This document shows positions 1-64,000 of a stretch of 64,000 bases of DNA, piece after piece (within the stretch, counting starts at the first letter, position 1; the number at the start of each line of letters is the position of its first letter). A program made the translations under genes and the position numbers. This stretch comes from Catellatospora sp. IY07-71 (GTDB lineage: Bacteria; Actinomycetota; Actinomycetes; Mycobacteriales; Micromonosporaceae), in NCBI RefSeq assembly GCF_018326265.1, contig NZ_AP023360.1, positions 5,551,501 through 5,615,500 on the forward strand, written 5' to 3'. The notes below the pieces were generated by a model that was given only the letters and a program-made list of their open reading frames with translations, did not search any database and had not been told where the DNA came from.

Positions 1-2166
<2,166 letters not shown>

Positions 2167-2220
2167 GAGATCAAAGGCAACTCATCTGGAACAGTTCAAG
2201 TTTACCCTCGAAGTGTACAG
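2167..2220 (-). promoter_or_regulatory. Probable furA-katG promoter/operator
   Basis: Short AT-rich stretch directly upstream of the furA start, including AACAGTTCAAGTTTACC on the plus strand. In actinobacteria FurA binds an AT-rich site at this place to autoregulate furA-katG. I infer the location from position and base composition; no exact -10/-35 pair is called. Confidence 0.4.
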
Positions 2221-2368
2221 GTGATTCGCCGGGTATTGCCGCTTTCAGTATTTCTACGCCACCGGCGGACACCGGCCGGCGACGGACACGCGGAGCAGGC
2301 GTTGGTTTGCGGCCCGGCGGCAGCGGGCAGAGGGGCGGTGGCATTCATAACGCGCAAAGGAGAAGGTC

Positions 2369-2638
2369 ATGACTGTCGCCGGAATCATCTCGGCAATCAT
2401 CGTGGGTCTGGTCATCGGCGCGCTCGGCCGGCTGGTGGTGCCGGGCCGTCAGGGTATGCCGATCTGGCTGACCATCGTGGTGGGCATCGTCGCGGCGCTG
2501 ATCGGCACCGCCCTCGCCCAGGCCGTCGGCGTGGCCGTCACGGCCGGTGTCGACTGGATCGAGCTGGTCTTCCAGGTGGGTCTGGCCGCGCTGGGTGTCG
2601 CGCTGCTCACCGGTGTCCGCGGGCGCAGCTCCGTGTGA
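2369..2638 (+). CDS. GlsB/YeaQ/YmgE-family small membrane protein
   Basis: 89-aa protein made almost entirely of three hydrophobic helices (about residues 3-24, 32-55 and 63-82). The glycine-rich pattern GLVIGALGRLVVPGRQG is typical of the transglycosylase-associated (GlsB/YeaQ/YmgE) family of stress-linked inner-membrane proteins. The biochemical role of the family is not established. The start is supported by AAAGGAGAAGGTC just upstream of the ATG. It stands alone between the katG operon and a fibronectin protein. Confidence 0.88.
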   Translation: MTVAGIISAIIVGLVIGALGRLVVPGRQGMPIWLTIVVGIVAALIGTALAQAVGVAVTAGVDWIELVFQVGLAALGVALLTGVRGRSSV

Positions 2639-2770
2639 CCGGCACCTGGAACGCCGGGGCCGGGACGGTTCGCCGTCCCGGCCCCGGCGTCTGTCTGTCC
2701 GGATGGGAGCGGCGGCACCCTCGCCGAGGGCCGTCGCGAGGCGACGTACCCTACTCCGAGTTGCCCCGTC

Positions 2771-3643
2771 GTGCCGATGCCCGCGGCCACACCGGGACGC
2801 CCGGCAGCCCGTGGGCGCCGTCGCGCGCGGCTGCTCGGCGCGGCCGTGGCGTGCCTGATCGTCGCGGGCGTCGCCACGGCCGGGGTCATCCTCAGCCGCC
2901 CCGGCGACCCGCAGCCGCACACGCTCTCGGAAAGCCCCGGCGCCGTGCCGATGAGCCCGGTCGGCGACGCCGTGGTCCCCAGCCCGGCCGCCGGCCCCAG
3001 CGCGACGGCGGCAGCGAGCCCCGGCACCCTGACCGCCGCGCCGAGCGCCGGCGCCACCAGCCCGAAGGCGGGCACCGCGACCGCGCCGCTCGCTGCGCCG
3101 GCCAACCTCACCGCGACCCCGATCAGCCACAACACCATCCGTCTGCGCTGGACGGACCGGTCCTCAGCCGAACGCGGCTTCACCGTCATCGACGGCGTCA
3201 CCTCACGCGACGTCGGCGCGAACACGACGGCCTACGACTGGACCGGCCTGGCCGCCGACACTCACGCCTGCTTCAAGGTCCGTGCGTACGGCGCGTCCGC
3301 GGTCTCGGAGTATCACCCGGCGGCGCAGAACAGCTGGGTCTGCGCGACCACTCTGCCCGGCGCGGGCCCGGCGGCGCCGTCCGGCCTCACGGCAACCACG
3401 CCCAGCCCCGACCAGATCCGGCTGCGGTGGACCGACAACGCGGACGACGAGACGGGCTTCACCATCACCAACGGGAACACCACCCGCAACGTCGGCGCCG
3501 ACGTGACCGGCTACGACTGGACCGGCCTGGATGCCGGCACCTACATGTGTTTCAAGGTCCGCGCCCACAACGCCGCGGGAGTGTCGGCATACACCCCGTC
3601 CGCGCAGAGCGACTGGGTCTGCATCACCACACCCGTCACGTAG
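2771..3643 (+). CDS. Membrane-anchored protein with two fibronectin type III domains
   Basis: 290 aa from a GTG start. It has a short basic N-terminus, one hydrophobic segment (about residues 20-43) that could be a signal anchor, then a Ser/Pro/Ala-rich linker to about residue 115. Two homologous fibronectin-III-like domains follow (about 115-200 and 205-290). They share the patterns RLRWTD, TAYDWTGL/TGYDWTGL, CFKVRA and WVC, so they look like an internal duplication. Each domain has paired cysteines. No catalytic domain is visible; it probably acts as an exported binding or spacer protein. The start is uncertain because a clear ribosome site is lacking. Confidence 0.7.
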   Translation: MPMPAATPGRPAARGRRRARLLGAAVACLIVAGVATAGVILSRPGDPQPHTLSESPGAVPMSPVGDAVVPSPAAGPSATAAASPGTLTAAPSAGATSPKAGTATAPLAAPANLTATPISHNTIRLRWTDRSSAERGFTVIDGVTSRDVGANTTAYDWTGLAADTHACFKVRAYGASAVSEYHPAAQNSWVCATTLPGAGPAAPSGLTATTPSPDQIRLRWTDNADDETGFTITNGNTTRNVGADVTGYDWTGLDAGTYMCFKVRAHNAAGVSAYTPSAQSDWVCITTPVT

Positions 3644-3649
3644 CCACCG

Positions 3650-5056
3650 TCACCAGCCTGACGGCGGGGCTTCGATGTGCACGGCCTTCGTAACGGTCAG
3701 CTCGTCGAGCAGCTCAGGACCGTACCCGAAGCCCTGGCCGCTGCCCCGGCGGGGATGCGCCGCACCGCCCGGTGCGCCGCCGAACACCGCGTTCACCTTC
3801 ACCGTGCCCACGGGCAGCTCGCGCCAAGCGCGCTGGGCGTTGCTCATCGAGCCGGTCAGCACGGTCGCGGCCAGCCCGTACGGGGAGTCGGCGGCCCGCG
3901 CCAGCCCCTCGCTGAAGGAGTCCACGGTCACCACCGGCGCGACCGGGCCGAACGTCTCCTCGCGCAGCACCGCCATGTCGTCGGTGCACTCGGCGAGCAC
4001 GGTCGGCGGGTAGTGCGCACCCGGCCCGTCCGGGACCACCCCGCCGCAGACCAGCCGCGCGCCCGCCGCCACCGCGGCCTCGACCTGGGCGTGCACCACG
4101 TCGCGCAGCCGCCGGTCGACCAGCGGCCCGACGGCCTCCGCCCACGTGTCCGCCTCGGCCGCCAGCGCCGCGACGAACGCCCCAGCGACGTCGCGGTGCA
4201 CGTACACGCGCTCCACCGCCACGCAGATCTGCCCCGAGTTGGCGAACGCGCCCAGCGCCGCCTGCTGTGCGGCCCAGACCGGATCGACGCCGGCGTCCAC
4301 TATCAGCGGGTCGCTGCCGCCGTTCTCCAGCAGCGCCTTGGCGCCGGTGCGGGCACACGCCGCCGCGATCGACCGGCCGGTCGCGGTCGAACCCACCTGC
4401 GCCACCACGTCCACCGCCGACCCGGCCAGCGCCGCGCCCACCGAGCCGTCGCCGTTCAGCAGCGATACCACCGCGGAGGGGAAGTGCGGTGCCATGAGCC
4501 GGGCGAGCCGCCAGCCGGTGGCCGGGGTGCGCTCGCTCGGCTTGTACACCACCGTGTTGCCGGTGACCAGGGCCGCACCGAGCAGCCCGCAGGAGACGGC
4601 GACGGGGTCGTTCCACGGCGTGATCACGGCGACGACGCCGCGCGGTCCGTACGCCATCAGGTCGACCGCCTGGTCGTCCCCGGCCAGCGCGCGGCCGCGA
4701 TGAACCGGCCCCAGCTCGGCGTACTGCCGCAACGTGCCGACACCCGCGCCGATCGACTCCCGCGCGCCGTCCACCGGCTTGCCCATCTCGGCCGACATGA
4801 TCCGTGCCAGCTCATCGACCGCCTGCTCAACGGCGTCCGCGGCCGCATGCAGCGCCGCCGCCCTTGCCCCGGCCGCGGTACGCGCCCAGCCGGGCGCGGC
4901 GGCCCGGGCAGCGGTGACCGCCGCCCCCACGTCCGCGTCGGAGGCGATCGGCACCAGGGTCACCGGCTCGCCGTCGAACGGGCTCAGCACGGTCAGCTCG
5001 CCGGTCCCGCGGCCAGTGCTCCAGCCACCGCCGATCAGATGCTCGACCTTGTACAT
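3650..5056 (-). CDS. Aldehyde dehydrogenase family protein
   Basis: 468-aa NAD(P)-dependent aldehyde dehydrogenase, full length for the family. The catalytic cysteine is in FANSGQICVAVERVYVH, and the general-base glutamate is in LLENGGSDPLIVD; the usual ELGG reads ENGG here. The cofactor-fold motif TPWNDPVAVSCG and the closing motif REETFGPVAPV are also present. I choose ATG 5056 because GGGAGGG precedes it at good spacing, rather than an upstream ATG at 5083. The substrate cannot be inferred from context: the gene stands alone, divergent from the MFS transporter. Confidence 0.9.
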   Translation of the reverse strand: MYKVEHLIGGGWSTGRGTGELTVLSPFDGEPVTLVPIASDADVGAAVTAARAAAPGWARTAAGARAAALHAAADAVEQAVDELARIMSAEMGKPVDGARESIGAGVGTLRQYAELGPVHRGRALAGDDQAVDLMAYGPRGVVAVITPWNDPVAVSCGLLGAALVTGNTVVYKPSERTPATGWRLARLMAPHFPSAVVSLLNGDGSVGAALAGSAVDVVAQVGSTATGRSIAAACARTGAKALLENGGSDPLIVDAGVDPVWAAQQAALGAFANSGQICVAVERVYVHRDVAGAFVAALAAEADTWAEAVGPLVDRRLRDVVHAQVEAAVAAGARLVCGGVVPDGPGAHYPPTVLAECTDDMAVLREETFGPVAPVVTVDSFSEGLARAADSPYGLAATVLTGSMSNAQRAWRELPVGTVKVNAVFGGAPGGAAHPRRGSGQGFGYGPELLDELTVTKAVHIEAPPSGW

Positions 5057-5276
5057 GGGCAGTGCCCTCCCGGTGCGGCGCACACGAACGCGGCCGCCGT
5101 CCCCAGTGCCCGGTCCAAACTATCAGCGCAGGTGGAGCTGGGTGCGACAACGTCCCCGCAGGGTGCTGCGCGGCTCGATCGGGGCGCCTGCGGGTGGGCG
5201 CGGCGGCGGATGCCCGTGCGCGGACCGGCACCAGTAGCGTCGGGCTGTCCCACGCCCGACCGTCCACGGAGCGCCG

Positions 5277-6500
5277 ATGACCGACAACAGCCCGGCCACC
5301 AGACACCGCACGCTGTCCCCGTGGCGGACGGTCGTCGCTTTCGGGCTGGTCAGCCTGTGTGCGGACCTGGTGTACGAGGGTGCCCGGTCGATCACCGGGC
5401 CGCTGCTCGGCGCGCTCGGCGCGTCCGCGCTGGTCGTCGGCGTGGTGACCGGGGCAGGGGAGGCCATGTCGCTGCTGCTGCGGCTGGCGTTCGGGCCGAT
5501 GGCCGACCGCACCGGCCGCTACTGGACCCTCACCCTGGCCGGATACGCGCTGACCGTGGTGTGCGTGCCGCTGCTGGCCGTCACCCCGGCGCTGGGCGCG
5601 GCGGGGCTGGCCGTGGCCTGCGCGCTGATCCTGATCGAGCGGGCGGGCAAGGCGGTGCGCAGCCCCGCCAAGTCGACCCTGCTCGCGCGCGCCGCCGCGA
5701 CGGTCGGACGCGGCCGCGGCTTCGGCGTCCACAAGGCACTCGACCAGGTGGGCGCCTTTGCAGGCCCCCTGGTGGTCGCCGCGATGATCGCCGCGACCGG
5801 CGTGATCTGGCCCGCGCTCGCGGTGCTGGCCGTGCCGGGCGCCGCGGCGATCCTGCTGCTGCTGTGGCTGCGCGTCCGGCTGCCCGATCCCGCGCCCGCA
5901 GACCATCCCGTTCCGGCTCCCATGCCGGGCGTACGCGGGTGGCTCGGCGGCGGACTGCCCCGGCCGTTCTACCGGTTCGCCGCCGCGGCGGCGGCCGCGA
6001 CCGGGGGACTGGTCACCTTCGGGCTCATCTCGTATCACGCCAGCCAGACCGGGCAGGTGCCACTGGCCGCCGTGCCCCTGCTCTACTCCGCCGCGATGGC
6101 CGCCGGGGCGGTTGCCGCCCTGGCCAGCGGGCACCTCTACGACCGCTGGGGCGCCCGGGTGCTGTACGCCCTGCCCGTGCTCGGCGCCGCCGCGCCCGCC
6201 CTGGCGCTGTCGGCCGGCACCGCCGCGATCGTGGCGGGCAGCGTGCTGTGGGGCGCGGCCGTCGGGGTCCAGGACTCCACCGTGAAGGCGCTGGTCGCCG
6301 ACCTGGTGCCCGCGCCCCGGCGGGCGACCGCGTACGGCCTGTTCGCCGCCGTCCAGGGCGCCGCCGCGCTGGCCGGGGGCGTGCTCGCGGGCCTACTGTA
6401 CGAACGCTCACTGACCCTGCTGATCGTCGTGCTGGGACTGCTCCAGCTACTCGCGATGGTCCTGCTCGCCGTCACCAACCACGCCACGCGGCAGAGCTGA
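5277..6500 (+). CDS. MFS transporter
   Basis: 407-aa major facilitator superfamily protein with about 12 hydrophobic segments. The loop after helix 2 reads RLAFGPMADRTGRYWT, the usual MFS motif-A region, and the matching second-half loop reads ASGHLYDRWGARVL. It ends 190 bases upstream of the RiPP precursor gene on the same strand. It could export that peptide, but a promoter region separates the two and the link is only positional. No other transporter gene is visible in the RiPP operon. Confidence 0.88.
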   Translation: MTDNSPATRHRTLSPWRTVVAFGLVSLCADLVYEGARSITGPLLGALGASALVVGVVTGAGEAMSLLLRLAFGPMADRTGRYWTLTLAGYALTVVCVPLLAVTPALGAAGLAVACALILIERAGKAVRSPAKSTLLARAAATVGRGRGFGVHKALDQVGAFAGPLVVAAMIAATGVIWPALAVLAVPGAAAILLLLWLRVRLPDPAPADHPVPAPMPGVRGWLGGGLPRPFYRFAAAAAAATGGLVTFGLISYHASQTGQVPLAAVPLLYSAAMAAGAVAALASGHLYDRWGARVLYALPVLGAAAPALALSAGTAAIVAGSVLWGAAVGVQDSTVKALVADLVPAPRRATAYGLFAAVQGAAALAGGVLAGLLYERSLTLLIVVLGLLQLLAMVLLAVTNHATRQS

Positions 6501-6584
6501 ACCGCTCGCGTCAAGCCGTCGGTGGTGTGCTGCCCGCCGATCCGGACGGTGACGAGTCCTGCCTGTACCCAGCTTCCGCCTCGT

Positions 6585-6665
6585 AACAAACCTGCCCCCG
6601 GCTGTTCTCAATTGACACTTCCGTAGATCGACATCTGCTGCTACGGTCACACAGCAAGGTTTGTT
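6585..6665 (+). promoter_or_regulatory. Promoter region of the RiPP operon with paired inverted operator-like sites
   Basis: AACAAACCT at 6585-6593 and its exact reverse complement AGGTTTGTT at 6657-6665 lie 63 bases apart. Each arm continues imperfectly (GTAAC on one side, TTAAC on the other). A TTGACA hexamer (6612-6617), a good -35 candidate, lies between them; I see no convincing -10. The precursor ATG is 26 bases beyond the right arm. The layout suggests a repressor or activator bound at two sites around the promoter. No regulator gene is in the operon. Confidence 0.5.
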
Positions 6666-6690
6666 AACAGATCCACGGACTGGAGGAAGC

Positions 6691-6867
6691 ATGGCCCCCA
6701 CCACGCACCTTGACCTGGACGTTCAGGACGTCTCCACCGGCGACTGGGACCAGCTGGTCGGCGAGATCATGCGCAACGCGGGCGAGCTCAGCCCGCAGGA
6801 CCCGGAGTTCGCGCCCATCACGGGCTGCGGCTGCGGCTGCTCGTGCGCCTGCGCCTGCGGCTGCTGA
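6691..6867 (+). CDS. Azole-peptide (TOMM) precursor, core ITGCGCGCSCACACGC
   Basis: 58-aa RiPP precursor. GGAGGAAGC precedes the ATG. The acidic leader (about residues 1-42, with LDLDVQDV, resembling thiazole-peptide leaders) contains no cysteine. The C-terminal part, about residues 43-58, has seven cysteines at every second position (46, 48, 50, 52, 54, 56, 58) plus Thr44 and Ser51. Cys, Ser and Thr are the residues that YcaO cyclodehydratases turn into azolines, and a SagB-type oxidase makes azoles. The final residue is cysteine, which matters because an HFCD decarboxylase is encoded in the operon. I infer leader cleavage near Pro42 only from composition. Confidence 0.9.
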   Translation: MAPTTHLDLDVQDVSTGDWDQLVGEIMRNAGELSPQDPEFAPITGCGCGCSCACACGC

Positions 6868-6881
6868 TCCACGGCTAGATC

Positions 6882-6916
6882 GCGACGGTGGCCGGGTCAT
6901 GCCGCGCCACCGTCGC
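6882..6916 (+). terminator. Attenuator hairpin between precursor and YcaO gene
   Basis: GCGACGGTGGC (6882-6892) pairs perfectly with GCCACCGTCGC (6906-6916): an 11-bp stem and 13-base loop followed by TTCCTT. It lies 15 bases after the precursor stop and 34 before the YcaO start. It could act as a partial terminator that keeps precursor transcript in excess over enzyme transcript. Confidence 0.6.
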
Positions 6917-6949
6917 TTCCTTATCGGACGTCGTCCCGGGGGAGGGGTC

Positions 6950-8215
6950 ATGAGCGTCGATCTCGGTGCACTGGTCAGCCCGCTGGGCGTGGTCAGCGGG
7001 CTGCGGCCGCTGCTGCCGGACCGCGGGCTCGACGGGCTCAGCCACGTGGTGGCGTCGAGCGGCGACTCGCACATCGGCCACCACGACAACAACCCCCAGG
7101 TCGGCACCGGGCGCAGCTTCGACGCCGCCCTGGCCGACACGATCGCGATCGCCGAAGCCGCGGAGCGTTACGTCGGCAGCTACCCGGAGGCGGAGACCGT
7201 CCGGGCCCGCGCCGCCGAGCTGCCCGGCCCCGCGATCGACCTGACCCGGCTGCCCCGCTGCTCCGAGGCCGAGTACGCGCATCCGGACTGCCGGGCCGTC
7301 CCGCCCGATCCGGACGCCGTCATCCGCTGGCTGCGCGGCACCGACCTGATGACCGGCGAACCGACCTGGGTGCCCGCCGTGATGGCCTGCTACGGCCTGC
7401 ACCCCGAGCCCGCCGAGCGCTTCGTCCACCAGATCTCCACCGGGCACGCCGTGCACGTGGAGCCGGCGCGGGCGGTGCTGGGCGGGCTGCTGGAGGTCGT
7501 CGAGCGCGACGCCATCGCCGTCACCTGGCTCCGGCGGCTGCGGCTGCCCCTGCTCGGGCCCGCCTCGATCAGCCCGCAGGTGCGGGAGCTGCTCGACCAC
7601 GGCCGCCGCCGCTTCCTGAACAACGTGCTGTTCAACGCCACCACCGACGTGGGCGTCCCGACGGTGTACGCCCTGCAGCAGGCGCCCCACGACCCCGAGG
7701 CAGCCAGCGTGGTCGGGGCGGGCACGGGCCGCACCCTGGCGGAGGCGGCGCAGAAGGCCCTCATCGAGATCCTCAACATCCGGCAGCTGTTCCACCACGG
7801 CGAGGCACCGGTCACCGACTACGCGAAGTTCGGCGGCGTCATGGACGGCGCCCGCTACATGGCGGTGGCGGAGCGCGCCGAGGCCTTCGCGTTCCTCACC
7901 GAGGACCTCGACCGGCGGCCCGTCTCGGACCGGTGCCTGGAGCTGCCCGACGACCCGCAGCAGGCGATCGTGCTGGTGCTGGAGCGGCTGCGCCGGATCG
8001 GTGCGCAGGCGGTGTGCGTGGACCGCACGTCGGCCGAGCTGCGCCGGGTCGGCCTGGTCGCGCTCACCGTGGTCGTGCCGCAGCTGCAGCCCATGTCGCT
8101 GTCGCCGCTGGTCCAGTTCCGCGCCCATCCGCGGTTGATCGAGGCGCCGGCCGCGATGGGCGTGCCGGCCTCCCCGGAGCAGGAGCAGAACCCGTGGCCG
8201 CAGCCGTTCGCCTGA
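6950..8215 (+). CDS. YcaO-domain azoline cyclodehydratase (TOMM D protein)
   Basis: 421-aa YcaO protein that would phosphorylate the peptide backbone with ATP and cyclise Cys/Ser/Thr side chains to azolines. Visible YcaO features are GTGRSFDAALADTIAIAEAAERY near the N-terminus, LLEVVERDA in the middle and GAGTGRTLAEAAQKALIEI with conserved acidic residues for Mg-ATP. The protein ends PWPQPFA, the proline-rich C-terminus typical of azoline-forming YcaO enzymes that pair with an E1-like partner. GGGGAGGGGTC precedes the ATG. It is the first enzyme gene after the precursor, and its 3' end overlaps the next gene by 22 bases. Confidence 0.95.
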   Translation: MSVDLGALVSPLGVVSGLRPLLPDRGLDGLSHVVASSGDSHIGHHDNNPQVGTGRSFDAALADTIAIAEAAERYVGSYPEAETVRARAAELPGPAIDLTRLPRCSEAEYAHPDCRAVPPDPDAVIRWLRGTDLMTGEPTWVPAVMACYGLHPEPAERFVHQISTGHAVHVEPARAVLGGLLEVVERDAIAVTWLRRLRLPLLGPASISPQVRELLDHGRRRFLNNVLFNATTDVGVPTVYALQQAPHDPEAASVVGAGTGRTLAEAAQKALIEILNIRQLFHHGEAPVTDYAKFGGVMDGARYMAVAERAEAFAFLTEDLDRRPVSDRCLELPDDPQQAIVLVLERLRRIGAQAVCVDRTSAELRRVGLVALTVVVPQLQPMSLSPLVQFRAHPRLIEAPAAMGVPASPEQEQNPWPQPFA

Positions 8216-8820
8216 GGGAGACGGCGGTCGCCGCCGTCGGAGAGTTCGGCCGTGCCGTGCAGGCCCGCCTGCTGGCCGGGGGCGCGACCGCGCTCGACGC
8301 CGACCGGCCCGAGCCCGGCGCCGCCCGTGCCCTGGTGCTCGTGTCCTGGCGGCCCGAACCGGACCGGGCGCAGCGCTTCGACGAGCTGGCCCGCCGCGTG
8401 GGCATCGGCTGGCTCCCCGTGGTGCTGGACCATCCGCTGCTGGTCGCCGGACCCTGGCTCGCCCCTGGCGGGCCCTGTTACGACTGCTACCTGTTCCGCC
8501 GTGAGCAGCACGACCCTAAGTCGCGGCACCGCGCCGACCTGCTGGCCGCATACCGCGCCGACGACACCCTCGGGGTGTACGGCCACCTGCCGCACCACGT
8601 CCGGATGGCCGAGGGGTTGATCCGGCTCCTGCTCCAGAACCCGCAGCCGGGCATGACCACCATGGCCGACCTGGCCACCATGACGGTGAACCGGGCCGAT
8701 CTCATCGCCCGGCACGGCTGTCCCCGCTGCGGTGCCGCCGACACCTGGGGCGGCGACGCCGGGCTGGCCGCGGTCCTCGCGGCGACCGCGGCGCGGCTGC
8801 CGGAAGGAGCAGCCCGATGA
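8194..8820 (+). CDS. TOMM cyclodehydratase partner, ThiF-like with Cys4 metal motif
   Basis: 208 aa from GTG 8194, which has AGGAG at good spacing and lies inside the end of the YcaO gene. It carries GPCYDCYLFRR (about residue 95) and a second pair GCPRCG near residue 180, together a probable four-cysteine zinc site as in ThiF-like RiPP cyclodehydratase partners. The middle (LVSWRPEP, WLPVVLDHPLLVAGPWL) resembles the bacteriocin-cyclodehydratase family (TIGR03882-like), whose members bind the precursor or activate the YcaO protein. At 208 aa it lacks a full E1 domain, so it probably works with the next protein. The stop overlaps the following ATG. Confidence 0.75.
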   Translation: MAAAVRLRETAVAAVGEFGRAVQARLLAGGATALDADRPEPGAARALVLVSWRPEPDRAQRFDELARRVGIGWLPVVLDHPLLVAGPWLAPGGPCYDCYLFRREQHDPKSRHRADLLAAYRADDTLGVYGHLPHHVRMAEGLIRLLLQNPQPGMTTMADLATMTVNRADLIARHGCPRCGAADTWGGDAGLAAVLAATAARLPEGAAR

Positions 8821-10223
8821 CCCGGCTGGATCATCCCGCGACGGCGGCCGGGCTCGCCGTCGTCAGCACCGGCGACGGGCTGCTGGTCGAGGGCGGCCGC
8901 ACCCGCCGCCTGTTCACCGGCGCCGCCGCGCACGAGCTGCTGCCCGTGCTGCTGCCACTGCTCGACGGCCGGACCAGCCTGGCCGCGGTCGCGGAGGCGG
9001 CCGCACTGCCGGTCGCGCAGCTCGCCCAGGCGGTCGCCCTGCTGCACCGCAGCGGCCTGCTCCACGACGGACCGGTGGACCGTGCCGACCCCGCCGAGGC
9101 GTTCCTCTCCCGCGCACTGGCCGCCAGTGGAAGTGGGCACCAGCCCGCGACGGTGCGCGAGAAGCTCGCGGCGGCCACCGTGATCGTCGCGGCAGCGGAT
9201 CCGCTGGGCGACCTCATCGCCGCCGACCTGGCGCAGTCCGGCGTCGGCACCGTCACGCGTGAGCCCACCGGAACGGCGGCGCTGGCCGTCGCCACCGACG
9301 ACCGGCTTGCCGAGGCCGCCGCCACCGGAGTGCCTGTGCTGCGCCTCGGCGGGGACGGCGACGGCGTCGAACTCGGGCCGCTGTTCGCCGGGCCGGACAC
9401 CGGCTGCCCGGACTGCTTCGAGCAGGTGCCCCGGCCGACGTGGTCGCCCGGTGCGCCGGGCGCGGTCACCGCCCGCGCGGCCGACAGCACGGACACGGGC
9501 GCGGCGCAGCTGCTCAGCGCGCTGGCAACGGCTGAGGTGATCAGCTTCCTCACCGGGTTGTCCACCCCGGTCACCACGCGCCGCCTGCACCGGATCGGTA
9601 CCACGGACCTGCGCCGCAGCGTGTACGAGGTGACGCCAGCCGCCGGCTGCGAGACCTGCGCCATGACCGGCGACGGCCTGATCGCACGGCTGGAGTGGCT
9701 CAACCGGCGAGTGCCGGAGCAGGCCCGGGATGCCCGGTCGGTGCCCACGACCGCCGACCTCGACCTGGCCACCTCGCCCCGCATCCCGCTGAGCGACGCA
9801 CCGGCCTGGCTGCACCCGCTGCTCCCGGCGGCCACGGCGCGGCCGTACGCCGACACCTACCTGCTCGGCGTCGCGGGCCTGCCGCACCCGGTGTACCGCT
9901 GGTCGCCGACCGCGCAGACCCTCATCGCGACCCGCGGCGACCTCGAGGCCTGCCGGCCCGTTGCGGGACTGCGGGAGGCACCGGCGGCCGTGCTCGTGTA
10001 CGTCGCCGCCACCGCCCGGCTGACCCCGGCCTTCGCCGAGCAGAGCCTGCGCCGCGCCTTCCTCGCCACCGGCCGCGCGCTGGCCTCGCTCACCGCCGCA
10101 GCAGCCGACTGCGAGGTCGTGCAGGCCGACGACCTCGACCCGGCGCTGGCGGAGTTGCTCGAACTGCACCCCGGCGGCGAACACCTCGCCGCCGTGGCGG
10201 GCATCTACCCGAGGCGGTCCTGA
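8817..10223 (+). CDS. Leader-binding/ThiF-like protein with nitroreductase-like C-terminus
   Basis: 468 aa. Residues about 5-85 look like a RiPP-recognition winged helix (LFTGAAAHELLPVLLPLLDG, VAEAAALPVAQLAQAVALL). Residues about 110-200 resemble a ThiF-like fold ending at CPDCFEQ. A second cysteine pair follows at about residue 280 (CETC). The C-terminal third (LLGVAGLPHPVYRW, VLVYVAATARLTPAFAEQSLRRAFLATGRAL) looks like a diverged nitroreductase/SagB half-domain. It likely presents the leader to YcaO; whether the C-terminal part binds flavin is unknown. It overlaps both neighbours by a few bases (ATGA, TGATG), so it is translated as one unit with them. Confidence 0.7.
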   Translation: MTRLDHPATAAGLAVVSTGDGLLVEGGRTRRLFTGAAAHELLPVLLPLLDGRTSLAAVAEAAALPVAQLAQAVALLHRSGLLHDGPVDRADPAEAFLSRALAASGSGHQPATVREKLAAATVIVAAADPLGDLIAADLAQSGVGTVTREPTGTAALAVATDDRLAEAAATGVPVLRLGGDGDGVELGPLFAGPDTGCPDCFEQVPRPTWSPGAPGAVTARAADSTDTGAAQLLSALATAEVISFLTGLSTPVTTRRLHRIGTTDLRRSVYEVTPAAGCETCAMTGDGLIARLEWLNRRVPEQARDARSVPTTADLDLATSPRIPLSDAPAWLHPLLPAATARPYADTYLLGVAGLPHPVYRWSPTAQTLIATRGDLEACRPVAGLREAPAAVLVYVAATARLTPAFAEQSLRRAFLATGRALASLTAAAADCEVVQADDLDPALAELLELHPGGEHLAAVAGIYPRRS

Positions 10224-10684
10224 TGCCCGTCCAGCCCAGGGACACCGCCCTCGACGACGCGCTGCGGCTCGACTTCGCCGGTCCGCTCCCAGCACCTCCC
10301 GACGACCTCGGCGCCTGGGTGCTCGACGCGCTGGCCGCCACGCCGGAGCCGCTGAGCGCCTGCGTCGTCGTGCACCGGTTCGGCGACCTTCCCGCGGGCA
10401 CGTACTGCCTGGACTCGGCCGGGTGCCTGCACCGGCTCCAGCCGCCGCTCGCGCATGTCGACGCGGACGTGGCGGTGCTGCTCGGCGGCCCGGCGACCGC
10501 CTCACCCGGCGCGTACCGACGGCTCGGGATCGCCGCGGGTGTCGTCTCCCGGCACCTGGCGGTGCGGCTCGGCCCGCGCTTCGTGCGGGTGGCGTACGAC
10601 GACGAGACCACGGCCTGGCCGCTGACCACTGTGAACAGTTCGCTGACCCACCTCACCACCGTCACCGGCAAGGAAGCGCGATGA
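10223..10684 (+). CDS. Small operon protein, weak SagB/nitroreductase resemblance
   Basis: 153 aa, start ATG overlapping the previous stop. I do not firmly recognise it. The stretch PAGTYCLDSAGCLHRLQ followed by GAYRRLGIAAGVVSRHLA resembles the second half of SagB-type nitroreductases, where a substrate-contact strand precedes an alpha-helix. It is much too short to be a complete oxidoreductase and no cofactor motif is seen. Because it sits between a leader-binding protein and a glycosyltransferase inside a coupled operon, an accessory role for the oxidase or for substrate delivery is reasonable but unproven. Confidence 0.55.
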   Translation: MPVQPRDTALDDALRLDFAGPLPAPPDDLGAWVLDALAATPEPLSACVVVHRFGDLPAGTYCLDSAGCLHRLQPPLAHVDADVAVLLGGPATASPGAYRRLGIAAGVVSRHLAVRLGPRFVRVAYDDETTAWPLTTVNSSLTHLTTVTGKEAR

Positions 10685-11853
10685 CCGACTACCAGCTGTC
10701 CACCGTGATCATGGCGCACCCCAGCCGGCTCGCCCTCGCCGAGGCGCTCGCCGACCGGCTGCCCGAGCTGAAGCCGGACATCGTCGTCGACCCCGACCCG
10801 CAGGGAGCGCCCTCGTCCCTGCGCACCGCCGCCGTCGCGTGGTCGTTCGCGCCCGAACACGCCACCCACCACCTGGTGCTGCAGGACGACGCCGTGCCGT
10901 GCGCCGGGTTCGCCGAGGCCGTGCACGCCGCCATCGCGCAGTACCCGCAGGCGGCGCTGTCGCTGTTCACCGAGTGGACCTCGATGACCGCCCACCACCT
11001 GCGCCTGGCCGCCCTGGCCGGGGCGAACTGGGCCGGGGTGGTGGACGAGTACGTGCCCAGCGTCGCGCTGGTGCTCCCCGCCGTGATCGCCCGCGAGTTC
11101 GGCGCGGCCGCCGTCCGCAACCAGCGGGACTGGATCCCCAAGGACGACGTCTCGCTGATGACCTTCCTGCGCAGCCGGCAGATCGCCGCCATCTGCCGGG
11201 TGCCCAACCTCATCGACCACGACTCGCCCGACAGCCTGACCGGCAACACCGAGCAGGGCCCGCGCCGGGCGATGTGTTTCGCCGACGACGTGCCTCCGGC
11301 CCCGGCCGTCGAGCCACTGGCGCTGGCCGACGTGCTGCCGACGTTCGCGCACTACCAGATGGGCGGGTTCGGCTCGCTGCCGTTCCTGGCGCTGCGCAAG
11401 CAGCTGGAGGACGGCGGGCTGCCCTGGTCGATCCGGTCCGCCGAGCAGTGGCTGACCGACACCGGCCTCGACGCGGCGGCCGTGACGGCGCTGGCCCGCG
11501 TCCACACCGACCGGTGGCGGCGGCGTCATCCCGGGCTCGCCGACCCGCTGCTGGACCGGCTGTGGCTGACGCCGTTCTCGGTCGGCGCGTGCCTGACCGG
11601 GCCGGCCGTGCGGGTCTACCACCCGGACGGCACCCCGCTGCCCAGCCGGTTCCCGGCCGCCGACGAGGCGGCCCTGGAGAAGCTGCTGGCCGACCCCGTG
11701 GTGCGGCGGACCTTCGCCACGCTGCCGCAGGCGCACCTGCACCCCGTCGCCACCCGCGACGTGCTGGACGAACTGGCCGAGCCGCTGACCGAGTTCGTGC
11801 TCGACGCCGTCTGGGCAGGCTACCGCCACGCCCGGGAGAAGTGGCGGCGATGA
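10681..11853 (+). CDS. Glycosyltransferase (GT-A type) of the RiPP operon
   Basis: 390 aa. The N-terminal half has the GT-A pattern: STVIMAHPSR, a substrate-sugar region, and HHLVLQDDAVPCAGF at about residue 65, where the DD is the probable metal/sugar-nucleotide site. VPSVALVLP and IPKDDVSLMTFLRSRQI follow, as in GT2/GT25-like enzymes. The C-terminal half (about 215-390) is not recognised. ATGA overlaps on both sides couple it to the operon. The acceptor could be the modified peptide (Ser51 or Thr44 of the precursor) or a sugar already attached to it; the sequence does not say which. Confidence 0.75.
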   Translation: MTDYQLSTVIMAHPSRLALAEALADRLPELKPDIVVDPDPQGAPSSLRTAAVAWSFAPEHATHHLVLQDDAVPCAGFAEAVHAAIAQYPQAALSLFTEWTSMTAHHLRLAALAGANWAGVVDEYVPSVALVLPAVIAREFGAAAVRNQRDWIPKDDVSLMTFLRSRQIAAICRVPNLIDHDSPDSLTGNTEQGPRRAMCFADDVPPAPAVEPLALADVLPTFAHYQMGGFGSLPFLALRKQLEDGGLPWSIRSAEQWLTDTGLDAAAVTALARVHTDRWRRRHPGLADPLLDRLWLTPFSVGACLTGPAVRVYHPDGTPLPSRFPAADEAALEKLLADPVVRRTFATLPQAHLHPVATRDVLDELAEPLTEFVLDAVWAGYRHAREKWRR

Positions 11854-13199
11854 TCACGCTGCGCCGCGGCGACCGGCTGACCGTCGCGCCCACCGGCACC
11901 GCCGACGTGCTGCTCACCGGCGCGGACCACGAGCCGGTGGCGCTGCACGACGCCGACGGCACGGTGGCCGCCCTGCTGCGCGCGCTGGACCGGCCGCTGA
12001 CCTGGCAGCAGGTCCGCGACGAACTGCCGCTGGATGCCGCACGCTGCGACGCGCTGGCGCGGCGGCTCGTCACCAGCGGCGTGCTCACCCTGGGCTGCGC
12101 CGACGCGCACGGTGACGTGGCCACCGCCCGCGTCCACTCCCGCCTCGCCGCCCTGCGGCCCGATGCCGACCTCGCGCTGGACGAGCCGGTGCAGCTGTCG
12201 CCGTACGCGCTGCTGCGCCGCTCGGGGGAGCGGGCCGTGGTGGAATCCGCCCGCGACCGCACCGTCGTCGAGCTGCACCGGCCCGCGCTGGCCGCGGTGG
12301 TGGCCGGGCTGTGCGCACCCACCACACCGGAGGCGGCCGGCGGGCTCGCTCCGGGCGGGCTGGAGCTGGTGCGGCTGCTGGCAGCGGTAGGTCTGGCGGG
12401 TCCGCCCGGACCCGAGACCGGCCGCGCGCCGCACGCCGCGTGGGCGCACATCCGCAGCCGCGGCGGCCTGGTCGACGCGCGTGCAGTGCCCGTGCGCAGC
12501 CTGGACGAGCCGCCCGCGGCGCCCGCCGCCGACACCGACATCCCGCTGCCCGTGCCGGACCTGGCCGCGCTGCGGCGCACGGACCCGCCGCTGGCCGAGG
12601 TCATGGAGACCCGCCGCTCGGTGCGCCGCTTCGGCCGCGCGCCGCTCACCGTGGCCCAGCTGGGCGAGCTGCTCTACCGGACGGCGCGGATCCAGCGCCG
12701 GGTCACCCCCGACCCCGACGACCAGCGCCTCTACGCGCACACGCTGCGCCCGGTGCCGTCGGCCGGGGCCATGCACGAACTCGACTACTACGTGGCGGTC
12801 CGCGCCTGCCGGGAGCTGGCCCCGGGCATCTACCGCTACCTGCCCGACCGGCACGCGCTGGCGGTGGTCAACCGGGACACCGTGCCGCTGGTCCGGCTGG
12901 TCAACGCCGCGTACCTGGCGATCAACCGGGAGTCCGTGCCGCCGGTGCTGATCAGCCTGGCGGCCCGGTTCGGCCGAAACTCCGGCAAGTACGGCGACCT
13001 GGCGTACTCGCTGACGCTGCGCAACGCGGGCGTGGTGCTGCAGTCGGTGTACCTGTGCGCCACCGCGATGGGCCTCGGCGCGTGCGCCGTGGGCACCGGG
13101 GACGCCGCCGACTTCGCCGAGGCGACCGGCCTGGACCCGGACGAGGTGTCGGCCGTGGGCGAGATCGTGATCGGATCCCTGCCGGGGGAGGACGAGTGA
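11850..13199 (+). CDS. SagB/ThcOx-family azoline dehydrogenase (TOMM B protein)
   Basis: 449-aa FMN-dependent oxidoreductase that oxidises azolines to aromatic azoles. The N-terminal part (about 1-75) is a winged-helix-like segment common in SagB proteins. The nitroreductase core spans about 250-449, opening with METRRSVRRFG (FMN-phosphate contacts), then PSAGAMHELDYYVAV, GIYRYLPDRHALAVV, LRNAGVVLQSVYLCATAMGLGACAVG and a closing GEIVIGSLPG. These are the standard landmarks of the family. It is preceded by a glycosyltransferase gene and overlaps the flavoprotein gene by four bases. Confidence 0.92.
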   Translation: MITLRRGDRLTVAPTGTADVLLTGADHEPVALHDADGTVAALLRALDRPLTWQQVRDELPLDAARCDALARRLVTSGVLTLGCADAHGDVATARVHSRLAALRPDADLALDEPVQLSPYALLRRSGERAVVESARDRTVVELHRPALAAVVAGLCAPTTPEAAGGLAPGGLELVRLLAAVGLAGPPGPETGRAPHAAWAHIRSRGGLVDARAVPVRSLDEPPAAPAADTDIPLPVPDLAALRRTDPPLAEVMETRRSVRRFGRAPLTVAQLGELLYRTARIQRRVTPDPDDQRLYAHTLRPVPSAGAMHELDYYVAVRACRELAPGIYRYLPDRHALAVVNRDTVPLVRLVNAAYLAINRESVPPVLISLAARFGRNSGKYGDLAYSLTLRNAGVVLQSVYLCATAMGLGACAVGTGDAADFAEATGLDPDEVSAVGEIVIGSLPGEDE

Positions 13200-13810
13200 C
13201 CGACGAACGGATCGCCTCGACCGACCCGAGGCTGCCGCCCCTGGGCTTCCGGCGGCTGCTGCTGGTGGCGGCGGGCTCCCTCAACGCCGCGTTCCTGCCG
13301 CGCGACCTGGTCTGGCTGCGCACCGCCTACCCCGAGCTGGAGACGCAGATCGTGCTGACCCGCTCGGCGCTGCAGTTCGTCACCCCCGCCGCCACCGGCT
13401 CCATCACCGGCCGGCCCGCCCTGGTCGACAAGTGGCCCACGCCGGTCGCCGAGGCCGTGCACGTGACCCTGCAGCAGTGGGCACAGGCCATCCTGGTGTA
13501 TCCGGCCAGCCTGAACTACCTGGCCCGGCTCGCGCTCGGGCTGGCCGACTCGCCCAGCCTGCTCGCGATCGGCTGCAGCGCCGCGCCCGTGGTGGTCGCC
13601 CCGGCGCTGCCGCCCGGCGGCTGGGACAGCCCCGTCACCAAGGGTCACGTGGCCGCGCTCGCGGCACGGCCGACCGTCACCGTGCTGCCGCCCGTGCCGG
13701 TGCGCAGCTTCACCACCGGCCGCGACGACGCGTACGGGCCGCCGCCGTTCACCGCCGTCCTGGGCACCCTGGAACTGCACCGCCGCCGGATCGAGGAGAC
13801 GACGACATGA
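13196..13810 (+). CDS. HFCD flavoprotein, predicted peptidyl-cysteine decarboxylase
   Basis: 204-aa flavoprotein of the homo-oligomeric flavin-containing cysteine decarboxylase family (EpiD, MrsD, TvaF, PPC decarboxylase). The active-site histidine is His89 in AVHVTLQQWAQAILVYPAS; the PASANT motif appears as PASLNY (103-108), followed by LARLALGLAD. EpiD-type enzymes oxidatively decarboxylate a C-terminal peptide cysteine to an enethiol (family knowledge). The operon precursor ends in Cys58, so this is the natural substrate guess. The GTG start is embedded in the previous stop (GTGA). Confidence 0.85.
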   Translation: MTDERIASTDPRLPPLGFRRLLLVAAGSLNAAFLPRDLVWLRTAYPELETQIVLTRSALQFVTPAATGSITGRPALVDKWPTPVAEAVHVTLQQWAQAILVYPASLNYLARLALGLADSPSLLAIGCSAAPVVVAPALPPGGWDSPVTKGHVAALAARPTVTVLPPVPVRSFTTGRDDAYGPPPFTAVLGTLELHRRRIEETTT

Positions 13811-14886
13811 GCTCCGCACCACGAGTGCTGTTCCTGGCCCGCGGCCACGGCTTCGGGCACGCCGCCCGGGACCTGCGCATCGTCCGGGCCATGCGCGCCC
13901 TGCGGCCCGACGTGGCCGTGGACGTGATGGCCTCCGGCAGCGCCGCGGTCTACCTGGAGCTCTACGGCGAGACCTTCGCCGACATGGGCATCGGCGACCA
14001 CGAGGACATGTCCCCGGCGGCGGGCAAGCGCGTCTGGGAGCTGCTGGACCAGCGGGAGCCGTACGACCTGGTCGTCGCGGACGAGGTCGTGTGGTCGCTG
14101 GTGTACTGCGCCAAGCGGTGGGGCCGGCGGGCCATCCTGCTGACCGACTGGTTCTACTCCGAACTCGGGGCCCCGGAGTCCGATCACCTCCTGGACCAGG
14201 CGGGCGAGATCCTGCTGCTCGACTTCTCCGCCGCGCACCCCGGCCCGTTCGGTGTACGCACCCCGATCCAGGCGCTCGGCCCCGTGGTGGGGGAGTTCGG
14301 CGTGGACCGCGCCGCGGCGCGCTCGGCGCTCGGCTTGGCGGCCGCGGACACGATCGCCGTGCTGACCGTCGGCGGCATGACGAAGATGGCCGACAACGCG
14401 GCGATCGCGGAGCTGACCGTGCGCACCTGGCTGGCGCACGCACCGGCCGGACAGCGCCTGTTCGTGCTGGGGGAGCCGTTCTGCGAGGTCCCCGCCGAGC
14501 GGGCCGGGGACGTCGTCTGGGCCGGGTTCACCGCCGAGCCCGAGACGTACTACGCCGCGGCGGACCTGGTGGTGACCAACGCCAACGGCACCGTCACCTG
14601 CGACCTGGTGTGGAACCGGATCCCGGTGCTGGCCATGACCCACCCGGCGGTCTCCTACCCGGACTCGTTCGGGCTGCGGGTCAAGGCCATGAGCGCGGCG
14701 GGCATGACCGTGCACGCCGAGGCCACGGTCCCCACGGCCGAGCTGTGGCGGCTGATGGGCGAGGCGATGCGCAACGAACCGCGTCCGGACCCGGCGCTGG
14801 AGTGGACCACCGGCGAGCAGGTCGCCCGTCACCTGCTGGCAAGGCTGGACTTCATGCTAACCAAGGCCGCCGGCGCGGTCACCTGA
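13807..14886 (+). CDS. MurG-like GT-B glycosyltransferase of the RiPP operon
   Basis: 359-aa GT-B fold glycosyltransferase. The N-terminal Rossmann domain begins VLFLARGHGFGHAARDLRI with the Gly-rich loop seen in MurG-like enzymes. The C-terminal donor domain contains VLTVGGMTKMADN, WAGFTAEPETYYAAADLVVTNANGTVTCDLVWNRIPVLAM, matching the sugar-nucleotide binding site of UDP-glycosyltransferases. It is the last gene of the operon and overlaps the flavoprotein stop (ATGA). Its 3' end also overlaps the convergent phosphohydrolase gene by 8 bases. With the GT-A enzyme upstream, it suggests a mono- or disaccharide on the peptide. Confidence 0.85.
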   Translation: MSSAPRVLFLARGHGFGHAARDLRIVRAMRALRPDVAVDVMASGSAAVYLELYGETFADMGIGDHEDMSPAAGKRVWELLDQREPYDLVVADEVVWSLVYCAKRWGRRAILLTDWFYSELGAPESDHLLDQAGEILLLDFSAAHPGPFGVRTPIQALGPVVGEFGVDRAAARSALGLAAADTIAVLTVGGMTKMADNAAIAELTVRTWLAHAPAGQRLFVLGEPFCEVPAERAGDVVWAGFTAEPETYYAAADLVVTNANGTVTCDLVWNRIPVLAMTHPAVSYPDSFGLRVKAMSAAGMTVHAEATVPTAELWRLMGEAMRNEPRPDPALEWTTGEQVARHLLARLDFMLTKAAGAVT

Positions 14887-16903
14887 CCGGCGGCGCCGGC
14901 CGGGTGCGCTGGCCGAGATCCTCCAGCCAGCGTACGAGCTGCCGGTGCACCGCGTCGGCGCCGATGATCTCGTCCGGGGCGGGCCACGCCGCGGGGTGGA
15001 TCAGCACCGGCCGGGTCTGCCAGCCGCCCAGCCCGCCGTGGCAGCCGACCAGCTCCTCGAACGCGGCCACCTCGTCGGTCGAGGTGTCCAGCGGGCTGTT
15101 GAGCACGATGTCGCCGACGTGCGGCAGCGTGTCGTGCCGGGCCAGGTCGGCCGCCGCGTACGGGCCGAACGCGGCCAGCGGGTCCGTGCCGTCGACCCGC
15201 CCGTCGGCGAGGTGGTGCACCCCGTCCCGGCCGAGCACGACGGCCCCGCGCGATGCCGACCGGACCATCACGAACCCGATCCCGGGATGGGCGACCAGGC
15301 CGGTGAGCAGGTTCGGGTGCCGCGCCTCGATCTCCTCCACGGTCAGCCGGCGGCGCTCCCGGGCCAGATACACCATGCCCAGGTTGCCGGACGCGACCAC
15401 GACCAGGTCCACGTCCTCGGCCGGGGCGGGCTCGGCCGGTTCCTCATGCGCCTCCAGCATGCTCGACGTCAGCCTGCCGACGACCTGCCGCTCGCCGCTG
15501 ATCTCGGTGAGCAGGGCGCGCACCCGGCCCCACTGCTCGTTCTCCGGCGCGCCCGCCACGTCCGCATCCTCGCCCGACATCAGCCGCCGGACCAGGGCCT
15601 CCAGGGTCAGGCCGTGGCGCTGCAGGAACGTCGCCCCCTGGCTCTGCCCGTGATCGGACAGGACCACGAAGTGGTACGGCCGGGGCGTGTCCGCCGCGAC
15701 CTGCTCCAGCGTGCCCAGCACCCAGTCGATGCCGTCCAGCGAGGCCAGCGACTCGGCCCGGGTCGGCCCCGCGTGGTGGGCGATCTCGTCGTAGTCGACG
15801 AAGTCGCAGTAGATCACCGGCGCGCCTCGCATCATGTGCTCCGCGATCAGGGTCAGGTTCAGGTCGCGCAGCAGCACGTTGGTCACCCCGCGCAGCGCCA
15901 CGTACGACGCGCTGCGGTGCACCCGGGGCTCGATGTCACGGGCCCGCTGCCGCCGGGCCTGGAACACCTCCTTGATCATCTCGCCGATCGTCAGCACCAG
16001 CGACCGGGTCAGCCCGAACGGGTCCACGAGGTACGTGCTGACCTCCCGGGTCGGCCCGCGCCGCGCCCCCTCGCGCGCCACGGTGCTCATGGTCAGCAGG
16101 CTGACCGGCGCGTCGCCGGAGAACACGTTGCTCAGGCTCACCCCGCCGTCGGCGAGCAGCCCCCGCCCGTCGGAGAAACCGCGCTCGACGTACTCGGCGT
16201 CCCGCGGGTGGTTGGTGACGACGAGCCGGCCGGTCTCCTTCTCCAGCCAGCGGAACGCGGGCACGTGCGCGCTCGCCCCGTGCAGCAGCCCGGCCTGGCT
16301 GGCCGGAGTCGTGGCCGGCAGCTGCGCGTGCCACTCGGCCAGCCGGTGGCTGCCCGAGCGGATCCAGCGGGTGAGCGCGGGCAGGTTGCCGGCCTGGATC
16401 GCCCAGCGGGCCAGCGGAGCCGACAGGCCGTCGATCTGGATGATCACGACCCCGGGCACGGTCGTGCGCAGCGCCTCGCGGCGGCTGCTGCGGGTGGTCC
16501 GCAGCAGGTGCGCCAGCACGGCCGAGTTGTCGCCCGCGGTGACGACCCACATTCCGGCGCTGACCAGGGCGGAGTAGATCCACGAGCCCCAGAACGCGGG
16601 CCAGAAGCCGTCCACCTCGATGTTCGGGGCGGCGGACAGGGCCAGGTAGACGAGCAGGGCCTGGGTCAGCAGCCAGCCCGCGACGACCCCCGCCCAGCCG
16701 AGCCGGGCCGCGAACGCCGCGAACAGCGGCCGCAGCAGCGCGGCGGCGACCGCGAGCAGCACCGCCGCGAGCAGCACGTCCCAGCCGGTGTGCGCCGACA
16801 GCCCCGGCGTGACGGCGATCGTGATGCCCAGCGCCGCCCAGTCGAGCAGCAGCACGGGGATCGCCAGCCGCAGCTGGCTGAGCGCGGGCCGCAGGCCGGT
16901 CAC
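14879..16903 (-). CDS. Membrane-bound alkaline-phosphatase-superfamily phosphohydrolase
   Basis: 674 aa from GTG 16903. The first about 135 residues carry about four hydrophobic helices. A phosphodiesterase/alkaline-phosphatase-like domain follows with VPGVVIIQIDGLS (first metal Asp), TTPASQAGLLHG (probable Thr nucleophile), DFVDYDEIAHHAGP and LSDHGQSQG (metal ligands). The catalytic domain is probably on one face of the membrane acting on a phospholipid, nucleotide or teichoic-type substrate; none can be named. The start overlaps the stop of the upstream MBL hydrolase (GTGA), so the two are co-translated. Confidence 0.85.
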   Translation of the reverse strand: MTGLRPALSQLRLAIPVLLLDWAALGITIAVTPGLSAHTGWDVLLAAVLLAVAAALLRPLFAAFAARLGWAGVVAGWLLTQALLVYLALSAAPNIEVDGFWPAFWGSWIYSALVSAGMWVVTAGDNSAVLAHLLRTTRSSRREALRTTVPGVVIIQIDGLSAPLARWAIQAGNLPALTRWIRSGSHRLAEWHAQLPATTPASQAGLLHGASAHVPAFRWLEKETGRLVVTNHPRDAEYVERGFSDGRGLLADGGVSLSNVFSGDAPVSLLTMSTVAREGARRGPTREVSTYLVDPFGLTRSLVLTIGEMIKEVFQARRQRARDIEPRVHRSASYVALRGVTNVLLRDLNLTLIAEHMMRGAPVIYCDFVDYDEIAHHAGPTRAESLASLDGIDWVLGTLEQVAADTPRPYHFVVLSDHGQSQGATFLQRHGLTLEALVRRLMSGEDADVAGAPENEQWGRVRALLTEISGERQVVGRLTSSMLEAHEEPAEPAPAEDVDLVVVASGNLGMVYLARERRRLTVEEIEARHPNLLTGLVAHPGIGFVMVRSASRGAVVLGRDGVHHLADGRVDGTDPLAAFGPYAAADLARHDTLPHVGDIVLNSPLDTSTDEVAAFEELVGCHGGLGGWQTRPVLIHPAAWPAPDEIIGADAVHRQLVRWLEDLGQRTRPAPPVR

Positions 16904-17658
16904 GGGTGCCACGTCAGCCCGCTGCCCGGCGCGAGCAGCGCCACCTCGGTCGGCAGCCCCCGGGCCGCGACGGCGGCGGCGAACGCGCGCGCGGGCGAAC
17001 GCAGCCGGTCGGCGAAGAAGGGGCGCAGGCCGTACGGGAACAGCGTGCCCCAGTGCACGGGCACCGCGCGGCGCGGGCGCAGCAGCGCGACGGCGTCGGC
17101 GGCGCGCTCGGGGTCCAGATGGCCGGGGCCGAGGTTCGGGCCCCAGCCCCACACCGGGATCAGCGCGAGGTCCAGGTCCGGGCTCAGGCCGCGCATACCC
17201 GCGAACAGATCGGTGTCCCCGGCGAAGTACGCGACGGTCTGCCCGTCGCCGACGAGATAGCCGACCGCGGCGGCCCGGGGCCCGAACGGCTCGCGCCGCC
17301 CGTCGTGCACCGCCGGGGTCGCGGTCACCGTCACCGGCCCGACCTGATGGGACTGACCTGCCGCGAGCGTGACGACCCGCCGGAACCCGCGTTTGCGCAG
17401 GAAGCCCTCTGCTCCGTCCGGCGCGATCAGGCGCACGTCGCGCCCGAGCAGGGCCAGCGAGTGCAGGTCGCAGTGGTCGTGATGCAGGTGCGACAGCACG
17501 ACCGCGTCGACCTCGGCGTAGTGGCCCACCGCCACCGGCGCGGCGTGCCGCCGCAGGAACAGCAGGCGCCCGCGCAGCACCGGGTCGGTGAGCACCCGGA
17601 CGCCGCCGATCTCGAGCAGCACCGTCGAGTGACCCAGGAACACCAGCGAAGCGGACAC
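16900..17658 (-). CDS. MBL-fold metallo-hydrolase (UlaG-like)
   Basis: 252-aa metallo-beta-lactamase-fold hydrolase. The metal-binding HxHxDH motif is SHLHHDHCDL at about residue 56. AVHDGRREP, YFAGDTDLF and PVHWGTLFP supply further expected ligands. The pattern GHSTVLLEIGGVRVLTDPVL is typical of UlaG/YtnP/NAPE-PLD-like enzymes. Phospholipid, lactone or phosphodiester substrates are possible. Co-translation with a membrane phosphohydrolase hints at phospholipid or phosphodiester turnover, but this is inference. Confidence 0.88.
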   Translation of the reverse strand: MSASLVFLGHSTVLLEIGGVRVLTDPVLRGRLLFLRRHAAPVAVGHYAEVDAVVLSHLHHDHCDLHSLALLGRDVRLIAPDGAEGFLRKRGFRRVVTLAAGQSHQVGPVTVTATPAVHDGRREPFGPRAAAVGYLVGDGQTVAYFAGDTDLFAGMRGLSPDLDLALIPVWGWGPNLGPGHLDPERAADAVALLRPRRAVPVHWGTLFPYGLRPFFADRLRSPARAFAAAVAARGLPTEVALLAPGSGLTWHP

Positions 17659-17778
17659 ACCAACCCCCGGCGGGCAGCGCCTGCCCTCGTATGTCGCATT
17701 GTTCCCGCAGACGCCCGGCCCGGACGGCGGTTCCGCCGGGATCGGCCGTCCGGCACGGTGTCAAGATCGCCGTCTTGT

Positions 17779-17811
17779 GTCAGAAAGTGCGGCTGGACCG
17801 CAGTTTCTGAC
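17779..17811 (-). terminator. Hairpin after the CoA-transferase gene
   Basis: Arms 17779-17792 and 17798-17811 pair over 14 positions with one mismatch and a 5-base loop (CTGGA). It lies 50 bases past the stop of the minus-strand CoA-transferase gene and upstream of the MBL gene, so it probably terminates the former. Confidence 0.55.
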
Positions 17812-17860
17812 CCGAAACACGGATAGTCGGCGTCGTAGCGACCGTGAGACGGTCAGTTGG

Positions 17861-19024
17861 TCAAGAGACGGCGCCGCCGATGACGCCGGCCGCGCGGAGC
17901 GCCGTGAGCTGCGCGGCGTCGACGCCGGATGCGCGCAGCACCTCGTCGGTGTCCTGGCCGATCTCCGGCGCCGGCCGGGGCTCCGCCGGGGGAGTGCCCA
18001 GGAAGCGGGGCGCCACGCCGGGCTCGGGCAGGCCGTCGGGGGTGCGCCGGTAGGTGCCGCGCGCCGCGTTGTGCGGATGTGACGCGGCCTCGGCGAAGTC
18101 CAGTACGGGGGTGACGCAGGCCTGAGTGCCGTCGAAGACGGCCGTCCACTCGCCACGGGTCCGGGTCGCGAAGACCGCGCCCAGGCGAGCACACATGTCC
18201 GGCCAGGCGGCACGGTCGTGCTGGCCGGTGAGCAGCGGGTCGTCGGCGAGCCCGAGCACGTCCAGCATGGCCGAGTAGAACTGCGGCTCGACGCAGCCCA
18301 CGGCGAGGTGGCCGCCGTCGGCGGTCCGGTACGTCCGGTAGAACGGGGCGCCGCCGTCGAACAGGTTGGCCTCCCGGCCCTCCTGCCACAGGCCGGTGCG
18401 CAGCAGCCCGTGGATCAGGGCGAGCTGGATCGCGGTGCCGTCGGTCATCGCGGCGTCGACGACCTGGCCCCGGCCGGTCTGCCGGGCCGCCAGCAGCGCG
18501 GCGGTGATGCCCAGCGCCAGCAGCAGGCCGCCGCCGCCCATGTCGCCGACGAGGTTGAGCGGCACCGCCGGGTCGCCGTCGCGCGGGCCGATCGCCGACA
18601 GCGCGCCCGCGAGGGCGATGTAGTTGATGTCGTGCCCGGGGGTCTGCGCCAGCGGGCCGTCCTGGCCCCAGCCGGTCATCCGGCCGTACACCAGGCGCGG
18701 GTTGCGGGCCAGGCAGGCGTCGGGGCCGAGGCCGAGGCGCTCGGTGACGCCGGGCCGGAAGCCCTCGATGAGCGCGTCGGCCTCGTCGAGCAGCCGCAGC
18801 ACCAGCTCCACCCCGGCCGGCCGCTTGAGGTCAACGGTGATCGAGCGGCGGCCGCGGTGCAGGATCGGGTGCATCGAGGCGCCGCCGTGCTCGGCCGGCC
18901 GGTCGACGCGGACCACGTCCGCGCCGAGGTCGGCCAGGATCATGCCGCAGAACGGGCCGGGGCCGATGCCGCCCAGCTCGACGACGCGTACTCCGGCCAG
19001 CGGTCCGGCCTTCTCGTGGGACAT
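17861..19024 (-). CDS. CaiB/BaiF-family CoA transferase, probable alpha-methylacyl-CoA racemase
   Basis: 387 aa, family III CoA transferase fold. The N-terminus [33 protein letters not shown] and TVDLKRPAG are characteristic. Residues known in the racemase subgroup are visible: the catalytic His in [13 protein letters not shown] and the Asp in VGDMGGGG. This fits epimerisation of 2-methylacyl-CoAs rather than CoA transfer. I start at ATG 19024 (MSHEKAGPL) rather than at 19096 because the extra N-terminal residues are not protein-like. The neighbours give no pathway. Confidence 0.87.
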
Positions 19025-19052
19025 ACCGTGGATCCTTGTCGGCTCTGCCGCG

Positions 19053-20339
19053 TCAGGGCTGCGGCATGGGGATCTGCGCTGCCGTGATCTTGCCATGGCG
19101 GACCAGGTCGTAGTCGTGGTCCCGCTGCCAGCGGGCCCGGGCCAGCACCAGCGGGCTGGCGCTCTGGTCGAAGCTCAGGTGCGCGGCGCCCTTGCGGTGG
19201 GCCAGGAACAGGCCGGGGCGGCGGCTGGGGTTGAACCCGCCGAGCGAGGCCAGGCGCTGCGGCCGCCGCTTGGGCGTGACGGCATCCCGCCACGTCCACG
19301 GCGCCGCGCTGTAGAGGACCTCGCAGGCGTTCGCCACCCACCGGTCGGTCCACCGGCGCAGCTCGAAGTTGTCGGGCAGCCCGGACAGCAGCCGCCGTGA
19401 CCTGGGATCCAGTGTCACGCCGCAGGCGTCCAGCGCGGTGATGGCGTGCCCCGCCTCCAGCATGGCGGCGACCTGCGCGGCAAGCTCGGCAGTGGTGTCG
19501 CCGCCGAGGCCCCACAGCCGGTCGAGCGTGCCGGTCCCGGCGCGCCAGAACTCCGGGTGGGTGTCCCACCGGTATGGCCGGGCGAGCCCGCGCACCTGGG
19601 CGAGCCGGATCGTGAGCGCCGCCTCGGCGCGCGGCGCGGGACCGTCCGCCACCAGCCACAGTCCCTTGCCGAGGGGGTGCGTGGGCGGGGCGCACTCGCG
19701 CAGCAGCACCTGCGTCCTCGTGGCCAGGCGGGCGCCGGTCCGGTCGCGCGGGAAGCGCCAGGCGATGCCGGGGGCGAACAGCGCATCCAGGTCCGCCCGG
19801 AGCGCGGCCTCCTGCTCGCGGTCCAGCAGCGCCACCATCAGCGGATCGAGGTCCACCGCGACGGGTATGCCGGCCGAGGCGAGCTTGGACCGCACCAGCC
19901 GGTCCAGCCAGCGCTCCCGGCGCGCCCACGGCGTCGTCGCCGGGACGACCGACCAGGTCGACTGCCACCGGCTCCACTCGCGGACCTGGGCCGCGACCTC
20001 CTCCGCGGAGGGGGTGTGCAGGTCCGCGACGGGGCTGGCGTAGCCGTGGCCGCGCGTCCGGTACGGACACTCGTGGAACGCCACCCGGTATCCCGGCAGC
20101 CGTGGTGACCCGTCCGAGCCGGCCGCCTGCTCCCAGGTGCCGGGGGTGGCTCCCGCGGCGAGCGAGGTGATGGTCACGACGGCGTACGCGTCCTCGCCCG
20201 GCATGGGGATCCACGCCCCGGCCGGTGGGGGCGCGGTGTGCGAGCGCCGGGGCGCCGGGCGCAGCACCGGGTCGAACCCGGCCGCGCGCAGGGCCCGTAC
20301 CGCGGCCGGTAGGCACACGCCATCGATCTCGTCGACCAT
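19053..20339 (-). CDS. Hypothetical protein
   Basis: About 428 aa, not recognised. It is soluble, with no signal peptide or membrane segment. The composition is balanced and Trp-rich ([60 protein letters not shown]), which supports a real folded protein. The C-terminal region reads [27 protein letters not shown] 20339 (MVDEIDG) is my start; the frame is open to a GTG at 20402, only 40 bases from the divergent M1 peptidase start, and neither has a clear ribosome site. Confidence 0.65.
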
Positions 20340-20442
20340 GCCGAAGATGATCGCAGAACGCGGTGTCGGTTTGGGATCACAGGTTGCTCCCAGCTTCGCC
20401 ACTGTCCGGAACGAGATGCTTTGCCTGGCTTACCGTGTTCAC

Positions 20443-21837
<1,395 letters not shown>

Positions 21838-21852
21838 GTACCGCGCGTTTCG

Positions 21853-21883
21853 TGGGAGCCGGTCCTTCGTGGATCGGCTCCCA
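21853..21883 (+). terminator. Terminator of the M1 peptidase gene
   Basis: TGGGAGCCGGTCC (21853-21865) pairs with GGATCGGCTCCCA (21871-21883), with one G-T pair and loop TTCGT. It is 15 bases after the stop codon. Confidence 0.7.
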
Positions 21884-21918
21884 TGGCCGTACGCAGGATC
21901 TTCGATCTGATGCTTGAC

Positions 21919-22006
21919 AATGGTTTCGGCAGTGTTGACACTTCCTGCAACCCGAAACCATTTCGACTCACCGCGAAGTATCGGGCCGAAATGTGAGCGC
22001 TAACAT
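21919..22006 (+). promoter_or_regulatory. GH43 operon control region: 11-bp inverted repeat plus LacI-type operator
   Basis: AATGGTTTCGG (21919-21929) and its exact reverse complement CCGAAACCATT (21952-21962) are 22 bases apart and enclose TTGACA (21935-21940); a second TTGACA starts at 21914. Further on, ATGTGAGCGCTAACAT (21991-22006) is a near-perfect palindrome around GCGC, the form bound by LacI-family sugar repressors. It lies 12 bases before the GH43 start, a normal repressing position. I infer substrate-responsive control of both GH43 genes; no LacI gene is in the window. Confidence 0.65.
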
Positions 22007-22018
22007 AGGAGATCGACT

Positions 22019-23416
22019 ATGCGATTTCGCTCCATGCTGGCACTTTCCGCCCTGATGGCGGGCTTCGTGGTGGTGTCGACGGGAGCGCCGGCCTACGCGG
22101 CGACGCTCCCTACCGGCGCCCGGTCGCTGGAGACCGTCAACTACGCCGGGCGCTACGTGCGGCACCTGGATTCCCTCGGCCGGATCGACCCGGTCACCTC
22201 GGCCAGCACCGCGCAGGTCAAACAGGACGCCACGTTCACCGTGGTCAACGGGCTCGCCTCGCCGTCCTGCCACTCGTTCCAGACCAAGGGCGGGCTGTTC
22301 CTGCGGCACCGCGACTACCGGCTGCGGATCGACGCGAACACCGGTGACGCGGTGTTCCGGGCCGACGCGACGTTCTGCGCCGTGGACGGGTCCACCGCCG
22401 GCTCGGTGTCGCTGACCTCGTACAACTACCCGTCCCGGCGCATCCGGCATCGCGACTTCGCGCTGTGGCTGGACGCCTACCAGGACACCGCGGCGTTCCG
22501 GGCGGACAGCTCGTTCCGGATCACCGCGCCGTGGGCGCCGAAGACGACCGCCGGGCCGGTGATCCCGGGCCTGTTCGCCGACCCGCATGTCGCGTACTTC
22601 GGCGGCCGCTACTACCTCTACCCGACCACCGACGGGTACGCGGGCTGGAGCGGCACCTACTACAAGGCGTTCTCCTCGGCCGACCTGGTGAACTGGACCG
22701 ACCACGGCGTCATCCTCGACCACGGGCCGGACGTCTCCTGGGCCGACGACTCGGCCTGGGCCCCGGCCGTCGCGGCCAAGAACGGCCGCTACTACCTCTA
22801 CTTCAGCGGCGGCGCGGCCAGTGGCAACACCGCCAAGCAGCTCGGCGTGGCCGTGGCCGACAGCCCGGCCGGGCCGTTCCGCGACGCGCTCGGGCGGCCG
22901 CTGGTCACCAGCGCGCAGTTCAGCGGCGGGCAGGCGATCGACCCGATGGTCTTCACCGACGACGACGGCCGCTCCTACCTCTACTGGGGGCAGGGCGTGG
23001 CGCGGGTGGTGCCGCTCAACACCGACATGATCTCGTACGACGCCGCGCAGGTGCGCACCATCACCCCGTCCGGGTACAACGAGGCGCCGTTCGTGTTCAA
23101 GCGCAACGGCACCTACTACCTGATGTGGTCGGAGAACGACACCCGCAGCGAGGACTACCGCGTCGCGTACGCCACCGGCACCTCGCCCCTCGGACCGTGG
23201 ACCAAGCGCGGCGTCATCCTGAGCAAGCGCCTGGAGGCCGGCATCCGCGGCCCCGGCCACCACTCGGTCGTGCAGCTGCCCGGCACCGACACCTGGCACA
23301 TCGCGTACCACCGCTTCGCCGTGCCCGCCGGCAACGGCACCAACCGCGAGACCGCCGTCGACCGCATGGAGTTCAACGCCGACGGCACGATCCGCCCGGT
23401 CGTGCCGACCCTCTGA
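22019..23416 (+). CDS. Secreted GH43 glycosidase with N-terminal AbfB (CBM42-like) domain
   Basis: 465 aa. The signal peptide ends near APAYA. Residues about 35-172 form an AbfB-type arabinose-binding beta-trefoil with three repeats of the form YVRHxD...RIDA...FRADATF. Residues about 178-465 are a GH43 five-bladed propeller with the three acidic residues in GLFADPHVAY (base), QAIDPMVF (pKa modulator) and YNEAPFVFK (acid). The likely role is release of arabinose or xylose from arabinan or arabinoxylan outside the cell. AGGAGATCGACT precedes the ATG. It is first in a probable two-gene operon with the next GH43, 33 bases downstream. Confidence 0.93.
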   Translation: MRFRSMLALSALMAGFVVVSTGAPAYAATLPTGARSLETVNYAGRYVRHLDSLGRIDPVTSASTAQVKQDATFTVVNGLASPSCHSFQTKGGLFLRHRDYRLRIDANTGDAVFRADATFCAVDGSTAGSVSLTSYNYPSRRIRHRDFALWLDAYQDTAAFRADSSFRITAPWAPKTTAGPVIPGLFADPHVAYFGGRYYLYPTTDGYAGWSGTYYKAFSSADLVNWTDHGVILDHGPDVSWADDSAWAPAVAAKNGRYYLYFSGGAASGNTAKQLGVAVADSPAGPFRDALGRPLVTSAQFSGGQAIDPMVFTDDDGRSYLYWGQGVARVVPLNTDMISYDAAQVRTITPSGYNEAPFVFKRNGTYYLMWSENDTRSEDYRVAYATGTSPLGPWTKRGVILSKRLEAGIRGPGHHSVVQLPGTDTWHIAYHRFAVPAGNGTNRETAVDRMEFNADGTIRPVVPTL

Positions 23417-23449
23417 CCCCCTCCCGCCCCCCAAGGAGAGAACCGTCCC

Positions 23450-24904
23450 ATGTCACGATCCCGCACCAGGCTGGGCACCCTGCTCGCCCTCGCCTGCCTG
23501 ATCCTCGTCTCCTGGTCGGTGACGGCGCCGCGACCGGCCGCCGCCCTCGACCCGTTCACCGGCTACCTGATGGTCCACTTCACCGGCGAGACGGCCAACG
23601 GCGAGCAGATCTACCTCGCCCACAGCACCGACGGCCTGCGCTGGACCGACCTGAACAGCGGCGGCCCGGTGCTGCTGTCCACCGTCGGCACCCGCGGCGT
23701 GCGCGACCCCGCGATCGTGCGCTCGCCCGCCGGCGACCGCTACTGGATCATCGCCACCGACCTGCGCATCGCCAGCGGCACCTCCTGGAGCGACGCCGCC
23801 AACGCGGGCAGCAGGTCGCTCGTCGTCTGGGAGTCCACCGACCTGGTCAACTGGTCCGCGCCGCGGCTGCTGAACGTGGCCGGGGCCATCTCCGGCGCGG
23901 GCGACGCCTGGGCGCCCGAGGCCGTCTACAACGCCGCCACCGGCGACTACGTCGTCTACTGGGCCACCAACGCCACCCTCAACGGCGTCAAGAAGCACCG
24001 CATCTACTACGTGCGCACCAGCGACTTCCGCTCCTTCACCGCCCCGCAGCTCTACATCGACCGCGGCGCGGGGCAGGGCATCATCGACACGCAGATCATC
24101 GAGGTGCCGAACAGCGTCGGCGGTTACCGCTACTACCGTGCCTCGGCCGACGGCCACATCACCGTCGAGGCGAGCAACTCCGTCCTGGGCACCTGGACGA
24201 ACATCGGCAACCTGGCGCACATGGGCATCTCCAACGGCACCGGCGGCGGCAACGTGGTCGAGGGCCCGATGTGGATGCAGTTCAACGGCCGCAACGAGTG
24301 GGCGCTCTGGCTGGACCAGTACGCCACCGGCCGCGGCTACATGCCGATCACCTCGACGAACCTCGGCAGCACGGGCAACTTCCAGACCCGCACGGACTAC
24401 AGCCTCGGCACCAGCCGCAAGCGCCACGGCTCGATCATGAACCTGACCGCCGCCGAGTCGAGCCGGGTGCTGGCCAGGTGGGGCAGCAGCGTGGCGGTGC
24501 GGCGGCTGCAGTCGTACAACTTCCAGACCCGCTACGTGCGCCACGTCAACCTCGACGTGCGCATCGACGCCAACGTCAGCCCGGCCCAGGACGCCCAGTT
24601 CCGGCCCGTGCCCGGCCTGGCGAACAGCTCCGGGTACGTCTCGTTCGAGTCGGTGAACTACCCGGGCTACTACCTGCGGCACAGCAACTACGACTTCGTG
24701 CTCGCGCCCAACGACGGGACCGCGACGTTCGCGGCGGACGCCACGTTCAAGCAGGTCGCCGGACTGGCCGACAGCACCTGGTCGTCGTACCAGTCCTACA
24801 ACCACCCGGACCGCTACATCCGCCACTACAACTATCTGCTGCGGCTCGACCAGATCACCACCACGCAGGCACGGGCCGACGCCACCTTCCGCCTGACCAG
24901 TTGA
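23450..24904 (+). CDS. Secreted GH43-like glycosidase with C-terminal AbfB domain
   Basis: 484 aa, with a signal peptide ending near PAAA. The catalytic propeller is about residues 35-335, with candidate acidic residues in GVRDPAIV, GIIDTQII and VVEGPMWM. Residues about 345-484 form an AbfB trefoil (YVRHVNLDVRID, YYLRHSNYDFVL, YIRHYNYLLRLD). The domain order is the reverse of the upstream gene. AAGGAGAGAACC precedes the ATG. The two enzymes are probably co-expressed and act on the same arabinose-rich polymer. A strong hairpin follows at 24956. Confidence 0.9.
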   Translation: MSRSRTRLGTLLALACLILVSWSVTAPRPAAALDPFTGYLMVHFTGETANGEQIYLAHSTDGLRWTDLNSGGPVLLSTVGTRGVRDPAIVRSPAGDRYWIIATDLRIASGTSWSDAANAGSRSLVVWESTDLVNWSAPRLLNVAGAISGAGDAWAPEAVYNAATGDYVVYWATNATLNGVKKHRIYYVRTSDFRSFTAPQLYIDRGAGQGIIDTQIIEVPNSVGGYRYYRASADGHITVEASNSVLGTWTNIGNLAHMGISNGTGGGNVVEGPMWMQFNGRNEWALWLDQYATGRGYMPITSTNLGSTGNFQTRTDYSLGTSRKRHGSIMNLTAAESSRVLARWGSSVAVRRLQSYNFQTRYVRHVNLDVRIDANVSPAQDAQFRPVPGLANSSGYVSFESVNYPGYYLRHSNYDFVLAPNDGTATFAADATFKQVAGLADSTWSSYQSYNHPDRYIRHYNYLLRLDQITTTQARADATFRLTS

Positions 24905-24955
24905 TCACGGCGGCCGTACAACCATCGACCACATAGGACCCGTTGTTAGTACGTG

Positions 24956-24982
24956 GCCCGCGTCCGACCGCCGGACGCGGGC
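24956..24982 (+). terminator. Hairpin between GH43 operon and S8 protease gene
   Basis: An 11-bp perfect stem (24956-24966 with 24972-24982) and a 5-base loop (ACCGC), about 50 bases after the GH43 stop. There is no T-tract. It probably ends the GH43 transcript, although the S8 start is only 22 bases further. Confidence 0.55.
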
Positions 24983-25004
24983 TCCGTACGGATGGGGGTT
25001 CGAT

Positions 25005-28000
25005 GTGAACGTACGACGAACGCGAAGTCTCAGCCTGCTGATGGCCGTGGCGCTGGTCGTCACGCTGTCCGGCTTCGGCGGCGCCCTGCGGCAGGCACCG
25101 GCGACCGCCGCCGCCCCGGCGGTGCTGCCGTCGGGGCGCACGTACACGGTCACGCTGCTCACCGGTGACGTGGTCACCGTCCGCACGCACGCCACCGGCT
25201 GCCCGGCGGTCACGGTGCGGCCGGCCGACCCGCACGGCGTGCTCGACCGCAGCTGCGGCCCCGACGGGCACGTGCGGGTCGTCCCCGGCCGGGTCGCCGG
25301 GCTGATCGGCCCGGTCCTCGACGCGTCCCTCTTCGACGTGACCACGCTGATCCTCGAGGGCCACGACGACGCGCGGAGCAAGGAGCTGCCGCTGATCGTC
25401 CGCCAGGCCGAGCAGCCGGACCAGCGCCTGGCCGCGCCCGCCGCCGGGCTGCGCGTCACCCGCTCGCTGCCCAGCATCGCGGCCGTGGCCGCCCGCCAGC
25501 CCAAGGCGAAGGGCCCGGACCTGATCCGCGCCCTGCAGGCCGCCACCGCTCGCACACCGGCCACGACCCGGAAGACCGCCGCGTCCACCCACATCTGGCT
25601 GGATCACCGGGTGCGCGCGACCGCGCAGTCCACCAGCGCGGTGGGCCTCGACGCGAACCTCGGCCAGATCCGCGCCCCGCAGGCCTGGGCCGCCGGATAC
25701 ACCGGCCAGGGCGTCAAGGTGGCGGTGCTGGACACCGGCGCCGACTTCACCCACCCCGACCTGCAGGGCCGGATCGCCGCCCGGGCCGACTTCACCGTCG
25801 AGCACGGCGACGCCGCCGACCGCCACGGGCACGGCACCCACGTCGCCGCGACCATCGCGGGCAGCGGCGTGGCCGCGGAGGGTCAGCGCCGCGGCGTGGC
25901 CCCCGGCGCCCGGCTGCTGGTCGGCAAGGTGCTCGGCGACAGCGGCGAGGGCACGGACTCCCAGGTCATCGCCGGTATGGAGTGGGCCGCCGAGCGCGCC
26001 GACGTGGTCAACATGAGCCTCGGCGGGTGGGAACCCAGCGACGGCACCGACCCGATGTCGCTGGCCCTCGACGAGCTGACCGCCAAGCACGGGACCCTGT
26101 TCGTGGTCGCCGCGGGCAACGACGGGCCGTCCGGCGGCACCGTGTCCTCGCCTGCCGCCGCCGCGTCCGCGCTGACCGTCGGCGCGGTCGACCGCGGCGA
26201 CACGCTCGCCGACTTCTCCAGCCGCGGCCCGCTGGTCAACACCCGTGCGGCCAAGCCGGAGCTGGTCGCGCCCGGCGTCGACATCGTCGCGGCCCGCGCC
26301 GCGGGCACCAGCCTCGGCACCGTCGTCGACGCGCGCTACACCAGCCTCAGCGGCACCTCCATGGCCGCCCCGCACGCCGCGGGCGCCGCCGCGATCCTCG
26401 CCCAGCGCCACCCCGGCTGGAAGCCCGCTCAGCTCAAGGCCGCTCTGGTCGGCGCGGTCGACCCGCTGACCGGCGGCGACCCGTACGAGCTGGGCGCCGG
26501 CCGCCTGAACGCCGCCCGCCCCCTGCACGGCGTGGTGAGCGAGCAGCCGATCGTCGCGCTCGGCACCTTCACCCACCCGCAGACCGGCACCGCGGAAGCG
26601 CCGCTGTCCTGGGCGAACACGTCGGCGTCGGCCAAGACCCTGCGCTTCGGCGTGACCGTCACCGACCGGCACGGCACCGCCGCACCGGCGGGCACCGCGA
26701 CCCTGTCCACCACGGACGCCGTCGTGGCGCCCGGCGGCCGGGCCGCGACCGTGCTGCGTATCGACCGGGCCCGGCTCGCGGCCAGACCCGGCCTGCACAC
26801 GGCGGTCGTCACGGCCCGCACCGCGGGCGGCGCCGTCGTGTCGCGCACGCCGGTCACCTTCTACGCCGAACCGCGCAGCCACGACCTCACCCTGACCGCC
26901 GTCCCGCTGCCGGACGCGCCGGCGGACGCCGACGTCTTCGCGTTCGGCGTGGTGGTGAACCTCGACGACCCGAGCCTGTTCGCCGAATACGTCGGGGTCC
27001 AGCCAGGGGAGCCCGTCGTCCTGCGGGTGCCCGCCGGGCGCTACAGCGTGCTGGCGTCGCTGTGGGACCTCGGGCCGGAGAGCACCCGGATGGGCCTCAC
27101 CGGCGACCCCGAGGTCGTGATCGGCGCCGACACGGCACTGGTCTTCGACGGCGCCGCCGCACGGCCGGTCACGGCCTCGGTCGACGGGGTCGACACCGTG
27201 CCCGTGACGGTCGGCATCACCTACGAGCAGACGGCCCGGCGCGGCCCGGGCTGGTCCGACTTCGCCTTCGCGTGGGGCGCCGACGCGGCCCGGGGCAGCG
27301 TGTTCGCCGTGCCGATGACCGGGCCCGGCGCGGGCACGTTCAGCGTGCACGCCGCCTACGGCCTGACGGCGCCCGGCGACGCGCCCAGCCCGTACCTGTA
27401 CGACCTGATCCGCCCGCTCGGCAACGGCATCCCGGCCGACCCGCACTACCGGGTGGACACCGCCGAGCAGGCCCGGCTGGCCCGCATCGACCAGCGCTTC
27501 CACCTGCTGGACATCCCGGACACGCACGTCAGCCACAAGCGCTACGGGTTCAGCCCGACCGGGGCGTACGTCGCCGAGACCGTCCTGGAGCACCTGCCCG
27601 CCCAGCGCACCGACTACGTGACACCCGGGTTCGCCTGGCTCGACGAGGCCTTCTACCCCGTGGGCGAGGCCGGGTTCGACATGGTCACGCAGGAGGCCCA
27701 GCGCACCTACGCGCCGGGCAGCCGGCAGAGCCTGGTGTGGGTACGCCAGCCGATGCGCACCGACTGGTACGACGACCCGGCGGTCTCCTACAGCGGCTGC
27801 CGGCCGTCCGCGCCGTTCCGCACCCGCGGGATGCTGCACATCGAGTTGATGGACCTGACCGACCAGCACCAGCGTTACGGCTGCTTCCCGATCGGCGACG
27901 AGTCCACCTCCTCGCTGACCCTGCACCGCGACGGCAGGCTCGTCGGCGAGCGGCGAGCGCCGTTCGGGGAGTTCGAGATCCCACAGGCGGCAGCCGATTA

Positions 28001-28424
28001 CCGGCTCCGGTACGACCTGGACCTGAGCGCGGTGCTGCCGGTGTCCACCCGGGTCACCACGGCCTGGACGTTCCGCTCGGCGGGCCCGTCCGGCACGGGC
28101 CGGGCGCCGCTGCCGCTGTTCGCGCTGGACTACGCGCTGCCGCTGGACGCGGCGAACCATCCCACGGCGGGGACCAGCGTGTTCACGGTGCGGCAGGCAC
28201 ACGGCGTGCCCGTCCAGGACGTCACCGCGTTCCGGGTGTGGGCCTCGCTCGACGACGGCGCGACCTGGCAGGCCGTGCCGGTCCGGCAGCAGGACGCCGC
28301 GTCGTTCGCCGCGCGGCTGCCGATGCCCGCCGCCGGGCAGGCGGTGTCACTGCGGGTGAAGGCCGAGGGCTCGGCCGACAGCGGTATCGACCAGACCGTC
28401 ATCCGGGCGTACCGCGCCAGCTGA
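25005..28424 (+). CDS. Large secreted S8 (subtilisin) serine protease
   Basis: 1139 aa from GTG 25005. The signal peptide (about 1-37) is followed by a long pro-region. The peptidase domain spans about 215-510, with the catalytic triad Asp243 (AVLDTGAD), His276 (RHGHGTHVA) and Ser452 (SGTSMAAPHAAG), and the oxyanion Asn372 (AAGND). The remaining about 600 residues are beta-rich (Ig-like) and end with segments typical of large actinomycete subtilases (VTAFRVWASLDDGATWQAVPV). It probably degrades extracellular protein. A bidirectional terminator follows. Confidence 0.93.
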   Translation: MNVRRTRSLSLLMAVALVVTLSGFGGALRQAPATAAAPAVLPSGRTYTVTLLTGDVVTVRTHATGCPAVTVRPADPHGVLDRSCGPDGHVRVVPGRVAGLIGPVLDASLFDVTTLILEGHDDARSKELPLIVRQAEQPDQRLAAPAAGLRVTRSLPSIAAVAARQPKAKGPDLIRALQAATARTPATTRKTAASTHIWLDHRVRATAQSTSAVGLDANLGQIRAPQAWAAGYTGQGVKVAVLDTGADFTHPDLQGRIAARADFTVEHGDAADRHGHGTHVAATIAGSGVAAEGQRRGVAPGARLLVGKVLGDSGEGTDSQVIAGMEWAAERADVVNMSLGGWEPSDGTDPMSLALDELTAKHGTLFVVAAGNDGPSGGTVSSPAAAASALTVGAVDRGDTLADFSSRGPLVNTRAAKPELVAPGVDIVAARAAGTSLGTVVDARYTSLSGTSMAAPHAAGAAAILAQRHPGWKPAQLKAALVGAVDPLTGGDPYELGAGRLNAARPLHGVVSEQPIVALGTFTHPQTGTAEAPLSWANTSASAKTLRFGVTVTDRHGTAAPAGTATLSTTDAVVAPGGRAATVLRIDRARLAARPGLHTAVVTARTAGGAVVSRTPVTFYAEPRSHDLTLTAVPLPDAPADADVFAFGVVVNLDDPSLFAEYVGVQPGEPVVLRVPAGRYSVLASLWDLGPESTRMGLTGDPEVVIGADTALVFDGAAARPVTASVDGVDTVPVTVGITYEQTARRGPGWSDFAFAWGADAARGSVFAVPMTGPGAGTFSVHAAYGLTAPGDAPSPYLYDLIRPLGNGIPADPHYRVDTAEQARLARIDQRFHLLDIPDTHVSHKRYGFSPTGAYVAETVLEHLPAQRTDYVTPGFAWLDEAFYPVGEAGFDMVTQEAQRTYAPGSRQSLVWVRQPMRTDWYDDPAVSYSGCRPSAPFRTRGMLHIELMDLTDQHQRYGCFPIGDESTSSLTLHRDGRLVGERRAPFGEFEIPQAAADYRLRYDLDLSAVLPVSTRVTTAWTFRSAGPSGTGRAPLPLFALDYALPLDAANHPTAGTSVFTVRQAHGVPVQDVTAFRVWASLDDGATWQAVPVRQQDAASFAARLPMPAAGQAVSLRVKAEGSADSGIDQTVIRAYRAS

Positions 28425-28437
28425 CCCAGGGGGCAGG

Positions 28438-28471
28438 ACGGCGGCGGCTCACGGGTGCGGGCCGCCGCCGT
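28438..28471. terminator. Bidirectional terminator, S8 protease and DUF1203 genes
   Basis: ACGGCGGCGGC (28438-28448) pairs perfectly with GCCGCCGCCGT (28461-28471), with a 12-base loop and TTCTC after it. It lies between convergent genes. Confidence 0.75.
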
Positions 28472-28474
28472 TTC

Positions 28475-28954
28475 TCATACGCCGTCGCGCCGGGCCTCGT
28501 ATAGGAAGCAGCCGTACTCGACCGCGCGAACGTGCACCAGCGCCACCGCCGGGTCGGCGAACATCTCGGCGAACACGTCCCCGTGCGTCTCCCCACGGTC
28601 GATGCGGCGGCCGCCCAGGATGCGCCCGTCCCGGTCGTAGCGGCGGAACACCCGCTCGGCCGCACCCAGGTAGCCGGGCTCACCGGCGGCCGGGCCGCCG
28701 CACGGGCGCGCGTGCACGAACACGGGCCCGCGCTCCAGATACGGGCCCGGATCCGCCCCGGTCTCGGCGGACCAGCGGCGCAGCGGCTCGTACGCGACCA
28801 GCGCGAGGTGTTCGCCGGGGGCGGCCCGGCGCAGGCAGCAGCGCAGCGGCGCGCCGCCCTCGGCGTCGACGGACAGCTCGGGCGGGCGGCCGGCGTCGTC
28901 GGCGCTCAGCAGCTCGGCGACGACTTCGGCGGGAATGGCGTGAACGGTGTACAT
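28475..28954 (-). CDS. DUF1203 family protein
   Basis: 159 aa. The family pattern is visible as PLRCCLRRAAPGEHLALVAYEPL followed by PYLERGPVFVHARPCGGP and AYRVF-like FRRYD. DUF1203 proteins have no proven function. The cysteines at about residues 39-40 and 87 are conserved-looking and could bind metal or form a disulphide. The gene is single and convergent with the S8 protease. Confidence 0.85.
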   Translation of the reverse strand: MYTVHAIPAEVVAELLSADDAGRPPELSVDAEGGAPLRCCLRRAAPGEHLALVAYEPLRRWSAETGADPGPYLERGPVFVHARPCGGPAAGEPGYLGAAERVFRRYDRDGRILGGRRIDRGETHGDVFAEMFADPAVALVHVRAVEYGCFLYEARRDGV

Positions 28955-29131
28955 GCGGGAGAGTCTGGTCGCCCGGCCGGGCCGAGTCCGGCGGGAATCG
29001 GAACTCGCATTCCGCCGGCGACTTCGCCGTTACCGCCGTTGCGCCCGATGGCGGCGCGTAGCGTGAGGATGTTCCGAGGTGATCCGGCGGCGCCCGGTGC
29101 GGTGTGCGCCGTGCGCAGGAGGGCTGCCCAG

Positions 29132-29605
29132 ATGGATCTGAAACTCGAAGTCATCGTGATCCCCGTGTCCGACGTGCCGCGCGCCAAGGCCTTCTACGAG
29201 AAGGCGGGCTTCCGGCTGGACATCGAGGCCAAGCCCAGCGACGACTGGCACTGCATCCAGTTCACGCCGCCCGGCTCCGAGTGCTCGATCATCTTCGGCA
29301 AGGGCATGACCACCGCCGAGCCGGGCTCCTTCCAGGGCATCTACCTCATCGTGCCGGACATCGAGGCGGCCCGCGCCGAGCTGGTGGAGCGCGGCATCGA
29401 GGTCGGCGAGGTCTTCCACGACGGCGCCGGGGTCTTCCTGCACGGACACGGCAAGGGCGACTTCACCTACCCGCCCGGGTTCGCGGGCAAGGAGAGCGGC
29501 CGGCACCCGGACCGGGCCGACTACGGCTCCTTCGCCACCTTCACCGACCCCGACGGCAACGGCTGGGTCCTCCAGGAAGTCCGCAAACGCCTCCCCGGCC
29601 GCTGA
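29132..29605 (+). CDS. VOC/glyoxalase-fold protein
   Basis: 157 aa from ATG 29132, preceded by GGAGGGCTGCCCAG. It has the paired beta-alpha-beta-beta-beta modules of the vicinal oxygen chelate superfamily: IPVSDVPRAKAFYEKAGFRLDIE at the start and ATFTDPDGNGWVLQEV at the end. A central insertion, HGHGKGDFTYPPGFAGKE, is longer than in minimal members. Typical roles are dioxygenase, isomerase or resistance protein. The substrate is unknown and the neighbours do not help. Confidence 0.85.
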   Translation: MDLKLEVIVIPVSDVPRAKAFYEKAGFRLDIEAKPSDDWHCIQFTPPGSECSIIFGKGMTTAEPGSFQGIYLIVPDIEAARAELVERGIEVGEVFHDGAGVFLHGHGKGDFTYPPGFAGKESGRHPDRADYGSFATFTDPDGNGWVLQEVRKRLPGR

Positions 29606-29635
29606 ACCGGGCCGGTGGGGCGCCCCATCCTGGCC

Positions 29636-29697
29636 CGCAGTTTCGGGGAAACTGCAGGCTCGGGCGTCGGCGTGGCTGCGCTTTCCCCGAAACTGCG
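29636..29697. repeat. Perfect 16-bp inverted repeat, intergenic
   Basis: CGCAGTTTCGGGGAAA (29636-29651) and its exact reverse complement (29682-29697) flank a 30-base spacer, 30 bases after the VOC stop. The first arm alone also contains the palindrome CAGTTTCGGGGAAACTG (29638-29654). It is probably the VOC gene terminator; a small dispersed repeat is an alternative. Confidence 0.55.
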
Positions 29698-29803
29698 AGT
29701 CGTGGACCCGGGCGGCGGCATGACGCCGCTCGACGGCAGGTGGCAGGGCAAGGAGGCGTGACCCGGGTGCCGTAGACGTGCGGGAATGCGGTATCAACGC
29801 GGC

Positions 29804-31303
29804 ATGGAATTCGTGCTGTTCCCCGGCCGCCACCACGTGCTCACCCGGTTCCAGGCCCGCTACCTGAGCGAGCTGGCCGGGCCGGAGACGACCGTGATCT
29901 GGGCGGTGACCTCGGCGAACCACGCGAACACGCGCCGCAACCCGGTGCCGTACCACCGCCGCGAGGCGGCGATCGAGCGGTTCAGCGCGCAGACCGGCCT
30001 GCGCTCGCTGGTCGTGCCGGTGTTCGACACCGCGCCGACGGACCGGTTCGCCGAGGTGACCCTCAAGAACGTCACCGTGGCCACGGGACTCGCGCTGAGC
30101 ACGGGCGACACCGTGGTGGCCTGCTCCACACCCGAGGTGGCGGCGCTGTACGAGCTGCTCGGGTTCAAGGTCGTCACGGTCGAGGGCGCGGTGTCGCCGG
30201 AGCCGGAGCGGCCCTGGGACGTGCTGCTGCGGCTGGCCGCCGGGGACGAGACGTGGCGCGAGCTGGCGCACCCGGCGACCGTCGACGTGTTCGACCGCTA
30301 CCGCCTGGCCGAGGCGGTGCGCACCGTGGTCAACGACCCGGTCGTCGGCGACGAGGGTGGGCTCAGCTCGACGCGCGACTACCGGACCTACGTCGAGGCG
30401 TTCGCCGACGGCGCGGCCCGCAAGTGGGCGGCGGTGCGCGAGCACGTGCGGCCGGGCCGCATCGTGGACATCGGCTGCGGCGCGGGGGCGGTGCTGGAGC
30501 TGGCCGACCGGGAGCCCGCGCTGCGGGAGAGCGACCTGATCGGGGTCGAGGTGGCCCGGCACCTGTTCGACGAGTGCGTGCACAAGAAGGCGCAGGGCGC
30601 GTTCACCAACCCGAACGTGTTCTTCTACCGCCGCAACGTGCTGGGTGGGGCAGTGCTGCCGCCCCGGTCGGTCGACACGACGCTGACCTTCGCGCTCACC
30701 CACGAGATCTGGTCGTACGGCGACCGCTACGCGTCGCTGCGCGCGTTCGCGCAGGCTATCTACGACCACACCGTGCCCGGCGGCGTGTGGATCAACAGCG
30801 ACGTGTGCGGCCCGGACGGGCGCGAGCGGCCGGTGTTGCTGCACCTGGAACGCGGTGACGGCCAGAACCCCGCCGAGCCTCGCCGGGACCTGGCCGCGCT
30901 GCCGCCCGCCGAGGTCACCGCGTATGTCGCGGGCCTGTCCACCCGGGCCCGGTTCGACCAGTTCGCCGTCGACTACCGCTTCCCGTTCGCCTGGGAGACG
31001 GCCGGGGACGCGGTGCGGCTGTCGCTGGCCGACGCGATGGACTTCCTGACCCGCAAGGACTACACCGGCAACTGGCTGCCCGAGATGGGCGAGCAGTTCT
31101 GCGGTATGGCCTACGCCGACTGGCGGGAGCTGCTCACCGGCATCGGCTGGGAGCTGGACGTCGCGTCGCGCGCGTTGCGCAACGACTGGATCGTCGAGCA
31201 CCGGCTCGCGCCCGTCGCCTCGCTCACCGGCCTCGACGGGCAGCCGCTGGACTGGCCGGTGACGCACCTGCTCGCGGTGGCCAGGCGGCCGCTGAACACC
31301 TGA
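29804..31303 (+). CDS. Nucleotidyltransferase-like / SAM-methyltransferase fusion protein
   Basis: About 499 aa (an ATG at 29786 is an alternative start). Residues about 1-150 resemble the NMNAT/cytidylyltransferase fold: the start FVLFPGRHHVLTRFQ is where the nucleotide-binding HxGH loop should be, and TSANHANTRRNPVPYHRREAAI matches the NMNAT segment containing NPF..eR. Residues about 195-400 are a class I SAM-dependent methyltransferase with motif I VDIGCGAGAVLELA and a later FALTHEIWSYGDRY. The C-terminal region ends VTHLLAVARRP. The fusion suggests nucleotide transfer and methylation of a small molecule, or a fold reused for binding. The substrate is unknown. Confidence 0.7.
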   Translation: MEFVLFPGRHHVLTRFQARYLSELAGPETTVIWAVTSANHANTRRNPVPYHRREAAIERFSAQTGLRSLVVPVFDTAPTDRFAEVTLKNVTVATGLALSTGDTVVACSTPEVAALYELLGFKVVTVEGAVSPEPERPWDVLLRLAAGDETWRELAHPATVDVFDRYRLAEAVRTVVNDPVVGDEGGLSSTRDYRTYVEAFADGAARKWAAVREHVRPGRIVDIGCGAGAVLELADREPALRESDLIGVEVARHLFDECVHKKAQGAFTNPNVFFYRRNVLGGAVLPPRSVDTTLTFALTHEIWSYGDRYASLRAFAQAIYDHTVPGGVWINSDVCGPDGRERPVLLHLERGDGQNPAEPRRDLAALPPAEVTAYVAGLSTRARFDQFAVDYRFPFAWETAGDAVRLSLADAMDFLTRKDYTGNWLPEMGEQFCGMAYADWRELLTGIGWELDVASRALRNDWIVEHRLAPVASLTGLDGQPLDWPVTHLLAVARRPLNT

Positions 31304-31312
31304 GCCGCCTGC

Positions 31313-31339
31313 GGGAGGCCGGCACGGGGCCGGCCTCCC
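31313..31339. terminator. Bidirectional terminator, methyltransferase fusion and pectate lyase
   Basis: GGGAGGCCGGC (31313-31323) pairs perfectly with GCCGGCCTCCC (31329-31339); loop ACGGG. It lies between convergent genes. Confidence 0.75.
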
Positions 31340-31362
31340 TCACCCGAGCAGGGGGTCTGTGA

Positions 31363-32991
31363 TCAGAGCTTGCCCGCCCCCGCGCCCGCCGTGACGGACG
31401 CCTTCACGGTGCCGGAGCTCTGGGCGGTGTAGCCGTAGGGGACCGCGGCCACCGAGCCGTTGGTCTCGCACGGGCCGGAGTTGGTCAGCGAGTTGTCCCG
31501 GGCGACCAGCCGGCCGGGATCGGAGTCGGCGTAGCCGCTGGCCGACCAGCATGCCTGCTGCACGTTCTCGAACACGTTGCCCTCGACGAGCACCCCGGCG
31601 TTCATGGTGGACGCGATGGCGTACGACGACGAGTTGTTGTTGACGTTGGTGTAGTAGTTGTTGAACACGTGGACCGTCTCGCCGAAGCGCACCCGGGGGC
31701 TGCGCTCGAAGGTCCGGTCGAACCAGTTGTGGTGGTACGTGATCCGCAGGTGCCCGGTGTCCTCGCCGGAGTTGCCGTCGGAGTGCCCGACCAGCGAGGT
31801 CTTCCAGTGGTCGCGGATGATGTTCCACGACACGGTGATGTAGTCGCCGGCGTGGGTGATGTCGATCATGCCGTCGTAGAAGTCGACGTCGCTCTCGATG
31901 GTGCTGGACAGCGTGTTGTGGTCGATCCAGATGTGGGTGGCGTTCTCGATCTGGATCGCGTCGCCGCCGGGCACCCCGCGGATGTTCAGGTTCTGGATGA
32001 TCACGTTGGCCGGGTGCATGTCCTCGATGTTGAGGGTGGTCCCGGAGACGCCCGAGCCCGCGCCGACGCCGCGGATCGTCTTGTTGGCGGTGACCTCGAT
32101 GGTGCCCGAGCCGCTGAGCATGCCGTTGACCAGGATCGTCCGGGCGCCCGCGGCCTGCGCCTGGGTGCGCAGGTCGGCCCAGCTGGACACGGTGACCGTC
32201 GGGCCGGTGCCACCGCCCGTGGTGCCGCCGGCCTGGCTTGCCCAGCCGACCAGGCCGGTCGGGGGCGGCGGCGGGCTGGTGCTGGCCGACGGCGAGGGCG
32301 GCGGCGGTGAGCTGGACGGCGAGGCGGGCGTGGACGGCGACGCCGGGGGAGAGGACGGGCTCGGGCCGGCCGCGTCCGTCGCCAGGACGTCGTCGAACGA
32401 GGCCGCCGTGTAGTTGGCCAGCAGCCCGGCGCGCCCGGTGGCGTACGAGCCGTCCGAGGCCGACACCAGCTGCGCGCCGTTGACCGAGCCGACGAGCGAG
32501 CTGCCGTTCGCGCTGAGCGACAGCGTGTACCAGGTGCCCGCCGACGCCGTGAACGGCGCCGAGGCCAGCGTGGTCGTGCTGCCCTTGCGCAGCTGCACCG
32601 TGCTGCCGGTGAGCACGAGCGCGTAGAAGTTGGACGTGCTCTGCGCGCGGGCGGCGATGCCGACGCCGCGCGACGACGAGCCGCTGAACGTGTCGGGCCG
32701 GACCCTGGCCGAGACGGTGGCCGTGGACCAGGACGTGGACCCGGCCAGCGCCTTGGCGCTCGCGCCGGTGCTCGACTGCGAGTACGCGCCGGACGAGACC
32801 GACCAGCTGCCGCCGGAGGTGGTCCAGCCGGTGGCGTTGCCGTCGTTGAAGTCGTCGGAGAACAGCGTGGCCGCGTTGGCGGCGACCGCGCCGACGCTGA
32901 TGACCAGCGCCGCGACGGCCGTGCTGACACCGGCGGCCAGGGCGCTGCGGGCGCGCCTGCTCCGCCGCGGGGGGACGTGCGCTTCCTGCAC
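31363..32991 (-). CDS. Secreted PL1 pectate lyase with N-terminal LamG-like domain
   Basis: 542 aa from GTG 32991, chosen because GGGAGG precedes it at 7 bases. The order is: Arg-rich signal peptide (about 1-40), a jelly-roll domain of the LamG/DUF1080 type (about 42-205, DDFNDGNATGWTTSGGSW), a Ser/Pro linker (about 208-250), and a PL1 right-handed beta-helix (about 255-542). PL1 landmarks are HIWIDHNTLSS, the Ca-binding DITHAGDYITVSWNIIRDHWK, and the catalytic Arg region RSPRVRFG. It cleaves polygalacturonate by beta-elimination outside the cell. Two palindromic operator candidates lie upstream. Confidence 0.93.
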   Translation of the reverse strand: MQEAHVPPRRSRRARSALAAGVSTAVAALVISVGAVAANAATLFSDDFNDGNATGWTTSGGSWSVSSGAYSQSSTGASAKALAGSTSWSTATVSARVRPDTFSGSSSRGVGIAARAQSTSNFYALVLTGSTVQLRKGSTTTLASAPFTASAGTWYTLSLSANGSSLVGSVNGAQLVSASDGSYATGRAGLLANYTAASFDDVLATDAAGPSPSSPPASPSTPASPSSSPPPPSPSASTSPPPPPTGLVGWASQAGGTTGGGTGPTVTVSSWADLRTQAQAAGARTILVNGMLSGSGTIEVTANKTIRGVGAGSGVSGTTLNIEDMHPANVIIQNLNIRGVPGGDAIQIENATHIWIDHNTLSSTIESDVDFYDGMIDITHAGDYITVSWNIIRDHWKTSLVGHSDGNSGEDTGHLRITYHHNWFDRTFERSPRVRFGETVHVFNNYYTNVNNNSSSYAIASTMNAGVLVEGNVFENVQQACWSASGYADSDPGRLVARDNSLTNSGPCETNGSVAAVPYGYTAQSSGTVKASVTAGAGAGKL

Positions 32992-33010
32992 TGTAGGACC
33001 TCCCTGTGTT

Positions 33011-33024
33011 GGAATGCGCTTTCC
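33011..33024 (-). promoter_or_regulatory. LacI-type operator candidate at pectate lyase start
   Basis: GGAATGCGCTTTCC is palindromic around GCGC except at one pair, 20 bases upstream of the PL1 start codon. The position and form fit a LacI-family repressor site. Confidence 0.55.
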
Positions 33025-33200
33025 CGCCAACATAGGAAGACTTACTTATGGCAGTCAATGGATCCTATTTGCAGTTTTGTTGCACGAAATCGGGCCAGAA
33101 GCCGATAGCCGGCACGTCGATCGGTCCGGATTGGTGAGCTATGGCGAACTTTGGGCCGCTGCCTCGGCTCCCCCCATTCGCAGGATTTCGCCGATCCTAT

Positions 33201-33214
33201 GGCAAGCGCTTTCC
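33201..33214 (-). promoter_or_regulatory. Second LacI-type operator candidate upstream of pectate lyase
   Basis: GGCAAGCGCTTTCC is palindromic around GCGC with one mismatched pair, and its GCGCTTTCC half is identical to the site at 33011. It lies 210 bases from the PL1 start and could allow looping between two repressor dimers. Confidence 0.45.
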
Positions 33215-33278
33215 GGCCGCCACCGGAAGCGGCCCCCGCTCCGTCGTGGAACGGGGGCCGTCGACAGGACCCGCCCGG

Positions 33279-34148
33279 TCAGCCGACCAGCAGCTTGTCG
33301 AGCGCGGCGTCCAGCGAGCCGCTGTCCGGCGACGCGTAGGACTTCAGGGTCTCCTTGTTGTACGTGAGGAAGCTCGGGCAGCGGTTGGCGGGCGCGTTGA
33401 TCGTGCCGCCGTCGGCCACCTTCTCACCGGTCTTCGCCGCGTAGAACGTCAGCGTGTAGCGCGAGGACAGGTAGTCGACGGTCAACTGCTTGCCGTCGGA
33501 GGCCTTGATGGCGCACTTCTGGCCGGCCGCTTCGCTGCCCGCCACGTATTCCAGGCAGCCGACCACGCTCACCGTGGTGTAGTCCGCCGACTTGGCGTAG
33601 TACGGCTTGGTGGAGTTGACGGACTTGGTGCTCCACCGGGTCGTCCGCTCGGGCGAGTTGGCGAACACGTACGCCTTCGCCGCCCCCGGGGTGTAGTCGG
33701 CCGCGTTCAGGATCGCCCCGCCCTGGCACACCTCGGCGAAGTCGGAGGAGTACCGGGCGGTCAGCGCGTTGTTGCCGCCGGGCTGCTCGGCGGTGGGCGC
33801 CGGCGCCGCGGTGCTGCTCGAGCGTGCGGGCTTCGGGTCGGGCAGGACCGGGTCGTCGTCGGCGGCGTTGGCGAACACCCAGACGCCGATGCCGCAGAGC
33901 ACCAGCAGCAGCACGAGCACACCGGCGACGATGCCGATGATCAGGCCCTTGTTGGACTTCTTCGGAGGCTGCTGGCCGCCGGGGAAGTAGGCGGGCTGCC
34001 CGTAGGCCGGCTGAGCCGGGTTGTGGTGCGGCGGCGGGTAGGCCGGCGACACGGGCTGCTGGGGCTGCCCGTACGGGGGATGCGCCGGCTGGTACGGGTC
34101 GGACGGTTGCGGGGGTTGCGCGAAGGGGTCGGTCACGTGTCGTTCCAT
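33279..34148 (-). CDS. Proline-rich single-pass membrane protein
   Basis: 289 aa (a GTG at 34136 is an alternative start). The N-terminal 60 residues are Pro/Tyr/Gln-rich, cytoplasmic, and contain repeats of the form PYGQP/AYGQP. One transmembrane helix (about 70-92, LIIGIVAGVLVLLLVLCGIGVW) follows a KKSNK stop. The outer part has a Ser/Ala/Pro linker and a domain of about 160 residues with four cysteines (VCQGG, VVGCLEY, QKCAIK, NRCPSF), probably disulphide-bonded. The family is common in actinomycetes and has no assigned function; partners are unknown. Confidence 0.7.
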   Translation of the reverse strand: MERHVTDPFAQPPQPSDPYQPAHPPYGQPQQPVSPAYPPPHHNPAQPAYGQPAYFPGGQQPPKKSNKGLIIGIVAGVLVLLLVLCGIGVWVFANAADDDPVLPDPKPARSSSTAAPAPTAEQPGGNNALTARYSSDFAEVCQGGAILNAADYTPGAAKAYVFANSPERTTRWSTKSVNSTKPYYAKSADYTTVSVVGCLEYVAGSEAAGQKCAIKASDGKQLTVDYLSSRYTLTFYAAKTGEKVADGGTINAPANRCPSFLTYNKETLKSYASPDSGSLDAALDKLLVG

Positions 34149-34237
34149 TCACCTTGCGGGGGAGCTTTAAACCAACGTCTGGGCACGTTAACGACACCTG
34201 TCAACCAGATCAACTTGTCGTCCCATGATGTGATGCG

Positions 34238-35227
34238 TTACCTCTCGGCCCGTGACGCTCCGTCGAGCAGCGCGTAGCCCAGGGGCGTGACGGTGTGCAG
34301 GGTGTGCCTGCCGCACGGCCGCGCCCACAGCAACCCGGCCCGGCGCAGCGTGGTCGCGTGCTCGCTGGCGCTGGACAGCGAGACCCGCACCCGCGCGGCC
34401 AGCTCGCCGGTGGTGCAGCCGTGCGGGTGGAGCGCGACGGTACGCAGCACCGCGGCCCGGGTCGTGCCCAGCAGCGCGAGCAGGCGGTCGCCGGGTGCCG
34501 CCGCGGGGCCGGCCGCCCAGCCGAGCTCGTCGTCGATCGGATACACCAGCACCGGCGGCCGGTCCGCCGCCCGCAGCGTGACCGGCGTCCGCCGGCAGAA
34601 GAACGACGGCATCAGCACCAGGCCGCGCCCGTCCAGGTGCAGGTCACGGTCGACCGGGTAGGCGACGTGCAGGGTCGGCGCCTCCCAGCGCACCGCCGGG
34701 TGCAGCGTCGTGAGCAGCCGGTCCACCCCGCCGTCCACCATGCGCCGCGCGCCGCGCGCCCGCGCCGCGGCGACCTGGCTGGCGATGAGCTCCCAGTGCG
34801 GGCTCAGCACCGCGTCGAAGTAGGAGCGCATCACCGCGGCCAGCGCGCTCAGCGCCCGCCGGTCGCCGTCGGCCAGCCGCCGCAGCCAGCCCGACGACGG
34901 CCGCCGGGTCACCAGCCGGTGCAGGTCGGCGCGCAGGTGCTCCAGGGGCGTGGCGAGCACCGCGTCGATGCCCGCCGCGATGTCGCGTACGCCACTGGTC
35001 GGGGTGAGGAAGTCGGCCGAGTAGCCGGTCGGCGGGGCCAGGCCCATCAGCGCACGCATCTGCGGGGTGAGCCGGGCGGTCGCGGCCGCCCGCCAGTCGC
35101 CGAGCACCGGCGGCGTCGCGCCGCCGCGCAGCAGGTGCTGGCTCAGCAGGGACTCCCACAGCGGATCGGCGTCGGCGGCGAGCCGCACCGCGCCCAGGTC
35201 CGCGGCGGTGAAGTGTATGCGCAGCAT
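34238..35227 (-). CDS. ArsR-type winged-helix transcriptional regulator with DUF5937-like N-terminus
   Basis: 329 aa from ATG 35227 (MLRIHFTAADLGAVRLA). The N-terminal about 240 residues match the actinobacterial pattern in which a helical effector-like domain (DUF5937-like) precedes the DNA-binding part. The C-terminal winged helix is about 250-325: LLALLGTTRAAVLRTVALHPHGCTTGELAARVRVSLSSASEHATTLRRAGLL. It is divergent from the GH43 gene at 35353 with 125 bases between, and could regulate it or itself; no ligand is evident. Confidence 0.8.
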   Translation of the reverse strand: MLRIHFTAADLGAVRLAADADPLWESLLSQHLLRGGATPPVLGDWRAAATARLTPQMRALMGLAPPTGYSADFLTPTSGVRDIAAGIDAVLATPLEHLRADLHRLVTRRPSSGWLRRLADGDRRALSALAAVMRSYFDAVLSPHWELIASQVAAARARGARRMVDGGVDRLLTTLHPAVRWEAPTLHVAYPVDRDLHLDGRGLVLMPSFFCRRTPVTLRAADRPPVLVYPIDDELGWAAGPAAAPGDRLLALLGTTRAAVLRTVALHPHGCTTGELAARVRVSLSSASEHATTLRRAGLLWARPCGRHTLHTVTPLGYALLDGASRAER

Positions 35228-35352
35228 CGCCCGACCTCCGCTGCGGCGCAATCTACCACGGCCGACGCTTCGGCTCAGCCCGAAGCGACTGGCGCCCGTC
35301 GATGCGCCCATCGATGCTCGTGCCGACTGTTTCCGACCTGGGAGTTGATGGC

Positions 35353-36762
35353 ATGAGACGACTGACCCTGTTGCTGACGACGCTGTTGCTGCTGGTGGTG
35401 CCCGGAGTGCCCGCGCGGGCGGCGGGTTCGTTCACCAACCCGCTCAACGGCAGCGCCGACCCGACGCTGACGTACGTGAACGGCAACTACTACCTGGCGA
35501 CCACGCTGGGGGACCGGATCGGCATCTGGCGCTCGCCGCGGCTGGCCGGGCTGGCCACCGCCGGGGAGACCACGGTGTGGCGGGACGGCGACCCGAGCCG
35601 TAACCAGCAGCTGTGGGCTCCGGCGCTGTACCGGTTCGGGCAGCGCTGGTACATCTACTACACCGCCAGCAACGGCACCGACGCCGCGCACCGCAACTAT
35701 GTGATCGAGTCTGACGGCGACGACCCGCTGGGCCCGTACCACTTCAAGGCCCGCATCGCCGACCACGGCGAGTACGCCATCGACGGCGAGCCGTTCGTGC
35801 ACAACGGGCAGATGTACTTCGCCTGGGCCGGACCCGGCCGCGGCATGGGCGGCCCGGCACAGCTCTACCTGCAGCGCATGGACACGCCGTGGTCGGTGAC
35901 CGGCTCGCGGGTGGCGCTGCCGGCCAGCGGCGGCTGCACCGAGGTGCGCGAGGGCCCGACCGGCCTGCGCGGCGCGAACCGGCTGTTCCTGGTGTACTCC
36001 ACCTGCGACACCGGCAAGCCCGACTACCAACTGTGGATGAAGTCGATCGCCAACGGTGCCGACCCGCTGGTGCCGGCCAACTGGCTCCAGCACGCCGGGC
36101 CGGTGTTCTGGCGCAACGACGCCGCGGGCGTCTACGGTCCGGGCCACAACGGCTTCTTCAAGTCGCCCGACGGCAGCGAGGACTGGATCGTCTACCACGG
36201 CAAGACCACGTCGGCGTACACCTACGCGGGCCGGACCACCCGGGCCCAGAAGATCGGCTGGAACGCCGACGGCACCCCGAACATGGGCCGCCCGTACGCG
36301 CTGGGCACCGCGCTGACCCCGCCCGCGGGCGACCCGGACAACCCGTCGACGGCCTGGTCGCAGATCGTCGACAACACCACCGAGGGCCGGTTCACCGCGA
36401 GCGCCGCGTGGGGTGTGTCGTCGTACTCCACCCAGCGCTACGGCGCCGACTACCGCTACGCCGAGCCCGTGTCGGCCAGCGACGCGGCCTGGTACCGGTT
36501 CGCGGTGCCGGAGACCGCCACCTACCGGGTGGACGCGTGGTGGCCCGCGCTGCCCGGGTACAGCACGAAGGCGCCGTACGTGATCGTCACGCCGAGCGGC
36601 AACCAGACCGTGCACGTCGACCAGCGCTACAACGGCGGCGGCTGGCGCACCCTGGGCACCTTCACGCTGAGCGCGGGTGACGAGAACAAGGTCGGGGTGA
36701 GCCGCTGGACGAACGGCACCGGCCTGGTCATCGCCGACGCCGTCCGCCTCACCCGCGTCTGA
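35353..36762 (+). CDS. Secreted GH43 glycosidase with golvesin-like C-terminal domain
   Basis: 469 aa from ATG 35353 (GGGAG upstream). The signal peptide ends near ARA. The GH43 propeller is about 22-330, with acidic residues in GSADPTLTY (base), YAIDGEPFV (modulator) and VREGPTGL (acid). Residues about 340-469 form a golvesin/xanthan-lyase-type beta domain (AWYRFAVPETATYRVDAWWPALPGYS, VHVDQRYNGGGWRTLGTFTLSAGD, VIADAVRL), usually a substrate or cell-surface binding module. The likely substrate is an arabinose- or xylose-containing glycan. It is monocistronic with a strong terminator. Confidence 0.9.
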   Translation: MRRLTLLLTTLLLLVVPGVPARAAGSFTNPLNGSADPTLTYVNGNYYLATTLGDRIGIWRSPRLAGLATAGETTVWRDGDPSRNQQLWAPALYRFGQRWYIYYTASNGTDAAHRNYVIESDGDDPLGPYHFKARIADHGEYAIDGEPFVHNGQMYFAWAGPGRGMGGPAQLYLQRMDTPWSVTGSRVALPASGGCTEVREGPTGLRGANRLFLVYSTCDTGKPDYQLWMKSIANGADPLVPANWLQHAGPVFWRNDAAGVYGPGHNGFFKSPDGSEDWIVYHGKTTSAYTYAGRTTRAQKIGWNADGTPNMGRPYALGTALTPPAGDPDNPSTAWSQIVDNTTEGRFTASAAWGVSSYSTQRYGADYRYAEPVSASDAAWYRFAVPETATYRVDAWWPALPGYSTKAPYVIVTPSGNQTVHVDQRYNGGGWRTLGTFTLSAGDENKVGVSRWTNGTGLVIADAVRLTRV

Positions 36763-36768
36763 GCACAT

Positions 36769-36804
36769 GCGGGCCGTGACCGGAACCCGCCGGTCACGGC
36801 CCGC
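36769..36804. terminator. Bidirectional terminator, GH43 and DUF899 genes
   Basis: GCGGGCCGTGACCGG (36769-36783) pairs perfectly over 15 bp with 36790-36804; loop AACCCG. It lies between convergent genes. Confidence 0.8.
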
Positions 36805-36809
36805 CCCCG

Positions 36810-37550
36810 TCAGTGCCCGCCGCAGCAGGAGCCGGCCGACCCCACCGGCGTGACGCCCGGCCGGCTCCACTGGGCCGTCGGGCGGCCGTCCACTCGCCAC
36901 GGATGGCCCTCCACCCGCGGCCAGCCCTCGGGCGAGTCCTCCCAGCCCTCCTGGCGGCCGTACACCGTCAGGTCGAGCGCGTGGTAGCTGGTCAGCAGCG
37001 CCTCCACACCCCGGCCGGTGGTCCAGTAGGTCTCGTAGACCTGGTCCCCGTCGCGCAGGTAGCACACGATCATCCCGAAGCCGCGCCCGTCCACCAGCGC
37101 CGGATCGGCGTCCTTCGCCGAGTACCACGGGAACCGGTAGCCCATGAACTCGGCGAACGGGGCGCTCTCGGCGTACGAGCCCTCGCAGAACACGGCGTAG
37201 GTGATGTCCCGGGCGTGCAGGTAGTCCCGCATGTCCAGGTGGCAGGTGGCGAAGGTGCAGCCCTCGCACTGGTTCTCCCACGGCTCGCCGTGGTGCCACA
37301 TGTGGTAGTACGCGATCAGCATCCGCCGGCCCTCGAACACGTCCAGCAGCGGCGTCGGGCCGTTGGGGCCGTGCACGGTCGCGTCCGGCGGCACCGGGGT
37401 CATCGGCAGCCGCCGCCGGGCGGCCGCGATGGCGTCGCCTTCACGGGTGTGCGCCTTTTCCCGCGCCAGCAGCTCGTCGCGGGCGCGTGACCAGGTCTCG
37501 CGGTCGACCACCTGCGGCAGCGCGGCGCCGGTCAGGGTCTCAGCCGTCAT
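36810..37550 (-). CDS. DUF899 thioredoxin-fold protein
   Basis: 246 aa from ATG 37550, which has AAGGAG seven bases upstream (an ATG three bases earlier also fits). It is a DUF899 family protein with a thioredoxin-like fold. Diagnostic parts are FEGRRMLIAYYHMWHHG, ENQCEGCTFATCHLDMRDYLHARDI, and FPWYSAKDADPAL followed by CYLRDGDQVYETYWTTGRGVE. The CEGC and C-H motifs are conserved in the family; the function is unproven, possibly a redox or dithiol hydrolase role. The protein ends CCGGH, which could bind metal. Confidence 0.87.
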   Translation of the reverse strand: MTAETLTGAALPQVVDRETWSRARDELLAREKAHTREGDAIAAARRRLPMTPVPPDATVHGPNGPTPLLDVFEGRRMLIAYYHMWHHGEPWENQCEGCTFATCHLDMRDYLHARDITYAVFCEGSYAESAPFAEFMGYRFPWYSAKDADPALVDGRGFGMIVCYLRDGDQVYETYWTTGRGVEALLTSYHALDLTVYGRQEGWEDSPEGWPRVEGHPWRVDGRPTAQWSRPGVTPVGSAGSCCGGH

Positions 37551-37643
37551 CATCTTTCTCCTTCCGGACGAAGTCCTCGGAGACATGACCGGCGCGGAAG
37601 GCCGAACTCGTCGCCCGGCGGCGAAGATTTCTGGATCAGCCCG

Positions 37644-37832
37644 TCACTTGAGCACCGTCTCCATGTGCCGGCCGGCCTCGGCGGCGGCCTCGTCGGGCGA
37701 CCGGCCGCCCTGGCGGGCGACCATGTAGGCGGCGTACCAGTCCGACCAGTGGTGCTCGGGTGCGCTCGCCTCGTACGCGCCGTGGTGCTCCTCGGTCTCC
37801 CGGAGCAGTTCGGCCAGGGTGTCGACGTCCAT
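37644..37832 (-). CDS. Small conserved-type protein of unknown function
   Basis: 62 aa, acidic, with the core HHWSDWYAAYMVARQGGRSPDEAAAEAGRHME. Similar short segments occur in actinomycetes either alone or at the end of VOC-type proteins. AGGAGG sits upstream of the ATG (GAGGAGGTCACACC). No function can be assigned. It is in the same direction as DUF899, 93 bases upstream of it, and may be co-transcribed. Confidence 0.7.
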   Translation of the reverse strand: MDVDTLAELLRETEEHHGAYEASAPEHHWSDWYAAYMVARQGGRSPDEAAAEAGRHMETVLK

Positions 37833-38008
37833 GGTGTGACCTCCTCGGTGGGGCGGCCGGTCAGCGCAGGCCGGAACCGCTCACCGACAATTGTCGCGTA
37901 TCGGTCACGCTCCGGTCCGGCCAAGTGCCGCCCCGGCCCGCCCGGTCCGTCCTGTCGGAATGCGGACCGACTCAGCGCCGCGCCCACATTGCCTGTTTCG
38001 GGCAGCGG

Positions 38009-38548
38009 TCAGGACCGGCCGACCCGCGGCTGCCGCCGGTCGCTGAGCCGCAGGCCGACGCCGCGCACCGCGTCGATCGTGGTGCCCGTGCCCAGCTCGT
38101 GCAGCTTCCGGCGCAGCCGCTTGACCAGCGACTGCACGTCCGCGCGGCGCTCCCGGCCCTCCTCGTGCCACACCGCCTCGTGCAGCTCGGCGTAGCTCCA
38201 GACCCGCACCGGCTCGGTGGTCAGGCAGGTCAGCAGGTCGAGCTCCAGCCGGGTCAGCTCGACCTCACGGCCCTGGCAGCGGGCCTTCGACCGGACCGCG
38301 TCCAGCACCAGAGCGTCATCGGCACCGCTCGCCGACCCGGCCGCGACCGGCTGGTGCGGGCCCGGAATCAGCCGGCGCAGCTCGCCCAGGTCGGCCACCA
38401 GCAGCAGCGGCGCGATGCCGTCCAGCCGCTCGGCCAGCCGGATCCGCTCGGCCGGTGACGGCGCGACCGCGATCAGCAGCGTGTACAGCTCGTCGGCCGG
38501 GTCGAGCCGGTCCGGCGTCGTCTCGTCGTCCTCGGTCACAGCACCCAC
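38009..38548 (-). CDS. OmpR/PhoB-type winged-helix regulator
   Basis: About 179 aa; the start is uncertain (GTG 38548 or 38539). The C-terminal about 95 residues are an OmpR-type DNA-binding domain: VELTRLELDLLTCLTTEPVRVWSYAELHEAVWHEEGRERRADVQSLVKRLRRKLHEL then IDAVRGVGLRL. The N-terminal part (TLLIAVAPSPAERIRLAERLDGIAPLLLVADLGELRRLI) has a receiver-like pattern but no Asp-phosphorylation site that I can place. It is a clear paralogue of the regulator at 43328-43810. The two flank the S8-Kelch gene; this one is divergent from it with 253 bases between. Confidence 0.8.
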   Translation of the reverse strand: MGAVTEDDETTPDRLDPADELYTLLIAVAPSPAERIRLAERLDGIAPLLLVADLGELRRLIPGPHQPVAAGSASGADDALVLDAVRSKARCQGREVELTRLELDLLTCLTTEPVRVWSYAELHEAVWHEEGRERRADVQSLVKRLRRKLHELGTGTTIDAVRGVGLRLSDRRQPRVGRS

Positions 38549-38801
38549 CCGGGACTCGCCATCGGGCTGACAGTGATGGGCAATCCGGCCGCCAACGGTG
38601 CCCGCGTTGACGACAAGTTGCTCACAGCCAGCTATTGATCGTCCGTTTTGCTCGATCATAGTGTCCAAACGGGCCACCGGCGCGACACGCACGGTTAGCG
38701 GGGGATGGAGGAGGGATCGTCCACTCGGATCCATCCGGGCGAATCCCCTGCACCTCCCCGCGGCCCATTCGATCCGGGTCGTTCTGGGGGAGGAAACACC
38801 G

Positions 38802-41800
38802 ATGTTCAGACGTCCGACATGGAGATCCACCGGAAGAAGACTGGTCAGCGCCGGTGCGGCGGCGGTCCTCGCCGCGACGGCGCTGACCGGCGTCGGCACG
38901 GCGGCCCAGGCCGCCGGCACCGAGGTGGGTGACAAGATCCGGCCGGAGCTGGCCAAGCAGTTCCAGGCCAAGAGCGAAGGCGACTTCTGGGTCCGGTTCA
39001 CCGAACGGGCCGACCTGAGCAAGGCGAGCGCCATCAAGGACTGGGCGCAGCGCGGCACCGCCGTCGCCGACGCCCTGCGCAAGACCGCGAGCGAGAGCCA
39101 GGCCAAGGTACGGGCCGAACTCGACGACGCCAAGGTCAAGTACCGCACGTTCTGGGCGACCAACGCCATCCGGGTCACCGGCGGCTCGCTGTCCATGGCG
39201 CAGAACCTCGCCGCCCACGCCGAGGTCGAGGGCCTCTACGCCCCGGTCGCCTACAAGGTGCCCGAGACCACGCCCGGCACCGACGAGCACACCGTCAACG
39301 CCCTCGAATGGGGCATCGCCAACATCAACGCCGACGACGTGTGGTCCCAGTACGGCGTGCAGGGCGAGGGCATCACCATCGCCAACATCGACACCGGGGT
39401 CCAGTTCGACCACCCGGCGCTGGTCGCCTCCTACCGCGGCAACAACGGCGACGGCACCTTCGACCACGACTACAACTGGTTCGACGCGGCCGGGGCCTGC
39501 GACATCCCGTGCGACGAGGACGGCCACGGCACGCACACCATGGGCACCATGGCCGGTTCGGCCGGGGCCAACCAGATCGGTGTCGCGCCGGGCGTGAAGT
39601 GGATCGCGGCCAACGGCTGCTGCCCCACCGACGCCGCCCTGGTCACCTCGGGTGAGTGGATGCTGGAGCCGACCGACTCCGCCGGGCAGAACCCGGACGC
39701 GAGCAAGCGGCCGAACATCATCAACAACTCGTGGGGCAGCGAGCTGCCCTCCAACGCGCCGTTCATGGAGGACGTGACGCTGGCCTGGGCCGCGTCCGGC
39801 ATCTTCGGGACCTGGTCCAACGGCAACAACGGGCCCGCCTGCCAGACCAGCGGCTCGCCGGGCAGCCTGGTCAGCAACTACTCGACCGGCGCGTACGACG
39901 TCAACAACAACGTCGCCGGGTTCTCCTCCCGGGGCGCCGGGCAGAACGGCGAGATCAAGCCGAACATCTCCGCACCGGGCGTGAACGTCCGATCGAGCGT
40001 CCCGGGCAGCGGCTACGCCAGTTTCAGCGGCACCTCGATGGCCGCCCCGCACCTCGCGGGCGCCATCGCGCTGCTGTGGTCGGCCGCACCGGCCCTGGTC
40101 GGCGACATCAACGCGACGCGCGCGCTGCTCAACGGCGCCGCGATCGACAAGGCCGACGCCCAGTGCGGCGGCACCACGGCCGACAACAACGTCTACGGCG
40201 AGGGCCGGCTGGACGCGCTGGCGCTGCTCAACGCCGCTCCGATCGGCGACACCGGCACGCTGTCCGGCACGGTCACCGACTCGGCCACGGACAGCCCGCT
40301 GCCGGGCGCGACCGTGACCGTCACCGGCACGGACCTCTCCCGCGAGATCACCACCGGGGCGGACGGCACCTACTCGATCCTGCTGCCGGCCGGCGCCTAC
40401 CAGGTCGCGGTCGCGGCGTTCGGCTACACCGGCGCCGCCAAACCCGCCACGATCACCGACGGGGCGACCACCACGGTCGACTTCGCGCTGGCGCCCGTGC
40501 CGAGCTACACCGTCAGCGGCACGGTCACCGACGGCTCCGGCCACGGCTGGCCGCTGTACGCGAAGGTCACCGTGCAGGGGCCGTCGGGCGTGTACGACCA
40601 CACCGCGCCCGGCAACGGCCGCTACAGCTTCACGCTGCCGGCGGGCTCGACCTACACCCTCAAGTTCGAGTCGCAGTACCCCGGCTACCAGTCGGTGACC
40701 AAGGACGTCACCATCACCTCGGGCAATGTCGTGGCCAACGCGGCGCTGCCGGTCAACGCCACGACCTGCGCGGCGCCCGGCTACGCCTTCGGCTCCGACG
40801 GCGAGTACGAGACCTTCGACGGCACGACCGCGCCGCCCGGCTGGACCGTGGTGGACCACGCCGGCACCGGCCAGGTCTGGAAGTTCACCGACGACGGCGG
40901 CCGGGGCAACCTGACCGGCGGCAGCGGCAACTTCGCGATCATCGACAGTGACGACTACGGTCTCGGCGGCAACCAGAACACCTCACTGGTGAGCCCCGTC
41001 GTCGACCTGACCGCCGTCACCGCGCCGGTGATCCGGTTCAACCAGGACTTCAACCAGCTCGGCTCCGACCGCGCCGACGTCGACCTGAGCCTCGACGGCG
41101 GTGCGACCTGGACCAACCTGCTGCGGCAGGCTGCCGACTTCCGCGGTCCGCGCACCACCGAGATCCCGATCCCGCAGGCGGCCGGCCAGTCGCAGGTGCA
41201 GGTCCGCTTCCACTACTACGACGCGTCGTACGAGTGGTGGTGGTCGGTCGACAACGTGCTGATCGGCAGCGCGGTGACCTGCTCGCCGATCGACGGCGGC
41301 CTGGTCTTCGGGCACGTCCGGGACAAGAACGACGGCTCCTACGTCAACGGCGCCACCGTCACCAGCGACGACCGCCCGGCGGAGAAGGCCGTCACCGCGG
41401 CGACCCCGGACGACCCCGGGCTGGCCGACGGCTTCTACTGGTTGTTCTCGACCCTGACGGGGTCGCACCCGTTCACCGCGCAGGCCGGCGGCTACGTCAG
41501 CCTGAGCAAGCCGGTCGACGTCCAGGCCGACTGGGCGACGGCGGCGAGCTTCCAGCTCGCGGCCGGGCGGCTCAAGGTGCAGCCTGCTTCGCTGAGCGCG
41601 ACCGTGCAGATGCCCACCGGCAAGGCCACCAAGACGTTCACGGTGACCAACACCGGCGGCGCCCCGGTCGACGTCGTGTTCAGCGAGCGGGAGGGCGGCT
41701 TCGTGCTGCTGCGGGCCGACGGCTCGCGGGTCAGCAAGCAGGAGCTGCTCGGTTCCGCGGGCGCGCCGCTGCAGCGGCTCACCACGGCCACCTCGCTGGC

Positions 41801-43193
41801 GGCCCGCCCGTCGGGCATGTCGGCCAACGCCGTCACGCCCGCCGCCGCGCCGCAGGCCGACCCCTGGGCCGACATCACCGACTACCCGGCCAACGTGATG
41901 GACAACCGGGTGGTGGCCCTGGACGGCAAGATCTACTCGATCGCGGGCGGCAACGGCACCGCGTCGACCGCGAAGAACTACGTCTACGACCCGATCGCCC
42001 AGACCTGGTCGCCGATCGCCGACCTGCCCGCCGCGCGCAACGCCATGGCGGTGGGCGTCGTCGGCGGGAAGATCATCGCGACCGGCGGCTGGGGCGCCTC
42101 CGGCCCGGACGCCGGCACGTGGTCCTACGACCCGGCGGCGAACACCTGGACCGCGCTGGCGGCCAACCCGGCGCCGCGCGCCGCGGCCGGTCAGGCGGTG
42201 ATCGACGGCAAGCTGTACGCGATCGGCGGCTGCACCACCTCCAGCTGCACCCCGATGTCGAACACCGTGGTCCGCTACGACCCGGCGGCCGACAGCTGGA
42301 CGACCGTGGCGGCGTACCCGAAGTCGGTGGCGTTCGCCTCCTGCGGCGGGATCGACGGCACGATCTACTGCACCGGCGGCAACGACGGCTCCGCCGCGCA
42401 GAAGGCCAGCTACGCGTTCGACCCGGGCGCGAACAGCTGGACCGCCATCGCGGACGCGCCGGTCGACAGCTGGGCCAGCTCGTTCGCGGTCGCCAACGGC
42501 AAGCTGCTGGTCGTCGGCGGCTCGCAGGGCGGCGCCATCACCAACGCGGGCTTCGCCTACGACCCGGCCGCCGGGTCGTGGTCGGCGCTGCCCAACGCCA
42601 ACACGGCCCGCTACCGCGGTGGCGCGGCCTGCGGCTTCTACAAGATCGGTGGTTCCTCGGGCAACTTCAACGCGGCGCCGGACAGCGAGGCGCTGCCGGG
42701 CTTCGAGGGCTGCGCCGCGGCCGCGGCCGACGTCAGCTGGCTGACCATCGACAAGGGCGCGGTCACGCTGGCGCCCGGACAGGCGGTCACCGTCACCGTC
42801 GGCATGACCGCGAACGTGGACCAGCCGGGCACCTACACCGCCGCGGTCGCGATCAAGGAGAACACGCCGTACACGGTCGCGCCGGTCGACATCACGATGA
42901 ACGTGACGCCCCCCAGGACCTGGGGCAAGCTCATGGGCACCGTGACGGGCACCAGCTGCCAGGGCGTGAGCTCGCCGATCGCCGGTGCGGTGGTCCAGGT
43001 GGACTCGTGGGCCATGTCGTGGACCTTCGCGACGGACGCCCAGGGCAAGTACGCGTACTGGATGGACCGCCGCAACAACCCGCTGACGATGATCGTGGCC
43101 AAGGACGGCTGGAAGCCCCAGACCCGCCAGACCAGGGTCAACGTCACCACACCCACGGTCGAGGACTTCGCGCTGGCACCCATCCGGTGTTGA
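38802..43193 (+). CDS. Giant secreted S8 protease with carboxypeptidase-regulatory and Kelch domains
   Basis: 1463 aa from ATG 38802 (GGGGGAGGAAACACC upstream). The signal peptide ends near AQAAG. An I9-like pro-region (about 45-160) precedes the S8 domain (about 175-480), with the triad Asp197 (NIDTGVQ), His242 (GHGTHTMG) and Ser412 (SGTSMAAPH). Two carboxypeptidase-regulatory-like domains follow (about 485-645; GTVTDSATDSPLPGATVTV). A jelly-roll domain (about 660-830) and another regulatory-like domain come next, then about six Kelch blades (about 1020-1290; motifs such as AVGVVGGKIIATGG and YDPAANTW), an Ig-like segment and a final regulatory-like domain. The Kelch propeller may bind the substrate. 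Confidence 0.92.
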   Translation: MFRRPTWRSTGRRLVSAGAAAVLAATALTGVGTAAQAAGTEVGDKIRPELAKQFQAKSEGDFWVRFTERADLSKASAIKDWAQRGTAVADALRKTASESQAKVRAELDDAKVKYRTFWATNAIRVTGGSLSMAQNLAAHAEVEGLYAPVAYKVPETTPGTDEHTVNALEWGIANINADDVWSQYGVQGEGITIANIDTGVQFDHPALVASYRGNNGDGTFDHDYNWFDAAGACDIPCDEDGHGTHTMGTMAGSAGANQIGVAPGVKWIAANGCCPTDAALVTSGEWMLEPTDSAGQNPDASKRPNIINNSWGSELPSNAPFMEDVTLAWAASGIFGTWSNGNNGPACQTSGSPGSLVSNYSTGAYDVNNNVAGFSSRGAGQNGEIKPNISAPGVNVRSSVPGSGYASFSGTSMAAPHLAGAIALLWSAAPALVGDINATRALLNGAAIDKADAQCGGTTADNNVYGEGRLDALALLNAAPIGDTGTLSGTVTDSATDSPLPGATVTVTGTDLSREITTGADGTYSILLPAGAYQVAVAAFGYTGAAKPATITDGATTTVDFALAPVPSYTVSGTVTDGSGHGWPLYAKVTVQGPSGVYDHTAPGNGRYSFTLPAGSTYTLKFESQYPGYQSVTKDVTITSGNVVANAALPVNATTCAAPGYAFGSDGEYETFDGTTAPPGWTVVDHAGTGQVWKFTDDGGRGNLTGGSGNFAIIDSDDYGLGGNQNTSLVSPVVDLTAVTAPVIRFNQDFNQLGSDRADVDLSLDGGATWTNLLRQAADFRGPRTTEIPIPQAAGQSQVQVRFHYYDASYEWWWSVDNVLIGSAVTCSPIDGGLVFGHVRDKNDGSYVNGATVTSDDRPAEKAVTAATPDDPGLADGFYWLFSTLTGSHPFTAQAGGYVSLSKPVDVQADWATAASFQLAAGRLKVQPASLSATVQMPTGKATKTFTVTNTGGAPVDVVFSEREGGFVLLRADGSRVSKQELLGSAGAPLQRLTTATSLAARPSGMSANAVTPAAAPQADPWADITDYPANVMDNRVVALDGKIYSIAGGNGTASTAKNYVYDPIAQTWSPIADLPAARNAMAVGVVGGKIIATGGWGASGPDAGTWSYDPAANTWTALAANPAPRAAAGQAVIDGKLYAIGGCTTSSCTPMSNTVVRYDPAADSWTTVAAYPKSVAFASCGGIDGTIYCTGGNDGSAAQKASYAFDPGANSWTAIADAPVDSWASSFAVANGKLLVVGGSQGGAITNAGFAYDPAAGSWSALPNANTARYRGGAACGFYKIGGSSGNFNAAPDSEALPGFEGCAAAAADVSWLTIDKGAVTLAPGQAVTVTVGMTANVDQPGTYTAAVAIKENTPYTVAPVDITMNVTPPRTWGKLMGTVTGTSCQGVSSPIAGAVVQVDSWAMSWTFATDAQGKYAYWMDRRNNPLTMIVAKDGWKPQTRQTRVNVTTPTVEDFALAPIRC

Positions 43194-43221
43194 CGTGCGA
43201 CCGTTAGCCTGCTGAAACGGC

Positions 43222-43257
43222 TCCGGCCCGCCCGGTCTTCGGATCGGGCGGGCCGGA
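43222..43257. terminator. Bidirectional terminator, S8-Kelch and regulator genes
   Basis: TCCGGCCCGCCCG (43222-43234) pairs perfectly over 13 bp with 43245-43257; 10-base loop. It lies between the convergent S8-Kelch and winged-helix regulator genes. Confidence 0.8.
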
Positions 43258-43327
43258 CCACGTCTACCGATGCTCAGCCAGGAGGTCGGGCCGGGGACGT
43301 TCAGCCGGACGTGCCCGGCCGGGAGCG

Positions 43328-43810
43328 TCAGCGCGCGGCGAGCCGGAAGCCGACCCCACGCACGGTCTCGATCGTCGCCGCAGCGTCGAGCCGGGCGAAC
43401 TTGGCGCGCAGCCGCCGCACCACCGAGTGCATGTCGGAGCCCCGGCCCAGGTGCCGGTTGCCCCACACGGTGTCGTGCAGCCGCTCGTAGGTCCACACCT
43501 GCCCCGGTGCCTCGCACAGGCAGCGCAGCACGTCGTGCTCCAGCCGGGTCAGTTCGGCCTCCCGGTCGCGCCAGCGCAGCACCCGGCGGTCGGAGTCCAC
43601 GGCCAGGCCGGGAGCCAGCCGCAACGGCTCGTCCGGCGGTTCCGGCGGCGCGGCCTCCGGCAGCAGGTCGACCACGCCGAGGAACTCGCGCGCCTCACCG
43701 GCGTTCGACACGATCAGGAAGGCGCTGCTCGCACCCAGCAGCCGGGTCAGCTGCCGCCGCTCGGCCGAGGACGAGGCGATGCCGATGACCAGGGCCGGGG
43801 CTTGCTGCAC
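43328..43810 (-). CDS. OmpR/PhoB-type winged-helix regulator linked to the P450 locus
   Basis: 160 aa from GTG 43810, which has GGAGG eight bases upstream. The N-terminus (ALVIGIASSSAERRQLTRLLGASSAFLIVSNAGEAREFL) matches the same region of the paralogue at 38009. The C-terminal winged helix reads AELTRLEHDVLRCLCEAPGQVWTYERLHDTVWGN, SDMHSVVRRLRAKF and IETVRGVGFRLA. No Asp-phosphorylation site is evident, so it may be an atypical orphan regulator. It starts 39 bases after the P450 stop and is probably in the precursor-P450 transcript. The palindrome at 45303 is a candidate binding site, by inference only. Confidence 0.82.
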   Translation of the reverse strand: MQQAPALVIGIASSSAERRQLTRLLGASSAFLIVSNAGEAREFLGVVDLLPEAAPPEPPDEPLRLAPGLAVDSDRRVLRWRDREAELTRLEHDVLRCLCEAPGQVWTYERLHDTVWGNRHLGRGSDMHSVVRRLRAKFARLDAAATIETVRGVGFRLAAR

Positions 43811-43849
43811 TCGGGATACCTCCAGGATGGTCGATGGGCCGTTCGCCGC

Positions 43850-45124
43850 TCAGCGGTGCGCCGGACGGAAGCGGGCCCGCATGCCCGCCGGGGCGAGCCG
43901 GCCGTGGAAGCGCGGCGCGGCGGTGGCGGCGTTGCCCGACTCGACCGTGTAGGCCTGCGCCAGGCGTGAGGTCGCCAGGGTCAGCTGCCGCATGGTCAGT
44001 GCGGACCCGACGCACACCCGCGGCCCGGCCCCGAACGGCAGGTACGCCGCCCGCGGCGCGGCCTGCCCGGAGAGCCAGCGGCCCGGATCGAACTCGTCGG
44101 GCCGCGCCCACCAGCGCGGATCACGCTGGATCAGGTACGGGTTCAGCAGCACCTCGTCGCCGGGAGCCAGCGACCAGCCGCCCAGCGTGGTGGCAGCGCT
44201 CGCGGTCCGGGTCATCAACCACACCGGCGGCTGCAGCCGCAGCACCTCCTTGACCACCGCCTCGGCCAGCGGCAGCCGGGCCGCGGGCACGCCGTGCCCG
44301 GCCTCGTCCCGCAGGTCCGCGGCGAGCTGCGGCCTGGTGGCGAGCTCCTTGACGATGGAGGCGTACGCCGCCGCGGGTATGCCGTGCCCGCCCATCAGGA
44401 TGCCGCGCAGCGTCGCCGTCACGGTGCGGTCGGGCATCGCCGGGTCCGCGCCGAGCAGGAAGCCGAGCAGGTCCCGCCCGCCGCCCCCCGAGGCACGCCG
44501 CCGCCGCACGATCCCGGTCAGCGTCTCGACGGTGTCCCGGTGCACCCGGAAGAAGCGGCGGTGGCGGGGCAGCGGCAGCCAGGCGGGGAACTGGTACGAC
44601 GAGCCGGTGAACGGCTCGGTGATGGCGAGGTTGTCGGCGAGCAGGGCGGGGATGCCAGCCGAGTCCGGCCCGAAGCAGTACTCGGCGATCGTGTGGGCGG
44701 CGAACGAGCGCATCAGGTCCACCACGTCGGTTTCGCGCTCGGCGGCCGTACGCAGGTGCTCGTCGAGCAGCTCGACCGTGCGCGCGTCGGCGGCGGCCGC
44801 GGCGGAGTGGTTCAGTCCGGCCCACACCGTGCGGCGTGCCGACATCCAGGCGTCGGCCTGAGCGGCGGCCTGGGTGAGGTCGGGCCGCGGGGCGAACGGC
44901 GCCAGTTCGGTGAGGAAGCTGGTGTTGGTGCGGGCCAGCGCATCGTGGGTCAGCTCGGGATCGGTGACGAAGACGGTGCGCTCGTCGAAGGAGAAGACGT
45001 CGCCGTATGCGGCGTGGGTGCGGCGCAGGAAGCCCATGCGGTCGGCGTCGTAGGCGGGCGTGTTGCCCAGCAGCCAGTGCCCGCGCGGGCCCGGGGGCCG
45101 TACGCACTGCTCGGGCTGCGACAT
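43850..45124 (-). CDS. Cytochrome P450, probable RiPP-crosslinking enzyme
   Basis: 424 aa from ATG 45124 (GGGAG five bases upstream; an ATG at 45145 would lie in the attenuator stem). It is a cytoplasmic haem monooxygenase. The haem thiolate is Cys371 in FGAGPRVCVG, the K-helix ExxR is in AVVKEVLRLQP, and the meander is in FDPGRWL. The I-helix reads MGGHGIPAAAYAS, so the usual acid-threonine pair for O2 activation is missing, a trait compatible with crosslinking rather than hydroxylation. A 31-aa aromatic-rich peptide gene lies directly upstream, so I infer the enzyme forms aryl crosslinks in that peptide. Similar precursor-P450 pairs are known for cittilin, biarylitide and atropopeptide RiPPs. 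Confidence 0.85.
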   Translation of the reverse strand: MSQPEQCVRPPGPRGHWLLGNTPAYDADRMGFLRRTHAAYGDVFSFDERTVFVTDPELTHDALARTNTSFLTELAPFAPRPDLTQAAAQADAWMSARRTVWAGLNHSAAAAADARTVELLDEHLRTAAERETDVVDLMRSFAAHTIAEYCFGPDSAGIPALLADNLAITEPFTGSSYQFPAWLPLPRHRRFFRVHRDTVETLTGIVRRRRASGGGGRDLLGFLLGADPAMPDRTVTATLRGILMGGHGIPAAAYASIVKELATRPQLAADLRDEAGHGVPAARLPLAEAVVKEVLRLQPPVWLMTRTASAATTLGGWSLAPGDEVLLNPYLIQRDPRWWARPDEFDPGRWLSGQAAPRAAYLPFGAGPRVCVGSALTMRQLTLATSRLAQAYTVESGNAATAAPRFHGRLAPAGMRARFRPAHR

Positions 45125-45143
45125 CAGGCTCCCTGAAAAAGCC

Positions 45144-45168
45144 ACAGGATCCCGGTCCGGGATCCTGT
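45144..45168 (-). terminator. Attenuator hairpin between precursor peptide and P450 genes
   Basis: ACAGGATCCCGG (45144-45155) and CCGGGATCCTGT (45157-45168) are exact inverted repeats around one base. Read on the minus strand, the stem is followed by GGCTTTTTC, so it looks like an intrinsic terminator. It sits 23 bases after the precursor stop and would let most transcripts end before the P450 gene. Confidence 0.75.
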
Positions 45169-45191
45169 CATCGGCGCGTTGACGGGCAGGG

Positions 45192-45287
45192 CTACTGCTC
45201 GTAACCGTAGAACCAGTACGGATAGCGGCCGCTGACCTGGGACCTGCCCATCAGCCGGGCGGCGACGTGACGCAGCACGCGAGCCAT
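45192..45287 (-). CDS. 31-aa RiPP precursor peptide, C-terminus RYPYWFYGYEQ
   Basis: A short gene read directly from the minus strand: ATG 45287-45285, stop TAG 45194-45192. GAGGAGGTCAC sits immediately before the ATG. The 31-residue product has a basic amphipathic leader (residues 1-20, including MARVLRHVAARLMGR) and a core with six aromatic residues in eight positions: Tyr22, Tyr24, Trp25, Phe26, Tyr27 and Tyr29, with Pro23 and Gly28. This fits the small precursors of P450-crosslinked RiPPs. It is not a biarylitide pentapeptide. The gene is followed by an attenuator and the P450. The mature core boundaries are not known; leader cleavage near Gly20-Arg21 is a guess. Confidence 0.8.
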   Translation of the reverse strand: MARVLRHVAARLMGRSQVSGRYPYWFYGYEQ

Positions 45288-45302
45288 GTGACCTCCTCTG
45301 AT

Positions 45303-45320
45303 CAATATCCTTAGATATTG
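45303..45320 (-). promoter_or_regulatory. Palindromic operator candidate upstream of the precursor peptide gene
   Basis: CAATATC (45303-45309) and GATATTG (45314-45320) are exact inverted repeats with a 4-base centre, in an AT-rich patch that is striking in this GC-rich genome. It is 15 bases upstream of the precursor ATG, overlapping the expected transcription start region. It probably binds a dimeric repressor. Confidence 0.6.
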
Positions 45321-45360
45321 CAATGCATGTTGCCACGCGTATCCTGCCCGCGCAACGGAA

Positions 45361-45392
45361 ACGGCGCCGCGCGGTTGCCCGCGCGGCGCCGT
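45361..45392 (-). terminator. Terminator of argG
   Basis: A perfect 14-bp stem (45361-45374 with 45379-45392) with a tetraloop (GCAA on the minus strand), 20 bases after the argG stop. It isolates argG from the precursor gene. Confidence 0.85.
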
Positions 45393-45411
45393 TCACATTT
45401 CCTTGGCGTGG

Positions 45412-47480
<2,069 letters not shown>

Positions 47481-47665
47481 TGGATGCCCTGTGGGCACGC
47501 AGGAACTCGGTGATCAGTAGCGGGCATTCTCGGCCGGCGGACAGCGCCGATCGCACTGTCTTGAAACTTCCGGCGCAGTTTCCGATCGACCGGCCTCCGC
47601 CTCGCCGCGGGAAGGGTGGCGGCGGCGTGTCCTGTCGCCAGAAGCGTGACAATGACGGCGTGTCC

Positions 47666-48310
47666 ATGCGCGATCTGCTCCGGAACCTGCCCGTCTTCGA
47701 CCGGCCGCTGCCCGCCTTCGACCCCGGCGACGCCCCGCCGGACCCGATGGACCTGCTGGAGGACTGGCTGCGGGAGGCGATCGCGGCCGGGGTGTCCGAG
47801 CCGCACGCGATGACGCTGGCCACGGCGGGGCCGGAGCTGCTGCCCGACCTGCGGGTGCTGATCCTCAAGGACCTCGACGCCGAAGGCCTCTACTTCGCGA
47901 GCGAGTCGATCAGCGCGAAGGCCGGCCAGCTCGGGGCGAACCCGCAGGCGGCGCTCGGCTTCTACTGGCGCGAGCAGGGTCGGCAGATCCGCGTCCGGGG
48001 CCCCGTCCAGCCCGCGGGGCCGGAGGTCAGCGCCCAGGACTTCCTGGCCCGGCCGCTGGGTTCGCGCGCCGCGAGCCTGATCGGACGGCAGAGCAGCGTG
48101 CTGCACGACCCGGCCGAGCTGACCGAGGCGCTCGCCGAGGCCCAGGCCCGGCTGGAGGCCGACCCGCAGCTGGTGGCCGAGCACCACACGGTCTATGTGC
48201 TCAAGCCGATGAGCGTGGAGTTCTGGCAGGGCGACGCGCAGCGCCAGCACATCCGGCTGCGCTACCGCCGCACCGCCGACGGCTGGCGCACCGAACGCCT
48301 CTGGCCCTGA
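47666..48310 (+). CDS. Pyridoxamine 5'-phosphate oxidase-like protein
   Basis: 214 aa from ATG 47666 (a GTG at 47660 is equally possible). It is an FMN-dependent split-barrel oxidoreductase of the PdxH type: [75 protein letters not shown] and a C-terminal RIRLRY-like HIRLRYRR with the final RLWP, the conserved PdxH ending. It would make pyridoxal phosphate from PMP/PNP. Some homologues are instead phenazine-type or F420-independent oxidases, so the precise substrate is less certain. Confidence 0.87.
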
Positions 48311-48415
48311 CGGCCCTCAACCAGCGCCCGCCGGCACCGACAACCTGTGCACGGCCTGGGAGACCCTCACCCACGCCGCGAACCCGAACTGAACGGCCGC
48401 CCACCCGGCGTCCGG

Positions 48416-48442
48416 GCGCCCGGCGGGAACACCGCCGGGCGC
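48416..48442. terminator. Bidirectional terminator, oxidase and DUF4193 genes
   Basis: GCGCCCGGCGG (48416-48426) pairs perfectly with CCGCCGGGCGC (48432-48442); loop GAACA. It lies between convergent genes. Confidence 0.7.
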
Positions 48443-48490
48443 GCTCACCGCCCGCTCCTCACCACACCGCGGGCCCTGCTGCCGAAGCCG

Positions 48491-48778
48491 TCAGGCGCAC
48501 TCGCGGCACACGTCGCGGTCCGGGTAGGCCCGCTGGTTGCGGTGCCGGACCAGGAAACAGCTGGTGCAGCGGAACTCGTCGGCCTGCTGGGCCACGACCG
48601 GGACGCTCAGCTCCTCGTCGAGCTGGTCGGCGCCGGGCAGGTCGTACGTCTCGGCCAGTTCGGTCTCGTCGACGTCGACCTTGGCCGAATCAGGCGTGTT
48701 GCGCCTGGCGCGCAGCTCCTCGAGGCTGTCCTCCTCGATCGCGGGCGTGCGGGGCGCGTCGTAGTCAGTGATGGCCAT
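48491..48778 (-). CDS. DUF4193 family protein
   Basis: 95 aa. The N-terminus MAITDYDAPRTP, the acidic middle and LPGADQLDEELSVPVVAQQADEFRCTSCFLVRHRNQ, ending CRECA, are characteristic of DUF4193, an actinobacterial family related to zinc-ribbon proteins. CTSC and CREC could bind one zinc. The family is often linked to dUTPase and tRNA-processing genes in other actinomycetes, but none is nearby here. The function is unknown. Confidence 0.92.
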   Translation of the reverse strand: MAITDYDAPRTPAIEEDSLEELRARRNTPDSAKVDVDETELAETYDLPGADQLDEELSVPVVAQQADEFRCTSCFLVRHRNQRAYPDRDVCRECA

Positions 48779-49030
48779 CTGTCATTCCCCCTTGTGATGC
48801 ACGGTTCCTAACACCTGCCCGCCGATGCCTATTCCGGCCCCGGAGGACCGGCCCCGCACGGCATCCGGCGGACGTGATCGGTATTGCAGATCTAACGCCC
48901 CGGAGGGCGTTTCGGTTTGCGATTCGGCAGATTCATTCCGGCGACTTTCCGACGGAGGATCCGTCCCGCGGTCCGGGACCGGCGTGGCGACCGCGTACCC
49001 GGACCGGCCCCCTCCGCTAACCTGGGCGCC

Positions 49031-49984
49031 ATGCCGGAACCCGTGCTGCCCCCGCCGTCCCGCCGCCCGCTGCGCGAGATGCTGGAACGCGCCGACGACG
49101 GCGTGCTCCTGGTCGGCATCACGCCGCCGCGGCGCAGCGTACCGGTCGCGCAGGCGGCCCAGATCGCCGAGGTCACCATGGCCCGGCTCGCGACCGTGGA
49201 CATCGACGGGCTCATTCTCTACGACATCGACGACGAGAGCGACCGCAATCCCCAGGAGCGGCCTTTCCCCTACCTGCCGACCATGGACCCGGCCGGCTTC
49301 CACCGCGAGCACCTCGGCTCGTTCGGCAAGCCCGTCGTCATCTACCGGTGCGTCGGCAAGTACACGGAGCCCGAGCTGGCCGACTGGCTCGGCGGCGTGG
49401 ACACCGATCAGGTGCTCAGCGTCTTCGTCGGCGCCTCCTCCCGGGACAAGGGCGTGCAGACCGGCCTGACGCAGGCGTACACGCTGCGCGGCCGGGTCCG
49501 CCCGGACCTGCCCCTGGGCGCGGTCGCCATCACCGAGCGCTACAGCCGCAGCGGCGACGAGCACCTGCGCATGATCACCAAGCAGGACCGGGGCGCCGCG
49601 TTCTTCGTCACACAGGTCGTGTACGACGTCGACGCCACCAAGAGCCTGCTGTCGGACTACTTCTACGCCTGCCGCCAGAAGGAGACCGCGCCCCGGCCGG
49701 TGATCTTCACGCTGTCGGTGTGCGGCTCGCTGAAGACGCTGGAGTTCCTGCACTGGCTCGGCGTGGACGTGCCCCGCTGGCTGGAGAACACGCTGCGCTG
49801 GTCCGAGGACCCGCTCGCGGAGTCGTTCGAGCAGTGCCTGAGCGCCGCCCGCGAGCTGTCCGTGTTCTGCCGCCGGCTGGGCGTGCCGTTCGGCTTCAAC
49901 GTGGAGAGCGTCTCCATCCGCAAGGTCGAGATCGAGGCGTCCATCGAGCTGGCCCGCCAGGTCCGCGCCCTGCTCGACGCCTGA
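49031..49984 (+). CDS. Methylenetetrahydrofolate reductase-like protein
   Basis: 317 aa from ATG 49031. A TIM-barrel of the methylenetetrahydrofolate reductase type: the opening VGITPPRRSVPVAQAAQIAEVTMARLATVDIDGLILYDI sits where MTHFR has its first strands. VGASSRDKGVQTGLTQAY, LGAVAITERYSRSGDEHLRMITKQDRGAAFFVTQVVYD (matching the family pattern of Q-V-F/Y-D) and FNVESVSIRKVEIEASIELA follow. It lacks the usual ETPP acidic start (ITPP here), so it may not be a true folate enzyme. It is monocistronic. Confidence 0.75.
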   Translation: MPEPVLPPPSRRPLREMLERADDGVLLVGITPPRRSVPVAQAAQIAEVTMARLATVDIDGLILYDIDDESDRNPQERPFPYLPTMDPAGFHREHLGSFGKPVVIYRCVGKYTEPELADWLGGVDTDQVLSVFVGASSRDKGVQTGLTQAYTLRGRVRPDLPLGAVAITERYSRSGDEHLRMITKQDRGAAFFVTQVVYDVDATKSLLSDYFYACRQKETAPRPVIFTLSVCGSLKTLEFLHWLGVDVPRWLENTLRWSEDPLAESFEQCLSAARELSVFCRRLGVPFGFNVESVSIRKVEIEASIELARQVRALLDA

Positions 49985-50004
49985 CCTGGTCGCGCGACGC
50001 CCGG

Positions 50005-51711
50005 TCAGGTCGCCCGCAGGCGCATCGCCTGCCCGGTGACGGCGCAGGTGGGCAGCGGCCCGCCGGGCCGGCGCTGCTCGATCCGGCGGCACCGCTCGCC
50101 GGGGCAGGCGTACCGCTCGTGCAGCAGCGGCGCCCCGCCCGGCGCGCCGGGCAGGACGCTGCGCGCACCCGGCTCCTCGTGCAGCAGCTCCAGCATCAGC
50201 CTGTCGAGTTCCCCGCTCCAGGCGGCGTCGGCCCCGGCGTGCCCGGCCGACGCGGCCTCGGCCAAAGCGTCGATCCGGGCCGTGCTGGCCGGGTCCTGGG
50301 CCGCGGTGCGCAGCGCGGCCAGATTGCGGCACAGCCGCGACCGCCAGTCCGGGATGGACCGCCGTGGACCGGCCGCCACCGGCACGGGCGGCACCTCACC
50401 GGCGGTGGCCGCGGGTTCGGCGGCCGGGGCGCCCGCCAGGCGGTCCGGCGCGGGCGCCACCACGCTCGACGCGCGGGCGGGGACCGCCGTGACCTCGGGC
50501 GCCGGCGACACCGGCGGCGCGGGCGCGGCACGGCCGAGGTACGCGTCGGCGGCGCGGGCGGCCAGGCGCAGGAACCAGTCCCGGTCCTCGTCGCGGGTGG
50601 ACGCGCGGCCCACGAAGATCAGGGCGTTGCCGAGCACGGAGAGGATCGCCTGCTCGCGCCACTCGTCGATCAGCGACCGGGCACAACCCTCCGCCGCGGC
50701 GTGCACCCCGACGACGGTGCGGTACAGCCAGCCCGGCACCGGCCCGCTCGGCGCGGTCGCGGGGTCCAGCACCACGCCGAACAGCGCCTCGCGGGCCTGC
50801 GGTGCCAGCCCCGCCAGTGACCGCGCCACGATGTAGAGCACCAGGTGCACCGGGTCGCGGGTGAGCGGAGCGGCGGAGCCGTACTTCATCAGATCGATCA
50901 GCCGGAAGCCGTCCGGCGCGACGACCGGGCGCACCGGCACCAGGACGTTCTCGGTGTGCAGGTCGCCGTGTGCCTTGCCGACGACGGCGACCACCCGGCG
51001 CCCGGCGGTCATCGTGGAGTCGGTGACCAGCCGCAGCGGATTGGCCAGCGGACCCGGCTCGTCCGGCAGGTCGAGCGCCGCGGCGGTGCGGGCGCTCGCC
51101 ATCGCGTGCAGGTCGCCGCCCGGATCGAGCCGGTCGCGCACGTGTAGGCGCAGGAACGCGGGCACGTCCATGGTCCGGGTGTCGCGGTGCGCGGCCCAGT
51201 CTCCCAGCACCGACCGGACGATGTGGGCGCACGCGGTGGGCAGCGCATCCTCGTCCGACCCGGTGCGGGCGGCGTCCAGCAGCGCGGTGAGCACCTCCAG
51301 ATCGGCCAGTCCCATGTCGGTCGCCTCACCGGTGGCCAGCTCCTGGAAGGTGAACCAGAGCCTGCCGTCCGCCCAGACCGGTTCGCGGGCCGGCTGCACC
51401 AGGTGGCGCCGCGCGAAGTCGCCGCCTTCGTGCACGGCACTCTGCTGCTGCACGTACTCCCCGTGGGCACGGGCCGCGTCGCGTACCGTGTCGAGCTTCA
51501 GGATGATCTTCCGGACGCCGGCGTGGCGGCGATGCTCGCGTACCGCGCAGACGACCGCGCCGGAGCGGGCGTTGGGGTAGTGGCGGGCCAGCTCGAACGC
51601 CGTCCCGCTCTGCACCGCGAACCGCCACAGGGCCTCGGCGGCCCGGGGCGGCAGCAGCGCCCGCAGCGCGGCGTCGACGGGTTCGCGTGCCGGGTGGGTC
51701 TCGCTGGCCAT
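50005..51711 (-). CDS. Kinase-fold (aminoglycoside phosphotransferase-like) protein with Cys-rich tail
   Basis: 568 aa from ATG 51711. The middle has a protein-kinase/APH-type active site, VGKAHGDLHTENVLVP (the HGDxHxxN catalytic loop, about residues 245-260), then FRLIDLMKYGSAAPLTRDP in place of the DFG metal site. After an Ala/Pro linker (about 400-440) a helical region ends with CPGERCRRIEQRRPGGPLPTC, a possible zinc site. The arrangement resembles ternary-complex-associated (TCAD9-like) proteins described in predicted actinobacterial conflict systems; this naming is from memory and moderate in certainty. It is 61 bases after a membrane-protein gene on the same strand, so the two probably form an operon. 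Confidence 0.65.
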   Translation of the reverse strand: MASETHPAREPVDAALRALLPPRAAEALWRFAVQSGTAFELARHYPNARSGAVVCAVREHRRHAGVRKIILKLDTVRDAARAHGEYVQQQSAVHEGGDFARRHLVQPAREPVWADGRLWFTFQELATGEATDMGLADLEVLTALLDAARTGSDEDALPTACAHIVRSVLGDWAAHRDTRTMDVPAFLRLHVRDRLDPGGDLHAMASARTAAALDLPDEPGPLANPLRLVTDSTMTAGRRVVAVVGKAHGDLHTENVLVPVRPVVAPDGFRLIDLMKYGSAAPLTRDPVHLVLYIVARSLAGLAPQAREALFGVVLDPATAPSGPVPGWLYRTVVGVHAAAEGCARSLIDEWREQAILSVLGNALIFVGRASTRDEDRDWFLRLAARAADAYLGRAAPAPPVSPAPEVTAVPARASSVVAPAPDRLAGAPAAEPAATAGEVPPVPVAAGPRRSIPDWRSRLCRNLAALRTAAQDPASTARIDALAEAASAGHAGADAAWSGELDRLMLELLHEEPGARSVLPGAPGGAPLLHERYACPGERCRRIEQRRPGGPLPTCAVTGQAMRLRAT

Positions 51712-51772
51712 GCCTTCTCCCAGGTGAGCGTCGCGCGATGCCGTCGGGGTCTGACGGACAGGACCGCGGCGG

Positions 51773-52702
51773 CTAGGTGCCCTTGCGGGCGACGGCGGTG
51801 ACGGCCCGGCCCAGACACGGCTCGAAGGTGGGCTGGTCCTGCGCGACCCCGAGCTTGCGGGCCAGGTCGAGGCCGTGGACGTCCACGGCGGCCTCGGTGA
51901 GCCGGGCCAGCTCGTCCAGCGCGGCCCCGGCCAGGTGCCGCCCCCACCAGCAGAGCAGCAGGCCCGGCAGCGCGGCGGGCCACCACACCGGGACGAGCAG
52001 CAGGAACAGGACGCCCCAGGCGGCCCACACCGTGGCGGCCTCCCACCGGGCGCGCGCGCCGCGTACGTCGTCGCGGACCGGTCCGGGCAGCAGCAGCCAC
52101 AGCAGCGGCCACGCCGCGGGCAGGTCCAGGGCGTACTGCCCGTCGACCCGGCGCTCGAGGGCGGCCATCCGGTCGGCGAGCGGGCCGGGGCAGGACGGCT
52201 CGGCCATCGCGAGCCGGTTGCGGCGGGCGGCGGTGTGATGGAACGCGGCCAGGTCCGCCGCGGTCGCCCCGGGCGCGACGGCCACGGCACGGGCGGCCTC
52301 GGCCGCGGCGCACGCCGCCGACCAGCGCCGGGTGCGGCGGCGCAGCAGGGCCGCGCCGATCCGCCCCCAGTCGCGGCGCAGCCACAGCCGCTCCACCAGC
52401 CGCCCGCCCGCCAGCGCGGCCGTGCCCGCCACGGCCCAGGCCAGGAGCAGGGCGATCACCCAGGCGGCCAGCACGGGCGGGTCTGTGACGGCCCGGCGCA
52501 GCGGACCCGTCAGCGCCGCGACCCGCACCGCGCCGGCCTGCCCCAGCACGCTGCCCGCGACGGCGCAGCAGACCCACAGCGCACCCGGCACCGACAGGGC
52601 CCGGCGCCATTCGTACGGGCGCGGCGGGCCAAGCAGTTCAAGCGCGGCCACGGCGGCTCCCCTCCGGACGGTCGGACGCCGCTCGCGGCGCATGGCGGGC
52701 AC
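51773..52702 (-). CDS. Four-helix membrane protein paired with the kinase-fold protein
   Basis: 309 aa; the start is uncertain (ATG 52702 or a later codon). It shows hydrophobic segments at about 40-58 (LWVCCAVAGSVLG), 75-97 (VLAAWVIALLLAWAVAGTAALAG), 190-202 (PAAWPLLWLLLPG) and 220-250 (VWAAWGVLFLLLVPVWWPAALPGLLLCWWG). A cytoplasmic-looking Arg/Ala-rich region lies between pairs two and three. No enzyme motif is visible. It immediately precedes the kinase-fold gene, so it may anchor or sense for that protein. Confidence 0.65.
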   Translation of the reverse strand: MPAMRRERRPTVRRGAAVAALELLGPPRPYEWRRALSVPGALWVCCAVAGSVLGQAGAVRVAALTGPLRRAVTDPPVLAAWVIALLLAWAVAGTAALAGGRLVERLWLRRDWGRIGAALLRRRTRRWSAACAAAEAARAVAVAPGATAADLAAFHHTAARRNRLAMAEPSCPGPLADRMAALERRVDGQYALDLPAAWPLLWLLLPGPVRDDVRGARARWEAATVWAAWGVLFLLLVPVWWPAALPGLLLCWWGRHLAGAALDELARLTEAAVDVHGLDLARKLGVAQDQPTFEPCLGRAVTAVARKGT

Positions 52703-52828
52703 CTCGGCGGCCCGTGGCCCGGCTGCGCCCGGGCGGGTGCTCGGCCGGTCCAGTCTGCCGGGTCGTCCGATCCCACCACATCGGACAGGTAGCCGCCCGA
52801 TCGTGCCCGGCCGGGGCCGCCGGGCGGC

Positions 52829-53569
52829 TCACTTGATGGCGACGCCACCCCAGAACGCGTCGGGCACCTGCTCGATCGGCCCGTCCGGGCGCCACCGCGC
52901 CACCGGCACGATGCCGTCGTCGGTCACCCGCCAGCGGCCCAGCAGCGCGCCGAAGTCCTCGGGCTCGCGCATGTGGAAGCCCGGCCCCATCATCGCCAGC
53001 GCCTGCGGGTAGGCGGCCAGCTCCATCGCGTCGAAGTCGAACGCGAGCCGGCTGCCCGCCGGGACCAGCTCGTACATCTCGTCCAGCGCGCGGGCCAGCG
53101 CCGCGTCGTCCAGGAACGCGGCGAGTCCGAGGAAGATCAGGCCGACCGGCCGGTCGCGCCAGCCGGGCAGGGCGGCGTCCAGCGTCTCGGCGCCGATGCC
53201 GCGCGGGTCGGCCGCGTCGCCGGGCACGTACGCGACGCCGGGCGTGCCGTCGAGCAGCGCCCGCGCGGCGGCCACGATCTCGGGGTCGTGGTCGGTGTAG
53301 AGGACCTGGGCGCCGGGCACGGCCTCGTGCACGTTGCCCTGGGCGGGGATGCCCGCGCCGAACACGAGGAACCGGTCCACGCCGCAGTCCGCGAGATACC
53401 GTGCCGCCCGCCCCGAGAACGCCCGCAGCGAGCGGAAGATCTCCGCGCACGGCCCGTACGCCCCTTCGAAGGCCTGGGCGGCCGCGACGTCGACGGGGTG
53501 GTGGCTGCTCCCGCCCAGCCAATAGTCGATCATCCGGGCGGTGCTCGGTGCCTGGGGTGCCTCGGTCAT
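52829..53569 (-). CDS. SAV2177-family SAM-dependent methyltransferase
   Basis: 246 aa from ATG 53569 (TAGGAGAACC upstream). It belongs to the actinobacterial SAV2177/DUF574 family: ARMIDYWLGGSSHHPVDVAAAQAF, FSGRAARYLADCGVDRFLVFGAGIPAQGNVHEAV, VLYTDHDPEIVAAARALL and LGLAAFLDD. The methyltransferase fold is inferred from the family; the substrate is unknown. Many such genes occur per actinomycete genome, often alone as here. Confidence 0.9.
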   Translation of the reverse strand: MTEAPQAPSTARMIDYWLGGSSHHPVDVAAAQAFEGAYGPCAEIFRSLRAFSGRAARYLADCGVDRFLVFGAGIPAQGNVHEAVPGAQVLYTDHDPEIVAAARALLDGTPGVAYVPGDAADPRGIGAETLDAALPGWRDRPVGLIFLGLAAFLDDAALARALDEMYELVPAGSRLAFDFDAMELAAYPQALAMMGPGFHMREPEDFGALLGRWRVTDDGIVPVARWRPDGPIEQVPDAFWGGVAIK

Positions 53570-53658
53570 GGTTCTCCTAGTCCGGGTGTCGCACGCTGTC
53601 GTGACCGGACGCGGATGCCCGGCCGGTCCAGTTCTAACACGCGGCGCGGGCGGCCTGG

Positions 53659-54090
53659 TCAGGCGCCGAAGTCGGGCAGCACCAGTGAGCCGTCCTCGGC
53701 CAGCTTGAAGCCCGGGTTGTGCGCGATCTCCCAGACGTGCCCGTCCGGGTCGGTGAAGTACGCGGCGTAGCCGCCGTAGAACGTCTCCGCGGCGGGCTTC
53801 GTCACCCGTGCGCCGGCCTGCTCCGCGGCGGCCATGATCTGGTCCACCTCGTCGCGGGACCGTACGTTCTGCGCCAGCGCGACGCCGCCGAAGCCGTCGG
53901 TGCCGCGATCGTCCAGCCCGCCGTCGTCTGCGAGCTTGCCGCGCCCCCACAGCACCACCGCCATGCCGCCGGCTTGGAAGAAGACGGTCTCCTCGACCTC
54001 CTGTCCCCGCCAGCCCAGCTGCTCGTAGAACCGGCGTGCCCGGCCCACGTCCGCGACGCCCAGGGTGATGAGGCTGATGCGCTGTTCCAC
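53659..54090 (-). CDS. VOC-fold protein
   Basis: 143 aa. The opening ISLITLGVADVGRARRFYEQLGWRG and the closing YGGYAAYFTDPDGHVWEIAHNP are glyoxalase/VOC signatures. The length fits a two-module member. The pattern with VFFQAGGMAVVLWGR suggests a lyase or resistance-type protein, substrate unknown. It lies between the SAV2177 gene and the GH43 terminator hairpin, same strand. Confidence 0.9.
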   Translation of the reverse strand: MEQRISLITLGVADVGRARRFYEQLGWRGQEVEETVFFQAGGMAVVLWGRGKLADDGGLDDRGTDGFGGVALAQNVRSRDEVDQIMAAAEQAGARVTKPAAETFYGGYAAYFTDPDGHVWEIAHNPGFKLAEDGSLVLPDFGA

Positions 54091-54114
54091 CTGTGCACCC
54101 TAACCCCGCCAAGC

Positions 54115-54168
54115 GTGGATCTAGATGAGTTGCGGTTGCCGGAGCGGCCACAACTCATCTAGATCCAC
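54115..54168 (-). terminator. Long perfect hairpin after the GH43 gene
   Basis: GTGGATCTAGATGAGTTG (54115-54132) and its exact 18-base complement (54151-54168) form a long stem with an 18-base spacer. It starts 15 bases past the GH43 stop on the minus strand and lies upstream of the VOC gene. Confidence 0.75.
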
Positions 54169-54183
54169 ACGTTGGGCGGCGGG

Positions 54184-56112
54184 TCAGCCGAAGACGCGCA
54201 GCTCGTAGATGCGGGTGGCGATCTCGGTGGTCTGGGTGGGGGTGGTGATGTTCAGGCGGACGTACCGGCCGGAGAGGGCGACCGGGTGCAGGGTGGTCGC
54301 GGTGGTGTTGTTCGTGACGGCGACCGCCTGGGTCCAGGTGGTGCCGTCGTTGGACACCGAGATGGTGTACGCCCGCGTGTTGAACGACGCCGACTCGCCG
54401 CCCGCCTGGGCGTGCGCCACCTCGAAGCGGGTGATCGCCCTGGTGGCGCCGAGGTCGACGCGCAGCCAAGCGCCCGCCACCGCCGAGCAGAACTTGTCCG
54501 TGTTGCCGCCGTTGACGGTGCCGTTCACGGCCTTCTCCGGGCCCTCGGTCGCGACGCAGGGCGTCGTGCCGGTGGCGGGCCGGTTGAGGGCCAGGTTGGT
54601 GCCCGTCCCGACCGCCGGGCCGATCGCCATGTTGTCGAAGGCCCCGGCGGCGTTGAACACGCGCACGCCGTTGGCCCCGGAGGCGAACGTCGCGTCCGTG
54701 ACGGCGATCTTCGGGGTGGCCAGGTCGCCGACGTACACCTTGATGGACGGCCCGACGGCCGTCACCCGCATGCGGTAGGTGGTCCCGACGGTGACCGTCA
54801 TGGCGGTGGCCTGCAGTTGGGTCCAGTTGTTGTTGACCCGGCCGAGCACGACCCGGCCCGCCGGGCTGATCCCGGCGTAGTAGCCGGTGTAGCTGTCGGT
54901 GCCGACGGCGGGCTGCTTCACCCGGAAGATCAGGCCCGCGTCGCCGCCGCCCGAGGTCACCGTGACGTCGGCGTCGTAGCTGAAGTCGGCGAAGTTCGTG
55001 TCGAGCAGCGCCTTGCCGCCCAGCGAGCTGCCCGCCTGGTAGCGCCCGCCGCTCGCGGCGAACGACCCGCCGTAGGCATGCCAGCCGAGGGCGTTGCCGT
55101 CGTTGAAGTCGTCCTTGACCCGCATGGTGACCGGCTGGATGGTGCCGTCGGCGTTGAAGTACATCCGGTCGTACGCGAGCTGGCGGTGGTTGCCGTCGGT
55201 CTCGCTCAGCGGCCGCCGGTGGTAGACGATGTACCACACGTCGGTGCCCGGCACGTTGATCACGGAGTTGTGCCCCGAGCCGCGGGCCACCGCCGGGTCC
55301 TGCGCGAGCACCTTGGCCAGCCGGGTGAACGGGCCGGTCGGCGAGGTGGACATGGCGTACGAGACCGAGTAGTCCGGGCCGGTCCAGCCGCCCTCCGACC
55401 ACATCAGGTAGTACTTCCCGTTGCGCTTGAACATCTGCGAGCCTTCGACGTAGCCCGACGGCGTGATCTCCTTGTACGTGCTGCCGTCGCTGAACGTGCC
55501 CAGGCTGATCATGTCGGCGTTGAGCTTGACCACGTTGGCGTGGCCCCAGCCGCCGTAGTACATGTACGCCTGGCCGTCGTCGTCGATGAAGACGTCCTGG
55601 TCGATGGGCTGCGCGCCGTTGTGGAACTGCCCGATCAGCGGCCGCCCGAGCGCGTCGGAGTACGGCCCCTGCGGCTGGTCGGCCACCGCGACGCCGATGC
55701 CGCCGAGCGCGGAGTTGTTCTGGATGTCGTTGGCGGCGAAGTAGAGGTAGTACCTGCCGTTGCGGTACACGGGCGCGGGCGCCCACATCGCGTACGACGC
55801 CCACGACACGCGGGCCGTGGTCAGCACGTTCGGGTGCTTCGTCCAGTTGACCAGGTCGGTGGAGGAGAACGCGTCGAGGTAGGTCTGCTCGCCGTAGGTC
55901 TTCGAGGTGGTGGGGAAGACCCAGTAGGTGCTGCCGTAGACGGCGACGTCGGGGTCGGCGTACCAGCCGTCCGTGAACGGGTTGCCCGACTCGGCGGTGG
56001 TCTGGTCGGCCGGACCGGCGAGCGCCGGGCCCGCCGGGGTCAGCAGAAGCAGCACGGCGGCGAGGATCGCGAGGGCTGGTCGCACGGCACGGCGACCGCG
56101 GATGTTCGGCAT
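54184..56112 (-). CDS. Secreted GH43 glycosidase with two accessory beta domains
   Basis: 642 aa. The signal peptide ends near GPALA. The GH43 propeller is about 40-345, with acidic residues in WYADPDVAVYG (base), QPIDQDVFIDDDG (modulator) and YVEGSQMFK (acid). A DUF1080/LamG-like jelly roll (about 350-500, DDFNDGNALGWHAYGGSF) is followed by an F5/8-type C (CBM32-like) carbohydrate-binding domain (about 505-642, NLALNRPATG, GAWLRVDLGATRAITRFEV, RYVRLNITTPTQT). The N-terminal jelly-roll motif DDFNDGNA..GW also appears in the PL1 lyase at 31363. A probable arabinan- or xylan-degrading enzyme. Confidence 0.93.
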   Translation of the reverse strand: MPNIRGRRAVRPALAILAAVLLLLTPAGPALAGPADQTTAESGNPFTDGWYADPDVAVYGSTYWVFPTTSKTYGEQTYLDAFSSTDLVNWTKHPNVLTTARVSWASYAMWAPAPVYRNGRYYLYFAANDIQNNSALGGIGVAVADQPQGPYSDALGRPLIGQFHNGAQPIDQDVFIDDDGQAYMYYGGWGHANVVKLNADMISLGTFSDGSTYKEITPSGYVEGSQMFKRNGKYYLMWSEGGWTGPDYSVSYAMSTSPTGPFTRLAKVLAQDPAVARGSGHNSVINVPGTDVWYIVYHRRPLSETDGNHRQLAYDRMYFNADGTIQPVTMRVKDDFNDGNALGWHAYGGSFAASGGRYQAGSSLGGKALLDTNFADFSYDADVTVTSGGGDAGLIFRVKQPAVGTDSYTGYYAGISPAGRVVLGRVNNNWTQLQATAMTVTVGTTYRMRVTAVGPSIKVYVGDLATPKIAVTDATFASGANGVRVFNAAGAFDNMAIGPAVGTGTNLALNRPATGTTPCVATEGPEKAVNGTVNGGNTDKFCSAVAGAWLRVDLGATRAITRFEVAHAQAGGESASFNTRAYTISVSNDGTTWTQAVAVTNNTTATTLHPVALSGRYVRLNITTPTQTTEIATRIYELRVFG

Positions 56113-56267
56113 GCGGAGGGCTCCGGATCAACGGGGGATCAGTCGAGGAGCGACGCCGAACGCACCTGGCACCCAAGGATAGGTGCACGGCGATCGATGT
56201 CAAGCGAGGCGCCGAGGCGCTGGGCAAACACATTGACAGAAGATCAACCTACGGGAAGGGTGGGCCG

Positions 56268-58241
56268 GTGCGAGACGACGAACTCGACCGGGTCCCGTGG
56301 TGGGAGCTGCGACACAACTATGGCCGCGCCGCCGACGTGCCCGGACTGTTGCGCGCCTGCGCCGATCCGGATGCCGGGCGGGCCGGTGACGCCATCGACG
56401 AGCTCCTCAACCTGATCTATCACCAGGGCGGCTGGATCTGCCCGGCCGCCCCGGCGGCGTTGCCGTTCCTGGTGGACCTGGCCGCAGGGGAGGCGAAGCA
56501 CCACCGGCCGTTCGTCGTCGAGGTCATCTGGCGGCTCGCCCGCGAGGCCACGATCATCGAGCCGCGTTTCCTGGACGGCGCCTGGCAGCCGGCGCTGGAC
56601 GCGGTGCGCCCACGGCTGCTCGCGCTGCTGGAGGATCCGGATCCGGCGGTACGCCGCGAGGCGACGCTCCTGGCCGGTCAGGGCATCCCGCACCCGGATG
56701 CGGTGCTGGCGCTGCGGCGGCGCTGGCACGCCGAGACGGACCGGGTCACCCGGTGGGACCTGGCGCTGGCGTTCGGTGCGGTGTGCGCCCGGGATCCGGG
56801 CGACGCCGCGCTGCGGGCCGAGCTCGAGCAGCTGCTGGAGCACGAGGACCTGCAGCTGAGGCTCGCCGCGCTGCACGCGCTGCACGAGTCGGATCCGTCC
56901 GTCCCGGTGGCGCACGTCGAGCTGCTGGCCCGTGCGGTGCTGCATGACGACGCCGCAGGCTGGCAGGATTCGGCCTGGATCGGCGGCGGTCGCGGCACGA
57001 TCGTGCGTCACACCGGCACCCTGCTCCGTGCTGATCCGGTGGCGGCCACGGCGTACACCATCGCCGTCAGCCGCGGCGACGAGACCGACGCGCGGGTCGC
57101 GACGATGGACCAGGCGGGGCGGGTGCTGACCGAATGGCGCACCGTCACCGGCGCCCTGCTGCCCTACCTCGGAGACCACCTCGGCGACGGCGAGCCGGAG
57201 CTGCGCTACCGCGCGGCGTTCCTGCTCGGCTGCCTCGGGACGGAGGCAGCCGGATACGCCGACCGCCTCGCTGTCCTCGCCGGTGACGGCACCATGCGGG
57301 ACACCGCCGGGCGGATCACCGTCGGGGACGCGGCCGTGTGGGCGCTGGCGCGCCAGCATGACCCGCGCAGCCTGCCCGGTCTCGTCGACCGGCTGGCGGG
57401 CGACCGGCTCGGGTTCCCCACCGCCGCCCTGCACAGCGGTGGCGGCGGGGTCTTCCTGCCGTGGCTGCCGGCCGTGCATGAGGTGCTCGCCCCGCTGGGG
57501 GAGCACGCGGAGGCGCTGATCGACGCGCTTGCGGCCCGGCTGGCCGCGGCGCGGGCTGACCGGGTGACGGCGATGAACCTGTGTGCGGTGGTCGAGGCCT
57601 GGGGCACCGCCGCGCAGCGTGCCCTGCCCGCGGTGGCGCCGCTGCTCGCCAGCACGGACTCGTACGTGCTGGCCGCGGCTGCGCGGGCGGTCGGCGGCTG
57701 CGGTCCGGCGGCGGCGGACTTCGCCCAGCCCCTGCGGCACCGGGCCGGAGATCAGCCGGAAGCCGCCTGGGCGTTGTGGCGCACCGGCGCTGACCCCGAG
57801 CTGGGCCGGGACGCACTGATGCGGCACGTGACCGGGCAGCCGGGGCGACATCAGCCCATCGCGCTGCTCGCCGACCTCGGCTCCGCGGCCGCGCCGTGCG
57901 CTGACCATCTTCGGCGCACGGCGGGTGCGGGCGAGCAGTGGCTGCGGGCCGAGGCCGCGTACGCCCTGTGGCGGATCACCGGCGACTCCGCCCCGGCGGT
58001 CACCGTGCTGACGGAACTCGCCCGTCCGCTCGTCGAGGGTGAGTGCCTGCCCGTCCGGGTCGCGGCCATGCGGCACCTCGCGGCGATCGGCGAGCCTGCG
58101 GCAGCCGCGGCGGGGGTCATCGCGCGGTCTGTGCTCAGCAACCCGCGCCGCCTCGCGTACTTCGGCGGCTGGCGGACCTTCGCCGAGGACGAGGCGCTGC
58201 GTACGGCAGCGGCTCGACTGGCGGCGTTCGGCGACGGCTGA
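56268..58241 (+). CDS. HEAT-repeat protein
   Basis: 657 aa from GTG 56268. The whole length is alpha-helical repeats of HEAT/PBS-lyase type, for example PRLLALLEDPDPAVRREATLLAG, LRAELEQLLEHEDLQLRLAALHAL and PLLASTDSYVLAAAARAVGGCG. No signal peptide or membrane segment is seen. Such proteins act as scaffolds; some are linked to modification of conserved repeat-bound partners. The gene is divergent from the GH43 gene and monocistronic, so no partner is suggested. Confidence 0.88.
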   Translation: MRDDELDRVPWWELRHNYGRAADVPGLLRACADPDAGRAGDAIDELLNLIYHQGGWICPAAPAALPFLVDLAAGEAKHHRPFVVEVIWRLAREATIIEPRFLDGAWQPALDAVRPRLLALLEDPDPAVRREATLLAGQGIPHPDAVLALRRRWHAETDRVTRWDLALAFGAVCARDPGDAALRAELEQLLEHEDLQLRLAALHALHESDPSVPVAHVELLARAVLHDDAAGWQDSAWIGGGRGTIVRHTGTLLRADPVAATAYTIAVSRGDETDARVATMDQAGRVLTEWRTVTGALLPYLGDHLGDGEPELRYRAAFLLGCLGTEAAGYADRLAVLAGDGTMRDTAGRITVGDAAVWALARQHDPRSLPGLVDRLAGDRLGFPTAALHSGGGGVFLPWLPAVHEVLAPLGEHAEALIDALAARLAAARADRVTAMNLCAVVEAWGTAAQRALPAVAPLLASTDSYVLAAAARAVGGCGPAAADFAQPLRHRAGDQPEAAWALWRTGADPELGRDALMRHVTGQPGRHQPIALLADLGSAAAPCADHLRRTAGAGEQWLRAEAAYALWRITGDSAPAVTVLTELARPLVEGECLPVRVAAMRHLAAIGEPAAAAAGVIARSVLSNPRRLAYFGGWRTFAEDEALRTAAARLAAFGDG

Positions 58242-58319
58242 GGTGGGCAGGCACGGTTCTGCGTGCCTGCCGGCGGCCCGGACCGGCCGCATCGCCGGTC
58301 CGGGCACGTGTGTGGGCGG

Positions 58320-60085
58320 TCAGTAGGTGCGCTCGCCGGTGAGGCCGAAGAAGTCGTGCCACTTCGCGCCGCTGCGGAACCCGCTGCCGGTGGACAGCCC
58401 GACGTACACGTCGTTGCTCGGGTTCTGGGAGAACACGATGATGTCGTCCCGGTTGTCCCGGTTGACGTCGCCTAGGTACGGGAACTCCCCGGCCAGGCAG
58501 AAGAAGTCGTTCCACTTGACCGTGGTGCCGGCGAAGGCGCTGCCGGTGGACAGCGCCACGTACACGTCGTTCGTCCCGCCGAGGGTGAAGGTGATCAGGC
58601 CGTCGCGGCCGTCGCCGTTGACGTCGCCGAGCGCCGGGAACTCGCCCCACGGGGCGAAGAACTCGTGCCACTTGACCGGGTTCGCGAACGAGGAGCCGGT
58701 GGACAGAGCCACGAACACGTCGCCCTCGCCGTCGTGGGTGAAGACCACGAGGTCGTCGCGCCCGTCGCCGGTGAAGTCGCCGGTCAGCGGGGTCTCGTTG
58801 AACGGCGCGAACCAGTCGTGCCACTTCCCGCCGCCGGCGAACGCCGTCCCGGTCGACGGGGCGACGTACGCGTCCCCGTTGTGGTCCTGGGTGAACGTGA
58901 CCACGTCGGCGTGCCCGTCACCGGTGAAGTCGGTCGGCGAGCCGCCGAACATGCCGCCGCCGGTGAGCTTCACCCGCATCAGCCACACGTTGTACGGATC
59001 CCACTGCGACATGGTGAAGTACAGGTACGGGCTGTTCGAGTCGGCCGACCACGGGTGCAGGAACGACCCTACAGCCCGGTGTACTGCGCCGCGGTGGCGA
59101 CGACCTCCTCGGCGCCCCACGGGCCCATCGGCGTCGGCGCCGTACGCAGCACCAGTGCCGCCCGCGCCTCGTTGAGGTACGCCATCACGTACCGCCCGAG
59201 GTAGCGGCTGTACAGCACGGACACCTCGCCCACCGGCCCGGCCGCGACCACGGCCGACGCCCACTGGTCGGTGACCCAGCCGGAGCCGTTCCAGTAGCGG
59301 TAGGCCGACGGCTCCAGCAGCTGGTTCTCCGGCACCCGGGCCAGGTAGGCGTTGCCGAAGCGGCCGTTCGGGGTGCCGTAGAGGTAGACGTGGCCGCTCT
59401 GGCGCAGCATCGCCGCCATCTGGAACCGGTTGTCCGAGGCGGGGGTGTTCTGCCAGCGCGCGTCGGCGTCCTTGACCCACGTCTGGCCGTTGTCGTCGGA
59501 GTACGCGATGCCCGCGTAGTTGGTGTACCAGCGCCCGGCGTCACCCCAGTGGTTGATCGACATGTAGTGCATGTACTGCCGGTTGCCCACCGAGATCGCG
59601 GCGGTCGGGATGACCGTCATCTCGTCGAAGTCGATCTGCTTGCACGGCAGCACCGTGCCCGCGTGGCCGGGCCGGTCCAGCACCGCGTCGTCGTACGTCA
59701 TGCCGTCGGCCAGGTTCCGGTCGCTGCTGCGCACCAGGGTGTTGCAGCGCCAGTCGATGGTCGCGGCGTTGCCGACACCGCCGCCCGGCCCGGTCCAGCC
59801 GTTGCCGAACGTGTCACCGAACAGGGTCAGGATCTGCCCCGACCCGTTGTCCCACATGATGCCCAGGTCGGTGGCCTTGAGCTGCCACTTGGTGTCGGTG
59901 GCGTTGATCGAGCCGGGTCCGGTGAGCTTCGCGATCCGCTCGGCGGACCCGCTGACCGCCGCGAGCGCCGCCGGGGCGGCGGCGGGGCCGGAAACCCGGG
60001 GCGGGGCGGCCGAAGCCGCCCCGCCCGGTCCGGCCAGCACGAGCGCCGCGATCGCCGCGGCGCCGGTCAGCCGGGAAGACCTCAC
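58320..60085 (-). pseudogene. DUF4185/FG-GAP repeat secreted protein, interrupted by a 1-base frameshift
   Basis: One gene split across two frames. From GTG 60085 the first frame gives a signal peptide, then a DUF4185-like five-blade domain (GPGSINATDTKWQLKATDLGIMWDNG, LFGDTFGNGW, MHYMSINHWG), ending VVATAAQYTGL and a stop at 59069-59071. The next frame resumes at once with SFLHPWSADSNSPYLYFTMSQWDPYNVWLMRVKL, the expected continuation, and then four to five FG-GAP/VCBS repeats (GDFTGDGRDDLVVFT) to 58320. Restoring one base after CTGTA repairs it. It may be a true mutation or a sequencing error. Its GTG overlaps the amidase stop (GTGA). Confidence 0.8.
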
Positions 60086-61377
60086 AGCGTGATCTCCCCG
60101 TTGAGGCCGAAGAAGTCGTGCCACTTGGCGCCGCCGAGGAAGCCGGTGCCGGTGGACAGGCCGACGTAGACGTCGTTGGTGCTGCCCTTGGCGAAGACGA
60201 TGATGTCGTCCTTGCCGTCGCCGTTGTAGTCGCCCAGGTAGGGGAACTCTCCGGCGAGGCAGAAGAAGTCGTTCCACTTCACCGTCGTGCCGACGAAGCT
60301 GCTGCCGTTGGAGACGGCGGCGTAGACGTCGGCGTCGGCGTTGCAGGTGAAGGTGATGATGTCGTCCCTGCCGTCGCCGTTGACGTCACCCACCGCCGGG
60401 TACTCCCCCGCGATGGAGAAGTACTCGTGCCACTTCACCCCGGCGCCGAAGGAGGTGCCCGTGGAGAGCGCGACGTAGACGTCCCCTTGCCCATCATGGG
60501 TGAAGGTGATGATGTCGTCGCGGCCGTCGCCGTTGACGTCGCCGACGGCGGGGACTTCGGCGCCGGGGGCGAACCAGTCGTGCCATTTGGTGCCGCCGAG
60601 GAAGGCGGTGCCGGTGGACAGGCCGACGTAGACGTCTCCGGCGTTGGTGCCGGTGGTGCCGCCGACGAAGGTGACGATGTCGTCTTTGCCGTCGCCGTTG
60701 AAGTCGCCGGTGAGCAGTTTCTCGCCGGACAGGCCGAAAAAGTCGTTCCACTTCACGCTGGTGCCCGCGAACGCCGACCCGGTCGACGTCGCGACGTAGG
60801 CGTCGTTGAGCGAGCCGAGGTTGAACGTGACGATGTCGTCCCTGCCGTCACCGGAGAAGTCCGTCGGCGAACCGGCCAGGTACTGCCCGCCCCCGCCGCC
60901 GGAGTTGATCAGCGACATGTAGTGGTTCCAGTTCCAGTGCGGACCCGGGTCGGTGTGGTCGTTGCCCGGCATCTCGTTGTGGCCCCTGATGTAGCTGCGG
61001 GTCTTCGGGATGCCCCACTTGTTGGCCAGGTGGCGCGACAGGTTCGCCGACGAGCGGTACATCGCGTCGGTGAACCACGCCGGGTTGTCCACGAAACCCT
61101 CGTGCTCGATGCCGAGCGAGTACGGGTTGGCCGACCGGGCGTGGTAGGCGGTGTCCTCGTCGCGCACCATCTGGGTGACCTCGCCGTTGCTGGACTTCAC
61201 CACGTAGTGCGCGCTCACGCCCGCCGACGGATTCTGGAACCAGCTGATCGTGCCCGCGTACGAGCCCTGGGTCACGTGGATGACGATCGTGGTGATCGCC
61301 GCCGAGCGGCCCGCGCCGTAGTTGCCGCCCGCGGCGGCGATCCAGCGCGCGCCCGGGTACTGCGGCAACCGACACAC
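60082..61377 (-). CDS. N-acetylmuramoyl-L-alanine amidase with FG-GAP/VCBS repeats
   Basis: 431 aa from GTG 61377 (AGGAG five bases upstream). The amidase-2 zinc domain (about 5-165) contains ITTIVIHVTQGSYAGTISWF (first zinc His), NPYSLGIEHEGFV and the C-terminal ligand region RGHNEMPGNDHTDPGPHWNW. It cleaves peptidoglycan stem peptides. Five FG-GAP/VCBS repeats follow (about 180-431), such as GDFNGDGKDDIVTF and GDVNGDGRDDIITF. The start gives no signal peptide, unlike most secreted amidases of this type; the real start could lie in the disturbed upstream DNA. It is coupled to the DUF4185 gene by GTGA. Confidence 0.85.
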   Translation of the reverse strand: MCRLPQYPGARWIAAAGGNYGAGRSAAITTIVIHVTQGSYAGTISWFQNPSAGVSAHYVVKSSNGEVTQMVRDEDTAYHARSANPYSLGIEHEGFVDNPAWFTDAMYRSSANLSRHLANKWGIPKTRSYIRGHNEMPGNDHTDPGPHWNWNHYMSLINSGGGGGQYLAGSPTDFSGDGRDDIVTFNLGSLNDAYVATSTGSAFAGTSVKWNDFFGLSGEKLLTGDFNGDGKDDIVTFVGGTTGTNAGDVYVGLSTGTAFLGGTKWHDWFAPGAEVPAVGDVNGDGRDDIITFTHDGQGDVYVALSTGTSFGAGVKWHEYFSIAGEYPAVGDVNGDGRDDIITFTCNADADVYAAVSNGSSFVGTTVKWNDFFCLAGEFPYLGDYNGDGKDDIIVFAKGSTNDVYVGLSTGTGFLGGAKWHDFFGLNGEITL

Positions 61378-61690
61378 GAGCGCTCCTGCGTCCCCCGGGA
61401 GAATGCGATGCGCTGCCTGACCCAGGAGCACCACGCGCCGTACCACGGCATCACGCTGCCGGGCGGCGACGGCGTACACAACGACATCGCCACCCGCGCG
61501 GCCCTGCGCAACTACGACCGGCCGCTGTTCAACCTGTTCGAGCGGGTCTACGGCGGCCGGTTGCTCGGCTCGTGACCGGTCAGGGCCGGACCGGCGTGCC
61601 GTACTTCGGCACCGCCTGGAACGGCAGGTCGGGCACCCGCTGCGACTCCCCGGCCGGGATGCAGGTGAATTACCGCAACCTTGTCGCGAC
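61378..61690. other. Gene-poor region with two protein-coding remnants
   Basis: About 310 bases without a complete recognisable gene. On the plus strand 61408-61575 is open for 55 codons and reads like a protein C-terminus (ALRNYDRPLFNLFERVYGG). On the minus strand about 61580-61668 reads ESQRVPDLPFQAVPKYGTPVRP to a stop. Neither has a recognised family or a good gene context, so they may be fragments left by rearrangement. The amidase gene next to it also lacks its expected signal peptide. Confidence 0.4.
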
Positions 61691-61736
61691 GGCTCACAAC
61701 TTCTGGGTTGTAGGTACAACCCAGAAGTTGTGAGCC
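61691..61736 (-). terminator. 46-base perfect palindrome after the macrodomain gene
   Basis: The 22 bases 61691-61712 are exactly repeated in inverse at 61715-61736 with only GG between. It lies 15 bases past the macrodomain stop on the minus strand. It is probably an intrinsic terminator, but its length and perfection are unusual. Confidence 0.7.
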
Positions 61737-61750
61737 CGGCTCGCAGGCTG

Positions 61751-62425
61751 TCAGCGACGGCGGCGCGCGGCCGGCGGGGCGATGCGGACCCGCTCGGTCT
61801 CGGGGCGGCGCTCGATGTCGTGCAGCTGCTCGGTGACCGTGGCGCGCAGCTCGTCGTAGCTGTCGAACGAGCTGTCCTGGAACAGCATGTAGCCGGCCCA
61901 CATCAGGTTCGCGCACACCTGCGGCGGGACCTTGCCGGTCGCCGCGCCCATGCCGACCAGCGCGACCGAGCCGATGCTGCCGGGCTCTCGCTCGTTCTGC
62001 ATGTGCACGGCCTGGAAGGCGGCGGCGCAGGCCAGGGCCGTGTTCAGGGTCTCCCGGACGTTCTGCGACTGCTGCGTCATGGTCGGCGTGGAGATGAGGA
62101 ACCTCGGGTTGGCCGCCCCGGACGGCACGCACACCGCGCTGCCGATCGGCAGTGACCCGCCGAACCCGTCCCGGATGGCCCGCTGCACCCGCAGCTGGAT
62201 CCCGGCGCCGAGGTGCCGCTTGACGACCGCGTCGACACCGCCGCTCATCAGGCCGTGCGAGTTGGTCGGGCTGACCCACGCGTCGACGTGCTGATCCAGG
62301 ATCGAACCCTGCACGATCCGCACCTCGGGGGTGTCGGCGAACGCCGAGCGCCAGGCCTGCACCACCTTCGCGTTCACATCGGTCAGCACCACGGCGAGGG
62401 GCGAGGTCACACGGTCAGCGGTCAT
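61751..62425 (-). CDS. Macrodomain protein
   Basis: 224 aa from ATG 62425. A macrodomain (ADP-ribose/nucleic-acid ADP-ribose binding fold) with the diagnostic loop DAWVSPTNSHGLMSGGVDAVVKRHLG (about residues 50-75). GSAVCVPSGAANPRFLISTPTM and VALVGMGAATGKVPPQVCANLM follow as expected. Such proteins bind or hydrolyse ADP-ribose adducts. The gene is divergent from a protein carrying an ADP-ribosyltransferase domain, 177 bases away, so it could reverse or shield that activity. Hydrolase activity cannot be judged from sequence alone. Confidence 0.88.
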   Translation of the reverse strand: MTADRVTSPLAVVLTDVNAKVVQAWRSAFADTPEVRIVQGSILDQHVDAWVSPTNSHGLMSGGVDAVVKRHLGAGIQLRVQRAIRDGFGGSLPIGSAVCVPSGAANPRFLISTPTMTQQSQNVRETLNTALACAAAFQAVHMQNEREPGSIGSVALVGMGAATGKVPPQVCANLMWAGYMLFQDSSFDSYDELRATVTEQLHDIERRPETERVRIAPPAARRRR

Positions 62426-62602
62426 GGCGCACTCCGGTCGGGAGAAGGGGATGTCGTCGAGCGGGCAGACCATAACCACACCCGCCGACAATGTTCGGAT
62501 CGGACGGTCGCCGTCCGCGGAATGTCCGCGCCCGGTGCTACGTTGCCGCCGCCTTGATCCGATCGGCGGTCCCACCCCCGCCCACCCACTCCGGAGCCGA
62601 CG
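62426..62602. promoter_or_regulatory. Divergent control region, macrodomain and UDG-ART genes
   Basis: 177 bases between the two divergent starts. It must hold both promoters. I see no clear palindrome; the central part (62460-62510) is the least GC-rich. Shared control of the two genes is inferred from the layout. Confidence 0.35.
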
Positions 62603-64000
62603 ATGAGCGACACCCCGACGACACCCGACCCGAACGACCCGCTCGGGCTGGCCGCACTGTTCCAGGGCGGCGGTGAGCCGTGGCTGCCGCTGCTCAAGCC
62701 GGTCATCGAGGCGCAGCCGGCGGCGCACACCTTCATCGGGCCGGGCCGCAGCTCGAAGGTCGTCCCGGTGCGGGAGCTGACGTTCCAGGCGCTCAAGCCG
62801 AACCCGCCGCACAAGTGGAAGGTCGTCGTCTTCGGGCAGAACCCCTACCCGCGGCCGGAGAGCGCCACCGGCATCGCCATGTTCGACAACACCTTCCACA
62901 ACTGGGACGACAGCCAGTTCGGCAAGGTGATCAGCATCCGCTGCATCATCAAGGCCGCGGCGATGTGGAAGCACGGCATCCCCAAGAAGACGCCGATCGC
63001 CGACATCCGCGCGCTGCTGCGCAAGCACGACACCGTGCAGCCGCCCGAGTGGTTCCAGGCCATGCTCACCCAGGGTGTGCTGCTGCTGAACGCCTCCCTC
63101 ACCGCCAGCAGCGACGGCGCGATGGCCACCGACCAGCACACCGGGTTCTGGAAGCCGACCGTCGAGAAGATCGTCGAGGAGATCCTGAAGGCCAAGCAGG
63201 ACGCCGACGAGGCCGACCGCGGCGTGGTCTTCGCCTGGTGGGGCGCGCACGCCCGCAACCTGAAGAACGTCGTGGTACGCCTGCAGAAGAAGTACCCCGG
63301 CGTCGAGGTCCGCCACATCGACCACCCGAACCCGGCCGCGCAGGGCGACATCTTCTGCGACGGCGACCACTTCGGCCTGGTCAACGCCGCGCTGCGGGCG
63401 CTGGGCACCGACGAGATCGACTGGCTGCCCGCCAAGGGCTGGAGTGCTGGGGCGGCGGGCGGCGGCGGGACCGAGCCCGGCACGGCCGACCGGATGGGCG
63501 CGTTCATCGCCTCCACCATGGAGCTGCACAAGCTCTACCTGGAGCGGCTGGAGAGCGTCAAGGACGAGGGCCTGGCGCTGCCCGAGATCACCGGCGTGTT
63601 CGACACCCCGCTGCTGGACTTCCGCGAGGCCGTCGCACCGGCGGCGAAGGTGCTGTCGGGCCTGGGCTGGCACGTGACGCGCTCGCACGACTTCGGCGTC
63701 CAGCACGCGGAGGGGACCGGCCTGTCCGCCGACGAGGCCGCCGCGCTGTACCTCTACACCTGCGAGTCGGCCTTCTACCGGCAGATCAACGCCGCGCTGC
63801 GCCACCCGGACCGCACCCGGATCGTGCCGTACCTGCCCTACCTGCGTCTGCTCTTCTCCGCCGTGTCGCAGCTGCCGGCCCGCACCGAGCCGGTCTGGCG
63901 CGGCGTACGCCTCGACCTGCGCTCGCAGTACCCGCTTGGGGAGACGGTGACCTGGTGGGGCGTGTCCTCCTGCACGTCGAAGCTCAGCGTGGCCGAGGCG
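62603..64000 (+). CDS. Uracil-DNA-glycosylase-like / ADP-ribosyltransferase fusion (3' end beyond window)
   Basis: 466 residues visible from ATG 62603; it runs off the right edge. Residues about 45-270 are a UDG-superfamily domain: VVFGQNPYPRPESATGIAMF (74-94, aligning with the UNG water-activating loop, but Asn80 replaces the UNG Asp), GVLLLNASLT (158-167), FAWWGAHA (210-217) and HPNPAAQGDIF with His241 at the position of the UNG leucine-loop His. A Gly-rich linker lies near 283-289. Residues about 370-466 match NAD:arginine ADP-ribosyltransferases: AALYLYTCESAFYRQINAAL, VWRGVR (Arg433) and VTWWGVSSCTSK (S-x-T-S at 456-459). The last catalytic motif (E-x-E) must lie to the right. The gene is next to and divergent from a macrodomain gene. 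Confidence 0.85.
   Translation, partial: MSDTPTTPDPNDPLGLAALFQGGGEPWLPLLKPVIEAQPAAHTFIGPGRSSKVVPVRELTFQALKPNPPHKWKVVVFGQNPYPRPESATGIAMFDNTFHNWDDSQFGKVISIRCIIKAAAMWKHGIPKKTPIADIRALLRKHDTVQPPEWFQAMLTQGVLLLNASLTASSDGAMATDQHTGFWKPTVEKIVEEILKAKQDADEADRGVVFAWWGAHARNLKNVVVRLQKKYPGVEVRHIDHPNPAAQGDIFCDGDHFGLVNAALRALGTDEIDWLPAKGWSAGAAGGGGTEPGTADRMGAFIASTMELHKLYLERLESVKDEGLALPEITGVFDTPLLDFREAVAPAAKVLSGLGWHVTRSHDFGVQHAEGTGLSADEAAALYLYTCESAFYRQINAALRHPDRTRIVPYLPYLRLLFSAVSQLPARTEPVWRGVRLDLRSQYPLGETVTWWGVSSCTSKLSVAEA

Follow-up and report, generated by a model that had tools for sequence, protein, structure and literature searches.

A uracil-DNA glycosylase-like/ADP-ribosyltransferase fusion paired with a macrodomain gene in actinomycetes: a candidate reversible ADP-ribosylation module linked to DNA damage

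In PARP1/PARG signalling and in macro-PARPs a part that binds DNA lesions is combined with an ADP-ribosyltransferase (ART) catalytic part, and a macrodomain reader or eraser is found in the same pathway or in the same chain. In bacteria, the pairs of an ADP-ribose writer and a macrodomain protein that we have met in the literature, so far as the accessible text of these sources goes, are toxin-antitoxin or oxidative-stress systems. In Streptomyces coelicolor, SCO6735 is induced about five-fold by UV (PMC5087735), and SCO5461, which is described as a secreted toxin, has been called the only predicted ART of that species (PMC5087735, PMC11833690). A fusion of a uracil-DNA glycosylase (UDG) with an ART, or its pairing with a macrodomain, was not found described in the largely open-access papers searched, bioRxiv preprints aside, as judged by titles and the beginnings of abstracts.

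The two genes and the domains that they encode

The window, which is a stretch of 64,000 nucleotides from Catellatospora sp. IY07-71 (NZ_AP023360.1, positions 5,551,501 to 5,615,500), ends inside a gene that codes for a single protein with a family-1-like UDG fold in its N-terminal part and a complete R-S-ExE ART domain in its C-terminal part (Table 1). An earlier note made from the letters of the window had described a UDG fold and an ART in one protein and an adjacent divergent macrodomain gene, and both descriptions hold, the former by the NCBIfam ung models and Pfam ART and the latter by Pfam Macro. The control region with its damage-type promoter is absent from that note.

Table 1. Features of the locus in window numbering
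Feature	Position (strand)	Details
Macrodomain protein gene, 224 aa	61751..62425 (-)	ATG at 62425, stop included; Pfam Macro E=2e-10
RecA-NDp/PafBC-type promoter toward the macrodomain gene	62469..62491 (-)	TTGTCGGCGGG-TGTGGT-TATGGT; first base 66 nt from the macrodomain gene start
Weaker RecA-NDp-like site toward the fusion gene	62522..62544 (+)	ATGTCCGCGCC-CGGTGC-TACGTT; 81 nt upstream of the fusion ATG
UDG-like/ART fusion gene within the window	62603..64000 (+)	ATG at 62603; window edge truncates it at aa 466
Complete fusion gene, 534 aa	62603 to 64207	Genome 5614103-5615707 (L004:7604-9208)
Family-1-like UDG fold, about aa 20-277	62660..63433 (+)	NCBIfam ung models, PDB UDG matches, fixed substitutions in 80/80
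UDG motif A, GQNPYP	62834-62851 (+)	Asn80 replaces the catalytic Asp
ART domain, first part	63710..64000 (+)	Pfam ART PF01129 match aa 370-529; domain continues past the window
Catalytic Arg433	63899-63901 (+)	Invariant in aligned relatives
STS-like motif, aa 455-459		ART domain of the fusion
ExE, aa 496-498	beyond window end	ART domain of the fusion

Relatives were compared in a Micromonosporaceae set, in a set made up of the 80 best loci out of 205 that were confirmed, in a class sample and in a Streptomycetaceae sample, and these overlap (for example, G109:C33 and L065). The alignment of the fusion holds 30 of the 32 strong relatives, with G006 and the partial G033 left out, and that of the macrodomain protein holds 29 of the 32, with L064 and G006, each of which has an internal stop, and G033 left out. 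Across the fusion, conservation among the 80 relatives is highest in the UDG domain (mean 0.90). The dN/dS ratios of eight pairs are 0.09-0.19 for the UDG domain and 0.01-0.35 for the ART domain; they show purifying selection on both and weakly support a housekeeping role.

The N-terminal part matched the NCBIfam uracil-DNA glycosylase models with a best E-value of 7.4e-22, which is under every equivalog cut-off, and with E allowed up to 1 Pfam UDG (PF03167) gave no match. Its matches among solved structures in the PDB are UDGs, such as 3tr7 and 5x3g. The second-best of them, 5x3g, which we take to be BdiUng, reads GQDPYPRPESA opposite GQNPYPRPESA of the fusion; by this alignment the motif A neighbourhood GQxPYPRPESA is common to both, whereas the fusion has Asn for the catalytic Asp, Met for Phe and, in addition, an attached ART. 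In E. coli numbering, the changes D64N, F77M and L191A, which affect in turn the positions of the catalytic Asp, the Phe that stacks and the Leu that intercalates, are fixed in 80 of 80 relatives, and the equivalents of Gln63, Tyr66, Asn123 and His187 are retained in all 80. GQNPYP is likewise found in all 80 wider relatives, and the 30-row set includes one GQEPYP and one GQNPFP. The overall sequence relation to Ung is that of family 1, but GQDPY as motif A and HPSPLS as motif B, which are given as the motifs of that family (PMC10359453), are not found in the fusion. The term base-excision enzyme, which the earlier note had used, is probably wrong because the equivalents of D64, F77 and L191 are altered throughout, and we rejected an ordinary uracil glycosylase as the working description on the same ground. 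The UDG domain is probably a reader and not an ordinary glycosylase. Some residual glycosylase activity may nevertheless be retained, because UDG families 2 and 3 also have Asn in motif A (PMC10359453) and the canonical ung of the host itself has Met instead of Leu in motif B.

Pfam ART (PF01129) matched the C-terminal part with an E-value of 3.6e-16 and 59.6 bits, the cut-off being 22.3. The C-terminus, which the earlier note had wanted read for an ExE motif, does contain it (TGEEEF), and the catalytic Glu, whose absence it had named as a result that would count against its proposal, is conserved in 80 of 80 relatives. None of R433, S455, S456, E496 and E498 varies among the 30 aligned family members, and their equivalents are present in all 80 wider relatives, two sets that overlap; by score and by these residues the domain belongs, at the level of sequence, to the R-S-E (ARTC-type) ADP-ribosyltransferases. 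The fusion has Glu rather than Gln at the target-recognition position, and because Glu there goes with an arginine target (PMC7827354), protein is a likelier acceptor of the ADP-ribose than DNA. When separate ART paralogues were sought with the ART profile, the fusion was the sole match in four genomes; at the phylum level the profile matched 2 of 296 genomes and both matches are fusions. The whole protein gave weaker, ART-only matches in G288, G129 and G156.

Relatives of the macrodomain protein share 65-98% identity, with the TN and GGxD positions invariant. N55 and D65 are invariant in 80 rows, and in MacroD2 Asn92 and Asp102 sit near the distal ribose (PMC7050489). The Macro score and the conserved Asn and Asp place it with the MacroD type, by motif only; the Asp is lacking in some MacroD members. 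Against solved structures its profile gave two matches at E up to 0.01, macroH2A1.1 and DR_2288. Reading rather than erasing may be the role of the macrodomain, because the ExE motif of its partner predicts arginine, the linkage for which ARH1 is known, whereas MacroD-type enzymes are known for acidic-residue and ester linkages (PMC7050489).

Pairing, arrangement and distribution

The macrodomain gene adjoins the fusion gene in 79 of the 80 loci, and the 80th is interrupted by a contig end. At the class level both genes are present in the identical 13 of 394 genomes, the genome of origin included, so that the lack of co-occurrence elsewhere that had been set as the other test of the proposal was not seen. 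Among 300 Micromonosporaceae genomes there are 32 strong carriers, all 32 with the macrodomain gene beside the fusion gene; among 297 Streptomycetaceae genomes there are 73 carriers (in two pieces in G1105 and G1135 and as a fragment in G1072), with the macrodomain gene beside the fusion gene in 30 of the 30 best-scoring loci of the 73. The pairing is far beyond chance and the pair is a conserved module.

The two genes are divergent in 65 loci and codirectional in 14, and in six of the 14 they form one open frame, which measures 771-791 aa when counted up to where the fusion match stops. A Streptomyces linear plasmid has one annotated CDS of 801 aa for a macro-UDG-ART protein, and both of the two single-chain versions scanned contain Pfam Macro and ART in one polypeptide. 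Such single polypeptides occur in a Streptomyces clade; the codirectional rows fall in three places on the tree, one of which is forced by well-supported branches. The association is kept whether the genes are divergent, codirectional or fused. Macrodomain relatives that lack the fusion were found in G024 (65%), as fragments in G268 and G016, and as distant relatives in G007, G026 and G546. The macrodomain gene of G024 has in its vicinity a canonical ung that lacks an ART, and each of these genes has the promoter motif.

No neighbour family other than the macrodomain was found in more than 11 of the 80 loci, as judged with a crude gene caller that called a separate macrodomain gene in 54, and on this clustering of the neighbours a defence island was rejected. 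In the plasmid set 18 records matched, of which four have the fusion, in records of 0.33 to 11.9 Mb. The viral contigs contained no relative of the fusion and none of the macrodomain protein. Phage records gave 33 matches to the fusion, which are ordinary and UDG-like and cover at most 42% of the query, and a phage origin was rejected on these two results; macrodomains at 30-34% identity are present in 17 phage records.

Promoters and the damage regulon

The published RecA-NDp consensus is tTGTCRgtg-8 nt-TannnT (PMC5656591). Of 79 macrodomain genes, 70 are preceded by TGTC-N12-TANNNT, which in 61 of these 70 lies at 61-68 nt, the macrodomain gene starts in these counts being transferred from tblastn matches. 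Positions 6-9 of the 70 sites, which had not been selected for, read R in 70, G in 68, T in 60 and G in 63. The site is missing in nine of the 79, with several near misses, and is present in all of the best 30 of the 73 Streptomycetaceae loci. Counted on both strands, sites number 301 per 100 kb between the 65 divergent gene pairs and 0.39 per 100 kb in the flanks. A site that faces the fusion gene is found in 24 of the 65 divergent loci, with 0-1 in wrong-spacing controls, and the divergent loci L079, L080, L084 and L132 have a site on neither side. Because the fusion-side site is present in just 24 of 65, the evidence for the ART itself being under damage control comes chiefly from loci where its gene lies downstream of the macrodomain promoter. 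The SOS box GAAC-N4-GTTC was found in none of the 79 stretches upstream of the macrodomain gene.

In the host genome the strict published consensus gave no match, and the site of the host macrodomain gene is a looser form. This looser motif occurs at 13 sites, among them recA, the canonical ung and a beta-clamp-like gene, and a reversed-pattern control gave three, so about three of the 13 may be there by chance. One host locus codes for PafA (TIGR03686, over the cut-off), two adjacent WYL proteins, one of them with HTH_PafC, and TatC; PafBC thus appears to be encoded in the host, pafB being identified only from its position and its WYL domain. The promoters are of the RecA-NDp/PafBC regulon type, strongly on the macrodomain side and partially on the fusion side, and they lend support to one half of the guess in the earlier note, which was a conflict or DNA-repair-switch system, namely the repair switch. 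According to a study of S. venezuelae, conservation of the M. smegmatis PafBC motif was not apparent in that species (PMC9380542), and the available text of that study makes no mention of ADP-ribosylation or macrodomain proteins.

Possible roles of the pair and comparison with known systems

Based on domain content, the conservation of the ART residues, the changes in the UDG pocket, a pairing that is almost obligatory, fusion in cis, the promoter motif, the pafBC-like genes and purifying selection, we propose that the pair is a DNA-damage-linked reversible ADP-ribosylation module, a proposal that we hold to be somewhat probable. After damage, PafBC-type activation would raise expression of the macrodomain gene, joined in some family members by the fusion gene. 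The UDG fold, no longer an ordinary uracil glycosylase, would recruit the writer to DNA that is damaged or unusual, where the R-S-ExE ART would write mono-ADP-ribose, most likely on protein arginine. The macrodomain protein would then read or remove the mark and keep the signal transient and non-toxic, the outcome presumably being signalling rather than killing.

The main rival is a toxin-antitoxin or abortive pair, in which the fusion would be a growth-stopping toxin that acts on DNA or a DNA-bound protein, the macrodomain protein an antidote that strips off ADP-ribose, and the promoter a means of limiting or triggering self-poisoning, possibly in phage defence. That DarTG, a known ART and macrodomain pair, is a toxin-antitoxin system speaks for it, as do the patchy distribution (32/300, 13/394 and 73/297 genomes) and the asymmetry by which, in the 80 loci, the fusion was not found without the macrodomain gene wherever the flank is readable (79/79) and macrodomain relatives without the fusion exist. 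We nevertheless regard it as possible rather than probable, as the better-conserved damage promoter belongs to the macrodomain gene, one clade has both domains on a single chain, the fusion has no PADLOC match and, by the same crude gene calling, no further neighbour family recurs widely. The viral contigs without a fusion relative, the phage records with ordinary UDG matches only and the four fusion records among the 18 plasmid-set matches also stand against it, and so, weakly, does purifying selection on both domains.

It is unlikely that the fusion is a lesion-processing enzyme whose UDG domain excises an unusual base and whose ART caps or modifies the DNA site, the macrodomain protein later clearing the intermediate. 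The four retained pocket residues, the motif A Asn of families 2 and 3 and the near identity with 5x3g around motif A would suit such an enzyme, and SCO6735 cleaves thymidine-linked ADP-ribose in DNA (PMC9411070). However, the catalytic, stacking and intercalating positions are all altered, the ART has the Glu that goes with arginine (PMC7827354), and the host still has its canonical ung, which carries a promoter site of this type. That two unrelated damage genes are held together by co-regulation only, for which the arrangement in G024 could be cited, is very improbable, as the adjacency spans several families, the association stays when orientation changes, and an in-frame fusion has arisen in the Streptomyces clade.

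We further suggest, tentatively, that the pair is a bacterial counterpart of PARP signalling built from unrelated parts, with a rebuilt base-excision lesion reader, an arginine-type ART that it brings to damaged DNA and a co-regulated macrodomain, in cis in some Streptomyces, that reads or erases the mark. Actinomycetes would then have an ADP-ribose damage signal within the PafBC response. This two-gene unit is found in many soil actinomycetes and is apparently tied to the DNA-damage response, and a pair linked by its promoter to the LexA-independent damage response, the writer having a DNA-repair fold, would make ADP-ribose as a bacterial DNA-damage signal directly testable.

Compared with PARP1/PARG and the macro-PARPs, the ART is of another clade and the DNA-binding fold is another, and the likeness is not meant to imply homology. 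The earlier note had compared the pair to DarTG, and in function the likeness stands, DarT and DarG being likewise an ADP-ribosyltransferase and a macrodomain protein. It goes no further than function because the fusion had no PADLOC match at E up to 1, the macrodomain protein matched the DarG model only, marginally (E=0.011), and the ART residues are R-S-ExE; membership in DarTG was rejected. Unlike DarTG, the pair has a PF01129 ART joined to a UDG-like domain, mostly divergent genes and a damage-type promoter. The SirTM/zinc-macrodomain operons are also stress-linked and also combine a bacterial writer with a macrodomain eraser, but their writer is a sirtuin, they include a lipoylated carrier protein and the stress is oxidative (PMC7050489). 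SCO6735 of Streptomyces is, like the protein described here, a macrodomain protein whose gene has a RecA-NDp promoter. It groups with ALC1/TARG1, whereas the TN and GGxD positions of the present protein are MacroD-like, and no adjacent partner ART is named for it in the available text (PMC5087735), whereas the present macrodomain gene has an ART partner, which would be a candidate endogenous ART for Streptomyces macrodomain biology.

Distribution of the gene pair

The window is part of a single-contig genome of 8.6 Mb (positions 5551501-5615500), and at its right end lie two divergent genes (see the table): the macro gene, coding for a macrodomain protein, and the fusion gene, whose product joins an N-terminal fold like that of uracil-DNA glycosylase (UDG) to a C-terminal R-S-ExE ADP-ribosyltransferase (ART) and which ends 207 nt past the window. 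Fusion residues about 20-277 are matched by UDG models (best NCBIfam match 7.4e-22, every match being below the equivalog cut-off) and residues 370-529 by Pfam ART (3.6e-16); the Pfam domain search gave no match of Pfam UDG to the fusion. By eye, two neighbouring proteins encoded on the minus strand at 58320-61400 of the window have repeats of the form DFNGDGKDDIV, and one of them starts with an amidase-like stretch.

Gene pair and host genes with sites of the RecA-independent DNA-damage promoter (RecA-NDp) type
Feature	Position	Strand	Remarks
Macro gene	window 61751-62425	minus	224 aa; Pfam Macro 2e-10
Fusion gene	window, start 62603, truncated by window end	plus	534 aa when taken from genome
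DNA polymerase III beta-clamp-like gene, divergent	L168:1501-2682; host site 3965486		TIGR00663 118 bits, under cut-off 137.65; immediately after RecA-NDp-type site
Canonical ung	L164:825-1523; host site 657215		RecA-NDp-type site at open-frame start
HEAT-repeat protein	L173:1501-3021; host site 7095991		Pfam HEAT; RecA-NDp-type site

The earlier note had suggested testing how often a macrodomain gene adjoins other such fusions, and the two genes go together in four sets that overlap one another. Among 300 Micromonosporaceae genomes, 131 had some fusion match (E≤0.001), 32 of them strong (at least 74% identity), and the remaining matches among those listed were weak and mostly ordinary UDG segments; the identical 32 genomes had the macro gene (at least 73% identity) on a common contig and on the strand opposite to the fusion. 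The fusion is present only from aa 238 onward in genome G033, and the macro matches in G006 and G067 are interrupted by a stop. At class level the fusion (E≤1e-20) was found in 13 of 394 genomes and the macro gene (E≤1e-25) in the identical 13, with one additional, distant macro in G546. Scanning species genomes gave 205 confirmed relatives, of which the best 80 were used (Micromonosporaceae, Streptosporangiaceae, Streptomycetaceae, Thermomonosporaceae and Nocardiaceae); the macro gene adjoins the fusion in 79 of these 80 loci, and the sole locus without it, L127, starts at its contig's first base. Lastly, 73 of 297 Streptomycetaceae genomes carry the fusion, broken or partial in three, and the macro gene is present in all of the 30 best-scoring loci among these (29 divergent, 1 codirectional). 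No further neighbour family was found in more than 11 of the 80 loci by a crude gene caller that detected a separate macro gene in just 54. It is virtually certain that the fusion and macro genes form a conserved module. On the tree, the fusion of Nocardia amamiensis (L111) sits amid Streptomyces sequences, which suggests a possible horizontal transfer. In genome G129 a weak ART-only match (L191 4801-5121, 36%, E=4.2e-4) lies near the end of a 787-aa open frame (2815-5178), possibly another protein with a related C-terminal ART.

The macro and fusion genes are divergent in 65 of the 79 loci and codirectional, macro before fusion, in 14. Eight of the 14 have the two parts in different frames and six have them in a single open frame, which measures 771-791 aa up to where the fusion match ends. 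An 801-aa CDS on a Streptomyces linear plasmid also contains both parts and is annotated only as "ADP-ribosyltransferase domain-containing protein", and Pfam Macro and ART were found in one chain in both examples scanned. In a quick tree of 81 rows, the codirectional rows are at three positions, namely L118, L126 and one clade of 12 that includes all six fused forms; the well-supported branches require only one codirectional origin. No other evidence speaks as strongly as this joining in cis for the macro and ART activities meeting one molecule.

Damage-type promoters

The LexA/RecA-independent damage promoter, through which PafBC is described as working (PMC6789036), has been given as tTGTCRgtg-8 nt-TannnT (PMC5656591). 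The pattern TGTC-N12-TANNNT occurs only twice in the 64-kb window, both times in the 177-nt space between the macro and fusion genes, once toward each gene. Of 30 Micromonosporaceae loci, 27 contain at least one site, and their flanks (246,360 nt) contain none; the 65 divergent intergenic spaces have 80 sites in 26,552 nt, compared with 12 in the 3,102,392 nt that flank them (both strands counted in each case). Spacers of 10, 11, 13 and 14, used as controls with CA also accepted for TA, gave 0 or 1 sites. The macro-side site was found in 70 of the 79 loci, 61 of the 70 at 61-68 nt upstream, and in 30/30 of the best-scoring Streptomycetaceae loci; its positions left free by the pattern match the published letters (R 70, G 68, T 60 and G 63 of 70). 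Among the nine macro genes lacking it are several near misses, such as three Catellatospora loci that read CGTC where the pattern has TGTC, and in four of the divergent loci neither gene is faced by a site. The fusion-side site was found in 24 of the 65 divergent loci (28 when CA is accepted), and its free positions agree less well with the published letters. The SOS box GAAC-N4-GTTC was not found upstream of any of the 79 macro genes. The macro gene very likely has a damage-type promoter.

The strict published consensus has no match in the host genome, whose 8.6 Mb contain 13 matches to TTGTCNG-N10-TANNNT, compared with 3 for the reversed pattern. The 13 sites are at or before recA, canonical ung, the beta-clamp-like gene, a SWIM-domain protein, the HEAT-repeat protein and the macro gene, among others. 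One host locus codes for PafA (TIGR03686), TatC and two adjacent WYL proteins, one of which has a PafC helix-turn-helix domain. A study of S. venezuelae states that the M. smegmatis PafBC motif is apparently not conserved in that species (PMC9380542), and SCO6735 of S. coelicolor is reported to have a RecA-NDp promoter and to be UV-induced (PMC5087735). By look, window 56268-58241 encodes a putative protein resembling the host HEAT-repeat protein. L155 of genome G024 (5265-6008 and 6781-7458) contains a macro gene of 65% identity near a canonical-looking ung (GQDPY), without an ART, and each of the two has a RecA-NDp-type site upstream; this arrangement may be an older or alternative way in which the macro protein is tied to uracil repair.

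Residues of the UDG and ART domains

Compared with solved UDGs, all 80 relatives carry Asn for the motif A Asp, Met for the stacking Phe and Ala for the motif B Leu, and all 80 retain the pocket Gln, Tyr, Asn and His; we take the changed positions to be D64, F77 and L191, and the retained ones Q63, Y66, N123 and H187, in E. coli numbering. In the Micromonosporaceae set, 28 of the 30 sequences have GQNPYP as motif A, and the remaining two have GQNPFP and GQEPYP, respectively. Since mean column identity in the wider relatives is highest in the UDG domain (0.90; ART 0.88, linker 0.60) and dN/dS over eight pairs spans 0.09-0.19 (UDG) and 0.01-0.35 (ART), the UDG domain is not decaying. Because Asn in motif A is also described for UDG families 2 and 3 (PMC10359453), and because the canonical ung of the host has Met instead of the motif B Leu, it is possible that some glycosylase activity is retained. 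We lean slightly towards the UDG fold being a reader rather than a glycosylase.

The ExE motif, for which the earlier note had proposed reading the C-terminus outside the window, is there, as TGEEEF, in the full gene. R433, S455, S456, T458, E496 and E498 are invariant in an alignment of 30 family sequences, as are their equivalents in the 80 wider relatives, and the ART is quite likely active. An arginine-modifying enzyme is described as having Glu as its sixth ARTT-loop residue, where enzymes that modify asparagine or guanine have Gln (PMC7827354). If, as we infer, E496 is this residue, then, since Glu is at that position in 80/80 relatives, arginine on a protein would be the more likely target.

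Candidate mechanism and comparison with known systems

We favour the explanation that the fusion and the macro protein form a module for reversible ADP-ribosylation linked to DNA damage: the UDG fold would be a DNA-facing reader, the ART would write ADP-ribose and the macro protein would read or erase the mark. The macro protein probably acts on the ART product. Two results pull the other way. First, MacroD-type enzymes are described as known for acidic-residue linkages (PMC7050489); since the ExE motif predicts arginine, a reader role for the macro protein would be as likely as an eraser role. Second, the fusion could be a toxin and the macro protein its antidote: the fusion was never observed without a macro gene in the 80 loci and macro relatives exist without the fusion, in G024 and more distantly, which is the pattern expected of an antidote. 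Between a signalling module and a toxin, our preference is a mild one for signalling.

Full-text literature searches, judged by titles and the starts of abstracts and with subscription journals mostly outside their scope, found no description of a UDG-ART fusion or of its macro pairing. The fusion fails the DarT test, with no PADLOC match at E up to 1. We rate the module as belonging to the known kind in which a writer is paired with a macrodomain, with an unusual architecture and regulation.
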